Below the pieces are notes generated by a model that saw only the letters and a list, made by a program, of their open reading frames with translations, did no database searches and had not been told where the DNA came from. 64,000 nt of DNA from Streptomyces gelaticus (GTDB taxonomy: Bacteria; Actinomycetota; Actinomycetes; Streptomycetales; Streptomycetaceae). The translations under genes were made by a program, and so were the position numbers. Positions 1-64,000 of this stretch are shown here, in pieces. How positions within the stretch are numbered: the stretch's first letter is position 1; each line of letters opens with the position of its first letter. The stretch lies in NCBI RefSeq assembly GCF_014649535.1, contig NZ_BMTF01000001.1, forward strand, positions 310,407-374,406. The letters are read 5' to 3'.

Positions 1-74
1 CATGTGGAAACGCAGGTCGGAGGTCGTTCTCTCATTCGTGAGAGGGCGGCCTTTCGTGCGTCCGGGGGTGTGCC

Positions 75-121
75 GGTCACGGCCACTGTCCGGCCGGGCT
101 GGCCGGACAGTGGCCGTGACC
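75..121. terminator. perfect 21-bp inverted repeat
   Basis: Arms at 75-95 and 101-121 are exact reverse complements around a 5-nt GGGCT loop, so transcripts in either direction would form a very stable hairpin. There is no T-run, which is usual for streptomycete terminators. It probably ends transcription of a gene left of the window. The flanking 1-370 sequence holds no coding region I can support. Confidence 0.55.
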
Positions 122-371
122 TGCCCCGGTGAGGCCGCTCCGACGCGCATCTCGTCTACTTCGCCGGTCGCGCGCCCGTCACAAGCTCTTCGTCGACAAA
201 CTGACCACGGCCTACTGGAATCGCTGTTCCTGCAGCAGCCACCGCTGTGCCTCAGGGAGGGCCAGGACGCGGTGGACAGTGCGCAAGGGCGTCACCGAAC
301 AGGGCGGAGCCATCGGTGACCCGTAGCCCGGCCCGAGGAAGCGGGAGGTCGCGGCGACGGCCCGGCCGGGC

Positions 372-399
372 CGGTCCCGCCCGTGGACGGGCGGGACCG
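372..399 (-). terminator. terminator hairpin behind the EF-G paralogue
   Basis: CGGTCCCGCCCG (372-383) pairs perfectly with CGGGCGGGACCG (388-399) around a TGGA loop. It lies 10 bp beyond the stop codon of the minus-strand EF-G gene. Confidence 0.6.
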
Positions 400-408
400 A
401 CACGGCCG

Positions 409-2517
409 TCACCGGGCCGCCGGAGCCCCCGGGGAGACCGGCTTCGGTGCCGGGGCGTAGCCGGTGGGGCGGGAGGTGAACGTTCCCCGGCCCTGGCTCC
501 GGCTGCGCAATCGGGTCGCGTAGCCGAACAACTCCGCCAGCGGCACGGTCGCCGTGATCACCGCCGTGCCTGCCCGGGTGGTGGAGCCCGAGACCCGGCC
601 GCGCCGTGCCGCCAGATCGCCGAGGACCCCGCCCACGGCGTCGTCGGGCACGGTGACGGTGACCTCCGCCACCGGCTCCAGCAGCACCATCGCGCTCGCG
701 CGCAACGCCTCGCGGAGCGCGAACCGGCCCGCCGCGCGGAACGCCATCTCCGAGGAGTCCTTGGAGTGGGTCGCCCCGTCGGTCAGCGTGACCCGCAGCC
801 CGGTCACCGGGTGTCCGCCGAGGGGGCCCTCGGCCAGCGCGTCCCGGCAGCCGGCCTCCACCGCCCGGACGTACTCCTGCGGCACCCGTCCGCCGACGAC
901 GGTCGACCGGAAGACGAAACCGGCATCGCCGCCGCTTGCGGCGTCCGGGTCGCCTCCGGCCTCCAACGGCTCCGTGTCGAGGACGACATGGGCGAACTGG
1001 CCGGCGCCCCCGTCCTGCTTCACGTGCCGGTACACCAGCCCGGACACTCCGCGGGCGACCGTTTCCCGGTACGCCACCTGCGGCCTGCCGACGCCGATCT
1101 CCAGCTCCTGGGCACGCCGGATCTTCTCCACCGCGACCTCCAGATGGAGTTCCCCCATTCCCGAGAGCACCGTCTGACCCGTCTCGGGGTCGGTGCGGAC
1201 CGTCAGCGAGGGGTCCTCCTCGACCAGTCGCGCCAGCGCCGTCACCAGCCGTTCGGTGTCGGTGCTGCGGCGGGCCTCCACCGCCACGGAGACGACCGGG
1301 GTGGCCGAGGCCGGCGGTTCGAGGACCAGGGGCGCCGCGGGGGCGCACAGCGTGGCTCCGGCGCGGGCCGTCTTCAGCCCGATCACCGCGACGATGTCCC
1401 CGGCCACCGCCGTGTCCACGTCCGAGTGCCGGCCGGCCTGCACCCGCAGAATCCGCCCGATGCGTTCGTGGCGCCGCGTCCCCGCGTCCAGCACCGTGTC
1501 CCCCTTCCGGATCGTTCCCGAGTACACCCGCAGACAGGTCTGCCGCCCCGTGGCCGTCGAGTTCACCTTGAACACCAGCGCGGCGAACGGTGCCGCCGGA
1601 TCGGCCGCCCGCTCCTGCACCGAGCCGTCCAGCACGCCGCGTACCGGCGGCACGTCCAGCGGCGAGGGCAGGAAGGCCACGACGGCCTCCAGCAGCGGCT
1701 CGATCCCCCGGTTGCGATAGGCCGAACCGCACAGCACGACGACGGCCTCACCGGTACGGGTCAGGTCGCGCAGCGCGGCCCTCAGCGTCCGCTCGGAGAC
1801 CGAGGAATCCGCGCAGAACTCCTCCAGCGCGGCCGGATGGAGCTCCGCCACCGTCTCTTCGAGCAGCCGCCTGCGGTGCCGCGCCTCTTCGTACAGCTCG
1901 GCCGGCACCCGACCCTCCTCGCAGGTGTCGCGGCCGTCGGCCCAGACATACGCCCGCATGCGCAGCAGATCGACCACTCCGGTGAAACCGTCCTCGCTCC
2001 CGATCGGCAGCTGGACCACCAGCGGGACCGTGTGCAGCCGGTCCCTGATCGACGCGACCGCGGTGTCGAGGTCGGCCCCGGCACGGTCCAGCTTGTTGAC
2101 GAAGGCGATCCGCGGCACGCCGTGCCGGTCGGCCTGCCGCCACACCGACTCGCTCTGCGGCTCGACACCCGCGACGGCGTCGAACACCGCGATCGCGCCG
2201 TCCAGCACCCGCAGCGAGCGCTCCACCTCGTCGGAGAAGTCGACATGGCCCGGGGTGTCGATGAGGTTGATCCGGTGACCGGCCCAGGCGCAACTCACCG
2301 CAGCGGCGAAGATGGTGATGCCGCGGTCGCGTTCCTGGGAGTCGAAGTCGGAGACGGTCGTCCCCTCATGGACCTCGCCCCGCTTGTGGACGGCGCCGGT
2401 GAGGTAGAGGATCCGCTCGGTGACGGTGGTCTTGCCCGCGTCGACGTGGGCGAGGATGCCCAGGTTGCGGACGGTGGTGAGCGGACTGGCGGGTTGACGG
2501 TGGAGTTCGGTACGCAC
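409..2517 (-). CDS. elongation factor G paralogue (EF-G-like translational GTPase)
   Basis: 702 aa, full EF-G length. All GTPase motifs are visible: P-loop AHVDAGKT (residues 23-30), switch I RGITI (65-69), DTPGH (87-91) and NKLD (141-144), followed by EF-G domains II-V. Switch I reads [17 protein letters not shown], as in the second EF-G of many streptomycetes; the housekeeping FusA has a DWMEQEQERGITI-type segment. The role is thus probably a paralogue in translocation or ribosome recycling, or a ribosome-protection-like function, and not the main factor. The GTG at 2517 is chosen because GAAAGG lies 9 nt upstream and the family begins a few residues before the P-loop; an in-frame upstream start at 2583 is possible. 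The gene stands alone, with no rpsL, rpsG or tuf beside it. Confidence 0.88.
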
Positions 2518-3062
2518 GGCCCATGGCCTTTCGGAACGATCCGGAGCGGGACGGCGCGATTCCCGGACGAACCGGCCTGTCATCAGGCCGGGAGAGGCCC
2601 CCCGAAGCGGTGCGGCACACCGGTCGGCTGCCGCACGGTCGTGCCGACGCCGCTCGGTGCGGGGTCAGTTGTTCGTCGCGGGGGACCGGTGCGGGCCGCG
2701 CAGCCTGCACCGGGCGTACCTGGACACCAGGATCACCTCGTACCGCGACAGGGGGACGACGGCAGTGGTGCGGTGGCGCACGGCCGGTCTCCCCTCACTC
2801 GTCACGGTGCCCGCCGCGGAGCTGCCGCGGCGTGCGATGCGTGGCGAGTGTAGTGAACCCGGGTACGGGCGGGGAACCGGATTTCGAGGCCGCCGTTCAT
2901 GGGGGAGCGGTACGTGCCGCGCCTCGGATCCCCGTGGCCACTACCCATTCGCGCAGGGCAGACTTGGGCCCATGTGCCTTTGCGGAAAGGGGCGTTGAAG
3001 AACCGCGGTGAATGATGAAACGATCCCGGGTACCACAGGGGGCTAGGGAAGGAACCGCATCG
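2518..3062. other. intergenic region between divergent genes
   Basis: This 545-bp gap separates the divergent EF-G paralogue and the methyltransferase. I see no convincing coding sequence. It should hold both promoters; a TACACT hexamer on the minus strand near 2852 is a possible -10 element but lies far from the GTG. Confidence 0.4.
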
Positions 3063-3695
3063 ATGGACGAGGACCACGGCCTCTCCGCCGCCACGGTGTT
3101 CGACGCACTGGGCGCTGACTACGAGCGGGCGTTCGGCGGATCCGCCGCCCACCACGCCTCGTTGCACCGGCTGCTGGGCGACCTCGCACCGCGCAGCCGG
3201 ATCCTGGACGTCGGCAGTGGAACGGGGCGGCCGACCGCACTGACCCTGACCGAGGCCGGGCACGACGTGCTGGGGGTCGACGTCTCGCCCGTCATGGTCG
3301 AGCTGGCGGCCCGGCAGGTGCCCGGCGCGGACTTCGAATACGCCGACATCCACGAACTCCCCCTGGATGAAGGCAGTTTCGACGCGGCCTGCGCGTACTT
3401 CTCACTGCTTCATATGTCCCGCGAGGACCAGTCCCGGCTCCTGCGGAGAATCGCCCGTCTGCTGGTGCCCGGCGGCCATCTGGTCGTGGCCACCGTGCCG
3501 CTGGACGTCGAGGACTTCGGGGTCGTCTTCATGGGGCACAAGGTGCGGGCGACGAGCTTCGGGCCGGAGGAGTTCACCGAGCTGGTCGCCGAGGCCGGGT
3601 TCACGGTGCAGTGGGAGCAGAGTGCCCTCTTCACCCCGGAGTACGAAGCGGCGGTGGCCGAGCCCCATTTGTTCCTGCATTGCCGGCGGGCCTGA
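3063..3695 (+). CDS. class I SAM-dependent methyltransferase
   Basis: 210 aa. The SAM-binding motif I is ILDVGSGTG (residues 47-55). Motif II follows as VLGVDVS, and the post-motif segment FDAACAYFSLLHM and LLVPGGHLVVAT are typical of the Methyltransf_11/25 fold of small-molecule methyltransferases. The ATG at 3063 is preferred because AAGGA lies 10 nt upstream and the sequence before it is not conserved-looking. It is monocistronic, ending in a hairpin that overlaps the stop codon. Nothing in the sequence or neighbours fixes the methyl acceptor. Confidence 0.82.
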   Translation: MDEDHGLSAATVFDALGADYERAFGGSAAHHASLHRLLGDLAPRSRILDVGSGTGRPTALTLTEAGHDVLGVDVSPVMVELAARQVPGADFEYADIHELPLDEGSFDAACAYFSLLHMSREDQSRLLRRIARLLVPGGHLVVATVPLDVEDFGVVFMGHKVRATSFGPEEFTELVAEAGFTVQWEQSALFTPEYEAAVAEPHLFLHCRRA

Positions 3696-3710
3696 CACCG
3701 GGCCCGCCGG
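3683..3710 (+). terminator. terminator overlapping the methyltransferase stop
   Basis: CCGGCGGGCC (3683-3692) pairs with GGCCCGCCGG (3701-3710) and is followed by TTCTTC. The TGA stop at 3693-3695 sits in the loop. Confidence 0.6.
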
Positions 3711-3714
3711 TTCT

Positions 3715-4050
3715 TCAGCGCGCCACCGGCAGCCGTCCCGGGCGGCGCGGGGGCCGGACCCCGGCCCGCCGCCGGACAAGGGCGCCGGGGCGCCCGCCCG
3801 CACGCAGCGGTCCCCTCCAGCGGCGCAGCGCCTGCCTGCCGCATCCGCGCCACTGCGCGGGCGAGACGGGTACGGTCTGCCCGCCCCGCGTGACCAGGGC
3901 GTTCACCGGAGTCATCGGATCCGTCGCCATGGTCTTGGCCAGCAGCACGCCGATCACCAGCGGGGCCAGGGACAGCGCCAGGGTCGTGCCGGCGGTGGTG
4001 ACCTGCCGGATGCGGGGGCGGAGCGGTGCGTCAGGAAGCATGACCGTCAT
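3715..4050 (-). CDS. possible small membrane protein, doubtful
   Basis: An open frame of 111 aa. Residues ~15-48 give one plausible hydrophobic segment (TLALSLAPLVIGVLLAK), but the rest is Arg/Pro-rich, as expected for chance frames in G+C-rich DNA. There is no good ribosome-binding site before the ATG at 4050. It could be the N-terminal piece of a decayed membrane protein. I recognise no family. Confidence 0.22.
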   Translation of the reverse strand: MTVMLPDAPLRPRIRQVTTAGTTLALSLAPLVIGVLLAKTMATDPMTPVNALVTRGGQTVPVSPAQWRGCGRQALRRWRGPLRAGGRPGALVRRRAGVRPPRRPGRLPVAR

Positions 4051-4162
4051 TCGACCAGCGGCGGCCCGCCGCCGGATCGGACGACGTACTCAGCCCGGCC
4101 CGCCCTCGTACTCACGCCCGGATGTACGAGGACGGGCCGCCGTGCTCGTACGGCGGAGGCTT

Positions 4163-5038
4163 CTACGCGTCGGTGCCCGGGCCGGAGCCCGTTCCGGAGG
4201 CGGCCTTGATGCCCTTGGTGATGTCGTCCATCACCGAGAGCGCGGGCGCCTCGGAGTTGATGTCGAAGCCGGACCGGACCACGATCAGCAGGTCCTCGGA
4301 GCGGGGGGACGGGAACGCCAACGACTGGACGTACCCGTCGTCACCGTTCTTCGTCACCACTTTCCAGCGCACCACATAGCCCTGCTCGCCGGCGACGGTG
4401 ACCGGCTCGGACTTCAGCTCCTGGTGCGAGGTGATGCCGCCGTAGACCTTCTCGCCGTACGACTCCGTGGCATTGGCGGAAATGTCCTTCAGCGCCGTGT
4501 CCTTCGCCGTGGTGGTGTTGAGCTTCAGGCCCTTTGCCGGCATGGAGGACACCCCGCCGCGCACGCACTGCTCGGACGTGTCACCGGGGCAGGGGTACTC
4601 TCCCGTGGTCACTCCCGCACCGGCGATCCCGGAGGTGCCCTTCCAGCCGTCGGGCACCGGCAGGCTGATCCCGCTGGCCAGGTCCGTGGCGTAGCCGTCC
4701 TCGGTCTGTGGCATCTGCCGCTCGGGCCCGCTGTTCTCGCCGCCGCCTCCGCCGGGACCGGGGTTCTCCGACGGCGCGGTGGACGGATTCGGGGCCGCGC
4801 GTCCGTCGGTGTCGCCGGAGCCGTCCGACAGCAGGAAGAGGCCGCCTCCGACGGCGGCGAGGACCACCACACCGGCGGTGATGCCCAGTCCGATGCGCAT
4901 CCGGCGGCGCCGGACCACGGCGGGCGGTACGCGGAGCTGGTCGGTCCAACGGGTGCCGTCCCACCAGCGCTCGTGGAGGGGGCCGATTCCTGTATGCCCG
5001 GGGTCTGGGTGCCAGCCGGGCGGGCTCATCTGGGTCAC
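4163..5038 (-). CDS. DUF2510 single-pass membrane protein with extracellular domain
   Basis: About 291 aa. Residues ~5-36 form a DUF2510 domain (PPGWHPDP...ERWWDGTRWTDQ), a short tryptophan-rich module found at the cytoplasmic N-terminus of actinobacterial membrane proteins. A transmembrane helix follows at ~47-70, then a Gly/Pro/Ser linker and a ~180-residue extracytoplasmic domain with two cysteines (EYPCPGDTSEQC) that could form a disulfide. The start may be GTG 5038 or ATG 5029; an in-frame ATG at 5074 lacks a ribosome-binding site. Function is unknown; an envelope role is an inference from topology. Confidence 0.75.
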   Translation of the reverse strand: MTQMSPPGWHPDPGHTGIGPLHERWWDGTRWTDQLRVPPAVVRRRRMRIGLGITAGVVVLAAVGGGLFLLSDGSGDTDGRAAPNPSTAPSENPGPGGGGGENSGPERQMPQTEDGYATDLASGISLPVPDGWKGTSGIAGAGVTTGEYPCPGDTSEQCVRGGVSSMPAKGLKLNTTTAKDTALKDISANATESYGEKVYGGITSHQELKSEPVTVAGEQGYVVRWKVVTKNGDDGYVQSLAFPSPRSEDLLIVVRSGFDINSEAPALSVMDDITKGIKAASGTGSGPGTDA

Positions 5039-5137
5039 GCGCCCCACCGTAGAACGGTTGCGTGAGAATCGCATGAGTCAACTGTGCCGACGGGGATCTC
5101 TGCCGTCCCCGCGTCAGCCACTGTGGGAGGCCGAACG

Positions 5138-5917
5138 ATGAGTGAACAACAAGCCGTGCGGATCGAGCGCGACGGCGCCGTGTTCACGGTGATCCTGAGC
5201 CGGCCCGGCGTCCGCAACGCCGTGGACGGGCCGACCGCGAGCCAACTGGCGGACGCCTTCCGTGAGTTCGAAGCCGATCCGGGCGCTGCCGTTGCCGTGC
5301 TGTGGGGCGAGGGCGGTACGTTCTGCGCGGGAGCCGACCTGAAGGGCATCGGTACCGAGCGGAGCAACAAGGTCCTGGCCGACGGCGACGGGCCGATGGG
5401 GCCGACCCGTATGCGGCTGGGCAAGCCGGTCATCGCGGCGGTCTCCGGCCACGCGGTGGCCGGGGGCCTGGAGCTGGCCGTCTGGTGCGACCTCCGGGTG
5501 GTCGAGGAGGACGCGGTGTTCGGGGTGTTCTGCCGTCGCTGGGGTGTGCCGCTGGTGGACGGCGGAACCGTGCGGCTGCCGCGTCTGATCGGTGAGAGCC
5601 GGGCCATGGACATGATTCTCACGGGCCGGCCCGTCCCGGCCGCCGAGGCGTACGCCATGGGGCTCGCCAACCGGATCGTGCCGCCCGGTCAGGCACGCGA
5701 CGCGGCGGAGCGGCTGGCCCGGGAGATTGCTGCGTTCCCGCAACTGTGCCTGCGCCACGACCGGTTGTCGATGCGCGAGCAGCACGGCCTGAGCGAACCG
5801 GAAGCGCTGGCCGCGGAGTACCGGCACGGTCTGGTGCCGCTGACCGTGGGGGAGACGCAGGCCGGGGCCGAACGGTTCGGGAGCGGTGCGGGCCGCCACG
5901 GATCCTTCGACGAATGA
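5138..5917 (+). CDS. enoyl-CoA hydratase/isomerase family protein
   Basis: 259 aa, usual crotonase length. The oxyanion-hole segments are present: GTFCAGADLKGI in the first half and AVSGHAVAGGLELAVWCDLRV in the second. Crotonases hydrate or isomerise acyl-CoA double bonds in fatty-acid or amino-acid breakdown. One catalytic acid position is occupied by the WGVPLVDGGTVRL segment, so it is not a textbook beta-oxidation hydratase and the exact reaction is open. The ATG at 5138 has GGGAGG 8 nt upstream. It is divergent from the DUF2510 gene and stands alone. Confidence 0.85.
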   Translation: MSEQQAVRIERDGAVFTVILSRPGVRNAVDGPTASQLADAFREFEADPGAAVAVLWGEGGTFCAGADLKGIGTERSNKVLADGDGPMGPTRMRLGKPVIAAVSGHAVAGGLELAVWCDLRVVEEDAVFGVFCRRWGVPLVDGGTVRLPRLIGESRAMDMILTGRPVPAAEAYAMGLANRIVPPGQARDAAERLAREIAAFPQLCLRHDRLSMREQHGLSEPEALAAEYRHGLVPLTVGETQAGAERFGSGAGRHGSFDE

Positions 5918-5988
5918 CCGGGACCGACGGCCGTGGCCGGGACGTAAATTCCGACGACGCCGCCCCGCGTGCCACTTACGCTCATCGG

Positions 5989-7035
5989 ATGCCGACCACC
6001 CAGTACCCCGCCAAGCCCCGGCCCGGTGACCGTGTCGCCGTGCTGTCCCCCTCCTCCGGCCTCCCCGGCCTCCTGCCTCTGCCCCATGAGCTGGGGCTGC
6101 GCAGGCTGCGCGAGGAATTCGGGCTCGAACCCGTGGAATATCCGACGACGCGGAAGATGGGCTCCACTCCGCAGGAACGGGCCGCCGACATCCACGCGGC
6201 GTTCGCCGACCCCGACATCAAGGCCGTGATCGCCAGCATCGGCGGCGACGACCAGATCACCGTGCTGCCGCATCTGGACCGCGACCTGCTGCGTGCCAAC
6301 CCCAAGCCCTTCTTCGGGTACAGCGACAACACCAACCTGCTGGTGTTCCTCGACAACCTGGGCATCGTCGGCTACCACGGCGGCACGGTGATGTGCGAGA
6401 TGGGGCGGCCCGGCGCGATGCACCCGCTGACCGCCGACTCCCTGCGGGCCGCGCTCCTCACCCACGGCGCCTTCGAGCTCACCCCGTCCAAGGAGACCAA
6501 CGGCGCGAGCGGCCGGTGGGAGAATCCGCGCACCTTCGAATCCGAACCCGAAATGCGCCCGTGTGACGGCTGGACATGGCACAACGCCGACGGCCGGACC
6601 GTGAAGGGCGCGAGCTGGGGCGGAGAACTGTCGATCCTGTCCTGGCTGCTGATGGCCGACCGCGAGATCCGGCCGGTGGACAGCTACGCGGGACGGGTGC
6701 TGTTCCTCGAAACGTGCGAGGAGATGCCTTCGGCGGAGGAGGTCTACCGGATTCTGCGGAACATGGGGGAGCGGGGCCTGCTCGCCCAGTTCCCCGCCCT
6801 CCTCCTGGGCCGGGCCAGGAACTGGTCGTTCGAGCAGCCGCTCGACGCCGAGGCGGGGGAGCGGTACCGCGAGGAGCAACGGCAGGCGGTCCTGCGGGCG
6901 TTGGGCGAGTACGCCCCCGGGACCATGGCCGTGCTCGATGTCGACCTCGGCCACACCGATCCGCAGCTGGTCATTCCGTACGGCGGGCAGATCGAGGTGG
7001 ACGGAGTGGGCCGCCGCATCGTCGTCACCTACTGA
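5989..7035 (+). CDS. LD-carboxypeptidase family protein (peptidase S66)
   Basis: 348 aa. The S66 nucleophile motif GYSDNTNL contains Ser112. The Glu region is VLFLETCEEMPSAEEV and the catalytic His region DVDLGHTDPQ. The family includes cytoplasmic LD-carboxypeptidases that trim murein tetrapeptides during cell-wall recycling, and MccF-like enzymes that cleave acyl-sulfamoyl adenylates (microcin C self-immunity). The protein has no signal peptide and an insertion-rich middle, so an MccF-like role is possible. The start at ATG 5989 fits the family N-terminus (KPRPGDRVAVLSPSSG). Confidence 0.85.
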   Translation: MPTTQYPAKPRPGDRVAVLSPSSGLPGLLPLPHELGLRRLREEFGLEPVEYPTTRKMGSTPQERAADIHAAFADPDIKAVIASIGGDDQITVLPHLDRDLLRANPKPFFGYSDNTNLLVFLDNLGIVGYHGGTVMCEMGRPGAMHPLTADSLRAALLTHGAFELTPSKETNGASGRWENPRTFESEPEMRPCDGWTWHNADGRTVKGASWGGELSILSWLLMADREIRPVDSYAGRVLFLETCEEMPSAEEVYRILRNMGERGLLAQFPALLLGRARNWSFEQPLDAEAGERYREEQRQAVLRALGEYAPGTMAVLDVDLGHTDPQLVIPYGGQIEVDGVGRRIVVTY

Positions 7036-7066
7036 GCCGGAGCGGGGGAGCGGGCGCCGCCCGATC

Positions 7067-7081
7067 TTTGGTCCGACCATA
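7067..7081. promoter_or_regulatory. FadR-type operator upstream of the lut regulator
   Basis: TGGTCCGACCA (7069-7079) is a perfect TGGTC-N-GACCA palindrome, matching the T-GT-N-AC-A pattern bound by FadR-subfamily GntR repressors. It lies 81 bp before the regulator ATG and the same motif recurs before lutA, which indicates autoregulation. Confidence 0.7.
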
Positions 7082-7161
7082 TGCGGTGTGTGACATAGTT
7101 GAAGATCGGGCAACAGCAGCGACGGCAACCGGACGATTCCGGCCGAGGCAGGGGGTGACGG

Positions 7162-7908
7162 ATGCCCGTCGAATGGCAACCCGTACGGCAGTCCCGTACG
7201 CACGAGCTCGTGCTCCAGAGCATCGAGGAGCGGGTCTTCGCCGGTGAGCTGCGGGCGGGCGACCGGCTGCCGCCCGAGCGTGAGCTCGCGCCGGTGCTCG
7301 GGGTCAGCCGGTCCGCGCTGCGCGAGGCACTGAGGGTACTGGAGACCATCGGTGTGCTGGTCGCGCAGCCGGGCCGGGGACCGGACGCCGGGGCGCGGAT
7401 CGTACGCAACCCCGATGACGCACTCGGGCGGCTGCTGCGGCTCCACTTCGCGCTGGGCAGCTACAGCCTGGAGGACGTGCTGGAGGCGCGCGTCGTGCTG
7501 GAGAGGTCCAGTTTCGAGGCGGCCGCGCGACACGCCTCCCCCGACGACCTCGACGAGGCGGAGGCGCTGGTCGTGCGCATGGGGGAGCCGGACGTCGGGG
7601 TGCCGGAGTTCAACGATCTGGACACCCGGTTCCATGTGCACATCGCCCGCAGCTCCGGCAATGAACTGACCTCCACCCTGACCTCCGCCGTTCGCGAGTC
7701 GGTGCGCCCGCTGATTCTGCGGGCGCTGGAGGAGGCGAAGGACTGGCCGGCCACGGCCGCCGCGCTCAACGCGGAGCACGCCGAGTTGCTGGGGCTGGTG
7801 CGCGCCGGCAAGGGCGCCAATGCCGCCGACCTGGTCGAGCGGCACATCCGCAGCCTTCACGGCACGCTGGTCGACGAGAAGTCCGACCGGGCGCGCGGGG
7901 ATTCCTGA
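7162..7908 (+). CDS. GntR/FadR-family regulator, probable lut repressor
   Basis: 248 aa. An N-terminal winged helix-turn-helix (residues ~10-75, with the GntR signature LPPERELAPVLGVSRSALREALRVLETIGVL) is followed by an all-helical FCD effector domain (~100-235). The FCD metal/ligand residues appear in FNDLDTRFHVHIARSSGN and later His residues. FCD regulators of this type (LldR/LutR) sense lactate or related 2-hydroxyacids. The gene sits 157 bp upstream of lutABC on the same strand, and both promoters carry the same palindrome, so this is very likely the operon's repressor. The ATG at 7162 has an AGGGGG ribosome-binding site. Confidence 0.88.
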   Translation: MPVEWQPVRQSRTHELVLQSIEERVFAGELRAGDRLPPERELAPVLGVSRSALREALRVLETIGVLVAQPGRGPDAGARIVRNPDDALGRLLRLHFALGSYSLEDVLEARVVLERSSFEAAARHASPDDLDEAEALVVRMGEPDVGVPEFNDLDTRFHVHIARSSGNELTSTLTSAVRESVRPLILRALEEAKDWPATAAALNAEHAELLGLVRAGKGANAADLVERHIRSLHGTLVDEKSDRARGDS

Positions 7909-8016
7909 CGCATGGACGCGGACTCGGGCCTCCGGCCCGAGCGCTCGCTTATTGTCAGGTGCATGGCGGTCGATGCCCGTGGTGCGCGCCGCGACCTTCA
8001 TGTTCCGGACCGAGGC

Positions 8017-8034
8017 TAGTATGGTCGGACCATA
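8017..8034 (+). promoter_or_regulatory. lutABC promoter/operator
   Basis: TATGGTCGGACCATA (8020-8034) is a perfect odd-centred palindrome containing the same TGGTC-N-GACCA core as at 7069. A TAGTAT -10-like hexamer (8017-8022) overlaps its left arm, so repressor binding would block RNA polymerase directly. It lies 32 bp before the lutA ATG. Confidence 0.72.
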
Positions 8035-8065
8035 AAAATCCAGAAGCGAACGATCGGAGAGACCC

Positions 8066-8833
8066 ATGCGCATCGGACTCTTCGCCACCTGTCTGGGAGA
8101 CACGCTCTTCCCCGAGGCGGTGAAATCGACCGCGGTCCTGCTCGCCCGTCTGGGGCACGACGTGGTGTTTCCGCCGGGGCAGACCTGCTGCGGTCAGATG
8201 CATGTCAACACCGGCTACCAGCGCGAACCCGTCCCGCTGGTGCGGAACTTCGCCGACCAGTTCGGCGACGCCTCGATCGACGCCGTCGTCATGCCGTCCG
8301 GATCGTGTGCGGGCTCGGTCCGTCACCAGCACGAGATCGTCGCCGAGCGGTACGGGGACGCGGCGCTGCGCGCGGGTGTCGCCACCGTCAAGGCCAAGAC
8401 GTACGAGCTGTCGGAGCTCCTCGTGGACGTCCTGGACGTCGAGGACGTCGGCGCTTACTTCCCGCACCGGGTGACATACCATCCCACCTGCCACTCCCTG
8501 CGCATGCTCCGCGTCGGTGACAAGCCCCTGAAGCTGCTCCGCGCCGTCGACTCCATCGATCTCGTCGAGCTCCCCGAAGCCGAGTCCTGCTGCGGATTCG
8601 GCGGCACCTTCGCCGTCAAGAACGCCGAGACGTCGACCGCGATGCTCCAGGACAAGATGCGCAACATCGCGACCACAGGGGCCGAGGTCTGCACCGCGGG
8701 AGACTCGTCCTGTCTGATGCACATCGGCGGCGGACTCTCCCGGATCAGGTCGGGCACCCGCACCCTGCACCTCGCCCAGATCCTCTCCGCCACCCGCACC
8801 TCGCCGTACGTCCCCACGGAGGCCGTCCGATGA
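8066..8833 (+). CDS. lutA: lactate utilization protein LutA, (Fe-S) oxidoreductase
   Basis: 255 aa. Two cysteine-rich CCG domains are visible: PGQTCCGQM near residue 40 and YHPTCHSLR...ESCCGFGGTFAVK near 140-190, the pattern of LutA/YkgE and of the heterodisulfide-reductase-like subunit. LutABC together oxidise L-lactate to pyruvate in the cytoplasm. The ATG at 8066 follows a GGAGAG ribosome-binding site. The stop codon overlaps the lutB start by 4 bp (ATGA), so the two are translationally coupled. Confidence 0.92.
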   Translation: MRIGLFATCLGDTLFPEAVKSTAVLLARLGHDVVFPPGQTCCGQMHVNTGYQREPVPLVRNFADQFGDASIDAVVMPSGSCAGSVRHQHEIVAERYGDAALRAGVATVKAKTYELSELLVDVLDVEDVGAYFPHRVTYHPTCHSLRMLRVGDKPLKLLRAVDSIDLVELPEAESCCGFGGTFAVKNAETSTAMLQDKMRNIATTGAEVCTAGDSSCLMHIGGGLSRIRSGTRTLHLAQILSATRTSPYVPTEAVR

Positions 8834-10383
8834 GCAGCACCTTCCTCGGCATGCCCGCGACCCCGCCCCGCTCCCCGTACGGGACCGGAAATCTGCGCGG
8901 CGACCGGAAGTTCCCCGAGGCCGCCCACGACGAACTGCGCAACGAACAACTGCGCCGCAATCTCGGCCGGGCCACCCGCACCATCCGCGCCAAACGCCTC
9001 GACGTCACCGGCGAGCTGCCCGACTGGGAAGCACTGCGCGAGGCGGGTTCTGCCATCAAGACCGACACCATGAACCGCCTCCCCGAACTCCTGGAGCAGC
9101 TGGAGCAGAAGGTCACCGAGCGCGGCGGCACCGTCCACTGGGCGCGCGACGGCGTCGAGGCCAACGAGATCGTCACCCGGCTGGTCAAGGCGACGGGCAG
9201 CAGCGACGTCATCAAGGTGAAGTCGATGGCCACCCAGGAGATCGGCCTCAACGAACACCTCGAATCGGCAGGCATCACCCCGTACGAGACGGACCTCGCC
9301 GAACTGATCGTCCAGCTCGCGCACGACAAGCCGTCGCACATCCTGGTCCCCGCGATCCACCGCAACCGCGACGAGATCCGGCAGATCTTCCTCAAGGAGA
9401 TCCCGGGCGTCGACCCGGGCCTGGACAACGTGCCCGCGCATCTGGCCGCCGCCGCCCGCGCCTATCTGCGTGAGAAGTTCATGACGACCAAGGTGGCGGT
9501 CTCCGGCGCCAACTTCGGCATCGCCGAGACCGGGACCCTCGCCGTCGTGGAGTCCGAGGGCAACGGCCGCATGTGCCTGACCCTGCCCGACACCCTGATC
9601 ACCGTCATGGGCATCGAGAAGGTGCTGCCGCGCTACCGCGACCTCGAAGTCTTCCTCCAGCTGCTGCCGCGCTCCTCCACCGGCGAGCGGATGAACCCGT
9701 ACACCTCGATGTGGACCGGGGTGACACCGGGCGACGGCCCGCAGGACTTCCATCTGGTCCTGCTCGACAACGGACGCACCGCGGCGCTCGCCGACCGGAT
9801 CGGGCGCGAGGCCCTCAACTGCATCCGCTGCTCGGCCTGCCTCAACGTCTGCCCGGTGTACGAACGGGCCGGCGGTCACGCCTACGGATCGACGTACCCC
9901 GGACCGATCGGCGCGGTCCTCACCCCGCAGCTCGCGGGGATGCACGCGGCCAAGGACGACCCCAACAGCTCGTTGCCGTACGCCTCCAGCCTCTGCGGCG
10001 CCTGTTTCGACGCCTGCCCCGTCAAGATCGACATCCCGTCGCTCCTGGTCGAGCTGCGCCACCAGAACACCGAACAGTCCGGGACGACGGCGGAGAAGCT
10101 GGCCATGAAGGCCGCTGCCGCCGTCATGAAGCACCCGAAGCTCTTCACAGCCGCGCAGAAGGGCGCGGGGATCGGCCGTGTCATCGGCGGGCGGGACGGC
10201 AGGATCTCGCATCTGCCGCCGCCGTTCAACGGCTGGAGCGAGAGCCGGGACACCGCGGCGCCGCCGAAGCAGACCTTCCGCTCCTGGCTGGCATCGGCGG
10301 AGGGCGCCGCGACGATGCGGGCCGCCGCGGGCGAGTACGAGAAGAACCGGAAGCAGCAGAAGAAGGAGGAGGAGGAGAAGTGA
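8830..10383 (+). CDS. lutB: lactate utilization protein LutB, iron-sulfur cluster protein
   Basis: 517 aa. An N-terminal LUD domain (to ~300) is followed by two ferredoxin-like [4Fe-4S] motifs, CIRCSACLNVCP and CGACFDACP, and a lysine/glutamate-rich tail (KNRKQQKKEEEEK). It is the electron-carrying subunit of the LutABC lactate oxidase. It overlaps lutA by 4 bp and lutC by 4 bp (GTGA), so the operon is tightly coupled. Confidence 0.93.
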   Translation: MSSTFLGMPATPPRSPYGTGNLRGDRKFPEAAHDELRNEQLRRNLGRATRTIRAKRLDVTGELPDWEALREAGSAIKTDTMNRLPELLEQLEQKVTERGGTVHWARDGVEANEIVTRLVKATGSSDVIKVKSMATQEIGLNEHLESAGITPYETDLAELIVQLAHDKPSHILVPAIHRNRDEIRQIFLKEIPGVDPGLDNVPAHLAAAARAYLREKFMTTKVAVSGANFGIAETGTLAVVESEGNGRMCLTLPDTLITVMGIEKVLPRYRDLEVFLQLLPRSSTGERMNPYTSMWTGVTPGDGPQDFHLVLLDNGRTAALADRIGREALNCIRCSACLNVCPVYERAGGHAYGSTYPGPIGAVLTPQLAGMHAAKDDPNSSLPYASSLCGACFDACPVKIDIPSLLVELRHQNTEQSGTTAEKLAMKAAAAVMKHPKLFTAAQKGAGIGRVIGGRDGRISHLPPPFNGWSESRDTAAPPKQTFRSWLASAEGAATMRAAAGEYEKNRKQQKKEEEEK

Positions 10384-11012
10384 CGACCGCTCGCGAAACG
10401 GTGCTGGGCAGGATCAAGGACGCCCTGGCCCTCGCCCCCGCCCCGGACACCACCGTCCCGCGCGCTTACCGCACCGGCCGCACCCTCCCCGACGACGAAC
10501 GCCTGGCCCTCTTCACCGACCGGCTCGTCGACTACCGGGCGACGGTGCACACCTGCACCGCCGACCGCACCGCCCAGGTCGTCGCCGAGGTGCTGCGGGA
10601 GCACGGGGCGCGGCGGATCGGTGTGCCGGCCGGACTCGACCCGCGGTGGCTCGACGCGTACGACGGCGAGGTCCAGCAGGACTCCGGCGACATCCCGGCG
10701 CCCCGGCTCGACGCCCTGGACGGGGTCCTCACCGCCTCGGCCGTCGGCTGCGCCGAGACGGGCACGGTCTTCCTGGACGGTTCGCCCGACCAGGGACGGC
10801 GGGCGCTGTCCCTCGTCCCCGATCTCCATGTGTGCGTCGTCGATCTGTCCACGGTCGAGGCCGGTGTGCCGGAGGCGGTGGCGCGGCTGGAGCCCCGGCG
10901 GCCCACGACGCTGATCAGCGGCCCCTCGGCCACGTCCGACATCGAGCTGGAGCGGGTGGAGGGCGTGCACGGTCCGCGCACCCTGGCCGTGGTGATCAGA
11001 ACGGACAGGTGA
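10380..11012 (+). CDS. lutC: lactate utilization protein LutC (LUD domain)
   Basis: 210 aa LUD-domain protein. The conserved segment GCAETGTVFLDG lies mid-protein, as in LutC/YkgG. It completes the lactate-oxidising complex. The GTG start at 10380 overlaps the lutB stop, and the GAGGAGGAGG run inside the lutB 3' end serves as the ribosome-binding site. It is the last gene of the operon; a hairpin follows at 11041. Confidence 0.92.
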   Translation: MTTARETVLGRIKDALALAPAPDTTVPRAYRTGRTLPDDERLALFTDRLVDYRATVHTCTADRTAQVVAEVLREHGARRIGVPAGLDPRWLDAYDGEVQQDSGDIPAPRLDALDGVLTASAVGCAETGTVFLDGSPDQGRRALSLVPDLHVCVVDLSTVEAGVPEAVARLEPRRPTTLISGPSATSDIELERVEGVHGPRTLAVVIRTDR

Positions 11013-11040
11013 CGGACAGGCAGAGCCTTGCCGGCGGGCG

Positions 11041-11068
11041 GGGTGCGCGGTGCGAAGGCCGCGCACCC
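11041..11068. terminator. terminator shared by lutABC and the convergent DUF2264 gene
   Basis: GGGTGCGCGG (11041-11050) pairs perfectly with CCGCGCACCC (11059-11068) over an 8-nt loop. It lies between stop codons at 11012 (plus) and 11075 (minus), so it can serve both strands. Confidence 0.65.
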
Positions 11069-11074
11069 TGGCAC

Positions 11075-12976
11075 TCACCCGTGCGTGACCGTCATCGGCT
11101 CGAAGCGGATACGGGTCGTCGCCGCATCCTGGGACCAGCGGACCTCCACCGTGTCCCCGTCCACCGTCACACCGCTCACCACCGCGTCGAGCAGCGGCGC
11201 GTCGTACTCCGCGGTGAGCGAGGCGAGCGCGACCAGCACCACCGTGCCCTCGGCGGGCGCGGCCAGCCGGGGCACCACCGCCCAGGGCGTGTACGCGGTG
11301 CCCTGCGGAGCCCGGACCTCGTCCCGGGACTCCCAGCCGTGCAGGCCGTGCAGGGCGGAGGTCAGGGCGTCGTCCCGCCCGGTCGCCCAGCCCGTCTGCT
11401 CCACCCGGGCCCCGTCCGGTGCGCCGACGACCCGGTGCACCCGCAGCTCGTACCGGCCGCGCGCCACCGTGACGCTCTCCACCCGCATCCCCGGCACCAT
11501 CGGCGAACCCGACGTGAACACCGGACGGTGCCAGGAGGCGGCCCAGCCCCAGCCGTCGCCCCCACCGGCACCCAGCGCACGGACGACCCGGCGACCGCTG
11601 CGCACCCCGGCGACCACCACGGCCAGATGGTTGTCCGCCGCGTTCGCCGCGGACGTGGGCCCGGTCACCGTGGAGTACGACTGGCGGCTGTACAGCGGAT
11701 CGTCCTGGACACCCGACTCGCCCTCGTGCGGCCGCACATGGTCGCTGCCGTGGTTGTGCAGCCGTACGATCCCGTCCGCGCGGGTGGACTGGACGAGCAG
11801 TCCCGGGGCGGGCAGCGCGAGCACCCGGTCGGGGCCCTCGCTCGGCGCGCGCTCCTCGGTCGCGGCCCACAGCGGATGGCTCTCCGGGGCGAGCAGCGAT
11901 ACGAAGGCCTTGGACGCCCAGTACGGCGACGCGGGCGCCGAGTAGTTCTGCAGCGACGCCTCGTGCGGGCCGTGCCAGCCCAGGTTCAGCAGTCCGTCCG
12001 TACCGGTCGCGCCCCGGTCCAGGAAGTAGCGCAACGATCCGCTGATCACCCGTCGCGAGGCGCCGGGCGTGAGCGGGGTGTGCCCGCTGATCGCGCCGAG
12101 CGCGACCGAGGAGGCGGCTGCGAAGCGGTAGGTCAGCGAGCGGCCGAAGTGGATCGGCGCACCGTCACCGCCGAACAGCAGCGAGAACCCCGCCAGATGC
12201 TCGCGCAGCCGGGCGCCGTAGTGCGCGGACAGTTCCGCGTCGCCCGACAGATGCGCGTCCAGCATCGGGTAGAGGTGCAGCGCCCAGCCGTTGTAGTGGT
12301 CGAAGGCGCGGCCGTCGCCGTCCGCGTACCAGCCGTCGCCCCGGTACCAGCCCTCCAGCAGTTCCAGGGCCCGCTGCTTCGCCCGTGCGGTCCGGGCGTC
12401 ACCACGGCCCACGGACTCCAGGAACCCGGCCACGGAGTAGGGGAAGAGGTACCAGTTGTTGGGGGAGGGGACGTGCGTCAGCGCGTCGCGCAGCCACTCC
12501 TCGGTACGGTCCTGCACCCCGGCGTCCAGCCGGTCCCAGAGCCACGGCCGGGTCAGCCGCAGACCGATGGCGACCGAGGCGGACTCGACCATGGGCTGGC
12601 CGAAGACGGAGTGGTCGCGGATCAGCGGCCAGGACTCGGCGTCCTCGCGGCCGGGGGTGCGGGTGCCGGCCGCGAGCCCGTCGGCGTACCGGTCGAGCCA
12701 GCCGTGCGGGTCCTTGCCGTCCGCGCCCGCGACCCTGAAGGCGGCGGCGAGGAAGGTGCGCGCGTACCCCTCCAGACCGTCGGAGCGCACTCCGGACGCG
12801 GACGGCCTGCCCGGCAGATCCAGCAGCGCGCCGCCCGGGGTGGCCCACTCCCAGGCGGCCCGGAGCAGCCCGTCGGCAGCGGCCTCCCAGTGCGCGCGGG
12901 TGTAGCCGGTGTGCGGGCTCAACGCCCGGTCCTCGGCGGGGAGTTCGATCGGAGAGCTCGGGTGGGGAGCGGTCAT
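11075..12976 (-). CDS. DUF2264 domain protein
   Basis: 633 aa. The N-terminal two-thirds match the alpha/alpha-barrel DUF2264 pattern: TRAHWEAAADGLL, WYRGDGWYADGDGRAFDHYNGWALHLYPM and FGRSLTYRFAAASSVALGA are the recognisable segments. A beta-rich C-terminal domain follows. There is no signal peptide, so it is cytoplasmic. DUF2264 proteins are usually found with sugar ABC transporters and glycan-degrading enzymes and are suspected carbohydrate-active enzymes; no reaction is assigned here. The ATG at 12976 overlaps the stop of the dehydrogenase (ATGA), so the two are co-translated. Confidence 0.82.
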   Translation of the reverse strand: MTAPHPSSPIELPAEDRALSPHTGYTRAHWEAAADGLLRAAWEWATPGGALLDLPGRPSASGVRSDGLEGYARTFLAAAFRVAGADGKDPHGWLDRYADGLAAGTRTPGREDAESWPLIRDHSVFGQPMVESASVAIGLRLTRPWLWDRLDAGVQDRTEEWLRDALTHVPSPNNWYLFPYSVAGFLESVGRGDARTARAKQRALELLEGWYRGDGWYADGDGRAFDHYNGWALHLYPMLDAHLSGDAELSAHYGARLREHLAGFSLLFGGDGAPIHFGRSLTYRFAAASSVALGAISGHTPLTPGASRRVISGSLRYFLDRGATGTDGLLNLGWHGPHEASLQNYSAPASPYWASKAFVSLLAPESHPLWAATEERAPSEGPDRVLALPAPGLLVQSTRADGIVRLHNHGSDHVRPHEGESGVQDDPLYSRQSYSTVTGPTSAANAADNHLAVVVAGVRSGRRVVRALGAGGGDGWGWAASWHRPVFTSGSPMVPGMRVESVTVARGRYELRVHRVVGAPDGARVEQTGWATGRDDALTSALHGLHGWESRDEVRAPQGTAYTPWAVVPRLAAPAEGTVVLVALASLTAEYDAPLLDAVVSGVTVDGDTVEVRWSQDAATTRIRFEPMTVTHG

Positions 12977-14022
12977 GCGAGAAATGCCAGCCTTTCGCGT
13001 CGTACGGGATGGGCGAAACCGTCGCCCGCGGCCCAGCGGCCTGCCTCGCCTGCCGCCAGATCGACCAGTCGCCGCAACTCGTTGCCCTGCGACCCGGCGA
13101 GGTGCGGGGTGATCAGGGCGTTCTCGCAGTCCCACAGGGGGTGTGCGGCGGGCAGTGTGTCGGGATCGGTGACGTCGAGGATCGCCCGGATCCGGTTCTG
13201 CCGGAGTACGTCGATGAGCGCGTCCTGGTCGACGACGGCGCCCCGCGCGGTGTTGATGAGCACGCCGTCCGGGCGCATCGAGGTGAGCAGTTCACGGCTG
13301 ACCAGCCCGCGGGTGGCCGGCAGCAGCGGGGTGTGGACGCTCACCACATCGCTCTGTGCGAACAGTTCACCGAGGCCGACGGGCCGGACGCCGAGCGCGG
13401 CGGCCTCCTCGTCACCGACGTACGGATCGTGCAGCAGTACGGGCAGGGCGTAGGGGCGCAGCAGCTCGATGACGCGTCGGCCGATCATGGAGGCGGACAG
13501 AATGCCCACGGTGCGGCCGTAGTTCCCGACCCGGTCGGGGGTGGCGAGCCAATTGTCGCGGCGGCGCTGCGTCCGGTAGGCGTGGGCCCGCTCCAGGACT
13601 TGTTTGCCGGAGAGCAGGATCATCGCGACGGTGTACTCGGCCACCGGCAGCGCGTTGGCGGCGGCCGCCGACGACACCTCGATGCCGCGTTCCCAGCAGG
13701 CCTCGGTGATGTGTCCGCGGATGCTGCCCGCGGTGTGGACGACGGCGCGCAGGTGCGGCGTCGCATCCAGGGCGGCCGCGTCGAGCGGGGGACAGCCCCA
13801 GCCGGTGACCAGGAGTTCGACGTCGGCCAGTACGGCGCTGGCCCGGTCGGTGCCGAAGTCGTCGATCGCGGGCAGCGGCGCGAGATCGCACACGGCGTCG
13901 AGCGCGGCCCGGGACCGGGCGTCGAGGAGCGCGTCCGCGGCGGCCGGTTTCATGGCGACGGCGGCGCGTGGCCGCTTCCGGGCGGCGGGGGCGGCGGCGG
14001 AGGAGGGGTCTGTGCTGGGCAT
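12973..14022 (-). CDS. D-isomer-specific 2-hydroxyacid dehydrogenase
   Basis: 349 aa. The NAD-binding domain lies in the second half. The usual GxGxxG is replaced by GILSASMIGR, seen in a subgroup of the family. The substrate-binding Arg is in NTARGAVVDQDALI and the catalytic His in NALITPHLAGSQGNE. It should reduce a 2-oxoacid or oxidise a 2-hydroxyacid using NAD(P)H, probably a sugar acid given the DUF2264 neighbour. ATG 14022 has AGGAG 6 nt upstream. A truncated permease gene ends only 35 bp upstream on the same strand, so it was formerly the gene behind an ABC transporter. Confidence 0.87.
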   Translation of the reverse strand: MPSTDPSSAAAPAARKRPRAAVAMKPAAADALLDARSRAALDAVCDLAPLPAIDDFGTDRASAVLADVELLVTGWGCPPLDAAALDATPHLRAVVHTAGSIRGHITEACWERGIEVSSAAAANALPVAEYTVAMILLSGKQVLERAHAYRTQRRRDNWLATPDRVGNYGRTVGILSASMIGRRVIELLRPYALPVLLHDPYVGDEEAAALGVRPVGLGELFAQSDVVSVHTPLLPATRGLVSRELLTSMRPDGVLINTARGAVVDQDALIDVLRQNRIRAILDVTDPDTLPAAHPLWDCENALITPHLAGSQGNELRRLVDLAAGEAGRWAAGDGFAHPVRRERLAFLA

Positions 14023-14057
14023 CTGTCTCCTGGTGGGGAACGGGGGCGGTGGACCGG

Positions 14058-14202
14058 TCACTTCACGGCGCCTGCGGTGAGCCCCGACGTCCAGAAGCGC
14101 CGGAGCAGGGCGAGAGCGAGGACCAACGGCAGGACCGCGAGCAGCGAACCGGTGATCACGACGGGGCAGTACGCGGGTGAGACGGTGGCGGCGCTGTTCC
14201 AT
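14058..14202 (-). pseudogene. C-terminal remnant of a sugar ABC transporter permease
   Basis: The minus frame encodes about 45 residues ending VLPLVLALALLRRFWTSG and then LTAGAVK. This is the characteristic last transmembrane helix and tail of MalG-type carbohydrate ABC permeases. There is no start codon, no upstream domain and no EAA loop, so more than 200 residues are missing. The break lies near 14200, where the sequence changes to an unrelated fragment. No solute-binding protein or second permease is present, so the transporter has been lost by deletion. Confidence 0.72.
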
Positions 14203-14203
14203 G

Positions 14204-14461
14204 TCAGGCGACCGCGAAGGCGGATCCGCCGCGGGTGCCGAGCCGGACGTCGTACCGCCGGCTGCCGACCGTGCTCACCACGACCAGGTCCCGGTCGATC
14301 ATCCGCTGCCAGTACGAGGCGAAGCGGCGGCTCGGTCGGCACGGCCCGGACGGTCCGTGGCCGACGCCGACGCGGGCGCGGGCGCGGGCGCCGAGCGCAC
14401 CGGCCGACGGTAGGGCGGCGATCGGGGCCGGCACGGACCGACGGCTCTGTCGACCGGCCAT
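14204..14461 (-). pseudogene. fused gene remnant behind a retained start
   Basis: An excellent ribosome-binding site (GGGAGGAG) precedes the ATG at 14461 (MAGRQSRRSVPAPI). The frame then runs through an Arg/Ala/Gly-rich stretch and ends with a protein-like tail (SYWQRMIDRDLVVVSTVG...GGSAFAVA) directly abutting the permease remnant. I read it as the 5' end of the lost operon's first gene joined to the 3' end of another deleted gene. I do not recognise the family of the tail. It could still be translated as an ~85-aa peptide. Confidence 0.4.
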
Positions 14462-14549
14462 GTGCTCCTCCCGCGGCTTCTCAATCGGCTCACGGGGAAT
14501 CCTGATCGGCTGATCGACACTGGTCAATAGATCGCTCGGAAGAAAATCA

Positions 14550-14563
14550 AAGCGGTCAAACGA
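14550..14563 (-). promoter_or_regulatory. operator-like motif before the remnant transporter operon
   Basis: AAGCGGTCAAACGA (reverse complement TCGTTTGACCGCTT) matches 13 of 14 bases of a motif at 15736-15749, which precedes the adjacent DeoR/LacI-type regulator. It lies about 90 bp before the 14461 start in unusually AT-rich DNA (14510-14570). Confidence 0.55.
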
Positions 14564-15700
14564 TCAATTCCTGGGGAGTGGTGGCCCCTGTGCCGATCCG
14601 CGCACCTCGAGCGTGGGCAGCAGCTCGGTCCGGCGCACCGGACCGCCGTCCCCGAAGGCCGCGGACAGCCGGCGGAGCAGCAGCTCGGCGGCGGCCCGGC
14701 CGATCTCCGCCTTCGGCGGTGCCACCGCCGTCAGCGGCGTGCTGCCGAGGGCCGCGACCACATCGTCGTACGCCACCACCGAGCAGTCCCGGGGAACCTC
14801 GACACCGCTCTCCGCCAGTCGCTGTACCAGCATCAGCGCATCCACGTCGCCGTGCAGCACGGCCCCCGTGGCGCCCCGTTCCCGCAGCAGCGCGGCGAGG
14901 TCGAGAGCCGCCCGGCCGTCGGCCGCCGGAGCGGATCCGCGAGGTTCCGCCGCGGCCTCCGGCGAGCTCAGCACCACCGTCCAGTCCTCCACCTCCGGAC
15001 GGGCCGCCGCGATCTCGGCGAACGCCGCACGGATGCTGCGCGCCGTCGGGCTGTCGTCCCGGGCGGCCAGCACGATGCGGCGGTGTCCCAGCGACACCAG
15101 ATGGTCCACGGCGAGATGTGTCCCGTACCAGTGATCGGAACAGACGGAGTCCAGTGCGTGCAGTGCGCTGCCCGGCCGGGGCCGCCGCTCCATCAGTACG
15201 GTCGGCACCCCCACGTCGGCGAGCCAGCCGTAGTCCAGCTCCTCCGAGCGGGCGCTGGGCCAGCGCGGCGCGATCAGCAGCCCGCGCGCCCCGTCCGCCA
15301 GCGCCCGCTCCACCAGCGGACGTTCGGCGCCGGGTGACGGGGGCGCGATGTGCAGGGCGATCCGTATCCCGGAATCCTCCAGGACGGACCGGGCGCCGTG
15401 CAGCGTCTCGTACAGGTACGAATGCCGCTCCGGGACGACCAGGGCGACCGCGCCGGCGTCCTCGGCCGCCTCCTCGCCGCGGGGTACCGGGACGGCGGAG
15501 GGCGGCACCGGGTCCCGTATCGGCCGGGCCACCCCGTGCCCGCGGCGCAGCCGCCCGACCCGGGCCAGCTCCTCGACGTCCCGGCGGACCGTGACCACCG
15601 AGACGTCCAGCTCGGCCGCGAGCACGCTCACCTTGACGGCGCCGCGCGATTCCACCACCGACAGGATTCGCTGACGCCTGAGTTCCACCGGCTCCCGCAT
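14564..15700 (-). CDS. DeoR/LacI hybrid transcriptional regulator
   Basis: 378 aa. An N-terminal DeoR-type helix-turn-helix (residues ~1-55: RRQRILSVVESRGAVKVSVLAAELDVSVVTVRRDVEELA) is joined to a LacI-type periplasmic-binding-like effector domain (~80-370: HLAVDHLVSLGHRRIVLAARDD, and GAVLHGDVDALMLVQRLAESGVEVPRDCSVVAYDD). Such hybrids repress sugar-uptake operons and sense the sugar. ATG 15700 follows GAGGGG. It lies immediately upstream of the deleted transporter operon, and its own promoter shares a motif with that operon. It is probably the old pathway regulator, now left to control only the surviving enzyme genes. Confidence 0.85.
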   Translation of the reverse strand: MREPVELRRQRILSVVESRGAVKVSVLAAELDVSVVTVRRDVEELARVGRLRRGHGVARPIRDPVPPSAVPVPRGEEAAEDAGAVALVVPERHSYLYETLHGARSVLEDSGIRIALHIAPPSPGAERPLVERALADGARGLLIAPRWPSARSEELDYGWLADVGVPTVLMERRPRPGSALHALDSVCSDHWYGTHLAVDHLVSLGHRRIVLAARDDSPTARSIRAAFAEIAAARPEVEDWTVVLSSPEAAAEPRGSAPAADGRAALDLAALLRERGATGAVLHGDVDALMLVQRLAESGVEVPRDCSVVAYDDVVAALGSTPLTAVAPPKAEIGRAAAELLLRRLSAAFGDGGPVRRTELLPTLEVRGSAQGPPLPRN

Positions 15701-15735
15701 GCTGCTGGCCCCCTCGCCGTACCGCCGCGCGTTGT

Positions 15736-15762
15736 TCGTTTGAACGCTTCCGGTGAGCGTTC
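15736..15762. promoter_or_regulatory. probable operator of the DeoR/LacI regulator
   Basis: GAACGCT (15742-15748) and AGCGTTC (15756-15762) form a perfect 7-bp inverted repeat with a 7-bp spacer, 42 bp before the regulator start. The left half extends into TCGTTTGAACGCTT (15736-15749), shared with the site at 14550. Confidence 0.55.
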
Positions 15763-16038
15763 GGGTCGCAGCATAGCGATAGGCCCCGGATGTCCACGGG
15801 CTACCTCCCGGGCGCGCTGCGCGGCCCGTTCGCCGGCGTGCCGGTCGACCGGGCACGGCTGCGCGCCCCGACCGAGCTCCTCACCGTTCTTCAGGTTCTC
15901 GTCTTCGCCTCCGTATCCCTGGCGGCAGCCCTCAGCGGGGTCGCCGACGCGCTCTTCGTGCTCTACGCAACCGGCGAACTCCAGCTCTCCCCTCGGCAGT
16001 TGGCCTCTGGTGGTCGTGAGGGGGCTTTTCACGCACTC
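15763..16038. other. stretch without a supported gene
   Basis: About 275 bp between the regulator promoter and the terminator at 16039. An open frame from 15790 on the plus strand has a hydrophobic middle but no ribosome-binding site. I do not call it a gene. Confidence 0.3.
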
Positions 16039-16084
16039 GGCCCTCCCGGAACGGCCCTGGCACCAGGGCCGTTCCGAGAGGGCC
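16039..16084 (-). terminator. terminator downstream of the amino-acid permease
   Basis: A 22-bp stem (16039-16060 with 16063-16084, one mismatch) with a 2-nt CA loop lies 17 bp beyond the permease stop codon. It is symmetrical enough to act on both strands. Confidence 0.65.
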
Positions 16085-16100
16085 GGGGGGACGAGCCGGG

Positions 16101-17630
16101 TCAGACGATGCCTTCCTCGATCTCGGCCTGCTCGCGCGCGTTGCCGTACGCCGAGGGCGTGCTGTACGAACGCCGGGCGACGAACCACCACACGGTGGCC
16201 AGGACCAGCACTGCGATCAGCGCGATCGACGCGTAGTTCATCGAGTCGACCGTCACCGGGGACGACTGCGGGAGCAGGAACAGCACGGTCACGAAGGCGA
16301 CCCACACGACGGCGATCCAGCCGATCGGCTTGCTCCAGCGGCCCAGGTGCCAGGGCCCGCGCTCGAACCGGCTGCCGGAGCGCAGCTTCAGGAAGATCGG
16401 GATCGCATACGCGGGCGTGATGCCGATGACATTGATCGCGGTCACCGCACCGTATGCGGTGGCGGAGTACAGCGACGGCAGCGCGAGCGCTCCCGCGACG
16501 ACGACCGACAGCCACACCGCGTTGACGGGTGTCTGGGTGCGCGCGCTCACCTTGTGCCACAGCGCCGAGCCCGGCAGTGCGTTGTCACGGCTGAACGCGA
16601 ACACCATCCGGCTGGCGGCGGCGACCTCGGCGTTGCCGCAGAACAGCTGCGCCGCGATGACGATCAGGAGCAGGGCAGTGGCTCCGGAGGTGCCCAGCGC
16701 GTCGATCATGATCTGGGCCGGTGGCACACCGGTGGCGCTGTTCTGGGCGCCCGCGTAGTCCTGGATCGCGAAGGTCAGCCCGGCGAGCAGTACGAAACCG
16801 GCGACCCAGGAGGCCCAGATCGCGCGGACGATGCCCTTGGCGGCCGTCACCGAGGCATTGGACGTCTCCTCCGAAAGATGCGCGGAGGCGTCGTAGCCGC
16901 AGAAGGTGTATTGCGCGAGGAGCAGGCCGATCGCCGCCACATACAACGGGTTGTGCCAGCCCGTGTCATTGACGAACTCGGTGAAGACGAACGACGGCGA
17001 CTGGTGGTGTGAGGGGACGATCGCGAGCACGGCGACGATCACCGCGACACCGGCGAGGTGCCACCACACACTGATCGAGTTGAGCACGCTGACGAGGCGG
17101 ACACCGAAGAGGTTCAGCACGGCGTGCAGCAGCAGGATGCAGACAAAGATGATCATTGTCTTGCCCGGTGTGGGAGTGAATCCCCACTGCAGATTCATCA
17201 GCGCACCGGTGAACAGTGCCGCACCGTAGTCGATGCCCGCGATCGCGCCCAGCAGACCCAGCAGATTCAGCCAGCCGGTGTACCAGCCCCACTTGCGGCC
17301 ACCGAGCCGGTCGGCCATGTAGTACAGCGCTCCCGAGGTCGGGTAGGCGCTGGTCACCTCGGCGAGCGCCATGCCGACACAGAGCACGAAGAGCCCGACA
17401 CCGGCCCAGCCCCAGAGCATCACGGCCGGACCACCGGTCGACATGCCGAAGCCGTACAGGGTCATGCAGCCGGACAGGATCGAGATGACGGAGAAGCTGA
17501 TGGCGAAGTTGCCGAAGCCCCCCATGCGGCGGGCGAGCACCGGCTGGTAGCCGAGTTCGCGCAGCCGCTCCTCCTCGTCCTTCGGCGGGGTTGCCTCCGC
17601 ACCCGACTGGGTCGGGGTGGATATGGACAT
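16101..17630 (-). CDS. APC-superfamily amino acid permease
   Basis: 509 aa with about 12 hydrophobic segments. The N-terminal pattern ELGYQPVLARRMGGFGNFAISFSVISILSG and the CGYDASAHLSEET loop place it in the amino acid/choline transporter branch (GABA- or choline-permease-like) of the APC superfamily. It is an inner-membrane, ion-coupled importer; the substrate is not determined. ATG 17630 has GGAGG 8 nt upstream. The conserved hypothetical gene at 17715 lies upstream on the same strand, 84 bp away, so they may be cotranscribed. Confidence 0.88.
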   Translation of the reverse strand: MSISTPTQSGAEATPPKDEEERLRELGYQPVLARRMGGFGNFAISFSVISILSGCMTLYGFGMSTGGPAVMLWGWAGVGLFVLCVGMALAEVTSAYPTSGALYYMADRLGGRKWGWYTGWLNLLGLLGAIAGIDYGAALFTGALMNLQWGFTPTPGKTMIIFVCILLLHAVLNLFGVRLVSVLNSISVWWHLAGVAVIVAVLAIVPSHHQSPSFVFTEFVNDTGWHNPLYVAAIGLLLAQYTFCGYDASAHLSEETSNASVTAAKGIVRAIWASWVAGFVLLAGLTFAIQDYAGAQNSATGVPPAQIMIDALGTSGATALLLIVIAAQLFCGNAEVAAASRMVFAFSRDNALPGSALWHKVSARTQTPVNAVWLSVVVAGALALPSLYSATAYGAVTAINVIGITPAYAIPIFLKLRSGSRFERGPWHLGRWSKPIGWIAVVWVAFVTVLFLLPQSSPVTVDSMNYASIALIAVLVLATVWWFVARRSYSTPSAYGNAREQAEIEEGIV

Positions 17631-17714
17631 CGGGAAAACCTCCGTGAGCGGGATGGAAAAGGGACGGTCGGGATCGGTTCGGGACGGGAGGAGGCACGGC
17701 GGCGCGGCCCTCGC

Positions 17715-18722
17715 TCAGCGGTGCGGCCCCCGTCCGGGGGTGCGGGGTGCCGAGAGGCAGCGGCTGCGGGCGCGCAGGAAGACGTCCTCGGCGTCTCCCG
17801 GGCCCTTGCGGCCGCGCGTGCGGTACACCCATGGAACCGAGGTGAAGTACGGGCCGAGTTCCTCGAACACCGCTGCGGCCTCAGCGAATTGGAGGGCTCC
17901 CCACAGGGCGTGGGCCAGGTGGTTGAGATCGAGCAGGGAGTGCGAGACCGGTGCCGTACGGCGGAACCAGAGCTCCAGCGCACGGGCCGCGTCCCGTTCC
18001 GCGTCCTCGGTGACCCAGTGCAGGTCCAGGGCCTTCTCGTGGCCCTGCTCGCGGCGGTAGCGCTCGACCCGTACGTACAGGGGCAGTACGTGCAGCGCGG
18101 AGCCGTCCGGAGCCGAAGACGCCGCCCACTGCACGAAGTTGAACGCCTCGGAGAGGGATCCGCCGGCTTTTCGTGCATAGACGAACTGGAGCATCCGGTG
18201 ATAGGCCTCGCGATTGCACGGATCGCGTCTGTCGGCCTCGGCGAGCAGTCCCCACGGACCGGGGAAGAGCATCGGCCCCGGCGGGTGCAAGCGGTGCTCC
18301 TCCAGTTGCTGGCGCTCGTCCAGTTGGGACAGGGCCAGCAGGCAGACCCAGGGCACCGGGTCCGAGGGCGAGGCGTTCGCGGCCGTGCGGCAGGCCTGCC
18401 AGGCCTCCTGCCACAACTCCTGTGCCCGGTGATGGCCCTCGCGGTGGGCGCGCACCGCCCGCTCGACGACGACGCGCGCCTGCATCACCGTGGCCGCGAT
18501 GCTCCGGGGGTCCTCGGCCAGCCAGGCCTGCACGGCGTCCGAACCGGCGGCAACGGCCCCCAGCACCTGGGTGCGCTGGGTCCACAGGGTCCAGTCCGGT
18601 GTGCTCTCCAGCAGAGTCCGCATGGACATCCAGCGTCCGGTGCGCAGGTCCTGTAACGCGACCCGGAGGTCGTTGTCATGGCCGGCCGGGTGATAGACCG
18701 GCCGGAAATCACTGTTGGCCAT
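17715..18722 (-). CDS. conserved hypothetical protein, TPR-like
   Basis: 335 aa, soluble, rich in Trp, Leu and Arg. The sequence looks mostly alpha-helical, with segments such as PWVCLLALSQLDERQQLEEH and ALWGALQFAEAAAVFEELG that resemble degenerate tetratricopeptide repeats. I recognise no catalytic motif. Start ATG 18722 (MANSDFRPVYHPAGHD) is preferred over an in-frame upstream codon. It precedes the amino-acid permease on the same strand. Confidence 0.7.
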   Translation of the reverse strand: MANSDFRPVYHPAGHDNDLRVALQDLRTGRWMSMRTLLESTPDWTLWTQRTQVLGAVAAGSDAVQAWLAEDPRSIAATVMQARVVVERAVRAHREGHHRAQELWQEAWQACRTAANASPSDPVPWVCLLALSQLDERQQLEEHRLHPPGPMLFPGPWGLLAEADRRDPCNREAYHRMLQFVYARKAGGSLSEAFNFVQWAASSAPDGSALHVLPLYVRVERYRREQGHEKALDLHWVTEDAERDAARALELWFRRTAPVSHSLLDLNHLAHALWGALQFAEAAAVFEELGPYFTSVPWVYRTRGRKGPGDAEDVFLRARSRCLSAPRTPGRGPHR

Positions 18723-18804
18723 GAACTCGCCCTGCCCCCGTGTCACAGGCCGGCATGCGACAGTCGGAAGTTCTTCTCAGCACGGCACGCAACCCGGTGG
18801 TGAC

Positions 18805-18900
18805 ATGGAACCGGTGCAGATGCGGACGGCCGGGTATCCGGTGAGTCGGGGTTCGGGGCAGGGTTTCGGTCTCATCAATCCTCAAGGACGTGGGGGGTGA
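18805..18900 (+). other. possible tiny ORF (31 aa)
   Basis: The frame MEPVQMRTAGYPVSRG... ends in GLINPQGRGG at a TGA that overlaps the GTG of the next small frame by 4 bp. It has no clear ribosome-binding site. It may be a leader peptide, but chance is a fair explanation. Confidence 0.15.
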
Positions 18901-19031
18901 AGCAGCTGTTGAAAGACGAACTGCTCGAAAGCGTCCGGTTGTTGCTCGGCGGTGAGTGTAAGGCCAGTCACTCCGAACTCCGGACCGATTCGCGGATCTT
19001 ACTCAAGTCCGATGATTCACCCGGACGTTGA
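18897..19031 (+). CDS. possible small protein with a TTA codon
   Basis: 44 codons from GTG 18897 (MKQLLKDELLESVRLLLGG...) to TGA 19031, preceded by a GGACGTGGGGG purine stretch. Codon 35 (18999-19001) is TTA, the rare leucine codon read by bldA tRNA in streptomycetes. Third-position G+C is lower than in neighbouring genes. It could be a real small protein, a remnant, or chance; no family is recognised. Confidence 0.25.
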   Translation: MKQLLKDELLESVRLLLGGECKASHSELRTDSRILLKSDDSPGR

Positions 19032-19164
19032 AGGATGTACCGGTTGTTCCGGTCGTGTCCGAGGCGGCCCTTGACGTACGCGGTGGTCTGCACCACTCTG
19101 GGCGGCGAGTTCAGTGATCACGATTCCGTTCAAGCCGCAGAGCTTCCGCACCGCTGGAGAGTCG

Positions 19165-20598
19165 ATGACAGGCCCGGTACTCGCCGTGGACCAGGGTACG
19201 TCGGGGACGAAGGCGCTGGTGATCTGCCCCGAGCGCGGCGTGATCGGCTCCGCTTCCGTTCCGGTGAAGACCCGGCACGAAGCCGGGGGCGCGGTCGAGG
19301 CGGACCCCGCCGAACTGCTCGGCTCGGTTCTCGAAGCGGGCCGCCGAGCCCTGCGGGAAGCCGCCGAACCGGTTTCGGCGGTCGGCCTCGCCAACCAGGG
19401 CGAGACCGTGCTCGCCTGGGACCCGGACACCGGTCGGCCGCTCACCGATGCGATCGTCTGGCAGGACCGCCGCTCCTCCCCGATCTGCGCCGAACTCGCT
19501 CCGTACGACGAAGAGTTGAAACACCTCACCGGGCTTCCCCTCGATCCGTACTTCGCCGCGCCGAAGATGGCCTGGATCCGCCGGGAACTGACCCGCGAAG
19601 GCGTCGTCACCACCACCGACTCCTGGCTCGTGCACCAGCTGACCGGGGCCTTCGTCACGGACGCCGCGACGGCCGGACGTACCCAGCTGCTCGACCTGGA
19701 CCGGGCAGGCTGGTCACCGCGGGCCCTGGAGGTCTTCGGCCTGGGTGGCGAACGGCTGCCGGATGTTGTCGACTGCGACAGCACGGTCGGTACGACGACC
19801 GCCTTCGGCGGTGAACTCCCGCTGACCGGGCTGCTCGTGGACCAGCAGGCCGCCCTGCTCGCGCAGAACGCACTGGACCCCGGAAACGCCAAATGCACCT
19901 ACGGGACGGGCGCCTTCCTGCTCGCCCAGACCGGGCCCGCCCCGCGCCGCGGCTCCACCGGACTGGTCAGCTGCGTCGCCTGGCGGCTCGGCGGCCGTAC
20001 CAGCTACTGCCTCGACGGGCAGGTCTACACCGCGGCGTCCGCCGTCGACTGGCTGGCCGGCCTGGGAGTGATCTCCGGCGCGGCGGACCTCGACCCCGTC
20101 GGCGCGACCGTCCCCGATTCCGGAGGCGTCACCTTCGTACCGGCACTCGCCGGACTCGCCGCACCCTGGTGGCGCGGCGATCTGCGCGGATCGGTGACCG
20201 GTCTCGGCCTCGGCACCACCGCGGGCCATCTGGTGCGCGCGCTGTGCGAAGGCATCGCCGCACAGGTCGTCGAGCTCACCGAAGCCGCCGCGACCGACCT
20301 CGGCTCGCCGTTGACCGCGCTCCGCGTCGACGGCGGCCTGACCCGCTCGGCACTGCTCATGCAGACCCAGGCCGACCTGCTGCAACGGCCCGTCGAGGTG
20401 TCCGCCCTGCCCGATGTCACCGCGCTCGGCGTCGGAGCAGTCGCCCGGCTCGGCCTCGACGCGCGGCTCCCGCTCCGGCAGGCCGTGCCCGACTGGAAAC
20501 CCACCGCCGTGTACGAACCACGGATCGGCGCCGACGAGGCCGCCGAACGGCGCGCCGGATTCCGGACCGCCGTGCAGACCCTGCTGGACCAGGCCTGA
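19165..20598 (+). CDS. FGGY-family kinase, glycerol-kinase-like
   Basis: 477 aa, usual FGGY length. The first phosphate-binding loop is LAVDQGTSGTKALVI at the N-terminus, then VGLANQGETVLAWDPDTG and DAIVWQDRRSSP as in glycerol kinases. The second ATP motif is GTGAFLLAQTG, and LTALRVDGGLTRSALLMQTQADLL is the C-terminal FGGY signature. It should phosphorylate glycerol or another polyol or sugar. The start at ATG 19165 follows GGAGAG; an in-frame GTG lies 51 bp upstream. Two FAD oxidoreductases follow, consistent with a glycerol 3-phosphate pathway, but no glpF is adjacent. Confidence 0.85.
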   Translation: MTGPVLAVDQGTSGTKALVICPERGVIGSASVPVKTRHEAGGAVEADPAELLGSVLEAGRRALREAAEPVSAVGLANQGETVLAWDPDTGRPLTDAIVWQDRRSSPICAELAPYDEELKHLTGLPLDPYFAAPKMAWIRRELTREGVVTTTDSWLVHQLTGAFVTDAATAGRTQLLDLDRAGWSPRALEVFGLGGERLPDVVDCDSTVGTTTAFGGELPLTGLLVDQQAALLAQNALDPGNAKCTYGTGAFLLAQTGPAPRRGSTGLVSCVAWRLGGRTSYCLDGQVYTAASAVDWLAGLGVISGAADLDPVGATVPDSGGVTFVPALAGLAAPWWRGDLRGSVTGLGLGTTAGHLVRALCEGIAAQVVELTEAAATDLGSPLTALRVDGGLTRSALLMQTQADLLQRPVEVSALPDVTALGVGAVARLGLDARLPLRQAVPDWKPTAVYEPRIGADEAAERRAGFRTAVQTLLDQA

Positions 20599-20617
20599 GA
20601 CGTACGAGAGCCACACG

Positions 20618-22072
20618 ATGCACCCCACGATCACCACATCCGGCGCACTGACGGCCGTCGGCCTGTCCGGGACCCGGCCGGGCGACGGGACCGGCGCCCC
20701 GGTCTACGACGTGACCGTCGTCGGCGCGGGCGTCGTCGGCGCCGCCATCGCCCGCGAACTGGCCCGTTATCGGCTGCGCACCGCGCTCCTCGACGCCTCC
20801 GACGACATCGGCAACGGCACCTCGAAGGCCAACACCGCCATCCTGCACACCGGTTTCGACGCCGTACCCGGCTCGCTGGAAGCCCGGCTGGTACGTGAAG
20901 GGCAGCACAGACTCCGCGCCTATGCGGCCGAGACCGGAATCCCCGTCGAACGCGTCGGAGCCCTGCTCGTCGCCTGGGACGAAGAGCAACTGGCCGCACT
21001 CCCCGCCCTGCTGGCCAAGGCCGAACGGAACGAATACCACGCGGCACGCCTCCTGGACGCCGGTGAACTGCGCGCCCGTGAACCCCATTTGGGCCCCGGC
21101 GCCCTCGGCGCGCTCGAAATCCCCGACGAGAGCATCATCTGCCCCTGGACGACGCCGCTGGCCTACGCCACCCAGGCCGTGCGCGCCGGAGTCCATCTGC
21201 ACCTCAACTGCCGCGTGCGGCACATCGACAGCGGCGACGACGTCCACACCCTCACCACCACCCGGGGAACGCTGCACACCCGCCATCTCATCAACGCCGC
21301 CGGGCTGTACGCCGACGAACTCGACCGGGAACTCGGCCACGACGACTTCACCGTCACCCCGCGCCGCGGCCAGCTCATCGTCTTCGACAAGCTCGCCCGC
21401 GACCTCGTGGGCCACATCCTGCTCCCGGTGCCCACCGCCGCGGGCAAGGGCGTACTGGTCGCACCGACCGTCTTCGGCAATGTGCTGCTCGGCCCCACCG
21501 CCGAGGACCTCGACGACAAGACCGCCACCGGATCGACCGCCGACGCGATCGCCCTGCTGCGCGAGAAGGGCCGTCGCATCCTGCCGGAACTGCTCGACGA
21601 GGAAGTCACCGCCGTCTACGCCGGACTGCGCGCCGCGACCGGCCAGGAGGACTACCGCATCCGGTCCCGGCCCGAGAAGCGGTACGTCGCCGTCGGCGGC
21701 ATCCGCTCCACCGGGCTCACCGCCTCCATGGCCATCGCCGCCCATGTCACGGAACTGCTCGGCGACTCGGGCCTCGACCTCGGCACACCGTCCGAACTGC
21801 CGCCCGTCACCATGCCCAACCTCGGCGAGGCCTTCCCGCGCCCGCGCCCGTACCAGGACGCCGGACGCATCGCGGCGGACCCCGCATACGGCACGCTGGT
21901 CTGCCACTGCGAACGGGTCTCCGCCGGCGAGATCAGGGACGCCCTGGCCGGTACGGTGCCGCCGCACTCCCCGGACGGCCTGCGGCGCAGGACGAGAGCC
22001 GGGAACGGCAGGTGCCAGGGCTTCTACTGCGGGGCCGCGGTCCGCGCGCTGTTCGAGGAGGCCCGCTCATGA
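20618..22072 (+). CDS. GlpA-like FAD-dependent oxidoreductase with [2Fe-2S] domain
   Basis: 484 aa. An N-terminal FAD-binding GxGxxG motif (VTVVGAGVVGAAIARELAR) and a DAO-type fold (LNCRVRHIDSG, YVAVGGIRSTGLTASMAIA) are followed by a C-terminal BFD-like domain. That domain carries four cysteines in CHCERVSAGEIRDAL and GRCQGFYCG that would bind a [2Fe-2S] cluster. The architecture is that of GlpA, the anaerobic glycerol-3-phosphate dehydrogenase A subunit, and its paralogues. It starts 19 bp after the kinase and overlaps the next gene by 4 bp (ATGA). Confidence 0.85.
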   Translation: MHPTITTSGALTAVGLSGTRPGDGTGAPVYDVTVVGAGVVGAAIARELARYRLRTALLDASDDIGNGTSKANTAILHTGFDAVPGSLEARLVREGQHRLRAYAAETGIPVERVGALLVAWDEEQLAALPALLAKAERNEYHAARLLDAGELRAREPHLGPGALGALEIPDESIICPWTTPLAYATQAVRAGVHLHLNCRVRHIDSGDDVHTLTTTRGTLHTRHLINAAGLYADELDRELGHDDFTVTPRRGQLIVFDKLARDLVGHILLPVPTAAGKGVLVAPTVFGNVLLGPTAEDLDDKTATGSTADAIALLREKGRRILPELLDEEVTAVYAGLRAATGQEDYRIRSRPEKRYVAVGGIRSTGLTASMAIAAHVTELLGDSGLDLGTPSELPPVTMPNLGEAFPRPRPYQDAGRIAADPAYGTLVCHCERVSAGEIRDALAGTVPPHSPDGLRRRTRAGNGRCQGFYCGAAVRALFEEARS

Positions 22073-23301
22073 CCCGCCGCGAGCGCACCGTCGACGTGCT
22101 GATCGTCGGGGGCGGCCCGGCCGGCCTCGGCGCCGGGGCCGAACTCGCCGCGTCCGGGGCGGGCCGGGTCGAGATCCTGGAACGCGAACAGACCGCGGGC
22201 GGCATTCCCCGCCACTGTCATCACGGCGGATTCGGCGGCCGTGCCATCGGGGGAGGGACGACCGGACCCGCGTACGCCCGCGGCTGCGTGGCCGCCGCCG
22301 TGCGCGCCGGAGCCACCCTGCGCACCGGCGTCACCGTCACCGGCTGGGCCGGAGGGCTGACCGTGGACACCACCGCGCCCACCGGCCTCGAACGGATCAC
22401 TGCCCGCGCGGTCGTCCTCGCCACCGGCGCCCGCGAACGCCCCCGCAGCGCACGCCTGGTCCCCGGCAGCCGCCCACCCGGCGTCTACACCACCGGCGAA
22501 CTCCAGCAGGCCGTCCACCTGTACCGGCAGCGGATCGGCAGCCGTGCGGTCGTCATCGGCAACGAACCCGTCAGCCGTGCCGCGGCCGACACCCTGCGCG
22601 TCGCCGGCCTGGACGTCGTCGCCATGGTCACCGACCAGCCGGTTCCCCGGCTCACGGCCCTGACCCGGCCCGGCGACCGCACCCCGGTCCTCGGCCGCAC
22701 CACCGTCGCCGCGCTGACCGGCCGGGAACGGCTCACCGGCGTCCGGGTACGCCACCACGACGGCCGGACCGCGACCCTGCGCTGCGACACCGTCGTGTTC
22801 ACCGGCGACTGGATCCCCGACCACGAACTGGCCCGCCGCGGCGGCGTCCTTCTCGACCGCGGCACCCGCGGCCCCGCGTACGACGCCGACCACCGCACGA
22901 CCGGGACCGGAGTCTTCGCCGTCGGCAATCTGCTGCACGGCGTGGAGAGCGCGGGCGTCGCGCTCGCCGAAGGCCGGGCCGTCGCCGCACCCGTACTGCA
23001 TCACCTGGCAACGGGGTCCTGGCCCATCGGGCGGCCGGCCATCGCGGTCGAATCCCCCCTGCGGTGGATCGCACCCAACCTCATCGGCCCCGACGGCGGC
23101 CTCCCGCTCGGTGGCCGTTTCACCCTGCGCACCGACCGGAGGCTCCTCTCGCCGCTGCTCCTCGTCCGACAGGACGGCCGGGAGCTCCACCGGCAGCGAC
23201 TGCTGCTGCCCGCGGTGCCGGGCCACGCGTTCCATCTGCGCGCCGGCTGGGTGGACCGGGTCGATCCACGCGGCGGGACCGTACGGGTCACGGTGAGCTG
23301 A
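22069..23301 (+). CDS. FAD/NAD(P)-binding oxidoreductase
   Basis: 410 aa. The FAD motif is VDVLIVGGGPAGLGAGAELA, a second dinucleotide segment is SRAVVIGNEPVSRAAADTLR, and the C-terminal FAD-ribityl motif is TGTGVFAVGNLLHGVESAGVALAEG. This resembles the NAD(FAD)-dependent dehydrogenase encoded beside GlpA-like proteins, and the HcnB/OoxA family. The last ~100 residues form an extra beta-rich tail (RWIAPNLIGPDGGL...VDRVDPRGG). Neighbouring DUF1667 proteins normally seen in such operons are absent, and this tail may substitute. It is coupled to the preceding gene. Confidence 0.82.
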   Translation: MTRRERTVDVLIVGGGPAGLGAGAELAASGAGRVEILEREQTAGGIPRHCHHGGFGGRAIGGGTTGPAYARGCVAAAVRAGATLRTGVTVTGWAGGLTVDTTAPTGLERITARAVVLATGARERPRSARLVPGSRPPGVYTTGELQQAVHLYRQRIGSRAVVIGNEPVSRAAADTLRVAGLDVVAMVTDQPVPRLTALTRPGDRTPVLGRTTVAALTGRERLTGVRVRHHDGRTATLRCDTVVFTGDWIPDHELARRGGVLLDRGTRGPAYDADHRTTGTGVFAVGNLLHGVESAGVALAEGRAVAAPVLHHLATGSWPIGRPAIAVESPLRWIAPNLIGPDGGLPLGGRFTLRTDRRLLSPLLLVRQDGRELHRQRLLLPAVPGHAFHLRAGWVDRVDPRGGTVRVTVS

Positions 23302-23308
23302 CCGTACG

Positions 23309-23680
23309 TCAGGGAATGAGCAGCCAGTCCGATCCGATCGCCGCGACCAGGCCGAAGGCCAGCAGCCAACTGCCGAGCCGGGTACGGCCGTTGCGGCTGA
23401 GCTCGATCACGATCCCGCACAGGATGAGCGCGAGCCCGTACACCCCGACCACCAGGACGGAGGACCGGCTGGCGATCCGCAGCGCGAGGACCACCGCCAT
23501 CGCCGCCATGCCGACCGACGAGAGGACCACGCGCAGCCGTCTCGCCTGGCGCGGTGTCAGCTTCCGGGCCCCGGCAGCACCGTCGGCCGCCTCGGAGTCC
23601 GTCCCCGCCACGGCCTCGGGGCCGGCCTCCGGGACGGGTATCGGGGTGTCCACGGCCTGGTCCTGGTCAGAAGTGCTCAT
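23309..23680 (-). CDS. small DUF3017-like membrane protein
   Basis: 123 aa. An acidic, Ala/Pro-rich N-terminus (~40 residues) is followed by three hydrophobic segments (VVLSSVGMAAMAVVLALRI, SVLVVGVYGLALILCGIVI, LGSWLLAFGLVAAIGSDWLL). The family assignment is tentative; actinobacterial proteins of this topology are uncharacterised. ATG 23680 starts MSTSDQDQAVDTPIP. It converges on the oxidoreductase operon with only 7 bp between stop codons. Confidence 0.62.
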   Translation of the reverse strand: MSTSDQDQAVDTPIPVPEAGPEAVAGTDSEAADGAAGARKLTPRQARRLRVVLSSVGMAAMAVVLALRIASRSSVLVVGVYGLALILCGIVIELSRNGRTRLGSWLLAFGLVAAIGSDWLLIP

Positions 23681-23813
23681 GACGCGCGATCGTAATGGCT
23701 GCGGACCGCCCTGTTCACCGCTCCGGGTGATGGGCGGCGAATGTGGCGCGGGTCCGACGCGTGCCCGGCCACATCCCGACCCCCGCACCGGACCGCCCGG
23801 GGACCGGTCCGGG

Positions 23814-24350
23814 TCACGGACCCGGGGGCCGCAGACACGGTGCCTCGGCGGCCGCGTCGACGGGCTCGGCCCCTGCCGTCCGTCCACCGGCCGCAACCCT
23901 GGCGTCCGCGGCCTGCCCCGCCGCCACCCGTCCGGCCAGCTCCTCGGCCCAGCCGATCAGTCCGTCGACGCCGATCCCGTACGGCCGCAGACCGGCGGAG
24001 GCGGCGAGCGCCGCCGCGCCGCGCCGCAACAGCCGCGCCCCGCCCGTCGCGTTGCCCCGGGCCGCGTGGGTCAGCCCCACGGCCAGCTGCGCGAGCCCGC
24101 GCCACAACTCCCGCTCCGCCACCGGCCCGGACTTCCACGCGTCCTCGAACACCTCGTGCGCGTGGAACGGCATCCCTGCATCCAGCAGCCGCTGCGCCTC
24201 CCGCACGGTCTCCTCGGGGGTGCGGACCACCCCCTCCGGCTGGCGCTCGACCCCCGGAGCCCCGTACGGCAGGGGACGCCCCAGCCCGTCACGCGGGCGT
24301 GCGTTGCGTGCCCTGCCCTCGGTGTCGCGGTCCCTGCGCGTCTCGTCCAC
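23814..24350 (-). CDS. DUF309 domain protein
   Basis: 178 aa. The helical DUF309 core is clear: EAQRLLDAGMPFHAHEVFEDAWK, ELWRGLAQLAVGLTHAARGN and GARLLRRGAAAL. Family members are small cytoplasmic proteins of unknown function. The GTG at 24350 has a poor ribosome-binding site, but the conserved Arg-rich N-terminal leader (GRARNARPRDGLGRPLPYG) supports it. It is divergent from the LAL-like ATPase. Confidence 0.78.
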   Translation of the reverse strand: MDETRRDRDTEGRARNARPRDGLGRPLPYGAPGVERQPEGVVRTPEETVREAQRLLDAGMPFHAHEVFEDAWKSGPVAERELWRGLAQLAVGLTHAARGNATGGARLLRRGAAALAASAGLRPYGIGVDGLIGWAEELAGRVAAGQAADARVAAGGRTAGAEPVDAAAEAPCLRPPGP

Positions 24351-24457
24351 TCCACGATTGTGCCCCGCACCTGCGGTGAACTGTCCGAAGCACTGTCCGT
24401 GGACCCCTGGACACGACTAGTGTCGAAGCCATCCGCACCACCCTGGGGAGGGTAGGC

Positions 24458-27034
24458 ATGAAGCCGTCCCGGCCGCTGTACGAGCGCGAACCGGAACTCG
24501 CTGCCGCCACACAAGCCGTGGACGCCCTTTGCGGCGCCCAGGCCGTCGGCGGGCTGCTGATCTTCAGCGGCGAGGCAGGCATCGGCAAGACAGCACTGCT
24601 CGGCGAGATCCAGTCGATCGCCGCCGACCGCTGCACGATCTGGTCCGCACGGGGCGGCGAGACGGTCACATCGGTGCCGTTCCACGTCGTACGCCAGCTG
24701 CTGCAGCCCGCGCTCGACCGATTCCCGCCCGACGAGGTGCGGGCCCTGTTCGGGTCCTGGTACGAGATCGCCGCGCCGGCCCTCGGGCTGGCCGAACCGA
24801 CGGGCCCGCAGCCGGACCCGCAAGGTGTGCGCGACGGTCTCGACTTCGTCGTCGCCCGGATCGCGTCCCGGCTGAGCCACCGTCCGCTGCTGCTCATCAT
24901 CGACGACGCGCACTGGGCGGACGGCGAATCCCTGGCCTGGCTCGCCTCGTTCACCGCCCGCCTCGGCGAACTCCCCGTCCTGGTCGTGCAGGCGCACCGC
25001 CCGGAGGAACTGGCCGCGCGCCAGAAGGAGAGCGGGCCGGGCAGCGCCCACCCGTCCCAGGTCCGGGTCGCGCTGCGCGCACTCACCCCGGACGCCACCG
25101 CCGAACTGGTCCGCGCGGCCCTCGGCGAACACGCCGACGACCCGTTCTGCCGCGAGGTGTGGGCCGTCACCGGCGGCAACCCCTACGAGGCGGTCGAGCT
25201 CGTCGCCAAGGTGCAGGACCGCGAGCTGGCGCCGCTGGAGGAGTCGGCCGGGCTGCTGCGCGAACTCGGCGCCTCGGCGCGCGGCAGCGGCCTCGTCGCC
25301 CGCCTCGAACGGCTCGGCACCAACGCCACCCGCTTCGCCTGGGCCGCCGCCGTCCTCGGTACGGACATCTCCCAGGACCTCGCGGCCACACTGGCCGGAA
25401 TGAGCCCGGCCGAGGCCGCCGACTGTACGGCACGGTTGCGCGAAGCCCGCATCGTCACCGGCTTCGACCCGCTGGAATTCGTCCACCCGCTCATCGCGAG
25501 CGCGGTCTACCGGTCCATCCCGCCGGCCACCCGCACGGCGATGCACGGCCGGGCGGCCTGGGCGATCACCCGCGCCGGACTCGGCCCCGCCGCGGCCTCC
25601 CGGCACCTGCTCGAAGTGCACCCGGACGACGACCAGGAACTGGTCGAGCAGCTCCGCGAGGCGGCCAAACAGCACCTCGCCGTCGGTGCCCCGGAGGCCG
25701 CCCGCCGCTGCCTCGAGCGCGCCCTGCAGGAACCACCGCGCCAGCGCGTGAAGGCCACCCTGCTGTACGAACTGGGCTGCGCCACCCTGCTCAGCTCCCC
25801 GGCGACCACCGTCCAGCATCTGCGCGACGCCCTCGACATGCCCGGACTCGACGGCGACCAGCGGGTCGACGCCACCTACCGGCTCGCGGCCGCGCATTCA
25901 CACAACAACCAGCTCAAGGAAGCGGCGAGCGCCCTCGCCGCGGAGGTCGCACGCACCGCTCCCGGCCCCGGCCTGATGCGGCTCCAGGCCGCCCACTTCC
26001 TCTGGGAGGGCATGCAGGCCGGCGAGGAGGACGGCCCGGGGCGCTCAGCCCGCCTCGCACGGAACGCCGACCATCTGCACGGCCGTGACAACGCCGAGCG
26101 CGCCCTGCTCACGCTCCGCGCCTTCGACGCCATGCTGCGCGGCGAGAACTCCCAGCTCGTCGTCGACCTCTGCGAACGAGCCCTGGTCGACGGCCACCCC
26201 GCCCGGGGGCTCGGCTGGACCGATACGGAGTGGGGCTTCGAGCTGCCGACCCTCGTCGGCATCACCTACGCCTTCACCGACCAGCTCGACCGGGCCGAGG
26301 AACTCTTCGGCGAGGCCGTCCGTGCCTTCGAGATCTCCGGCTGGAGCGGCGCGCACCTCGCGTTCGCGCACACCCTGCTCGGACTGGTGCACCGCCGTCG
26401 CGGCCGGCTGGCCGAGGCCGAGGGCTTCCTGCGCGAAGGGCTGCGCCTCGCCGACCGGGTCGGCAGCGGACGTGTCACCGAGGCCCGCGAGATCGCCGAC
26501 CGCTACGCCTTCGGCGCGCCCTACCCCAGCGCGATGGTGCTGCCCGACGGCCCGTGCGTACGCGGCCGACTGCTCCTGGCCGAAGGCCGTACGAAGGAAG
26601 CGATCGCCGAACTCGAAGCGGCGGGCCAGTCCCTCGAACCCCGCGGCAGGTTCAACGGGGTGTGGGCTCCCTGGGCCGGGGACCTCGCCCGCGCCCTGGC
26701 CGAGGAGGACCCGGCCCGCGCCGAACAACTCGCCATCTCCGCCCGGGTGCACGCCGAGCGCCTCGGTACGGACACCGCGATCGGCGAGGCCCTGCGGTGC
26801 GTCTCCCTCTTCGCCGCTCCCGAGGACGCCGTCCACCTGCTGGCCGAGTCGGTCCGCCACCTGGAGGCGTCCCCGTCCGCGTACGAACACGCGCTGGCCC
26901 TCGTCGACTACGGCATCGCGATCGGCTCCCCGCGCGAACTCGCCAGGGCACACAAACTGGCCACCGCATGCGGTGCGGAATCCCTGGCGAACCGCGCCCA
27001 CCAGGCACGGGCGTCGATCCGGGCCTCGGAGTGA
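24458..27034 (+). CDS. LAL-type AAA ATPase lacking a LuxR DNA-binding domain
   Basis: 858 aa. Walker A GEAGIGKT spans residues 38-45 and Walker B LLLIIDDAHWAD follows near 150. A long helical TPR-like region runs from ~380 to the end. The layout is that of LuxR-family LAL regulators, but these normally end in a ~65-residue LuxR helix-turn-helix. Here the protein stops after KLATACGAESLANRAHQARASI with no such domain. It is therefore a STAND-type ATPase that may act through a partner, or a truncated regulator. ATG 24458 follows GGGGAGG. The gene is monocistronic, ending 50 bp before tRNA-Pro. Confidence 0.8.
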   Translation: MKPSRPLYEREPELAAATQAVDALCGAQAVGGLLIFSGEAGIGKTALLGEIQSIAADRCTIWSARGGETVTSVPFHVVRQLLQPALDRFPPDEVRALFGSWYEIAAPALGLAEPTGPQPDPQGVRDGLDFVVARIASRLSHRPLLLIIDDAHWADGESLAWLASFTARLGELPVLVVQAHRPEELAARQKESGPGSAHPSQVRVALRALTPDATAELVRAALGEHADDPFCREVWAVTGGNPYEAVELVAKVQDRELAPLEESAGLLRELGASARGSGLVARLERLGTNATRFAWAAAVLGTDISQDLAATLAGMSPAEAADCTARLREARIVTGFDPLEFVHPLIASAVYRSIPPATRTAMHGRAAWAITRAGLGPAAASRHLLEVHPDDDQELVEQLREAAKQHLAVGAPEAARRCLERALQEPPRQRVKATLLYELGCATLLSSPATTVQHLRDALDMPGLDGDQRVDATYRLAAAHSHNNQLKEAASALAAEVARTAPGPGLMRLQAAHFLWEGMQAGEEDGPGRSARLARNADHLHGRDNAERALLTLRAFDAMLRGENSQLVVDLCERALVDGHPARGLGWTDTEWGFELPTLVGITYAFTDQLDRAEELFGEAVRAFEISGWSGAHLAFAHTLLGLVHRRRGRLAEAEGFLREGLRLADRVGSGRVTEAREIADRYAFGAPYPSAMVLPDGPCVRGRLLLAEGRTKEAIAELEAAGQSLEPRGRFNGVWAPWAGDLARALAEEDPARAEQLAISARVHAERLGTDTAIGEALRCVSLFAAPEDAVHLLAESVRHLEASPSAYEHALALVDYGIAIGSPRELARAHKLATACGAESLANRAHQARASIRASE

Positions 27035-27084
27035 GGTAATGTTTGTCCCGCGAAGCCGCCCGGCAACACCGGGAGGAAGCGCAT

Positions 27085-27158
<74 letters not shown>

Positions 27159-27172
27159 CTCGTGAGAGTCGT

Positions 27173-27217
27173 GAACAAGAGGCCGTATCGGAAATTCTCC
27201 GATACGGCCTCTTGTTC
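27173..27217 (+). terminator. strong terminator behind tRNA-Pro
   Basis: A perfect 20-bp stem (27173-27192 with 27198-27217) with a 5-nt AATTC loop, 15 nt after the tRNA, followed by GTTTCCC. It is among the strongest hairpins in the window. Confidence 0.85.
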
Positions 27218-27566
27218 GTTTCCCGGAACCGAGGGACAACTTCCCCCCACCGTACCGACGCAGTCCAACCTGTCTCTTCCCGCACCGAGTTGCCGACGGC
27301 GGTCGAGGCCGGAAACGCCCCGAGTGCCGCCGTGGTGCGATCGACCGGCTTCCGGCGCACCGCGGACGAGTTCCTTGCCCGGGAGGCGAAGAGGCGGCGG
27401 TACTGCTGCAGACCCGGCGCCACGGGCCAGGCGAACCGGCGCCCTGACCGCGCGGGTCAAGGCCGCCTCGGGCCTCCGGGAGCACTACGCTGGAACGGAA
27501 CCATGCACAAATGGTTCCGAGAGTGCGAAACCGCGCGAAGACGTGCGGTGGTCTCCGGGAGGCACG
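27218..27566. other. P450 upstream region
   Basis: About 350 bp without a supported gene between the tRNA terminator and the P450. It presumably carries the P450 promoter; I could not identify a convincing -10/-35 pair. Confidence 0.35.
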
Positions 27567-28793
27567 ATGAGCCAGCAGCCGGTCCTTCTTCCCTACGCCG
27601 ATCCGGCCTTCGTGGCGGACCCCTTTCCCGTCTACCGGCAACTGCGCGAGGACGGCCCGGTACGGCGTGCCATCATCGCCGGCGGCCTGGAAGCATGGCT
27701 GGTCACACGGTACGAGGACGGCCTCGCGGCGCTGTCCGACCCACGGCTGAGCAGCGACGTCCGCGATGCTTCGGATCCCCGGCTCATCGAGCGGCTGCCC
27801 GCCACGGACCGTGAGTCCGCACTGCGCAGCATGCTCCGCACCGATCCCCCCGATCACACCCGGCTGCGCCGGCTGGTGTCCAAGGCGTTCACCGCTCACA
27901 GGGTGGCCGGGCTGCGGCCCCGCGTCCAGGAGATCGCCGACCGGCTGCTCGACGGGATCGGGCCGGACGGCCGCGCCGACCTCGTCGAAAGCTACGCGCT
28001 GCCGCTCCCGGTCACTGTGATCAGCGAACTGCTCGGCGTGCCCGTCACCGACCGGCACGATTTCCAGCGGTGGACCGACGACCTGGTCCTGCGAGGGGCC
28101 GAGCCACCGGACCCGGCCCGGATGGACGAGGCCTGGCGGCACATGCGCGGGTACCTGACCGGGCTCATCGGGGCCAAGCGGGACCAGCCCGGGGACGACC
28201 TGCTCAGCGGACTGGTGACCGCCCGGGACGAGGAGCAGAGCCTGGACGAGGACGAGCTGATCGCCATGACCTTCCTGCTGCTGGTGGCCGGATACGTCAC
28301 CACGGTCAACCTGATCGGCAGCGGCATCGCGGCGCTGCTCGCCCACCCCGACCAGCTGCGGATGCTGCGGGAGGACCCGGCGCTGCTGCCGGGCGCCATC
28401 GAGGAGTTCCTGCGCTACGACGGACCGGTCAACCCCGGCATCGCCCGGTTCGCGCGCGAGGACGTCACCATCGCGGGCGTGGACATCCCGCGCGGTGCGA
28501 CGGTGCTCGTCGCATCCGCCATCGCCGACCGCGACCCGGACCACTTCGCCGACCCCGAACGCCTGGACATCTCCCGTCAGCACAATGCCCACCTCGCGTT
28601 CGGGCACGGCATCCACTACTGCCTCGGGGCGCCGCTGGCCCGCCTGGAGGGGCAGATCGCCATCGGCACCGCACTGCGCCGCCTCCACCACCTCGCCCTG
28701 GCCGTGCCGCCCGAGGAGCTGCGGTGGCGACCGGGAGCACTGCGCGGCCCCGAACGGCTGCCCGTCACCTTCACCGTCGAGGCCCCGGCCTGA
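27567..28793 (+). CDS. cytochrome P450
   Basis: 408 aa, a soluble bacterial class I P450. The heme-binding loop FGHGIHYCLGAPLAR contains the ligand Cys352. The ExxR motif is E280-R283 (EEFLRY). In the I-helix the expected AG-x-E/D-T-T reads AGYVTT (241-246), so the acidic residue of the proton relay is valine. The overall pattern (AFVADPFPVYRQLREDGPV, DPPDHTRLRRLVSKAFT) is of the CYP107-like streptomycete families that oxidise polyketides or other small molecules. ATG 27567 has GGGAGG upstream. No ferredoxin gene is adjacent. Confidence 0.92.
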   Translation: MSQQPVLLPYADPAFVADPFPVYRQLREDGPVRRAIIAGGLEAWLVTRYEDGLAALSDPRLSSDVRDASDPRLIERLPATDRESALRSMLRTDPPDHTRLRRLVSKAFTAHRVAGLRPRVQEIADRLLDGIGPDGRADLVESYALPLPVTVISELLGVPVTDRHDFQRWTDDLVLRGAEPPDPARMDEAWRHMRGYLTGLIGAKRDQPGDDLLSGLVTARDEEQSLDEDELIAMTFLLLVAGYVTTVNLIGSGIAALLAHPDQLRMLREDPALLPGAIEEFLRYDGPVNPGIARFAREDVTIAGVDIPRGATVLVASAIADRDPDHFADPERLDISRQHNAHLAFGHGIHYCLGAPLARLEGQIAIGTALRRLHHLALAVPPEELRWRPGALRGPERLPVTFTVEAPA

Positions 28794-28794
28794 A

Positions 28795-28813
28795 GGCCGG
28801 CACCGAGCCGGCC
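28795..28813. terminator. hairpin between convergent P450 and FBP genes
   Basis: GGCCGGC (28795-28801) pairs with GCCGGCC (28807-28813) over ACCGA, between the convergent stop codons at 28793 and 28817. Confidence 0.5.
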
Positions 28814-28816
28814 GGC

Positions 28817-29311
28817 TCAGCCGCGGAGCTTGGCCAGGAACGCGTCGAGATTGGTCATGGTCCGCTCCACCTGTTCCTCCAGCGTCAGGCTTTCCTTGAA
28901 CCGACTGCCGGGCGCCGCGGCTTTCTTGCCCCGGACGTACAGCGAACAGGCGAGGTCGGTGCAGATGTACAGACCGACCGAATTGCCCTCGCGTCCGGCG
29001 GCGCCGGTCTTCCGGGCGGTCATCAGCGAGACGCCGTTCCCCGGGTGTGTGGTGAGGCACAGCGAGCACAGGCTTCGATGGAGGAAGCCGCGCTGCCGGG
29101 AGGGGAAGCGGAGCGTCACGCCGATGAGCTCGTCGGCGTGTTCGGTGACGAGGTAGCTGCGTCCGGGGGCGGAGAGATCTCGCCAGCCCAGGAAGTCCAG
29201 ATCCTCCCAGGGCTGCTCTTCGAGGTCACGCGGCAGCGGCAGGCGCTTGGCCTCCCCCTTGGAACAGTTGATGAACGATGCGCGGATGTCCTGCTCACTC
29301 ACGGCCTTCAT
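28817..29311 (-). CDS. FBP-domain protein (FusB/EF-G-binding zinc-finger type)
   Basis: 164 aa. The C-terminal half has the treble-clef pattern: cysteines in HRSLCSLCLTTHPG and LYICTDLACSLYVRG, the zinc-binding arrangement of the FBP domain in fusidic-acid-resistance proteins FusB/FusC. Those bind EF-G and help release it from the ribosome. The N-terminal part resembles the actinobacterial single-gene family (SEQDIRASFINCSKGEAKRL). Whether it binds EF-G here is unproven. ATG 29311 is preceded by an inverted repeat at 29329. It is the last gene of a minus-strand series. Confidence 0.8.
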   Translation of the reverse strand: MKAVSEQDIRASFINCSKGEAKRLPLPRDLEEQPWEDLDFLGWRDLSAPGRSYLVTEHADELIGVTLRFPSRQRGFLHRSLCSLCLTTHPGNGVSLMTARKTGAAGREGNSVGLYICTDLACSLYVRGKKAAAPGSRFKESLTLEEQVERTMTNLDAFLAKLRG

Positions 29312-29328
29312 GCGCGGGACGCTAACTC

Positions 29329-29347
29329 TGCCTATAACGGCTAGGCA
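29329..29347 (-). promoter_or_regulatory. inverted repeat upstream of the FBP gene
   Basis: TGCCTA (29329-29334) and TAGGCA (29342-29347) form a perfect inverted repeat with a 7-bp spacer, 17 bp before the FBP start and inside the Nudix-FBP gap, in locally AT-rich sequence. It is a candidate operator or start-proximal promoter element. Confidence 0.4.
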
Positions 29348-29366
29348 AATGGTTAATGGGGCAAGG

Positions 29367-29858
29367 TTATGCGCCGCCCGCGATGGCCAGCCGGTGCGCG
29401 GGCGGATGCTCGATCGAGAGATCGGGGCGCCAGGCCGCGAGCACCTGGGCGGAGGGACCGAACAACGGTTCCGGCAGGGCATCGAGCCCGGTCCACTGCC
29501 AGGTGCTGATCAGATGGGGCTCGGTCACCCGCGGGCTCGCCGACCGTACGCTCACCGCGGCGCCCATCGACACCCGGTTGATCCCCCCGACCACGTCGTG
29601 GAGCATGGCGAAGACGCGGACGTCCGCCGCGTCGACCTCCAGCCCCGTTTCCTCCCGGAGCTCACGGACGGCGGCCTCGGCGATGGACTCGTGGTTCGGG
29701 TCGACCTTGCCGCCCGGCAGCTCCCAGGTCCCGCCGTGGTGCCTGCCGAGGAGGACATGTCCCCGGTCGTTCTGCACGATCACCCCCACACCGAGTGCCG
29801 CCTGTGCCTGGGGTGGGCGGGTGTTGCGGGAAGAGGTGTCCGTGGGCGTGGTCTTCAT
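29367..29858 (-). CDS. Nudix hydrolase
   Basis: 163 aa. The Nudix box is complete: G(G)KVDPNHESIAEAAVRELREETGLEV, with the metal-binding REXXEE glutamates as REL-REETG. Nudix enzymes cleave nucleoside diphosphates linked to another moiety (oxidised dNTPs, NADH, ADP-ribose, nucleotide sugars); the substrate is not readable here. It starts 108 bp after the NAD-kinase-like gene on the same strand, so a shared NAD or nucleotide theme is possible. Confidence 0.87.
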   Translation of the reverse strand: MKTTPTDTSSRNTRPPQAQAALGVGVIVQNDRGHVLLGRHHGGTWELPGGKVDPNHESIAEAAVRELREETGLEVDAADVRVFAMLHDVVGGINRVSMGAAVSVRSASPRVTEPHLISTWQWTGLDALPEPLFGPSAQVLAAWRPDLSIEHPPAHRLAIAGGA

Positions 29859-29966
29859 GGTGTTCCCTGTACTTCTCGAAGGTGGGGGAGTGAGGCAGGC
29901 ACTCCGGTCGTACGGGGCAGCCTACGGACCACCGAGCCGCCGTCCCGCGTACGGGTCGGCCGGGCG

Positions 29967-30866
29967 TCAGAGGGTCAGCCGCAGCGATGTGGCCGAGATG
30001 CCGAGGCGTACCGTCTGACCCCATGTCAGTTCCAGGGCGTCCGTCTCCATTCCGTCGCCGAAGACCACCACCCGGTCGGACTCGACGGTGAGCCTCAGCC
30101 CCTGCCCGCGCCCCAGTTCGCCGGCGACCAGCGAGGTGCCGGTGGCGGGGGAGGGCCATGCCTCGCGGACGAACCAGAGGAGGCGCGGGTCGGTGGGCGC
30201 CGGGAGGCGGAGCTCGCTGCGGCGCTCCTGCCACAGCGAGCGGAGCCAGCCCGTGGCGCCGGTGCCGGTGCCGACGAGGACGCCGGAAGAGGCCTGCGGC
30301 TCGGCGGCGGCGTCGGGTGCGTCCGGGCCGAGCCGGTAGCGGGCGGTCTGATGGCCGGGCGGTCCGAGGTAGATCTCGTTGAGGGCGAGGAGGCGCTGGG
30401 TGTCGTCGGCCACCGCCTCGACCATGGTGAGTTCGTCCGCCGTGCCGCCGGGAGACGCGGCCGCCCGGAGCAGGGCGGCCGCGTCGCGGGGCCGGTGGCG
30501 GACGAGTACGCCGGGATTGCGCCCGGGGTCGGTGTCGATGCCCACGACGGGCTGGCCGGAGAGGTACTTGGCGGCGTTGGCGACCAGCCCGTCCTGTCCG
30601 ACGACGGCCACCACGTCCTCCGGCCCGAACAGGAAGCGGTCGAGGTCCGCGCGCTCCACCCGCGACTGCCGCCACTGGAGCGGCACGGCTGCCGCGACAT
30701 CGGCGAGCGCCTGCTGGGTCCGGCGGTGCCGCCGGACCACCTCGTCGATGGACCGGCCGCGGCTGGAGAGGAAGAAGGCGGCCTGTCCGTGCGTGCCGTG
30801 CCGGGCCAGCAACTCCTCGTACTCGGTGGTGCGGTGGACCAGGACCGCGCGCGGGGCGAGGCTCAT
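29967..30866 (-). CDS. NAD kinase-like (ATP-NAD kinase family) protein
   Basis: 299 aa. It aligns by eye to the NAD kinase fold throughout: VVAVVGQDGLVANAAKYL at the GGDG position, the NE motif LALNEIYLGPPGHQTARYRL, the glycine-rich SSGVLVGTGTGATGW, and a C-terminal beta region. The hallmark GGDG reads GQDG, so catalysis or specificity may differ from housekeeping NAD kinase. Its start overlaps the SPFH gene's stop by 4 bp (ATGA), so the pair is co-translated. Confidence 0.75.
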   Translation of the reverse strand: MSLAPRAVLVHRTTEYEELLARHGTHGQAAFFLSSRGRSIDEVVRRHRRTQQALADVAAAVPLQWRQSRVERADLDRFLFGPEDVVAVVGQDGLVANAAKYLSGQPVVGIDTDPGRNPGVLVRHRPRDAAALLRAAASPGGTADELTMVEAVADDTQRLLALNEIYLGPPGHQTARYRLGPDAPDAAAEPQASSGVLVGTGTGATGWLRSLWQERRSELRLPAPTDPRLLWFVREAWPSPATGTSLVAGELGRGQGLRLTVESDRVVVFGDGMETDALELTWGQTVRLGISATSLRLTL

Positions 30867-31876
30867 GCCCGGGTCTCCGGGCCGGTGCTGCCGAGCTTGC
30901 TGAGCAGGCCGGTGAGCACGTCGGGGGAGAGGGTGAGGCTGTCGATGCGCGGCAGGTTCTCGGCGAGCCTGGTCGCCGCGAGGGCGTGCAGGGTCGCGTC
31001 GCCCACTTCGCCGTGCACCCGCAGCCAGGCCGCCTGGGACTCGGCCCGCGCGGCGCCGACCTCACGGGCGGCTTCGGCCTCGGCGCGGGCCAGCCGCACC
31101 TTGCGTGCCGCCTCGGCCTCGGCGCGTACCCCGTCGGCCGCCGCGTGCTCCTCGGCCTCGCGGCGGGTGTTGGTGCCGCGCTGCTCGACCAGTTGCTCCT
31201 CCCTGCGGGCCAGTTCGATCTGGCTGGCGAGCTCGTTCTCGGCGATGGCCCGTTCCCGCTCCACGGCCACGGCGCGGCGTTCGTAGGTGGCCCGGTCGGC
31301 CTCCTGCTGGATCTGCTCGCGGGCGGGGGTGCGCAGGGCGCGCTCCACCTCGGCCTCGGGGCGGATGGCCACCACCCGTACCGCGACCACGTCGATGCCG
31401 GTGGCGGGCAGCCGCGGTTCGGCGGCGAGTCCTGCGGCGACCCGGTCGCGTACCGATGCGACACCGTCGACCAGTGCTTCGGCCAGTGCCGTTCTGGCCA
31501 GTACGTCGAGGGTGTGCTGCTGGGCGGTCTCGGTCAGCAGGGTGGCTATCTGCTCCAGCGGGGCGCCGCGCCAGACCCCGGTGTCCGGGTCGATCGAGAA
31601 GTCCAGTCGGGCGGCGGCCTCGGCCGGGTCGCTGATCCGGTACGTCACGGTGGCCTGCACGGTGACGTCCTGGAAGTCGGACGTACGGGCGTGGAACGCC
31701 ATGGCCAACTCCCGGTCGTTCACGGGGACTTCCGAGAGTGCGGCACTCAGTGAGCGGTACCAGAAGCTCAGCCCCGGTCCGTCGTGGGCCAGTCGGCCAC
31801 GCTTGTGGTGGCGGATGTGTGCGGTGGGTGCGGAGCGCAGATGGCGCCAGCCGAAGCGCCGGGTGATGTCGGCCAT
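30863..31876 (-). CDS. SPFH/band-7 domain protein
   Basis: 337 aa. A band-7 domain covers residues ~30-190 (FQDVTVQATVTYRISDPAEAAARL, TALAEALVDGVASVRDRVAAGLAAE, GIDVVAVRVVAIRPEAEVERAL). A long Ala/Glu/Arg-rich coiled coil follows (~195-290), then a flotillin-like C-terminus. Unusually there is no N-terminal transmembrane segment, so membrane attachment would have to be peripheral or by a partner. SPFH proteins oligomerise into membrane scaffolds. ATG 31876 follows GAGAGGGG. It heads the SPFH/NAD-kinase-like operon. Confidence 0.82.
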   Translation of the reverse strand: MADITRRFGWRHLRSAPTAHIRHHKRGRLAHDGPGLSFWYRSLSAALSEVPVNDRELAMAFHARTSDFQDVTVQATVTYRISDPAEAAARLDFSIDPDTGVWRGAPLEQIATLLTETAQQHTLDVLARTALAEALVDGVASVRDRVAAGLAAEPRLPATGIDVVAVRVVAIRPEAEVERALRTPAREQIQQEADRATYERRAVAVERERAIAENELASQIELARREEQLVEQRGTNTRREAEEHAAADGVRAEAEAARKVRLARAEAEAAREVGAARAESQAAWLRVHGEVGDATLHALAATRLAENLPRIDSLTLSPDVLTGLLSKLGSTGPETRA

Positions 31877-31892
31877 GTAGGCCCCTCTCTTC

Positions 31893-31946
31893 TTCTCGTC
31901 GCAAAGACGATAAAGGGAGGCGTGTTTATCTTCAAGACGACGAGAA
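31893..31946. promoter_or_regulatory. nested inverted repeats between SDR and SPFH genes
   Basis: An outer pair TTCTCGTCG (31893-31901)/CGACGAGAA (31938-31946) encloses an inner pair GATAAA (31909-31914)/TTTATC (31925-31930). It spans the SDR stop codon and ends 17 bp before the SPFH start codon. It may act as a terminator or attenuator for the SDR, or as an operator for the SPFH operon. Confidence 0.45.
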
Positions 31947-32747
31947 AGGGGGGTCGCCCGCCTCCGTCGACGCGCCCCGCGCCGTCGCGAGGAATCTGGC
32001 CGGCACCTCGCCCCCGCCGTGCACCGCCAGATCGGCGCCGTTGACGTAGGGGGCCAGGTCGCCCGCCAGATACAGGCAGGCGCGGGCCACGTCGTCCGGC
32101 GTCGCCATCCGTCGCATCGGGATGACGCCGGCCAGTGCGGCTTCGCCGTCCTCGCCGTAGACCGATGTGGCACTCTCCGTGCGGACGAGTCCGGTCGTGA
32201 TGTGGTTGACGCGCACCTTCGGTGCCCACTCCAGGGCCAGGGCCCGGGTCAGTGCGAGCAGTCCGGCCTTGGCGGCCGTGTACGCGGCCGTGCCCGGCTG
32301 CGGGGTGTATGCCGAGACGCTGCCTATGTTGACGATCGAGCCCCCGGTGCTCTGCTCCCGCATGACCCGGTTGGCGGCCTGTGACACATAGAACGGGGCC
32401 AGGAGGTTGAGGGCGACGATCTTCTCGACGAAACGCGGTGACACGGTGGCCGCGTCGGCGTCCGGGGAGCCGCCCGCGTTGTTGACGAGCACGTCCAGTC
32501 GCCCGAAGTGTTCCATCGCCGCGTCGACCAGAGCTGTGGCGGCCGCCGGGTCGCGGACGTCGGCCGGGCGGAAGTGTGCCCGGCGGGTGCCGCTCCCGGG
32601 AGGCTCGGGCGCATCGCCGCGACCGCAGACGAGTACGTCCGCCCCGGCGGCGAGAAACGCCTCGGCGATCACGGCGCCGATGCCCTTCGTGCCACCGGTG
32701 ACGATCACGGCCCGCCCCGCGAAGTCGATGGGATTGCCGATGTTCAT
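31932..32747 (-). CDS. short-chain dehydrogenase/reductase
   Basis: 271 aa classical SDR. The NAD(P)-binding TGGTKGIG lies at residues 18-25, then NNAG, the catalytic Ser in VNIGSVSAYTPQPG, and YTAAK. Specificity is not evident. The ATG at 32747 has only a weak GGGA ribosome-binding site. An inverted repeat at 32792 lies upstream, and a TetR gene is encoded 205 bp upstream on the same strand. Confidence 0.85.
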   Translation of the reverse strand: MNIGNPIDFAGRAVIVTGGTKGIGAVIAEAFLAAGADVLVCGRGDAPEPPGSGTRRAHFRPADVRDPAAATALVDAAMEHFGRLDVLVNNAGGSPDADAATVSPRFVEKIVALNLLAPFYVSQAANRVMREQSTGGSIVNIGSVSAYTPQPGTAAYTAAKAGLLALTRALALEWAPKVRVNHITTGLVRTESATSVYGEDGEAALAGVIPMRRMATPDDVARACLYLAGDLAPYVNGADLAVHGGGEVPARFLATARGASTEAGDPPFSSS

Positions 32748-32791
32748 GTGTCCGTCCCGTCGTCTTCCGTCGTGCACGGTCGGATCAATCT

Positions 32792-32809
32792 ACCAACTGT
32801 TTGTTTGGT
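32792..32809 (-). promoter_or_regulatory. operator-like inverted repeat upstream of the SDR
   Basis: ACCAA (32792-32796) and TTGGT (32805-32809) with an 8-bp AT-rich spacer, beside a TAGATT -10-like hexamer on the minus strand (32788-32793). It is a candidate regulator site in the SDR promoter, 45 bp before its start codon. Confidence 0.45.
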
Positions 32810-32952
32810 GGAACAGGTGCGAAGAACTGCGGGCGGCCGGTGGCTCCCCGAGGGGTCACCGGCCGCCCGGATGGTGCGCCGCCCCCGTCCCCACGGTGCG
32901 GCGCCGGCGGGCCGTCGCCATCCGCTCGGACAACGGCCCACGACTGGCGGGA

Positions 32953-33576
32953 CTACTGCGCGGGGGCGCTCAGCCCGAGTGAGGGCAGGATCGCGTGGTC
33001 CACGAAGCGGGTGAGATAGGCCTCGTCCGCGTTCTCTCCCTCCACCAGCGGCCGGGCGCGCACGACGCCCAGGAGCTGTGCGGAGACGAACTCCGCCGCC
33101 GGGTTGTCCGGCCGGATCTCGCCGCGCTCCGCGCCGCGCCGGACCATGGCGTCGATCGCCGCCAGTGCCGGCGCGATCAGTGCCTCACGCAGCGCGCACA
33201 GCAGTTCGGGGCTCTGCAGCGCGGCATGGCCGAGTGCGTGCATCAGCGGGGTGTCGCGTCCCGAGCCCGCACCGATCGCCCGCGCCGCCTCGTGCAGATC
33301 GCCCGCGAGGGTGCCGGTGTCGATGTACGGAAGCAGGGCCTGCCGGGTGCCGTGGAGTGCGGCGACCACCAGTTCGGGCTTGGAGCCCCACTGCCGGTAG
33401 AGCGTGGACTTGCCGCAGCGGGTCCGCGAGGCGACGCCCTCCATGGTGAGGGCCTCGTAACCGGACTCTCTCAGTATGTCGAGCACGGCCGCGTAGAACT
33501 CCTGGGCCCGCTCCGGTGTGATCTTCGAGCGGCGCGGCGTGGGCGCCGGTTCCTGGGTGACTTCCTGCGGCGACAT
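32953..33576 (-). CDS. TetR/AcrR-family regulator
   Basis: 207 aa. The helix-turn-helix is at residues ~20-65 (RAQEFYAAVLDILRESGYEALTMEGVASRTRCGKSTLYRQWGSKPELVVAAL). The C-terminal ligand domain is of the TetR_C_11-like type. ATG 33576 has GAGGGAA upstream. Divergent from a PAP2 phosphatase/DMT transporter operon, with a large repeat-based operator between them. It probably represses both its own gene and that operon. Confidence 0.87.
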   Translation of the reverse strand: MSPQEVTQEPAPTPRRSKITPERAQEFYAAVLDILRESGYEALTMEGVASRTRCGKSTLYRQWGSKPELVVAALHGTRQALLPYIDTGTLAGDLHEAARAIGAGSGRDTPLMHALGHAALQSPELLCALREALIAPALAAIDAMVRRGAERGEIRPDNPAAEFVSAQLLGVVRARPLVEGENADEAYLTRFVDHAILPSLGLSAPAQ

Positions 33577-33613
33577 CGGGCTTCCCTCTCGGCGGAATGG
33601 CGACGAGGTCCTT

Positions 33614-33679
33614 CGATACGCCAGTGTACCGATACGAGTGTGTACCGATACGTTCGCGTATCGGTACACTGGCGTATCG
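33614..33679. promoter_or_regulatory. multi-element TetR operator
   Basis: Arms 33614-33636 and 33657-33679 are perfect 23-bp inverted repeats. The spacer holds another copy of the core. The core TGTACCGATACG occurs directly at 33625-33636 and 33641-33652 and inverted at 33657-33668; the last two are separated only by TTCG. The array is centred between TetR (33576) and the PAP2 gene (33742) and could bind several dimers. Confidence 0.75.
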
Positions 33680-33741
33680 ATACGGCGTGGGCTGGACCAT
33701 GCCGCCGAAACACCGCTTCGTCAGCAAAGGGGCACCGGGTG

Positions 33742-34587
33742 ATGCACGCCGGTAGCGAGCCGGCAGATCGGGAGCCGGACGGTTCTGCCCGACCGCCCCT
33801 CGTCCGCGAACTGCTTCTGGTCGTCGGACTCTTCGTGATCTACAAGCTCGGCCGCCAGGTCGCGAACGGTCATGTGGACGAGGCGTATCGCAACGCCGGA
33901 CACGTCTGGGACTTCGAGCGCTCCGTGCACCTGCCCGGCGAGGGCGCCGTGCAGAGCCTGCTGCTGCACAACGAGACGCTGATCCGTCTCGCGAACACCT
34001 ACTACGCGACCGTGCACTTCCCGGCCACGCTGCTCTTCCTCGTGTGGCTGTACTGGCGCCGCCCGCGTCACTACGTCTGGTCGCGCCGCATCCTCGCCGC
34101 ACTCACCGGCGCGGCGCTCGCCCTCCACCTGCTCTTCCCGCTCGCCCCGCCGCGGCTGCTCGCCGCCGCCGGACTGGTCGACACCGCCCAGGTGTACGGA
34201 CCGTCGGTGTACGGGGAGACTCCGGCGACCGACTCGATGGCGAACCAGTTCGCCGCGATGCCCTCGCTGCACTTCGGCTGGGCGGTGATGGTCGCCGTCG
34301 GGCTGATCGCGGCGACCCGGACGCGGTGGCGCCGGCTGTGGCTGCTTCATCCACTCATCACCCTGCTGGTGATAGTCGGCACGGCCAACCACTACTGGCT
34401 CGACTCGATCGTGGTCTCGGCGCTGCTCGCGGTGGCCTTCGCGGCACTGCGGCTGCCGCGCGCGGATCCGGTGCGATCCCGTCTCCCGTGGCCGTCCACG
34501 ACGGGCGAAGCCGCGCCTTCGGCCGTGCCGTACGCCGCCGCGCCCGGAGCCCCGGCCACGTACACCCCGACCGGAGCGCGGCGATGA
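33742..34587 (+). CDS. PAP2-superfamily membrane phosphatase/transferase
   Basis: 281 aa with about five to six transmembrane segments. The active-site motifs are FAAMPSLHFGWA (PSLH) and GTANHYWLDSIV, the pattern of the PAP2_3/AUR1-like branch, which includes inositol-phosphoceramide synthase-like phosphotransferases as well as lipid phosphatases. It likely acts on a lipid phosphate at the membrane. The start is ATG 33742 or the adjacent GTG 33739; AAAGGGG lies upstream. It overlaps the next gene by 4 bp. Confidence 0.83.
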   Translation: MHAGSEPADREPDGSARPPLVRELLLVVGLFVIYKLGRQVANGHVDEAYRNAGHVWDFERSVHLPGEGAVQSLLLHNETLIRLANTYYATVHFPATLLFLVWLYWRRPRHYVWSRRILAALTGAALALHLLFPLAPPRLLAAAGLVDTAQVYGPSVYGETPATDSMANQFAAMPSLHFGWAVMVAVGLIAATRTRWRRLWLLHPLITLLVIVGTANHYWLDSIVVSALLAVAFAALRLPRADPVRSRLPWPSTTGEAAPSAVPYAAAPGAPATYTPTGARR

Positions 34588-35564
34588 ATACCACCGTGAT
34601 CGCCGTCGTGCTGTCGCTGGTCTCCGCCGCGGCCTATGCCTCGGCGGCGGTGGCGCAGGCCCGGCTCGCGGGGCGGACCGAGCCGGATGCCGGGGTGCTG
34701 CGGCTGCTCGGGCGAGGCGCCTGGTGGTCGGCGGTCGCGTTGAACGCCGGTGGTGCGCTGCTGCATGTCGCGGCGCTCAAGTACGGCCCGCTCACCCTCG
34801 TCCAGCCGCTCGGCGCCCTCACCCTGGTGGCCGCCGTCCCGCTGGGCGCCAGGGCCGCCGGCCGCCGGGTCACCAGGACCGAATGGCGCGGCACGTTCCT
34901 CACCCTGCTCGGTCTCGGTGCCCTGCTGTTGACCGTCGGCGGCGCCGCCCCGCACGAGACGCTCAGCCTGCCCGAGGCTCTGGCCGTCGGGGCCGGGACC
35001 ATGGCCGTCGTCGCCGGACTCAGCAGGCCGGGAGCACGTCCTGGACTGCGGCACGCCGCCGCGTCGGGCATCACTTCCGGAGTCGCGTCCGCCCTCACCC
35101 AGACCCTGACCGTCTCCGTCACCGACCACACCCATCCGCTGTTCAGCTGGCGCCTGGTCGTCGTCGCGGTGCTGGTGTCCGCGTTCGCGATGAGCGGGCT
35201 GCTGCTCGCCCAGACCGCCTACCGGGGCGGCCTGGGCGCACCGCTGGCGGTCGTCACGCTCGCCAATCCCGTGGCCGCGGCGGCCATCGGCCTGGCCCTG
35301 CTCGGCGAACACCTCCGGGGCGGGACGACCAGCCTGTTCCTGGCCCTGCTCGGGACGGCGGCGGCGGTACGGGGCGTGATCCTGCTCAGCCGTGCCCAGG
35401 CGGAGGCCTCGGCCGCCGCCGGTCCGGTCACCGCCGGCCGGGCCGGGGGAGAGCCTGGGCCCGGGGCCGGATCGTCGTCACGGGTCGTCATCGCGAGCCG
35501 TGGACCGATGGACCCGACGGCGCTGCGACCCGAACTGGGCCGGGCGCCGGTGGGCGGCTCGTAA
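34584..35564 (+). CDS. DMT/EamA-type membrane transporter
   Basis: 326 aa with nine to ten hydrophobic segments in two repeats (LSLVSAAAYASAAVAQARLAG..., GSGVAS-like ITSGVASALTQTLTV...). The LTLVQPLGALTLVAAVPLG and AVVTLANPVAAAAIGLALLGE segments are typical of DMT exporters and of actinobacterial DMT proteins. A ~50-residue disordered C-terminus follows. Its substrate is unknown. It is translationally coupled to the PAP2 gene (ATGA) and presumably under the same TetR operator, which suggests a joint role in lipid or envelope stress. Confidence 0.78.
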   Translation: MNTTVIAVVLSLVSAAAYASAAVAQARLAGRTEPDAGVLRLLGRGAWWSAVALNAGGALLHVAALKYGPLTLVQPLGALTLVAAVPLGARAAGRRVTRTEWRGTFLTLLGLGALLLTVGGAAPHETLSLPEALAVGAGTMAVVAGLSRPGARPGLRHAAASGITSGVASALTQTLTVSVTDHTHPLFSWRLVVVAVLVSAFAMSGLLLAQTAYRGGLGAPLAVVTLANPVAAAAIGLALLGEHLRGGTTSLFLALLGTAAAVRGVILLSRAQAEASAAAGPVTAGRAGGEPGPGAGSSSRVVIASRGPMDPTALRPELGRAPVGGS

Positions 35565-35650
35565 CGCGCGGAAAATGCCGGCCGACCTGTGGTGTGCAGC
35601 GGGGCGTGACGTCACCCGCCCGACCAGCACGTTCAGAAACACCCCATCTG

Positions 35651-36190
35651 CTACCGACCCGGCTTCTCGTCCCGGTCCAGGGCCCGTGTCAGCCAGCCGA
35701 TCCAGAAGTTCTCCAGATCGATGCCACCGCGCAGCACCAGGTGGCGCAGCCGGTCCTCCTCGGAGTTCCGCCCGGGAGGGAAGTCCCGCTCCTCGATCTC
35801 CAGGTACTCCGCCAGCTGCCGGCGATGCAGCCCCAGGTGACGGCGGAGCTCGGCATCCAGACCGGGCGCTCCGACGACCGCCGCGGCCCGCATGCGCAGC
35901 AGCAGCGGATCCCGGACCTGCTTGGGGTCCTCGGAGCGGGCCACCCATGCGGAGAGCGCCTCACGGCCCGCCGGCAGCACCTCGTACTCCTTCTTCCGGC
36001 CACGGGCGCGCTGCTCCGTCGGCAGCGCCCGGATCTGCCCGGCCTGCTCCAGCTTCCCCAGCTCCCGGTAGATCTGCTGGTGCGTGGCGGACCAGAAGTA
36101 GCCGATCGACCGGTCGAACCTGCGGGTCAGCTCCAGCCCCGAGGACGGCTTCTCGAGCAGGGCGGTGAGAATCGCATGCGGGAGTGACAT
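35651..36190 (-). CDS. PadR-family transcriptional regulator
   Basis: 179 aa. The winged helix is at the N-terminus (MSLPHAILTALLEKPSSGLELTRRFDRSIGYFWSATHQQIYRELGKLEQAG), and the long C-terminal helices (VirR/Vir_act_alpha_C-like) mediate dimerisation. It lies 73 bp downstream of fadH on the same strand. The ATG at 36190 is preferred over 36199. PadR proteins usually respond to small phenolics or drugs; the fadH palindrome is a candidate target. Confidence 0.87.
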   Translation of the reverse strand: MSLPHAILTALLEKPSSGLELTRRFDRSIGYFWSATHQQIYRELGKLEQAGQIRALPTEQRARGRKKEYEVLPAGREALSAWVARSEDPKQVRDPLLLRMRAAAVVGAPGLDAELRRHLGLHRRQLAEYLEIEERDFPPGRNSEEDRLRHLVLRGGIDLENFWIGWLTRALDRDEKPGR

Positions 36191-36263
36191 GGGGTGCATC
36201 CTATGGACGGCCGGCCGCGGCCCCGTGGCGCAGGGGACGGTCCCGCGCCACGAGGCCGGTGCG

Positions 36264-39614
<3,351 letters not shown>

Positions 39615-39661
39615 CTAGATTCATGTACCGATCCCTTACCGAAGGCTGTTGGAGGCTCACG

Positions 39662-40255
39662 GTGGCCGAAGTATTCCTGTTTCATCACGCCCAGGGCCTG
39701 ACCCCCGGGGTCACTGCCTTTGCCGACGCCCTGCGCGGCGAGGGGCACACCGTGCACACCCCCGACCTGTACGACGGCCACACCTTCGACACCCTGGACG
39801 CGGGACTGGCGTACGCGGAGAAGGCCGGCTTCGACGAGTTGCTCGAGCGCGGTGTCCGGGCGGTGGCGGATTCACCGGCGGAGCTGGTCCACATCGGGTT
39901 CTCCCTCGGTGTGCTGCCCGCCCAGAAACTGGCGCAGACCCGAGCGGGCGCACGCGGAGCCGTGTTCGTCCACTCATGCGTGCCGAGTTCGGCCTTCGGG
40001 GGGTGGCCGTCGCGGCTCCCGGTCCGCGTCCATGCCATGGAGGAGGACCGTCTGTTCACCGACGAGGGCGACGCGGACGCCGCCCGCGCCCTGGTCGACG
40101 AGGCCCCCGACGCGGTGCTGCACCTCTATCCCGGCGATCAGCACCTGTTCGCCGACAACTCGCTGTCGTCCTACGACGCCGAAGCCGCCGCGCTGCTGCT
40201 CGACCGCACGCTGACGTTCCTCCGTTCCCTGGACAGCGAACACCGGGACGCATGA
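39662..40255 (+). CDS. dienelactone hydrolase-family protein
   Basis: 197 aa alpha/beta hydrolase. The N-terminus AEVFLFHHAQGLTPGVTAFADALRGEGHTVHTPDLYDG matches the DLH family. The nucleophile-elbow position reads IGFSLGVLPA, so serine replaces the cysteine typical of dienelactone hydrolase. A C-terminal Asp/His pair is seen in YPGDQHLFADN. It is a cytoplasmic hydrolase of unknown substrate. GTG 39662 has GGAGG upstream. Confidence 0.85.
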   Translation: MAEVFLFHHAQGLTPGVTAFADALRGEGHTVHTPDLYDGHTFDTLDAGLAYAEKAGFDELLERGVRAVADSPAELVHIGFSLGVLPAQKLAQTRAGARGAVFVHSCVPSSAFGGWPSRLPVRVHAMEEDRLFTDEGDADAARALVDEAPDAVLHLYPGDQHLFADNSLSSYDAEAAALLLDRTLTFLRSLDSEHRDA

Positions 40256-40780
40256 CACGGCCCGCGCGGCGGATCGGGGCATCCGCGGCGATGTTCGTTC
40301 CTTCGACGAAGCGTCCCGATGCCGCCTCCGAGTCGTCGGCCGGGCCTTCGATGGCTTTGGCGAAACCGAGTCCGAGCAGTTCCCTGTCGCACCGCATGGC
40401 CCGGGTGTGCTCGGCGCGACCGACGCCGGGCGCGCACTGTACGAGACGCCGGGCTGGAAGAAGCACGCGACACTCGCGGAGTGCGTCCACCGGCCCTGAA
40501 GCCATGGGTGTCAGCCGTACGGTCGTCGTTCTGTGGCTGACCAGCAACAAGGAGGCCCTGTCCGGCAGTTCGGGCATCCAGAGCTCCGCGAGCCGATCGG
40601 GGCGGTGGCATCCACGATGAAGGCATCGACCTGCGCAGAGGAGTTGTGACGACGGCCGCGGCGTAGACGGTCGTGCCCGCCGAGTTGAGCAGGCCACGGC
40701 CAAGGGCCGGAAGCTGCGTGAGGCAACTCCCGTTCCAGACCCCGCACGGGGCGCCCCGCGCCGGGACCAGGAGCGATGAG
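40256..40780. other. eroded region with a possible minus-strand remnant
   Basis: No intact gene. The minus strand around 40270-40400 keeps a coding-like codon pattern (reading RELLGLGFAKAIEGPADD, ASGRFVEGTNIAADAP) but has no supported start, and runs antisense into the dienelactone hydrolase. I do not recognise the parent family. Confidence 0.3.
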
Positions 40781-41359
40781 TCAGGACGGTGGCTGGAGGA
40801 CTGTGTCGATGACGTAGATGGTGGCGTTCGCGGCCTTGATGTTGCCGCAGACGATCTTCGCCTGGCCATTGACCTTGAAGTCGGTACCCGAGCCCGACGT
40901 CGTCAGCTTGCTCCCCTCCACCGTCGTGAAGGAGCCCATGGGGAGTTCGTTCGGGGTGATCTGCTTGTCCACGACGTGGTAGGTCAGCACCTTCTTCAGC
41001 TTCCCCTGATCGCTGAGCAGTGAGGCGAGCTGCGCCGCGGTGACCTTCTGGAACGCCTGTTGGTTGGGAGCGAAGATGGTGATGTCGGGTCTCCCGTCGA
41101 GGTCGCCGTTCAGCCTTGCCCTGACCACGGCTGAGACCAGCTGGCTGAGCTGTGGATATGCGGCCGCGGCCTCTACGGCCTTGTCCTTGGCGGTGTCGGC
41201 CTTCTGGGAGAGTGCCGAACAGCCAGGACCGAACGTCCCCGACGGGCTGGGAGATGCATCCTGTGCGTGGCTCTGCGACGCCAGACCTCCAAGCGCGAGC
41301 GGGACGGTGACCACAGCTGCCGCGGTGACCCTTGCTGTACGCATGCGAGTGAACCTCAT
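40781..41359 (-). CDS. secreted fasciclin-domain protein
   Basis: 192 aa. A signal peptide is clear (residues 1-32, RTARVTAAAVVTVPLALGGL then SQSHAQ). One fasciclin (FAS1) domain follows: ITIFAPNQQAFQKV, LTYHVVDKQITPNEL and NATIYVIDTVLQPP. FAS1 proteins mediate adhesion; this resembles the mycobacterial MPT70-like secreted form. ATG 41359 has GGGAGGAAGG upstream. It is monocistronic. Confidence 0.9.
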   Translation of the reverse strand: MRFTRMRTARVTAAAVVTVPLALGGLASQSHAQDASPSPSGTFGPGCSALSQKADTAKDKAVEAAAAYPQLSQLVSAVVRARLNGDLDGRPDITIFAPNQQAFQKVTAAQLASLLSDQGKLKKVLTYHVVDKQITPNELPMGSFTTVEGSKLTTSGSGTDFKVNGQAKIVCGNIKAANATIYVIDTVLQPPS

Positions 41360-41858
41360 CGCAACCTTCCTCCCGTGGAAGCAGTGAACACTGCAGAGGT
41401 TTGGACTGCGGAAGTCTTCGATTTCGCTCGGCTGGGTGGGAGCGGCTGCTGCGCCCGGCCTCGGGCCGTCATCACCCGGCCACCCAGCGAGCGTAACCAG
41501 CAGGTGCCGGTGACCGCATCTCGAAGCCCGGAGGCGGTGAACGTCGTCCCTCACCGACCACCACCCGGCGTACCCGGCCCTGGACGGCTCCTGCGGCCGG
41601 CCGTCCTCGCGGCGGGTGTGCACGGGGCGGCTTCGGGCCGCCCGGGGCATCGTGCTGCTCGGCCCGCCGTGCCCGGCCGAGCAGTTCATCTCCCGCTGGT
41701 CATACGCGCGAGGGTAGGCGCGGCCATCCGCGGAAGGGGGCCCTGCGCACTCCGCGGACCTACCGCGTCGGCTTTCGAGGAGATGGACGTGCACACGTCT
41801 TGACGGGTGGCCGCTGCCGCCCGCACCGTTGCTGGGCCGTTCTTTCCAAGGGGGGTAC
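41360..41858. other. 500 bp without a supported gene
   Basis: Divergent upstream region of the fasciclin and phosphodiester glycosidase genes. Frames here are Arg/Pro-rich and lack ribosome-binding sites. Confidence 0.35.
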
Positions 41859-43475
41859 GTGAACAGCAAGTTGCTCGGTGCGTGTACGGTCTTGGCCCTC
41901 TTCGCCGTGGTGGGCGCTTTGCCGGCGCCCGCCTCCTCCGAGCCGCGGCCGGGCCCGACGCGTTCCCTGCCGCTGGGCGCCGTCGGCTTGACCGAGACCC
42001 GCAGCACGCGGACGTTGCAGCCCGGTGTCACCCTCACCCGGATCGTGCGCGGCGCCGACGCCCCGGCGCTCGCGTGGACGGTCGAGGTCTCCATACCCGG
42101 CGGCGCCACCTCTCCGGACCCCGACGCGCCGCCGACGGCGCTGAAGGACCGGGCGAGCGCCGACGAGCTGGCTGCCGACCTGCAGGAGGACGGCTTCGAC
42201 GCCCGGGTCGAGGAGGTCACGACCCAGGCGGTCGCCGACCACGCCGGTGGAACGCTCGGATGGCGGGTCCGGGTCGGGCAGTTCGACTCGCAGTCCACCG
42301 GGACGGCGGAGCGCACCCGGCTGAGAGGGTCCGGGTACGCAGGGTCCGTCGTGTACACCGGCTGGGACGGGAACCCGGCGGACCGTGGTCCGTGGCGGAT
42401 CGACGTGCTCACCATCGACCCGGACCGGTTCCGCGGCGAGCTCAAGGCGTCGTACGGGTCCGATCTGGAGAACCGCGAGAAGACCAGCGAGCTGGCAGCC
42501 GCCGCCGGCGCGACCGCGGCGGTCAACGGCGGGTTCTTCGTCCTCGACCCGAGCGCCGGAGCACCGGGCGATCCGGCCGGCGTCGGCGTCTACGGAGGCC
42601 GGCTGCTGAGCGAGCCGGTGAACGGGCGCCCCGGCCTGGTGACGCGCGACTCCGGTCGGCACAACGGGGTTGCCCGGCTCACCTGGAAGGGACGGGTCGT
42701 CGGCCGGGACGCGTCGCAATCCCTGGACGGCGTCGACCGCGTACCGGGCTTGATCAGGAACTGCGGCGGTACCACCGACGACACTCCGACCCGGCTGCCC
42801 CTGCACGACGTGACCTGCACCGACCAGGACGAACTCGTGGCGTTCACGCCGGACTACGGACGGCGGACGCCACAGGGCGACGGCCTGGAGGCCGTACTGG
42901 ACGTGCGCGGGCGGGTTCTCGAACTCCGTTCACCGCGCGGCGTATCGCTGCCGGTCGGTGGCAGCTCCGTGCAGGCGACCGGCACACGCGTCGCCGAGCT
43001 GGCCACTCTGGCGCAGGTCGGCCGACGCCTGCGCGTCGAGGGGACCTTGCGGGACGGCAGCGGTCACGAGGTCTCCCCGTCACCGGCGACCAGCATCGTC
43101 AATGGCGGCCCCGAACTGGTCCGCGACGGGCGGCTGCACATTACACCTGCCACCGACGGAATGGTGCAGCCCGGCAACCCGAGCTTTTACTACGGCTGGG
43201 TGCACAAGCGCAACCCACGCACGCTGGCCGGGGTGGACACCGCCGGCAGGACCGTGTTCGTCACCGCCGACGGACGCAGCACGGACGCGCTGGGGCTGAG
43301 CATCCCCGAGAGCGCCGCCGTCGCCAGGGCACTGGGCCTGCGCGACGCGGTCAATCTCGACGGCGGCGGGTCGACCACCATGGTGGTCGGCGGAGAAGTG
43401 ATCAACAACCCGTCCGACACGGCCGGTGAACGCCCTGTCGGGGATGCATTGCTGATCCTGCCGGACCAGGGCTGA
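41859..43475 (+). CDS. secreted phosphodiester glycosidase-family protein (NAGPA domain)
   Basis: 538 aa. A signal peptide (SKLLGACTVLALFAVVGALPAPASS) precedes an N-terminal region with SPOR-like character (ADELAADLQEDGFDARVEEVT, then LGWRVRVGQF). The C-terminal ~330 residues match the phosphodiester glycosidase/DUF2233 fold: AAVNGGFFVLDPS, SIVNGGPELVRDG and NLDGGGSTTMVVGG. The family cleaves N-acetylglucosamine-1-phosphodiesters and is found in exopolysaccharide and wall metabolism. GTG 41859 has GGGGGG upstream. A secreted esterase follows after 55 bp. Confidence 0.87.
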   Translation: MNSKLLGACTVLALFAVVGALPAPASSEPRPGPTRSLPLGAVGLTETRSTRTLQPGVTLTRIVRGADAPALAWTVEVSIPGGATSPDPDAPPTALKDRASADELAADLQEDGFDARVEEVTTQAVADHAGGTLGWRVRVGQFDSQSTGTAERTRLRGSGYAGSVVYTGWDGNPADRGPWRIDVLTIDPDRFRGELKASYGSDLENREKTSELAAAAGATAAVNGGFFVLDPSAGAPGDPAGVGVYGGRLLSEPVNGRPGLVTRDSGRHNGVARLTWKGRVVGRDASQSLDGVDRVPGLIRNCGGTTDDTPTRLPLHDVTCTDQDELVAFTPDYGRRTPQGDGLEAVLDVRGRVLELRSPRGVSLPVGGSSVQATGTRVAELATLAQVGRRLRVEGTLRDGSGHEVSPSPATSIVNGGPELVRDGRLHITPATDGMVQPGNPSFYYGWVHKRNPRTLAGVDTAGRTVFVTADGRSTDALGLSIPESAAVARALGLRDAVNLDGGGSTTMVVGGEVINNPSDTAGERPVGDALLILPDQG

Positions 43476-43530
43476 CCCGGCCCGTTCCGAGAACACCAGA
43501 GCCAGTGACCACCGACCGCCGGGAGCCGTC

Positions 43531-44559
43531 ATGACCGCTGTCCCGATCCGCCGACCCCGCTTCCTGCTCGTCCTTGCCGTGCTGCTGTTCGCCCTCGCAT
43601 CGACGCCGTCGGCTCTCGCCACCGCCTCGACAGCGTCACCTGCCCGGGAGACGGGCGGGTCAGGGGCCCCGGCCCGGGGTGCCGAGGTCGTCGCGGTCGC
43701 CCAGGTCGCCGACCGGCAGGTCGACTTGTCGGTCCGCTCACCGGCCCTCGGCGGCCGGACGGTGAACGTACGTCTGCTCACGCCCGATGGCTGGGACCCG
43801 GGCGACCGGAGTCGGCACTGGCCGACGCTCTGGCTGCTGCACGGCTGCTGCGGGGACTACACGTCGTGGACCGCCCGGACCGACGTCGCGCGGACCGACA
43901 GCCTGCGCGATGTCCTCGTGGTCATGCCGGAGGCCGGCTGGAACGGCTGGTACAGCGACTGGTGGAACTACGGCCGGGGCGGTGACCCGGCGTGGGAGAC
44001 CTTCCACACCAAGGAACTGCGCCTGCTCCTCGAGCACGGCTGGGGGGCGAGCACGAACCGGGTCGTGGCGGGACTTTCGATGGGCGGTCAGGGCGCCCTG
44101 CTGTATGCCGCCCGGCATCCCGGAATGTTCGATGCGGTCGCGGCGTACTCCGGTTCCGTGCACCCGCTGCTCAACGACGAGTCGACGAACCGCATCATGG
44201 GATTCTTCGCCGGTCAGGGCAACGACCCGCTGAGGGTCTGGGGCGACCCGGTCGCGCAACGTGACGTCTGGGCGGCCCACGACCCGTTCCACCTGGCCAA
44301 GCGCCTCACACCGATCCCCGTCTACCTGTCGTGCGGTGACGGTACCACCGGTCCCCTGGACCCGCCGGGCAGCACGAGTGCGCTCGAGGCGGACTTCAAC
44401 AGGCAGAACCAGGCCCTTGCGAGCGAACTCGAACGCAAGGGCGCGAAGCGCGTAATCACCAACTTCTACGGACCGGGGACTCACGGCTGGCCGTACTGGC
44501 AGCGTGAGTTGCACTCCTCGCTACCGATGCTGCTCCAGGCCTTGAGGGCCGACGGCTGA
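43531..44559 (+). CDS. secreted antigen-85-like esterase
   Basis: 342 aa. An N-terminal signal peptide (RFLLVLAVLLFALASTPSALA) is followed by the esterase D/antigen 85 fold: LWLLHGCCGDYTSWTA, the nucleophile elbow GLSMGGQGAL with Ser183, and GPGTHGWPYW holding the catalytic His. Antigen 85 relatives transfer mycolic acids; streptomycetes have none, so this is probably an acyl-ester hydrolase acting outside the cell. ATG 43531 has GGGAG upstream. It may be cotranscribed with the preceding glycosidase gene. Confidence 0.88.
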   Translation: MTAVPIRRPRFLLVLAVLLFALASTPSALATASTASPARETGGSGAPARGAEVVAVAQVADRQVDLSVRSPALGGRTVNVRLLTPDGWDPGDRSRHWPTLWLLHGCCGDYTSWTARTDVARTDSLRDVLVVMPEAGWNGWYSDWWNYGRGGDPAWETFHTKELRLLLEHGWGASTNRVVAGLSMGGQGALLYAARHPGMFDAVAAYSGSVHPLLNDESTNRIMGFFAGQGNDPLRVWGDPVAQRDVWAAHDPFHLAKRLTPIPVYLSCGDGTTGPLDPPGSTSALEADFNRQNQALASELERKGAKRVITNFYGPGTHGWPYWQRELHSSLPMLLQALRADG

Positions 44560-44897
44560 GGGCCGGCGGCCCCCTCCGCCGACGGTCGACAGCACTGCTC
44601 AAGTGCCTCCGAAGTCCTGGCAACGCGGAAGAGTCCTGGCAACGCGTGTAAGAGTCCCGGCAACACGTGAACCCTGCCTGGCTGTTGCGTCGTCGACGCG
44701 GGCCGCGTCAGGCGGACCCGTTCCGGCAGTTGGTGATCGGGAGCCGATTCCTTGCGGAGATCTTGGGCGAGATCTGCGTACCCGGGGGACACTGCCGCCG
44801 CTGCTACTCCGTCGGCATCCGCCATCTTCAGCACCCGTACCACCAGTTCGGCGTCGTGGCCCAACCCGGCCCGGCTTCTGTGGGGTTCGGCGAGATC
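44560..44897. other. intergenic DNA with a short tandem repeat
   Basis: No firm gene. AGTCCTGGCAACGCG occurs at 44613-44627 and 44632-44646, with a variant AGTCCCGGCAACACG at 44653-44667. A minus-strand frame starting at 44864 (MGHDAELVVRVLKMADADG) has moderate coding character but is unassigned. Confidence 0.4.
44613..44667. repeat. three-copy 15-bp direct repeat
   Basis: Units at 44613, 44632 and 44653; the first two are identical and the third differs at two bases. They are spaced 19 and 21 bp apart, roughly two helical turns, so a protein binding site is as likely as replication slippage. Confidence 0.6.
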
Positions 44898-45356
44898 TCA
44901 GCCCGTGGACCGGCCGGACGTGCCGGCAGTCGCGTATACGCGGCTCGCGAACTCGGCGATCTGTTCGTCGCTCAGATTCTTCGCAAGATTTGCCTCCGTG
45001 ATCATGCCGACCAGACGGTGGCCGCCCTGGACGTCGATCACCGGCAGTCGCTTGATCTGGTGTTCCTCCATGGTCGTCAGGACATCGCCGGCGTCCGCTT
45101 CGGCATCGATCCAGTGCACCTTGGCCTTGAGTGATCCGGCCTGCACGGTTGCCGGGTCGATTCCCTCGGCGCAGCATTTCACGACGATGTCACGGTCGGT
45201 GATCAAGCCTGTGAGCTTGTTGTTGTCGCCGCAGATGGGCAGGCAACCGACGTCCAGATCGCGCATCATCTTCGCCACGTCGAGAAGCGACTGGTGCGCA
45301 CCGATGCACTGCACGCCGCCGGACATGATGTCTCGTGCTCGCAGTTTCTCAGCCAT
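44898..45356 (-). CDS. tandem CBS-domain protein
   Basis: 152 aa made of two CBS motifs (residues ~5-60: LRARDIMSGGVQCIGAHQSLLDVAKMMRDLDVGCLPICG; ~75-130: DVLTTMEEHQIKRLPVIDVQGG). Stand-alone CBS pairs bind adenine nucleotides and often accompany stress or hypoxia responses in actinobacteria. ATG 45356 has GGGAGGAA 9 nt upstream. Confidence 0.9.
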   Translation of the reverse strand: MAEKLRARDIMSGGVQCIGAHQSLLDVAKMMRDLDVGCLPICGDNNKLTGLITDRDIVVKCCAEGIDPATVQAGSLKAKVHWIDAEADAGDVLTTMEEHQIKRLPVIDVQGGHRLVGMITEANLAKNLSDEQIAEFASRVYATAGTSGRSTG

Positions 45357-45920
45357 GATTTCCTCCCGTTCCGACAGGCGTTCCTCCTCCGTCATCGATC
45401 ACAACACGAATGGCTCAACACCGCTCCTCGGAAGCGTCAGCGATACAGGGATCCCGAGCGTCGCACCGACCGCTTTGGCCCCGAGCGGCCGAGGCGGACA
45501 CCGGAAAGGATCGTGCGCGGAGGCGTCCCGGCTTGCTGACCCGGTGACCGCCGCTGCGGGACCTGAGCGCAGCGGCCTGGCTCCCGCTCAGAAGGTCTGC
45601 TTCGTGGCTCGACAGCTCGCTCGCGGTACGGGGTCCTTCTGCAAGGACTGTGAATGTTCCAAGCCGACCCGGCGTCCTCGTCCGTACACGCTCCGGTTGG
45701 GAAACCTTCCTCTCATCCACTCCATTCCCCTGCCCATTGGCATTCCGGGACCGCGAAGTGCGACAAGCCCCCGACCACGAGAGCCATGGCCCGTTCATGC
45801 GGGCGCGGCTGAATGGGTGCACGCGAGCCCGCTGCGCCTGACCGGGGATCGGAGGACCGCGGCCGGATCCTGGTATGGACAACTGCCGGGCTGAGACGGA
45901 ATACGCAGGAGGCGGTGAAG
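45357..45920. other. 560 bp without a supported gene
   Basis: Between the CBS gene and the NmrA-like gene. Frames here are short, Arg/Pro-rich and lack ribosome-binding sites. It belongs to the low-density stretch of the window. Confidence 0.35.
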
Positions 45921-46649
45921 TCAGGAGAGCCAGTCGGCGTAGCGGGTGGCGGCGAGGTGGGCGTTCTTGTCGGTGAGGACGTCGCCCTTGACGGCGGCGA
46001 ACATGCCGGCGGTGGGGTCGGTGACGACGGTGCGGTTGTCGCCCTTGTGGGACAGGGTGATCCGGCCCAGCTCGTCCAGGGTGAAGATCTCGGGGCCCGC
46101 GATGTTGCGGATGCCGTTCAGCGGGGCGCCCGCGGCGACCTCCGCCACCGCGGCGGCCACGTCCTTGGAGGCGATCGGCTGGATCGGCGTGGCGGGCAGC
46201 CGGACGGTGCTGTCGTCGGCGGTCCAGGACAGGACGGCGTCCATGAACTCCATGAATTGTGTCGCCCGGACGATCGAGTAGGGGATCGTCCCGGCGGCGA
46301 GGAGCGTCTCCTGAAGCGCCTTGGCGCGGTAGTAGTCCAGCTCGGGTACCTGGTCCGTGCCGACGATCGAGAGGATGACGAAGTGGCCGACGCCGCCCTT
46401 GCGGGCCGCCGCCAGAAGGTTGTCCATCGAGGTCTGGAAGAAGGCCGGGGAGGCTTCGTCGAAGGTCGGGGAGTTCGTCAGATTGACGACGACGTCGGCT
46501 CCCGCCACCGCCTCGTCCAGCCCCTGGCCGGTGATGACGTCGACTCCGGTGGACTGCGAGTGAGGTACCGCCTCGTGCCCGGCGGCGATCAGGTTCTTGA
46601 CGACCTGCGACCCGATCAGTCCAGTACCGCCGATGACTGCGATCTGCAT
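45921..46649 (-). CDS. NmrA/atypical SDR NAD(P)-binding protein
   Basis: 242 aa. The Rossmann motif MQIAVIGGTGLIGSQVVKNL opens the protein; DVVVNLTNSPTFD and HFVILSIVGTDQVPELDYYRAKALQE follow, as in NmrA-like/atypical SDRs of the YwnB group. Catalytic or regulatory NAD(P) binding is likely; the substrate is unknown. ATG 46649 follows GAAAGG. A small palindrome lies at 46680. Confidence 0.86.
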   Translation of the reverse strand: MQIAVIGGTGLIGSQVVKNLIAAGHEAVPHSQSTGVDVITGQGLDEAVAGADVVVNLTNSPTFDEASPAFFQTSMDNLLAAARKGGVGHFVILSIVGTDQVPELDYYRAKALQETLLAAGTIPYSIVRATQFMEFMDAVLSWTADDSTVRLPATPIQPIASKDVAAAVAEVAAGAPLNGIRNIAGPEIFTLDELGRITLSHKGDNRTVVTDPTAGMFAAVKGDVLTDKNAHLAATRYADWLS

Positions 46650-46679
46650 GACGTACCTTTCGTGGAGGTTGTATGCGGA

Positions 46680-46690
46680 ATATGACATAT
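46680..46690. promoter_or_regulatory. ATATGACATAT palindrome upstream of the NmrA-like gene
   Basis: An 11-bp odd-centred palindrome in an AT-rich pocket, 30 bp before the start codon. It could be a -10 region or a regulator half-site pair. No regulator gene is adjacent. Confidence 0.35.
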
Positions 46691-47128
46691 GTTTGGTTAC
46701 GTGGGCGGGGCAAGAAACGGCCTCTTGATCGCCTGAGGGGCGGCGTCAGAGGCCGCCGATGAACGTGCCCCTCTCGTCGGGCGGCGCCCGGCACGTGCGG
46801 GCGTCGCCTGCGGTGACCCCCTCTGAACCGCGCCTCGACCACGAGCCCACAAGCGGCTGAGCGGATCTCGAAACGGCTCCGGTTCCCGCTGATGCCTCAC
46901 TCGTCAAGGAAACGCACCGACGGCTTTGAGGCCCGCGACGAGGACACGGCCCGCCCCTGCTCGTCCGTCCGCTGCCACAACCATGCTCGGCCGGTACTCC
47001 ATGTCCGACTCCCAGGCTGTCGGCGGAATACAGCCCCTGCGCGACCAAACGCGCCCCCGAGGGTGCGCTGACCACCCCGGCCGGGGCGCCGTCGCCGGCC
47101 ACAAGCAGCCAGGTGCCCCGGACACACC
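46691..47128. other. eroded region
   Basis: No intact gene. A minus-strand stretch near 46990-47105 reads like a protein fragment (GTWLLVAGDGAPAGVVSAP) but is interrupted. I cannot name its family. Confidence 0.3.
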
Positions 47129-47276
47129 GGCGGCGATCGAGGCGACGAAGCGCTATTTCACCGACTTCGGCCGGTGCAAGGAATCTGCATCCAGCGACCG
47201 TGAGCTGTTCGAGGCCATGGCCCAGCTGTACCCGGACCGGGTCAGCCACCAGGCGTGGCTGATGTTCGGTCTGTGA
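47129..47276 (+). pseudogene. C-terminal remnant of an MBL-fold metallo-hydrolase
   Basis: The frame ends AIEATKRYFTDFGRCKESAS, then SDRELFEAMAQLYPDRVSHQAWLMFGL and TGA 47276. This resembles the helical tail of metallo-beta-lactamase-fold hydrolases common in actinobacteria. No HxHxDH metal site or start codon is present upstream in frame, so about 80 per cent of the gene is gone. Confidence 0.5.
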
Positions 47277-47692
47277 CTCGCTGAAAGCGCACCAGCCAGC
47301 CGGGAGATCCACCGGGAGGCGACAACCTTGCAGGTCCACCGGCATCGATCCCAAGGTCCCCGGGGGCAAGGTCGGGAAGGGCGCCACAGCGCCCGGACGA
47401 CGGCCGACGGCACGGCCAGGAGGCCGCTGTCCCTTCCTTTGTGCTGCCAGCCGACGAACTGCTGGCCCCCGTCGATGTCGTGGGTCGCAGCACCATGTGC
47501 TCGCTGATCGCCCCGCGCGCCTGATCACGATCCATGTCCAGGAGGCGCCCGTAGGTCGAGGTCCGGCCGTGACCATCATGTGGTCGATCGGCCTGGGCAA
47601 TTCCTGGAAGAACTACGAAGCTGCACCGTGTCGTTGAGGGTCTGTCCGAGCAGGGCCGGCTCACGGATTGTGCGCCTCGGAGACTTCCGGAC
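47277..47692. other. eroded region, no gene supported
   Basis: Short broken frames on both strands and no ribosome-binding sites. Probably decayed coding DNA continuous with the MBL remnant. Confidence 0.3.
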
Positions 47693-48385
47693 TCATCCAT
47701 CGCTCCCCGGCGGTTGCGGCAGGGCGTGTTTGACCTGCCTGGTCCGCTCGTCGGTGAGGACCTCCACCCGGTCATTCGCCAGGGCTTCCATGGTCTGCTC
47801 CGCGACGTCGGCCGCGTCGATCTTCGGCGCGTCCGTAAAGGAGCTGAGTTCCGTCTCCACGAAACTGGCATGGACGCCGATCACGAGCGTCCCCTGTTCG
47901 CGCAGACCGTCTCGCAGGGCGCCCGTCAATGACCACTGGGCGGCCTTGGAAGCGGCATATCCCGGGTAGTCCGGCCGCGAGGCCCAGGAGGCGGCCGACA
48001 GCATGTTCACCAATGCGTCGCCACCATTGCGGGCAAGGACGGGAGCGAAGGCGCGGGAGACGGCCCAGGTGCCGAAGAAGTTGACGTCCATCGCCAGGCG
48101 TGCGTCGTCGAGGGAGCCTGTCAGCAGCTTGGTGCTGAATCCTCCGACGCCTGCGTTGTTGATAACAATGGTGACGTCCCTTGCGGCGGCTGCTGCCGCG
48201 GCAATCTCCTGCGGCCTGGTGACGTCCAGACGCATCGGAGTCAGGTCTTCATCGCTCACGTCGGCCGGATCGCGGACGGCGGCGTAGACCTTGGCTGCTC
48301 CGTGGTCGATCAGCGCGCGAGCGAATGCGAGGCCGATGCCACGATTGGCTCCTGTCACCGGAGCGACCGATCCCTTGATCTCCAT
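47693..48385 (-). CDS. short-chain dehydrogenase/reductase
   Basis: 230 aa. NAD(P)-binding GANRGIGLAFARALID starts at residue ~13. The DVTIVINNAGVGG segment, catalytic Ser in NMLSAASWASRP and YAASK follow. It is a little shorter than classical SDRs and lacks a lid. ATG 48385 has GGAAGGA upstream. Substrate unknown. Confidence 0.85.
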   Translation of the reverse strand: MEIKGSVAPVTGANRGIGLAFARALIDHGAAKVYAAVRDPADVSDEDLTPMRLDVTRPQEIAAAAAAARDVTIVINNAGVGGFSTKLLTGSLDDARLAMDVNFFGTWAVSRAFAPVLARNGGDALVNMLSAASWASRPDYPGYAASKAAQWSLTGALRDGLREQGTLVIGVHASFVETELSSFTDAPKIDAADVAEQTMEALANDRVEVLTDERTRQVKHALPQPPGSDG

Positions 48386-48795
48386 CGCGCATCCTTCCTG
48401 CCGGTGCCTGCCGTACCTGGTGGGCACCCCCGGGCGATGCAAGCCGGGCGCGGAGCACGTCATTTTCTGCCAGCCTGCACCGGATGCCGTGGTTGTGCAT
48501 GTGAACGGGTTCTTTGCAGCTCAGGAAGGGTCAGAGATCAGAGCCAGTCCATGGCGCTCACACACGGGTCGGATACTCGGCGTCGTCCGACAGGCCCGGG
48601 GATCACGAGGCGCCAGACGTGGTTGATCCCGTTCCCGCGGCCGGTGTCAACGGGCCAGAAAAGTCAGCAGTTCGTCAGCGTGAGTTCTGAAGAACCTGGG
48701 GAATGCTGCCCGTGCATGCGACTCGCTGTAGGGTAAGGAATCCGCCCTTGACCTGCAAAAACGCAGGCAGGGAGCCTATGTCCAGGAGTACCTCG
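48386..48795. other. panD upstream region
   Basis: 410 bp with no supported gene. Near the 3' end, CCTGC (48752-48756) and GCAGG (48763-48767) around AAAAAC form a small stem-loop just before the panD ribosome-binding region. It could influence translation. Confidence 0.35.
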
Positions 48796-49221
48796 ATGAT
48801 GCGCACCATGTTCAAGTCCAAGATCCACCGGGCCACCGTGACCCAGGCCGACCTGCACTACGTCGGTTCCGTCACCGTCGACGCAGAGCTGATGGAAGCA
48901 GCGGACCTGCTGCCCGGAGAGCTGGTGCACATCGTCGACATCGACAACGGCGCCCGTCTGGAGACGTACGTCATCGAGGGGGAGCGCGGCTCCGGTGTCA
49001 TCGGCATCAACGGTGCCGCCGCCCACCTCGTCCGCCCCGGTGACCTGGTCATCCTGATCAGTTACGCGCAGGTCGACGACGTCGAGGCGCGCGAGCTGAC
49101 CCCGCGCGTCGTGCACGTCGACGCCGGAAACCGTATCGTCGCGCTGGGATCCGACGCCTCCGCGCCCGTACCCGGCGCCGCCACCGAGCGGAGCCCGCAC
49201 GCCGTGCCCGCGGTGCGCTGA
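48796..49221 (+). CDS. panD: aspartate 1-decarboxylase precursor
   Basis: 141 aa. From ATG 48796 ([19 protein letters not shown]) the self-cleavage site HYVG-SVTV falls at Gly24-Ser25, exactly the family position; Ser25 becomes the pyruvoyl group. The conserved [22 protein letters not shown] follows. The enzyme makes beta-alanine from aspartate for pantothenate and CoA. AGGAG lies 7 nt before 48796; an in-frame ATG at 48778 with GGGAG is an alternative start. No panBC is adjacent. Confidence 0.95.
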
Positions 49222-49300
49222 CCCGGTTCGACCACACAGGGAGCACCCGCCATGGCGGGCCGCGAGGGCGTCCCCGTCGTCCCGCTCTGTCCGTATTGCC

Positions 49301-49402
49301 GCGCAGTGGGCGGCGCGCCACCCCGACCGGGCGCCCGAGGCCCCCGTCGGGCTGGTGGAACGGGCGAAGGTGCAGACCAAGGCGCGCCCCGAGCTGTACT
49401 GA
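49301..49402 (+). other. possible gene-tail remnant
   Basis: A frame without any start codon ends AAQWAARHPDRAPEAPVGL, VERAKVQTKARPELY and TGA 49402. The composition looks protein-like. It may be the 3' end of a deleted gene between panD and the racemase. The family is not recognised. Confidence 0.25.
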
Positions 49403-49435
49403 CCCGGGTCGGCCGGGGGCTGTACCGTTTGGCCG

Positions 49436-50062
49436 GTGACGCTCGCCCTGCTGCACACCTCCCCGGCCCACATACCCGTTTTCGACGCGCTCCGGGACGC
49501 CGGCCACCCTGGACTCGCCCTGCGTCATCTCGTGCGCGAGGACCTGCTCACCAGGGCCGGGGAATCGGGCCCCGAAGCGGTGTCGGGCGAGATCCGGGAC
49601 CTGCTCGCGGGAGCCGTCGCGGACGGTGCGCGCGCCGTGCTCTGCACCTGCTCGACGATCGGTGCCGTTGCCGAGTCGGAGTCGGCGGGGCTCGGTGTCC
49701 CGGTGCTGCGGGTCGACCGGCCGATGGTGGCCGCCGCCGCGACGCAGGGGCGCGTGGCCGTGCTCGCCGCGATCACCGGCACTCTGGCGCCGACCCTCGC
49801 CCTGCTCGCCGAAGAGGCGGGGGACCGGCGCATCGACGTACGTACCGTCGTGGTGGACGGTGCCTGGGCGCGATTCGAGGCCGGTGACCGGGAGGGCTAC
49901 CTGGACCTCGTCGCGGCCGCGGCCGACGCGGTGACGGACAGCGACGTGATCGTGCTGGCGCAGGCGTCCATGGCGGACGCGGTCACCCGGACGGTCACCC
50001 GCATCCCGGTGCTCTCCAGCCCCCGATCGGGTCTCGCGGCCGCGGCCGCCGCCTCGCGCTGA
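49436..50062 (+). CDS. aspartate/glutamate racemase-family protein
   Basis: 208 aa. The two-cysteine racemase fold is suggested by ARAVLCTCSTIGAV (first catalytic Cys) and the repeat symmetry. The second Cys position reads VIVLAQASMADAV, where the usual Cys is replaced by Gln/Ala, so racemisation may not occur. Relatives include Asp/Glu and hydantoin racemases. GTG 49436 is used. The gene follows panD, so a link to aspartate is possible but unproven. Confidence 0.75.
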   Translation: MTLALLHTSPAHIPVFDALRDAGHPGLALRHLVREDLLTRAGESGPEAVSGEIRDLLAGAVADGARAVLCTCSTIGAVAESESAGLGVPVLRVDRPMVAAAATQGRVAVLAAITGTLAPTLALLAEEAGDRRIDVRTVVVDGAWARFEAGDREGYLDLVAAAADAVTDSDVIVLAQASMADAVTRTVTRIPVLSSPRSGLAAAAAASR

Positions 50063-50182
50063 CCCCCGCACGGCTCCCGCCGGCAGATCATCCGGAACCT
50101 GGGCGCACGGACTCACCAGGCGCGGGCAGCCGCTCCGGGAGACGGTGGAAGGAGATCCACCCGAACCGTTCGGAGGCCCCCG

Positions 50183-50392
50183 ATGAAGGATCCGTACCCC
50201 GACCCGGTTCCGCCGGCCCCCACCCCCGGACCGATGCCCGGCCCTCCGTCGCCGCTGCCGGAACCTCCACCTCCGCCACCCGGCCCCGTCCCGCCGGGTC
50301 CATCCCCGGACCCGATCCCACAGCCGCCCCCACCGCGCCCTGAACCGGTCCCGGAACCGCAGCCGTCGCCCCGGCGGGCCGGTCGCTCCTAG
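50183..50392 (+). CDS. small proline-rich protein
   Basis: 69 aa, about half proline (MKDPYPDPVPPAPTPGPMPG...), with no hydrophobic segment and no signal peptide. GGAGG lies 7 nt before ATG 50183, which supports translation. It is intrinsically disordered; function is unknown. It converges with the XRE-TPR regulator. Confidence 0.55.
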   Translation: MKDPYPDPVPPAPTPGPMPGPPSPLPEPPPPPPGPVPPGPSPDPIPQPPPPRPEPVPEPQPSPRRAGRS

Positions 50393-50514
50393 ATGTCCGC
50401 GCCGTCCGTGTTGCCCGGGGGAGTCAATGCCGGCCCGTCCCGGGACGCGTCGCTCATGCCGGACGGTGGGACGTTCTGGTGGGCCGGACGCTGAGCCGAT
50501 GCGGCCGGCCCGAA

Positions 50515-51891
50515 TCAGGCGGTGGGTGGCCGGACCGGTGACGGGCCCAGTGTGGTGGTGCCGGGGGAGGCCCGGTGGCCGAGGCCGGTTCGGTAGGCGT
50601 CCATCGCCGCCTCGGTGCGGCCCACGCGGCGCAACAGATCGCCCAGCAGCCGGCAGATGTCCGCGAGGTCTCCGGCGGCACCGGCCCGTTCGAGCAGGGA
50701 CAGTGCGGTGACGTAGTGCTCCTCGGCGGATTCCAGTTCGCCCCGGTCCTCGTGGATCAGGCCGAGCAGCCGGTGTGCGCCGCCCGCGTGGACCGAGCCG
50801 CGGTCCGGGTGCAGTTCGCCGAGGAGTCTGTGCAGCAGCTCCTGGGCCCGGGTGGTCTCGCCGCGGCGGCGCAGTACGTCGGCCAGCTCCACCTCGACCT
50901 GAGCCGTGTACAGGGAGGCCCGCTTGGACGCCAGCATGTCGCGGGCGGCGCACAGTTCGCTCTCGGCGCCGGACAGGTCGCCGTCCTGGGCGCGTACGTA
51001 GCCGCGCATCCAGTGGCAGTGCGCGAGCTCCGTACGGATCTGGAGCTGCTGGTAGATCTCGGCGGCCTTGGCCAGTGAGGCGTCCGCCTCCGCGGTGCGG
51101 CCCGCCGCTATGAGGGTACGGGCGACGCTGCGGTGGAGACCGGCAACCAGTTCCGGATCGGACACCCGGGGTGCGAGGGCCAGCGCCAGCTCGCCGGCCT
51201 GGGCGGCGCGGGCATGGGCGCCCATGTCCATATAGGGGGCGATCGCGGCCGTGTACAGCAGCAGGAGCGCGCCGGGGTCCTGGAGGCCGGAGGTGTTGAG
51301 TTCGTCGATGGCGCTCTCCAGCAGGTAGCAGGCATACCGGAGTTCGCCGGCCAGGAGGTGGGCGACGGCTCTGCCCCGGACGGCCGGGGCACGCCGGGGG
51401 AGGGGAGCGTCGGCGAGCAGTCCCTCCGCGGCCTCGAAGTGCTCGCGGGCCGCAGGCAGATCGCCTGTCTCCAGGGCGCAGTGGCCGAGCCCGAGCAGGG
51501 CCGTGGCGCGTTCCTCTTCGAGCCCGTCCCGGTCGGTCTCGGCGAGCAGCCGGAGGTAGGCGGCAGCGGCGTCCTCGGCGGCTCCGGTGGCCAATGTCCG
51601 CTGTGCCTCGACGAGTTCCAGCCGAAGCGCGGTCGCGAGACGGGCGGGGCGCCCGGTCGCCAGTTCCTCGTACGTCACGCCGAGCCGTTCCGCGAGATGG
51701 CGTACGGCCGCTTCCGGTGGGCGTACCCGGCCCGCCTCCGGCGTGGAGATGTACGCGGGGGTACAGGCGGGTTCTGCGAGCTGGCGCTGCGTCAGACCGC
51801 GTTCATTACGCAGATTTTGGACGCGGCGGCCGAGGTCGCCGGGTTCCTCCTCCGGCCCCGCGTTCCGTCCCGCTGTGCGCTTCGCTCTCAT
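50515..51891 (-). CDS. XRE-family regulator with TPR domain
   Basis: 458 aa. The helix-turn-helix covers residues ~20-80 (LGRRVQNLRNERGLTQRQLAEPACTPAYISTPEAGRVRPP). About eight tetratricopeptide-like helical repeats follow, e.g. AAEDAAAAYLRLLAE, ADASLAKAAEIYQQL and GELESAEEHYVTALSLLERAG. This architecture recurs in streptomycete developmental or peptide-sensing regulators. ATG 51891 is used. No obvious autoregulatory repeat was found. Confidence 0.86.
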   Translation of the reverse strand: MRAKRTAGRNAGPEEEPGDLGRRVQNLRNERGLTQRQLAEPACTPAYISTPEAGRVRPPEAAVRHLAERLGVTYEELATGRPARLATALRLELVEAQRTLATGAAEDAAAAYLRLLAETDRDGLEEERATALLGLGHCALETGDLPAAREHFEAAEGLLADAPLPRRAPAVRGRAVAHLLAGELRYACYLLESAIDELNTSGLQDPGALLLLYTAAIAPYMDMGAHARAAQAGELALALAPRVSDPELVAGLHRSVARTLIAAGRTAEADASLAKAAEIYQQLQIRTELAHCHWMRGYVRAQDGDLSGAESELCAARDMLASKRASLYTAQVEVELADVLRRRGETTRAQELLHRLLGELHPDRGSVHAGGAHRLLGLIHEDRGELESAEEHYVTALSLLERAGAAGDLADICRLLGDLLRRVGRTEAAMDAYRTGLGHRASPGTTTLGPSPVRPPTA

Positions 51892-52089
51892 CGCGCCGCC
51901 CCTTCTGCCTCGCCCGCTTCGAATGCGGTCCATGCATCGTAGATGCCTGGATGTGAGCCTCGACCAAGCGGCGTCCGGGCCTTGTTCACGGTGCGGACGC
52001 CGCTAGGCCAAGCATCGCATTGAGCCAACTCAACTCACTGCCTACGCAATGGTCGTGCCCGGGCGACCGGCGAAGTCCGCCTGGATGTC

Positions 52090-52330
52090 AAGGAGTTGTC
52101 CACGTTCGTACGCTCCCGCACGCGCCGAGCGGCAGGAGTCACGGCGGGGCTCGCCCTCGCCGGCCTCCTGGCGGCGACCGTCGTCACCGCACCGGCGTCG
52201 GCCGCCCCACCGGCACCGGTAGCCGTGGCCACGAGGTGACCGCCGAGGCCGTCGACCGTACGGACGTCATCCGTGTCCCCGCCGTCCGCGCCCTGGCCAC
52301 CGACACCCTGACCTGGAGCGTCAGGGCGGG
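52090..52330 (+). pseudogene. remnant of a secreted protein gene
   Basis: One frame encodes a signal-peptide-like segment (RRAAGVTAGLALAGLLAATVV then TAPASAA) ending at a stop near 52239. A second frame continues with protein-like sequence (VTAEAVDRTDVIRVP, ALATDTLTWSVRAG) up to the end of the encapsulin gene. A frameshift plus truncation of a secreted protein explains both. The family is not recognised. Confidence 0.4.
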
Positions 52331-52346
52331 CACCGCGGGAAGCGCC

Positions 52347-53144
52347 TCAGGCGATGATCGGGACCACGGCCTCGGGCGTCAGCATCCGGAAGGTGAACGC
52401 CTGGTGGAAGTAGAGCCGGATGCTGGTCGCGTCGTGGTCCTGATAGCCGATGGAGAGGTCCTGGCCCAGGCGCAGCTCGAAGTCGCCGCCGCGGGTGGAC
52501 AGCAGCACACCGCCCCTGACGGCGGGCGCCCACAGGATCTGGTCGTCGAGCAGCCGGGCCAGATGGGTGGCCACCGGGTACCCGTGGTCGGAGGTCTCGG
52601 TGGCCTCGGTGAAGGCATCGGCTCCGAGCAACAGCCGGTAGGGGCCGTCGACACCGGCCAGCCGCAGCTGGGTCAGTGCCTGGCTGACCGTGGTCGGGTA
52701 GTCGCGGGCGTCCGCGGGCAGCGTCAGCGGCGAGTGCGAGGAGCCGTCCCGGAGCCCGGTGATCCCGGCCGAGGCATAACCGTCGATGATCGACATGTCC
52801 TCCGCGAACGCACAGGTACGGGCGGCGTCCTTGACGGGCTGCCAGTCGCTGTCGTCCGAGCCGCGCTCGACATCGTCCACGGCCGACCGGGTCACGGTGA
52901 ACGGCGCCCGCCACTCGATGACCGGCACCGATGTGCGGGCGCGGGCGAAGACGTCCGGAGTGGGCGGATCGATGTCGCGCAGATGGCCGTCGCCGATCGC
53001 GGCCAGTTCGGGGCCCTCCGGGCCGGTGACGTCGACGACGCGGCGGCCCGCCACATGGCGGCTGAAGGTGCGCCGGGCCTCTTCTTCGATCTGGTCCCAG
53101 GCGGCTTCCGTGACAGGGGCGAGTTCGCGGTGGAGATTGTTCAT
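52347..53144 (-). CDS. family 1 encapsulin shell protein
   Basis: 265 aa, the normal encapsulin length. The N-terminus MNNLHRELAPVTEAAWDQIEEEARRTF and the C-terminus LYFHQAFTFRMLTPEAVVPI match the HK97-fold Linocin_M18 family. The protein self-assembles into a ~20-30 nm compartment that captures cargo bearing a short C-terminal peptide. Its start codon overlaps the DyP stop by one base (TGATG), so shell and cargo are co-translated. Confidence 0.95.
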   Translation of the reverse strand: MNNLHRELAPVTEAAWDQIEEEARRTFSRHVAGRRVVDVTGPEGPELAAIGDGHLRDIDPPTPDVFARARTSVPVIEWRAPFTVTRSAVDDVERGSDDSDWQPVKDAARTCAFAEDMSIIDGYASAGITGLRDGSSHSPLTLPADARDYPTTVSQALTQLRLAGVDGPYRLLLGADAFTEATETSDHGYPVATHLARLLDDQILWAPAVRGGVLLSTRGGDFELRLGQDLSIGYQDHDATSIRLYFHQAFTFRMLTPEAVVPIIA

Positions 53145-54205
53145 CACTGGGTGCTTTCTTGCAGGCTGCCGATGTGCAGCGAACCGTCGGCCGGACCGGC
53201 CGGGGCCGTCGCCGGCGCCGACACGGGCTCCGGCAGGGCGTCGGTCCCGGCCGACGAGGGGGCGGGTGGCGGGGCGTGGAGGAAGTCGGCGCTGGGTGCG
53301 TAGAACGTCGTGCCGGTGACCGCGGTGGAGAAGTCGAGAATGCGGTCGTGCGTGGCGGGCGGACTGCCGAGGAACATGTTGCGGAGCATCTGCTCGGTCA
53401 CCCGCGGATCGGCGGCGTAACCGATGAAGTAGGTGCCGAACTCGCCCTCTTCGAAGCTGCCGAACGGCATGTTGGCGCGCAGGATGTCGCGCGCCGTGCC
53501 GTCCGGGTCGGTGATCGTGGTGAGGGCGATGTGCGAGTCGGCCGGTTTGATGTCGTCGGCGAACTCGATGTCGTCCAGCTTCGTGCGGCCGATGACCCGC
53601 TCCTGCTCCTCGGTGCTCAGTGCGGTCCAGGACGCGAGGTCGTGCAGGTACTTCTGCACGATGACGTAGCTGCCGCCCGCGAACGGGGGATCCTCGGCGC
53701 CGACCAGGGCCGCCGACCGCGCGTCCGCTCCCACCGGGTTCTCCGTGCCGTCGACGAAGCCGAGCAGATCCCGGTGGTCGAAGTAGCGGAACCCCTGCGT
53801 CTCGTCGACGAACTTCACCGCCCCGCCGAGCCGGTCGAGCAGTCGGGTCGCCCATGCGAAACACACATCCATCCGCTCGGCCCGGATGTGGAACAGCAGA
53901 TCCCCCGGGGTGGCGGGTGCGTGGTGCCGGGCGCCGTGCAATTCCGGGAAGGGGTGCAGCTGTGCCGGTCGCGGCCCGGCGAACAGCCGGTCCCAGGCCC
54001 CGGAACCGAAGCCGGTCACACAGACGGGGCCGGACTCGGGGAACCGGAAGCCGATGGAGCGGGCGAAAGCCGCGAGATCCGGCAGCACCTCGCGCACGGC
54101 GGGTTCGCCACCGGGCTCGATCGTGGCGACCAGGATCAGTGCGGCGCTGGTCAGCGGTGCGACGACCGGCTGGACCGCGACCGGCTCCGGGGCGGTGTCG
54201 GGCAT
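53144..54205 (-). CDS. DyP-type peroxidase, encapsulin cargo
   Basis: 353 aa. The DyP signature GFVDGTENP contains the catalytic Asp. The heme-ligand His lies in KPADSHIALTT, and the distal Arg in DPRVTEQMLRNMF. A Pro/Ala-rich linker (from ~310) ends in DGSLHIGSLQESTQ, the SL-x-IGSL-type encapsulin targeting peptide. It uses H2O2 to oxidise dyes and phenolics, or may counter oxidative stress inside the capsule. ATG 54205 follows AGGGAGC. It heads a two-gene operon with the encapsulin. Confidence 0.95.
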   Translation of the reverse strand: MPDTAPEPVAVQPVVAPLTSAALILVATIEPGGEPAVREVLPDLAAFARSIGFRFPESGPVCVTGFGSGAWDRLFAGPRPAQLHPFPELHGARHHAPATPGDLLFHIRAERMDVCFAWATRLLDRLGGAVKFVDETQGFRYFDHRDLLGFVDGTENPVGADARSAALVGAEDPPFAGGSYVIVQKYLHDLASWTALSTEEQERVIGRTKLDDIEFADDIKPADSHIALTTITDPDGTARDILRANMPFGSFEEGEFGTYFIGYAADPRVTEQMLRNMFLGSPPATHDRILDFSTAVTGTTFYAPSADFLHAPPPAPSSAGTDALPEPVSAPATAPAGPADGSLHIGSLQESTQ

Positions 54206-54357
54206 ACGGGGGCTCCCTGGGGCGGCAACGGACGGCAATGGGGTCGTGCGGTGGGTGGACGAAGGGGGCTCGCTGCTACTTACGCACAGGCAGGGAACCC
54301 CCGCACCCCGGGGCACCCGGACGGGCGAGTCCGGCGGTCCGCACCGCCCTCTCCGCA

Positions 54358-55800
54358 TCAGCCCGCGGCGACCTCGGACCGGTCGCCGCCCCAGAGGGTG
54401 TGGAAGGAGCCCTCGCGGTCGGTGCGGCGGTAGGTGTGCGCGCCGAAGAAGTCGCGTTGGCCCTGGGTGAGCGCCGCGGGCAGCCGGTCGGCGCGCAGGC
54501 CGTCGTAGTACGTCAGCGCGGCGGCGAATCCCGGTGTGGGCACCCCCTGGCGCACCGCTTCGGCGACCACCGCGCGCCAGTCGTCCTGGGCCGCGCCGAT
54601 CTCCTCGGCGAACCTCTGGTCGGACAGCAGGCTCGGCAGCTCGGGGCGGGCGTCGTACGCGGCCCGGATACGGTCCAGGAACGCGGCCCGGATGATGCAG
54701 CCGGCCCGCCAGATCGCCGCCACCGCACCGAGGCCGATCTTCCAGTCGTATGCCTCGCTGCCCGCCCGGATCTGATGGAAGCCCTGCGTGTACGAGACGA
54801 TCTTGGACGCGTACAGGGCCTGCTCCACCCGGTCGGCGAAGGCCGCGGCCGCCTCCTCGCCGAGCGGGGACGCCGACGGGCCGGGCAGGCCCCGGGCCGC
54901 CTCGCGCAGATCCGCGTGCCCGGACAGCGAACGGGCGAAGACGGCCTCCGCGATGCCTGATACGGGCACCCCCAGATCGAGGGCGATCTGCACCGTCCAG
55001 CGGCCCGTACCCTTCTGCTCGGCGCGGTCCTGCACGATGTCGACGAAGGGCTTCCCGGTGGCCCCGTCCGTGTGGGCGAGGACCTCCGCCGTGATCTCGA
55101 TCAGGTACGAGTCGAGGCGGCCGGTGTTCCAGCTGCGGAAGGTCTCGGCGATCTTCGCGGGGGAATAGCCCGCCACGGCGCGCAGGAGGTCGTACGCCTC
55201 GGCGATGAGCTGCATGTCCGCGTACTCGATGCCGTTGTGGACCATCTTGACGAAGTGGCCGGCCCCGTCGGGGCCGATATGGGTGGTGCACGGGGTGCCG
55301 TCCTTCGCCTTGGCGGCGATCTTCTCCAGCAGCGGCCCCAGCGACTCGTACGACTCGGCCGAACCGCCCGGCATGATGCTCGGCCCGTTCAGCGCGCCCT
55401 CCTCGCCGCCCGAGATGCCGACGCCGACGAAGTGGATCCCCCGCTCGCGCAGTTCCCTCTCCCGTCGGCGGGTGTCCTCGAAGTGCGCGTTGCCGCCGTC
55501 GATGACGACGTCGCCCGCTTCGAGGAGCGGGGCGAACTCCTGGATCACGGCATCGGTGGGTCCGCCCGCCTTCACCATGATGACGAGCCTGCGCGGACGT
55601 TCCAGCGCCGCGACGAATTCCTCGGGCGTGTGCGCGGCGACGAAGGTGCCCTCGTCGCCGAACTCCTCCACCAGGGCGTCGGTCCTGGCGGTCGTCCGGT
55701 TGTGCACCGCTACCGTGAATCCGTTGCGGGCGAAGTTGCGCGCGAGGTTGCGGCCCATGACCGCGAGCCCTGTGACGCCGATCTGTGCAGTGCCGCTCAT
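54358..55800 (-). CDS. gnd: 6-phosphogluconate dehydrogenase, decarboxylating (NADP+)
   Basis: 480 aa, the long-form length. The NADP motif GVTGLAVMGRNLARNFARNG opens the protein and reads GxTGxAxMG in place of GxAVMG. The signature IDGGNAHFEDTRRR and catalytic-site segments GVGISGGEEGALNGPSIMPGG, FVKMVHNGIEYADMQ and the C-terminal TYRRTDREGSFHTLW are complete. It makes ribulose 5-phosphate, CO2 and NADPH in the cytoplasm. Many streptomycetes carry two gnd genes. ATG 55800. It lies upstream of DyP on the same strand, separated by 152 bp. Confidence 0.95.
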   Translation of the reverse strand: MSGTAQIGVTGLAVMGRNLARNFARNGFTVAVHNRTTARTDALVEEFGDEGTFVAAHTPEEFVAALERPRRLVIMVKAGGPTDAVIQEFAPLLEAGDVVIDGGNAHFEDTRRRERELRERGIHFVGVGISGGEEGALNGPSIMPGGSAESYESLGPLLEKIAAKAKDGTPCTTHIGPDGAGHFVKMVHNGIEYADMQLIAEAYDLLRAVAGYSPAKIAETFRSWNTGRLDSYLIEITAEVLAHTDGATGKPFVDIVQDRAEQKGTGRWTVQIALDLGVPVSGIAEAVFARSLSGHADLREAARGLPGPSASPLGEEAAAAFADRVEQALYASKIVSYTQGFHQIRAGSEAYDWKIGLGAVAAIWRAGCIIRAAFLDRIRAAYDARPELPSLLSDQRFAEEIGAAQDDWRAVVAEAVRQGVPTPGFAAALTYYDGLRADRLPAALTQGQRDFFGAHTYRRTDREGSFHTLWGGDRSEVAAG

Positions 55801-55937
55801 GTGTGTGCTCTGCAATCTGTCTCGGGGGATGCCCGGCTGTCCCGGAGCGCCGGGATCCACAGCAATTCCGGGATCTCCAGTATGGATACGGGCGCGGGAA
55901 CGGTCTCTTCGGCATCGCCCGGACGGGTTCTCCTGTG

Positions 55938-55956
55938 TATATTAGGCGCCTGCCTA
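55938..55956 (+). promoter_or_regulatory. promoter and operator-like repeat of the TetR/hydrolase operon
   Basis: TATATT (55938-55943) is a plausible -10 hexamer. TAGGC (55943-55947) and GCCTA (55952-55956) form an inverted repeat with a 4-bp spacer directly over it. A further CTAGG direct element follows at 55954 and 55963. Autorepression by the TetR product is likely. Confidence 0.5.
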
Positions 55957-55991
55957 GGGGGTCTAGGTAAGTTTTTCGATGGAGGTGGCGG

Positions 55992-56588
55992 ATGGTGCGC
56001 GCGGGTCTCACGGCCGAACGCGTGGTGGAGGCGGCAGCCGATCTGGCAGACTCCACCGGCTTCGACAAGGTCACGATCTCCGCGCTGGCCCGTGGCTTCG
56101 GGGTCAAGGACGCCAGCCTGTATTCGCACGTCAGGAATCTGCACGATCTGCGGACCAGGGTCGCGCTGCTGGCCGCCGGGGAGTTCATCGACCGGATCTC
56201 CGCCGCAGTGGCGGGCCGGGCCGGGAAGGACGCCCTGGTCGCGTTCGCCGACGCCTACCGGGCCTTCGCCCTGGAGCGGCCCGGACGGTACGAGGCGACG
56301 CAGATGCGGGTCGACCCCGCCGTCGTGGCCCAGTCGTCCGCGTACCACCGCACCATCGAGACCACGGGCGCGATGCTGCGGGCCTACGGCCTGGCCGAGC
56401 CCGATCTCACGGACGCGGTACGACTGTTGCGCAGCACCTTCCACGGCTACTGCGCCCTGGAGGCGAGCGGCGGCTTCGGTGCGCCGCGCGATGTGCAGAG
56501 GTCCTGGGAGCGGTCCGTCGAGGCGCTGCACTTCCTGCTGGAGCACTGGCCGTCCGCGACGGACGAGGGGGAGACCGATCATGGCTGA
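55992..56588 (+). CDS. TetR-family regulator (WHG-type C-terminal domain)
   Basis: 198 aa. HTH residues ~8-52 (TAERVVEAAADLADSTGFDKVTISALARGFGVKDASLYSHVRN). The C-terminal helices read RLLRSTFHGYCALEASGGFG, matching the TetR_C_33/WHG type. GGAGG lies 7 nt before ATG 55992. It overlaps the hydrolase gene by 8 bp, so the two are one transcription unit. Confidence 0.88.
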   Translation: MVRAGLTAERVVEAAADLADSTGFDKVTISALARGFGVKDASLYSHVRNLHDLRTRVALLAAGEFIDRISAAVAGRAGKDALVAFADAYRAFALERPGRYEATQMRVDPAVVAQSSAYHRTIETTGAMLRAYGLAEPDLTDAVRLLRSTFHGYCALEASGGFGAPRDVQRSWERSVEALHFLLEHWPSATDEGETDHG

Positions 56589-57489
56589 CCGTACGGTGCC
56601 GGAGCGCACCGGACATCTGAAGGTGCCCGGGGCGACGCTGTACTACGAGGTGCGCGGCGAAGGCCCGCTGCTGCTGATGATGCCCGGCGGGAGCGGCGAC
56701 GCGGGGCTCTACGACCGGATGGCGGAGCAGCTGGCCGACCGCTGGACCGTGGCAGCCTTCGACCCGCGAGGCTACTCGCGCAGCCTGCTCGACGGTGCGC
56801 CCGAGGGCCAGCAGGTGGCGGTGCAGAGCGAGGACATCCGCCGGCTGATCGGGCTGCTGTCGCCGGACGGCGGACCGGTGACCGTCTTCGGCTCCAGTTC
56901 GAGCGCGGTCGTCGCCCTGGACCTGCTCGCCCGCCATCCGGAACGGCTACACCAAGTGGTGGCGCACGAACCGCCGTTGGTGGAATTGATGCCCGATCCG
57001 GAACGGGGGCGGAAGCTCTTCGCCGCGGTGCGCGAGTCCTTCCGCGAGGGCGGGGTGGCCGCGGCGATGACCACCATGACCGAGGGCCTGACGGACCCGG
57101 AGGCGGAGCCGCCGGCCGGGGGCGAGCGAAGGGCCGCGCCCGAGCCGACCGTGCGGGAGGCCGAGGCGTTCCAGCGGATGCGGGACAACCTGCCGGTGTT
57201 CCTGGAGCATGTGCTGTGCTCGTTCAGCGGCTGGGTACCGGACCTGGCGGCGCTGCGCCGTGCTGCAGGGCAGCTGGTCATCGGAGTCGGGCGGGACTCC
57301 CGCACCCTGCTCACGGCGCTTCCCGGTGCCCGGCTCGCGGACGAGACGGGCGGCAGGCTCGTGGAGTTCCCCGGTGGGCACACCGGTTGCGTCGAGGACC
57401 CCGAAGCGTTCGCCGAGCGGCTGCGGGCGGTACTGCTCGACCGGACGCTCCAGGGGGCACACGGGCGACCGCTGGACAGCGGCCGATGA
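56581..57489 (+). CDS. alpha/beta hydrolase
   Basis: 302 aa. Typical fold: LLLMMPGGSGDAGLYDRMAEQLADRWTVAAFDPRGYSRS, nucleophile elbow VFGSSSSAVVALDLLARHPE, and a catalytic His in FPGGHTGCVEDP. Cytoplasmic; substrate unknown, perhaps the ligand-derived compound sensed by the co-encoded TetR. It starts inside the TetR 3' end with GGGGAG upstream. Confidence 0.86.
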   Translation: MADRTVPERTGHLKVPGATLYYEVRGEGPLLLMMPGGSGDAGLYDRMAEQLADRWTVAAFDPRGYSRSLLDGAPEGQQVAVQSEDIRRLIGLLSPDGGPVTVFGSSSSAVVALDLLARHPERLHQVVAHEPPLVELMPDPERGRKLFAAVRESFREGGVAAAMTTMTEGLTDPEAEPPAGGERRAAPEPTVREAEAFQRMRDNLPVFLEHVLCSFSGWVPDLAALRRAAGQLVIGVGRDSRTLLTALPGARLADETGGRLVEFPGGHTGCVEDPEAFAERLRAVLLDRTLQGAHGRPLDSGR

Positions 57490-57580
57490 CTCTCGCCCCC
57501 GCGAACACTCCCGGTGGCACGGCGGCAGCTGCAGTGAGGTGTGCAGGCGCCCGGATTCCGGCAGCCCGCGGTTGCCGCGC

Positions 57581-57616
57581 ACGTGGGACGGGACGGCCGG
57601 GCGTCCCGTCCCACGT
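57581..57616. terminator. bidirectional terminator
   Basis: ACGTGGGACGGGACG (57581-57595) pairs perfectly with 57602-57616 over a 6-nt loop, between the convergent hydrolase (57489) and SDR (57628) stops. Confidence 0.75.
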
Positions 57617-57627
57617 CCGCCCACTGT

Positions 57628-58413
57628 CTACAGCGGTGTGACGTAGGCGCCGGTGAGCCCGCCGTCGACCAGGAAGTCGGTGGCGTTGACGAAGGAGGAG
57701 TCGTCGCTGGCCAGGAAGGCCACGGCGGCGGCCACCTCGGTGGGCTCGGCGAACCGGCCGGCCGGGATGTGCACCAGCCGGCGCGCCGCCCGCTCCGGGT
57801 CCTTGGCGAACAGCTCCTGGAGCAGCGGGGTGTTGACCGGGCCGGGGCACAGTGCGTTGACCCGGATGCCCTCCCGCGCGAACTGCACGCCCAGTTCGCG
57901 CGACATGGCCAGTACGCCGCCCTTGGACGCCGTGTAGGAGATCTGCGAGGTGGCGGCTCCCATCCGGGCAACGAACGAGGCCGTGTTGATGATGGAGCCC
58001 TTGCCCTGACGGCGCATGTAGGGGATGGCGGCCTTGCAGCACAGATAGACAGAGGTGAGGTTGACCTCCTGCACCCGGCGCCAGGCGTCGAGGCCGGTCT
58101 CCAGGATGGAGTCGTCCTCGGGCGGCGAGATCCCCGCGTTGTTGAAGGCGATGTCGACCGAGCCGTAGGTGTCGAACGCGGCCTTGAACAGGGCCTCCAC
58201 CTGCTCGGCGTCCGTGACGTCGGTACGTACGAAGAGGCCGTCGGCCTCCTCGGCGGCGGCCTTGCCGCTCGCCTCGTCCACATCGGCGCAGACGACGTGC
58301 GCGCCCTCGGCGGCCAGGCGCCGGACGGTGGCCAGTCCGATGCCGCTTCCGGCTCCGGTGACTACGGCGGTGCGGCCGACCAGGCGGCGGCAGACTGCGG
58401 TGGTGTCGGTCAT
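57628..58413 (-). CDS. short-chain dehydrogenase of the amine-utilization cluster
   Basis: 261 aa classical SDR: TGAGSGIG, NNAGIS, catalytic Ser in IINTASFVARMG and Tyr-Lys in SYTASKGG, then the family C-terminus. It starts 5 bp after the aldehyde dehydrogenase stop, so it is the third gene of the GS/ALDH/SDR operon. In the pathway it could oxidise or reduce a hydroxyl intermediate of the gamma-glutamyl compound; this is inferred from position only. Confidence 0.87.
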   Translation of the reverse strand: MTDTTAVCRRLVGRTAVVTGAGSGIGLATVRRLAAEGAHVVCADVDEASGKAAAEEADGLFVRTDVTDAEQVEALFKAAFDTYGSVDIAFNNAGISPPEDDSILETGLDAWRRVQEVNLTSVYLCCKAAIPYMRRQGKGSIINTASFVARMGAATSQISYTASKGGVLAMSRELGVQFAREGIRVNALCPGPVNTPLLQELFAKDPERAARRLVHIPAGRFAEPTEVAAAVAFLASDDSSFVNATDFLVDGGLTGAYVTPL

Positions 58414-58418
58414 GGTGC

Positions 58419-59807
58419 TCAGGCCTCCGTGCTGATGAAGACGTTCTTGGTTTCGGTGAAGGCGGCGAGTGCGTCGGGGCCGAGTTCGCGGCCCAGTCCG
58501 GACTGTCGGTATCCGCCGAAGGGGGTGGCGTAGCGGACGCTGGAATGCGAATTGACCGAGAGGTTTCCGGCCCGCAGACCCTGACCGACCCGCAGGGCAC
58601 GCGCCACGTCACGCGTCCAGATCGACCCGGCCAGGCCGTACTCCGTCGCGTTGGCCAGCCGTACGGCATCCGCCTCGTCGTCGAACGGAAGCACCACGGC
58701 GACCGGCCCGAAGACCTCGTCGACGGCGACCGGGGCGTCCGGCGACACCCCTGCGAGGACGGTCGGCGGATACCAGAACCCCGGGCCGTCGGGCGCCGAG
58801 CCGAGGACGGTCCGTACGCCGTCGGGCAGAACGTCCACGAACCCGCTCACGCGCTCCCGCTGGACGGCCGAGATCAGCGGACCCATCTGGGTCTTCTCGT
58901 CCGACGGGTCGCCGACCACCACGGCCGCGACGGCCGGTGCCAGCAGTTCGAGGAAGCGGTCGTGGACCGTGCGCTCGACCAGGATCCGGGTCCGGGCGCA
59001 ACAGTCCTGGCCGGCGTTGTCCAGGAAGGACATCGGAGCCGCGGCCGCCGCGGCCTCCAGGTCGGCGTCGGCGAAGACCACGTTCGGGCTCTTGCCGCCG
59101 AGCTCCAGGGTGAGGCGCTTCACGCGTTGGGCGCAGCGGGTCATGATGTGCTTGCCGGTCCGCGTGGAGCCGGTGAAGACGATCTTGGCCACACCGGGGT
59201 GGTCCACCAGGGCCGCGCCGGCCACCGGGCCCTCGCCCGGCAGCACCTGGAACAGTCCGGCGGGCAGCCCGGCCTCCAGAGCCAGTTCCGCCAGGCGCAG
59301 TGCGGTCAGCGGTGTGGTCTCGGCGGGTTTGAGCAGGACGGCGTTGCCGGCGGCGAGCGCCGGAGCCGTGCCCCAGGCGGCGATCGGCATCGGGAAGTTC
59401 CAGGGAGCGATGACGCCGACGACGCCGAGTGGCTCCAGGACGGTGAAGTCGATCCCGCCGGCCACCGGGATCTGCCGGCCCAGCAGGCGTTCGACGCCGC
59501 CCGCGCAGTAGTCGAGGAGGTCGCGCACATTGCCCGCCTCCCAGCGGGCGTTGCCGAGGGTGTGCCCGGCCTCGCGGACCTCCGACAGAGCCAGTTCCTC
59601 GATGTGTTCGTCGACGACGGCGGCGAACCGGCGGAGCAGCCGGGCACGGTCGGCGGGTGCCGCCGCGGCCCACACGCGCTGGGCGGTGGCGGCGCGTGCG
59701 ACGGCCGCGTCGACATCGGCGGCGGTGGCGGCAGGGACGGTGGCGATGACCTCGGCGGTGGCGGGGTTCAGGATGTCCAGGCTGTGCGGTGCGGACTGTT
59801 GGGACAC
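58419..59807 (-). CDS. NAD(P)-dependent aldehyde dehydrogenase
   Basis: 462 aa. The catalytic Glu lies in LTLELGGKSPN and the catalytic Cys in NAGQDCCARTRI, with the cofactor loop FTGSTRTGKHIM. The family is betaine-aldehyde/gamma-glutamyl-gamma-aminobutyraldehyde-like. In this setting it would oxidise the aldehyde formed from a gamma-glutamylated amine or amino alcohol. GTG 59807 has GAGG upstream. It follows the glutamine-synthetase-like gene by 38 bp. Confidence 0.9.
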   Translation of the reverse strand: MSQQSAPHSLDILNPATAEVIATVPAATAADVDAAVARAATAQRVWAAAAPADRARLLRRFAAVVDEHIEELALSEVREAGHTLGNARWEAGNVRDLLDYCAGGVERLLGRQIPVAGGIDFTVLEPLGVVGVIAPWNFPMPIAAWGTAPALAAGNAVLLKPAETTPLTALRLAELALEAGLPAGLFQVLPGEGPVAGAALVDHPGVAKIVFTGSTRTGKHIMTRCAQRVKRLTLELGGKSPNVVFADADLEAAAAAAPMSFLDNAGQDCCARTRILVERTVHDRFLELLAPAVAAVVVGDPSDEKTQMGPLISAVQRERVSGFVDVLPDGVRTVLGSAPDGPGFWYPPTVLAGVSPDAPVAVDEVFGPVAVVLPFDDEADAVRLANATEYGLAGSIWTRDVARALRVGQGLRAGNLSVNSHSSVRYATPFGGYRQSGLGRELGPDALAAFTETKNVFISTEA

Positions 59808-59845
59808 GTACGGGCCTCGATCGGGAGTGGGGGACGGGGCGGAGG

Positions 59846-61210
59846 TCACAGGCGCTCGAAGGAGCGTCGCAGCTCCCAGTCGGTCACGGCGGCGTCGTAG
59901 GCGGCGAGTTCGACACGCGCCATGTTCAGATAGTGCGCGACGACCTCCTCGCCGAACGCCTCCTTGGCGATGGGGCTGGCCTCCCAGAGGTCGGCGGCCT
60001 CGCGCAGGGTGGTCGGAACCTGTTCGTACTCGCAGGTGTAGGCGTTGCCCGTGCAGACCTCCGGCAGCGCCAGCTCGTGCTCCACGCCGTACAGCCCCGC
60101 GGCGACCAGTCCGGCGGTGGCGAGGTACGGGTTGACGTCGCCGCCGGGCAGCCGGTTCTCGAACCGCCGGGAGCGGCCGTGGCCGACCACGCGCAGCGAG
60201 CAGGTGCGGTTGTCGTGTCCCCATGCGACGGCGGTCGGTGCGAAGGAGCCGGGCTGGAAGCGCTTGTAGGAGTTGATGTTCGGCGCGTACAGGAGGGAGA
60301 AGTCGCGCAGGGCGGCGAGCTGGCCGGCCAGGAAGTGCCGCATCAGGTCCGACATGCCGTCCGGGCCGTCACCCGCCATCGCGTTGTCACCGTTGCCGTC
60401 GGTGAGCGAGAGGTGGATGTGACAGGAATTGCCTTCGCGTTCGTCGTACTTGGCCATGAAGGTGAGTGAGACGCCCTCCTGCGCGGCGATCTCCTTGGCG
60501 CCCGTCTTGTAGATCGCGTGTTGGTCGCAGGTGACCAGCGCCTCGTCGTAACGGAAGGCGATCTCGTGCTGGCCGAGATTGCACTCGCCCTTGGCCGACT
60601 CGACGGTCAGCCCGGCCGCCTGCATCTCGTTGCGGATGCGGCGCAGCAGCGGTTCGACGCGGCCGGTGCCGAGGATGGAGTAGTCGACGTTGTACTGATT
60701 GGCCGGGGTCAGCCCTCGGTAGCCGCGGTCCCAGGCCTGTTCGTAGCTGTCCTTGAAGACGATGAACTCCAGCTCCGTGCCCACCTGGGCCCGGTAGCCG
60801 AGTCCGGCCAGCCGGTCCAGTTGGCGGCGCAGGACCTGGCGCGGTGCGGAGACGACCGGGCTGCCGTCGTTCCAGGCGAGATCCGCGACGAGCAGCGCGG
60901 TGCCCTCGTGCCAGGGCAGCAGGCGCAGGGTGGCGAGGTCCGGGAGCATGGCGAAGTCGCCGTAGCCGCGTTCCCAGGAGGACATCGCGTAGCCGTCGAC
61001 GGTGTTCATGTCGGTGTCCACGGCCAGCAGGTAGTTGCAGCCCTCGGTACCGTGCTCCAGAACCTCGTCGAGGAAGAACCCGGCGGCGAACCGCTTGCCC
61101 TGGAGGCGCCCCTGCATATCGGGAAACGCCAGGACGACGGTGTCGATGGACCCGCTCGTGACGAGTGCACGCAGCTCCTCGACGGCGAGCGGGGGTGTGC
61201 GGTCTGCCAC
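59846..61210 (-). CDS. glutamine synthetase-like gamma-glutamyl-amine ligase
   Basis: 454 aa with the full GS catalytic core: GTELEFIVFKD and NSCHIHLSLTDGNGDNA. It lacks the Tyr-adenylylation loop of GSI-beta and is shorter than GlnA1 (~470). It belongs with the GlnA3/GlnA4/PuuA/FluG group. In S. coelicolor GlnA4 ligates glutamate to ethanolamine and GlnA3 to polyamines; the adjacent ethanolamine-type permease favours the former here. GTG 61210 has AGGAGG upstream. First gene of a three-gene operon. Confidence 0.88.
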   Translation of the reverse strand: MADRTPPLAVEELRALVTSGSIDTVVLAFPDMQGRLQGKRFAAGFFLDEVLEHGTEGCNYLLAVDTDMNTVDGYAMSSWERGYGDFAMLPDLATLRLLPWHEGTALLVADLAWNDGSPVVSAPRQVLRRQLDRLAGLGYRAQVGTELEFIVFKDSYEQAWDRGYRGLTPANQYNVDYSILGTGRVEPLLRRIRNEMQAAGLTVESAKGECNLGQHEIAFRYDEALVTCDQHAIYKTGAKEIAAQEGVSLTFMAKYDEREGNSCHIHLSLTDGNGDNAMAGDGPDGMSDLMRHFLAGQLAALRDFSLLYAPNINSYKRFQPGSFAPTAVAWGHDNRTCSLRVVGHGRSRRFENRLPGGDVNPYLATAGLVAAGLYGVEHELALPEVCTGNAYTCEYEQVPTTLREAADLWEASPIAKEAFGEEVVAHYLNMARVELAAYDAAVTDWELRRSFERL

Positions 61211-61481
61211 GGGATTCCTCCTTGGGTGCACCGAGACCCGTAAGGTATGACAGGGAACCATTGCTTGGGAAGAGGGCTGCCCGGTGACGGCGCATCGGCT
61301 TCTGTGAGGTGTCTGGTTCGGTCATCACCAGTACGACGCACATCAGTAACCACTGCCCGGCGCGTGCCTCTTGTGTTTCCCTCGACGTTCCACAAAGGTG
61401 TGTCGGTGAACCTTTGCTGAAGGCCCGCTTCGCCTCCCACGCCTCGACGCGGCGCCGTCGACCCACATCTGGAGCGTCCCC
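61211..61481. promoter_or_regulatory. divergent promoter region of the amine-utilization cluster
   Basis: A 271-bp divergent gap. CAAAGGT (61393-61399) and ACCTTTG (61410-61416) form a perfect 7-bp inverted repeat with a 10-bp spacer, so the half-sites face the same side of the helix. A TATGAC hexamer near 61246 could be the minus-strand -10. No regulator gene is encoded in the cluster, so control must come from elsewhere. Confidence 0.5.
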
Positions 61482-62936
61482 ATGGCCCAGGGAACCGACA
61501 CCCCCACCAGCCCGCCCGGCGGCGCGGCGACCGGCACGGACGAGTACCTGCACCGCCGCACCCTGCGCCGGGGCAGCGCCGGCTGGTTCCTGCTGACCGG
61601 ACTCGGCGTCGCCTATGTCGTGTCCGGCGACTACTCCGGCTGGAACATCGGTCTGTCCAAGGGCGGCTTCGGAGGGCTCGCCGCGGCCACCGTGCTGATG
61701 GGCCTGATGTACGCGTGCCTGGTCTTCGCGCTGGCGGAACTCTCCGCCATCCTGCCCACGGCCGGCGGCGGCTACGGCTTCGCACGCCGCGCGCTGGGCA
61801 CCTGGGGCGGCTTCCTGACAGGTACGGCCATCCTCATCGAGTACATCCTCGCCCCGGCCGCCATCTCGCTGTTCATCGGTGACTACATCGAATCCCTCGG
61901 CCTGTTCGGGCTCACCTCCGGCCGGCCCGTCTATCTCGCCTGCTTCGCCGTCTTCATCGGCATCCACCTCTGGGGCGTCGGCGAGGCGCTGCGGTTCAGC
62001 CTGGTCGTGACCGCGGTCGCCGTCGCCGCTCTGCTGGTCTTCGCCATCGGCGCGTTCACCGACTTCGACGCGGCCCGTCTCGACGACATCCCGGTCGACA
62101 CCGACGCGTTCGGCTCCTCGTCCTGGCTGCCCTTCGGACTGCTCGGGATCTGGGCCGCCTTCCCCTTCGGCATGTGGTTCTTCCTGGGCGTCGAAGGCGT
62201 GCCGCTCGCCGCCGAGGAGGCCAGGGACCCGGTCAGGTCGATGCCGAAGGCGCTCGCCATTTCGCTGACCGTGCTGGTGGGGCTGGCGGTGCTGACCTTC
62301 CTCTCCGCCACCGGCGCCCAGGGCGCGAAGGCCATCCAGGAAGCGGGCAATCCCCTCGTGGTCGCCCTGGAGGGCGAGGGCGGTCCCACCGGTCTGAGCC
62401 GCTTCGTCAACTACGCCGGCCTGGCGGGCCTGGTGGCCTCGTTCTTCTCGCTGATCTTCGCCGGGTCCCGGCAGTTGTTCGCGCTCTCCCGGGCCGGCTA
62501 CCTGCCGCGCTTCCTCTCACTGACCAACCGGCGCAAGTCCCCCTACCTCGGCCTGCTGATTCCCGGCGCGATCGGCTTCGCCGCCTGGATCGGCAACGGG
62601 GGACGGATGCTGAACGTCGCCGTCTTCGGCGCCACCATCAGCTACGCGCTGATGGCGCTCTCCCACATGGTGCTGCGCCGCCGAGAACCACACCTCGAAC
62701 GGCCCTACCGCACGCCCGGCGGCGCGCTCACCTCGTCCGTGGCATTCGTGCTGGCATGCTCGGCGCTGGTGGCGACCTTCCTGGTGGACCGCGACGCGGC
62801 GTTCATCGCCCTCGGCGTGTACGGGGCGGCGCTGGCCCACTTCGCGTTCTACAGCCGCCACCGCCTCGTCGCGAGCGCCCCGGAGGAGGAGTTCGCCGCC
62901 CTGGCCGCGGCCGAGGCCGAATTGTCACGGACCTGA
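61482..62936 (+). CDS. ethanolamine-type APC permease
   Basis: 484 aa, about 12 transmembrane segments. The N-terminal GVAYVVSGDYSGWNIGLSKGGFGGLAAAT and AELSAILPTAGGGYGFARRALG patterns are those of the ethanolamine transporter (EAT) family within APC. It should import ethanolamine or a related amine with a coupling ion. ATG 61482. It is followed after 108 bp by the gamma-glutamyl hydrolase and is divergent from the ligase operon. Confidence 0.87.
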   Translation: MAQGTDTPTSPPGGAATGTDEYLHRRTLRRGSAGWFLLTGLGVAYVVSGDYSGWNIGLSKGGFGGLAAATVLMGLMYACLVFALAELSAILPTAGGGYGFARRALGTWGGFLTGTAILIEYILAPAAISLFIGDYIESLGLFGLTSGRPVYLACFAVFIGIHLWGVGEALRFSLVVTAVAVAALLVFAIGAFTDFDAARLDDIPVDTDAFGSSSWLPFGLLGIWAAFPFGMWFFLGVEGVPLAAEEARDPVRSMPKALAISLTVLVGLAVLTFLSATGAQGAKAIQEAGNPLVVALEGEGGPTGLSRFVNYAGLAGLVASFFSLIFAGSRQLFALSRAGYLPRFLSLTNRRKSPYLGLLIPGAIGFAAWIGNGGRMLNVAVFGATISYALMALSHMVLRRREPHLERPYRTPGGALTSSVAFVLACSALVATFLVDRDAAFIALGVYGAALAHFAFYSRHRLVASAPEEEFAALAAAEAELSRT

Positions 62937-63044
62937 ACAGGACCGCGACACAAGGGCGTTGTCCCTGTGCCCGCACCTGCCACGTCCGTACGAGGCAGGA
63001 GCCGCACCACGACCGAGCAGCCAACGAACCAGAGGAGGGGCTCC

Positions 63045-63767
63045 ATGACCCGGCCCGTCATCGGCATCAGCACCTATCAGGAACCGGCCCGGTGGGGTGT
63101 GTGGGAAATGCCGGCCGCCCTGCTGCCCGCCTCCTACCCGCGCCTGGTGCGGGCGTCCGGCGGCCTGGCGGTGATGCTGCCGCCCGACGACACCGCCGAA
63201 GCGGCCCGGGAGGCCGTGGCCGCACTGGACGGTGTGGTGATCGCGGGCGGCGCAGACGTCGAGCCGGCACGCTACGGGCAGTCGCCCGACCCCCGCACCG
63301 GTCCGCCCGCCCCCGCACGCGACGCGTGGGAACTCGCCCTGATCGAAGCGGCGATCGACCAGCAGGTCCCGCTGCTGGGCATCTGCCGGGGCATGCAACT
63401 GCTCAACGTCGCTCTCGGCGGCACCCTGCACCAGCACCTGGACGGCCACACCGCAGGCGCAGGCGTCTTCGGTGAACACACCGTCACACCCGTCCCCGGC
63501 ACGGTGTACGCGACGGTCGTGGCGGGTGCGGCCGTGGTGCCCACCTACCACCACCAGGCCGTGGACCGCCTGGGATCCGGCCTCACCGCGAGCGCGCACG
63601 CGTCCGACGGCACCGCGGAGGCCATCGAGCTCACCGGCCACGAGAGCCTGGTGCTGGGGGTCCAGTGGCACCCCGAAATGGGTGAGGACATCCGGGTCAT
63701 GGCCGCGCTCGTGGACGCGGCTGCCCGGCGCCGCTCGGCCACCCGGCCGGGCGCGGCCGTACTGTGA
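63045..63767 (+). CDS. gamma-glutamyl-gamma-aminobutyrate hydrolase-like amidase (class I GATase fold)
   Basis: 240 aa. The nucleophile elbow GICRGMQLLNVALGG carries Cys114 and the His-Glu pair is in LGVQWHPEMGED, the PuuD/peptidase C26 arrangement. It would release glutamate from the gamma-glutamylated product after oxidation, closing the cycle begun by the GS-like ligase. ATG 63045 has GAGGAGGGG upstream. Confidence 0.9.
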   Translation: MTRPVIGISTYQEPARWGVWEMPAALLPASYPRLVRASGGLAVMLPPDDTAEAAREAVAALDGVVIAGGADVEPARYGQSPDPRTGPPAPARDAWELALIEAAIDQQVPLLGICRGMQLLNVALGGTLHQHLDGHTAGAGVFGEHTVTPVPGTVYATVVAGAAVVPTYHHQAVDRLGSGLTASAHASDGTAEAIELTGHESLVLGVQWHPEMGEDIRVMAALVDAAARRRSATRPGAAVL

Positions 63768-63806
63768 CCGCCGGACGGGGCGGCGCGGGGGAGACGAGAC
63801 CCTCTC

Positions 63807-63835
63807 TTGTCATCGGCCTTTGCCTGCACATAAGT
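63807..63835 (+). promoter_or_regulatory. candidate promoter of the secreted protein at the right edge
   Basis: TTGTCA (63807-63812) and ATAAGT (63830-63835) are separated by 17 bp, the standard spacing for a vegetative sigma factor. They lie 45-70 bp before the ATG at 63880. Confidence 0.4.
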
Positions 63836-63879
63836 TGGGCGCTTGCGACGTGTCCTATTGCCAGTGGGGGAGCCAAGTC

Positions 63880-64000
63880 ATGGCCGGGAACGGACGGCAC
63901 CGCAGATATCAGCCCAGCCGGATCAACCGTGCCTCGCTCACGGTCACCGCGGGCGGTGCGGGCCTCGCGCTCCCGCTCATCGCAGCCGCCTCGGCGGGCG
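63880..64000 (+). CDS. secreted protein, probable Rpf/transglycosylase type (partial)
   Basis: Only the first 40 codons are inside the window: MAGNGRHRRYQPSRINRASL then TVTAGGAGLALPLIAAASAG, an Arg-rich head and a hydrophobic core. This is the typical start of streptomycete Rpf-domain/transglycosylase-like wall hydrolases, but the catalytic domain lies beyond the edge. GGGGGAG lies upstream. Confidence 0.6.
   Translation, partial: MAGNGRHRRYQPSRINRASLTVTAGGAGLALPLIAAASAG

Follow-up and report, generated by a model that had tools for sequence, protein, structure and literature searches.

A DyP-encapsulin operon of Streptomyces gelaticus in which the end of the cargo tag may also encode the Shine-Dalgarno sequence of the shell gene

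The DyP peroxidase and encapsulin genes of Streptomyces gelaticus described here share a single base, which raises two questions: does the peroxidase enter the shell encoded immediately after it, and what sets the output of a shell gene that starts on the last base of its cargo's stop codon? The locus lies within a window of 64,000 nucleotides (contig NZ_BMTF01000001.1, positions 310,407 to 374,406), the whole stretch of DNA that was analyzed; all coordinates refer to it. Judging from sequence comparison and analogy with relatives, it is very probably a family 1 DyP-encapsulin operon in which tag-loaded DyP would be enclosed in a T=1 shell and the Shine-Dalgarno (SD) sequence of the shell gene would lie inside the tag codons. 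Its features are:

54358..55800, reverse strand: 6-phosphogluconate dehydrogenase, by profile match; no tag
53144..54205, reverse strand: B-type DyP peroxidase, encapsulin cargo, 353 aa (ATG 54205-54203, TGA 53146-53144)
53186..53272, reverse strand: Pro/Ala-rich flexible linker from DyP core to tag, about residues 312-340, fast evolving
53162..53185, reverse strand: cargo targeting peptide GSLHIGSL, residues 341-348, from conservation in 22 loci
53154..53159, reverse strand: AGAAAG, putative SD of the shell gene from comparison, 9 nt from its ATG
53142..53146, reverse strand: TGATG, DyP stop and shell start with one common base
52347..53144, reverse strand: family 1 encapsulin shell protein, 265 aa (ATG 53144-53142, TGA 52349-52347)

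The initial annotation gave no strand; both the DyP and the shell gene are on the reverse strand, and with DyP at 54205..53144 followed by the shell at 53144..52347 its order of cargo then shell holds, as does the sharing of one base (A53144) between the DyP TGA and the encapsulin ATG. It was also right, in coordinates and sequence, about a Pro/Ala linker followed by DGSLHIGSLQESTQ at the DyP C-terminus, which reads ...APATAPAGPADGSLHIGSLQESTQ. The dehydrogenase gene, upstream of DyP on the same strand and 152 bp before its start, is a conserved neighbor rather than cargo, present in the fetched stretch of 17 of 20 relatives from the clade to which the window locus belongs (the window clade). 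A SigR-like promoter upstream of DyP, sought with a simple pattern, was found in none of 30 relatives. Just past the shell gene and convergent to it, a 43-aa ORF (52108-52239, forward strand) resembles a secretion signal, VRSRTRRAAGVTAGLALAGLLAATVVTAPASAAPPAPVAVATR, followed by a stop, and is probably the stump of a secreted-protein gene.

Both proteins are what they were first taken to be. The DyP scores 270.9 bits against TIGR01413 and lies above the cut-offs for Pfam Dyp_perox_N and Dyp_perox_C; its catalytic residues D152, H225, R243 and N245 are all present, and these features together with the tag-type C-terminus uphold its identity as DyP cargo. Roles for His225 and Arg242 of the Klebsiella DyP are described in PMC10960027. 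The genome has one B-type DyP, plus three weak DyP-like matches, and a single family 1 shell gene. That gene's product scores 327.7 bits against NCBIfam NF041155 over residues 4-262 (cut-off 100) and 295.3 bits against Pfam Linocin_M18 (PF04454). Of the tag-pocket residues, R34, D38, T217 and D229 are present, with L230 at the fifth position checked; the first four are kept in all 38 clade shells, and R34 also in 121 of 121 shells outside the clade. Scores and pocket residues alike confirm a family 1 encapsulin. The closest solved structures are encapsulin-linked DyPs for the one protein and encapsulin shells for the other, and by analogy the window shell would be expected to self-assemble into a T=1 icosahedral shell.

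Several shell genes elsewhere are unusual. One genome from another family of the class (G367) has two family 1 shell genes (L168 and C1:1268059-1268844), 60% and 58% identical to the window shell. Shells of Streptomyces whose tag is followed by Lys-Gly (L067-L088 and similar) seem to begin 5 to 20 codons ahead of the standard MNNLHRE start, which would give them N-terminal extensions. Three shell genes are decaying: in L108 (G286) the match covers only 29 residues and the adjacent DyP has an intact tag; in L107 (G255) a 115-residue fragment remains and the tag of the adjacent DyP is degraded; and in L105 (G072) a 143-residue fragment lies in a fetched stretch lacking a DyP.

Does the peroxidase enter the shell? 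The GSLxIGSL core is present at residues 341-348. Of 295 genomes drawn from the genus, 75 gave a shell hit at E <= 0.001, fragments included; the tag pattern occurs in 65 of 68 shell-adjacent DyPs and in 1 of 54 with no shell nearby (Fisher p 1e-29, the same pattern being applied to both groups and the loci not being phylogenetically independent). This split agrees with PMC10960027, which states that GSLxIGSLK is confined to encapsulin-linked DyPs. Three shell-adjacent loci miss the pattern: L020 has a frame break, L026 has Pro for Ser, and in L102 a tag-like stretch can be seen in the DNA. Among DyPs without a shell, relics of the tag can be seen in DGSPDIGDLRR (L112, the sole lone match) and EGSSRIGGLEGG (L113). 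Across 22 window-clade loci, identity is 1.0 at the G, S, L, I, G and L of the tag, 0.95 at its second S and 0.14 at its variable residue; mean identity to the window residue is 0.55 for linker residues 312-336 vs. 0.80 for the core. Loading of DyP through an SL-x-IGSL-type tail, as first proposed, is thus well supported by homology and by the 65/68 vs. 1/54 split: the GSLHIGSL peptide would bind the luminal pocket of the shell and draw DyP hexamers into it, as shown for relatives and by extension in the window, the likely role being enclosed peroxidase chemistry under oxidative stress.

Two further loci of the genus draw attention. In L020 (G126) the tag is intact but the DyP frame before it appears to be broken, perhaps through an error of assembly, and in L103 (G233) a tagged DyP (GSLEIGSLRGAG) is opposite in strand to the shell gene, so that there is no common junction. 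No other cargo was found in the window genome: a degenerate, non-exhaustive DNA pattern for the tag has a single match in the 7.75-Mb assembly, the window DyP, although a second cargo with a diverged tag may exist.

The tag had been called explicit, and this is true of its GSLxIGSL core but not of the lysine at position 8, whose mutation (K346A) abolished loading in Klebsiella according to PMC10960027. Tags of the window clade read GSL[RH]IG[SG]L[QRH]ES, with Gln (33), Arg (4) or His (1) at position 8 in 38 rows; the window has Gln, where the GSLxIGSLK consensus has Lys (or Arg). That lysine is a consensus position and stands outside the definition of family 1 DyP cargo; its partner in Klebsiella is D38, mutation of which had a lesser effect on loading (PMC10960027). 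Taken with the K346A result, the Gln counts against tag-driven loading, and one possibility is that the DyP stays free in the cytoplasm and its tag is a decaying relic, the essential lysine being gone; the DtpB of S. lividans, as described in PMC11168072, works without any encapsulin. This is nevertheless very improbable: GSL.IGSL is (nearly) invariant across the clade while linker and variable position drift, the clade loci retain a full-length shell gene, and tags do decay once the shell is gone (L112, L113, L107). In addition, all 38 rows have Arg or His at tag position 3, a possible replacement charge for the missing Lys. Tag-driven loading, the preferred reading, would be expected to survive in the window clade via the three hydrophobic tag residues. 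Compensating shell mutations were also considered, and no link was found: the shell has 15 clade-specific residues, none among the five pocket residues checked. Searches of the open-licence literature returned no report of a DyP-encapsulin clade without the tag lysine, and the window clade could serve as a natural test of the need for that lysine in loading.

The second question concerns the junction. From 183 shell loci, 173 were usable and gave 134 non-redundant junctions; the other 10 lacked a tagged ORF by pattern, although a tag-like stretch can be seen by eye in at least six of these (L026, L102, L198, L260, L262, L291), which were missed through the pattern or a frame break. Overlaps of -4 (69 junctions), -1 (13), -8 (9) and -20 (5) occur among the 134, as do gaps of +1 to +94 (38); the 38 window-clade rows have -1 in 27 and -4 in 11. 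The initial proposal of a cargo-to-shell ratio fixed by the TGATG overlap is unsupported, because the one-base overlap is not conserved: the range is -20 to +94. A T=1 shell has 60 subunits. Since it holds one to three DyP hexamers (PMC10960027), shell must exceed cargo several-fold, and reinitiation on a one-base overlap alone should not be able to yield such an excess. Termination-reinitiation as the setter of the ratio, with the tail codons incidental, does find some encouragement in the 124 of 134 junctions with an overlap or a gap of <=7 nt, and translational coupling of cargo and shell in tight operons has been suggested (PMC7925596 and PMC8229669). It is unlikely all the same, both from the shell excess and from the position of a second signal.

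This signal is a conserved SD match immediately after the tag, spelled AAAGGAG where the residues are Lys-Gly and AGAAAG where they are Gln-Glu-Ser, as in the window (codons CAA GAA AGC, Q349-E350-S351). Of the 134 junctions, 123 have it in the tag tail, 8 after the stop, 2 mixed and 1 not at all. The codons that write it are rare ones: in the genus draw, Lys after the tag is AAA in 32/38 (background 11%), Gly is GGA in 32/32 (8%), Gln is CAA in 20/20 (3%) and Glu is GAA in 22/22 (20%). Against a null of synonymous resampling with each locus's own codon usage, restricted by design to gaps of <=7 nt, 82 of the 124 non-redundant junctions have a better anti-SD match (p<=0.05), although the loci are related and the p-values overstate independence. 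The share is 40/47 in the genus draw and 42/77 in the phylum, plasmid and genome-contig draws; 0 of 2 Klebsiella-type junctions (KKE) pass. Ordinary tight gene pairs pass the same test in 2 of 40 cases, a value lowered by some surely wrong starts, as the pairs come from 400 kb of one relative with genes called by codon composition only. The 6-nt AGAAAG of the window, found in 37 of 38 clade rows, was reached by 0/300 and 0/500 resamplings.

Spacing is more constant than overlap: the SD spacing to the shell start is 5 in 22 of 22 window-clade loci, with overlaps of either -1 or -4; of the 32 Lys-Gly loci, 31 have a spacing of 6 to 10. The steady SD spacing despite a variable overlap, and the lack of such SDs in ordinary tight pairs, argue against reinitiation as the governing step. 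In the longer-tailed loci L245, L274, L282, L283, L258 and L279 the SD lies near the start and tag position 8 is free. Beyond a gap of 7 nt, Lys occupies position 8 in 2/10 and Arg in 8/10, vs. Lys in 92/124 at short gaps (p 0.001; in the ten long-gap junctions the SD is mostly after the stop, and several are close relatives). The constant spacing, the long-tailed loci and the position-8 shift argue for an SD tied to the shell start and not to the peptide.

Could the rare codons instead reflect common ancestry, or selection for the Lys-Gly or Gln-Glu peptide, with no ribosome site involved? Loci within one clade are not independent, and other tag codons of the window clade (TCG, CTG, ATC, GGC) are frozen as well. 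Within that clade, codon-invariant columns nevertheless number 6 of 8 in the tag vs. 73 of 323 amino-acid-invariant columns elsewhere (L020, with its broken DyP frame, left out); the SD persists across genera despite changes in the residues (KGA, KRS, QES, QRS, RRS, KGT, KEG); in the long-tailed loci of Rhodococcus type (L245, L274, L282) the SD tracks the start codon, not the tag; and the position-8 counts shift with gap length. Such an origin is on balance improbable, if less so than reinitiation. The preferred reading, to which the conserved match, near-constant spacing and rare codons lead, is that the last codons of the cargo tag are probably dual coding, for peptide and SD. DyP and shell would be made from one message, the shell start abutting the DyP stop, with AGAAAG in the last tag codons recruiting ribosomes to that start.

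For the window clade in particular this claim is weakened, since AGAAAG is weaker in energy than synonymous alternatives of common codons: the observed duplex energy is -4.8 vs. a synonymous-null mean near -6.5 kcal/mol, opposite in sign to the SD expectation. With free bulges, just 15 of 65 loci reached p<=0.05 by duplex energy, and contiguous matches with a spacing limit were chosen in its place after this result had been seen. AGAAAG also matches the anti-SD less well than does the AAAGGAG of other clades, and the window clade may have traded shell output down. The 16S 3' end, GGATCACCTCCTTTCT, is present in 8 of 8 relatives, while a search of the window genome's draft assembly did not find it; AGAAAG would pair with its extreme 3' end. 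A regulatory RNA hairpin at the junction was tried and rejected: the tag codons can form a 5-bp stem, but folding is no better than in shuffles (z 0.14).

A broader proposal, held with moderate confidence, is that across DyP encapsulins the codons after GSLxIGSL form the SD of the shell gene, so that one part of the published consensus, the terminal Lys with the next residue, would be a nucleotide signal, with basic charge as the sole need of the peptide. In the window clade the two roles would have separated: Gln-Glu-Ser took the place of Lys-Gly, the register of the SD moved but its distance from the start stayed at 9 nt, and in place of the lost lysine the clade has Arg or His at tag position 3. 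If tag and ribosome site do overlap in their bases, the tag consensus drawn from DyP operons is biased by translation signals, and recoding or moving the tag would unknowingly alter shell output.

How does the operon compare with known systems? The SD of a close downstream gene may lie inside the upstream coding region, as is generally known; the new part may be an SD written into a functional targeting peptide, no report of one inside an encapsulin cargo tag having been found in the open-licence encapsulin literature on SD, coupling and overlap. In other respects this is a complete, ordinary DyP-encapsulin operon, one more case of a well-known group. PMC8346489 reports 67 Streptomyces DyP operons with 6-phosphogluconate dehydrogenase as accessory gene, so that the type is already known; the neighbor is the same in the window, and no difference was seen. 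The Klebsiella pneumoniae system (PDB 8u50, 8u51, 8u4z; PMC10960027) likewise has cargo then shell and a GSLxIGSL tag. Its shell is 58% identical to that of the window, with R34, D38, T217 and D229 in both; its tag is GSLNIGSLK with an 8-base overlap (L193), vs. GSLHIGSLQ with one base in the window. The best solved relative of the window DyP is PDB 7bok (465 bits, linker and tag included), presumably from Mycobacterium smegmatis, with the tag GSLGIGSLK vs. GSLHIGSLQES. S. lividans DtpB and S. coelicolor SCO7193 (PDB 6yr4, 4gu7; 436 to 437 bits) are B-type DyPs like that of the window; unlike S. gelaticus, S. lividans is without an encapsulin gene as described in PMC11168072, and the lone DyPs of the genus, with that single pattern match among 54, differ from the window DyP in lacking the tag.
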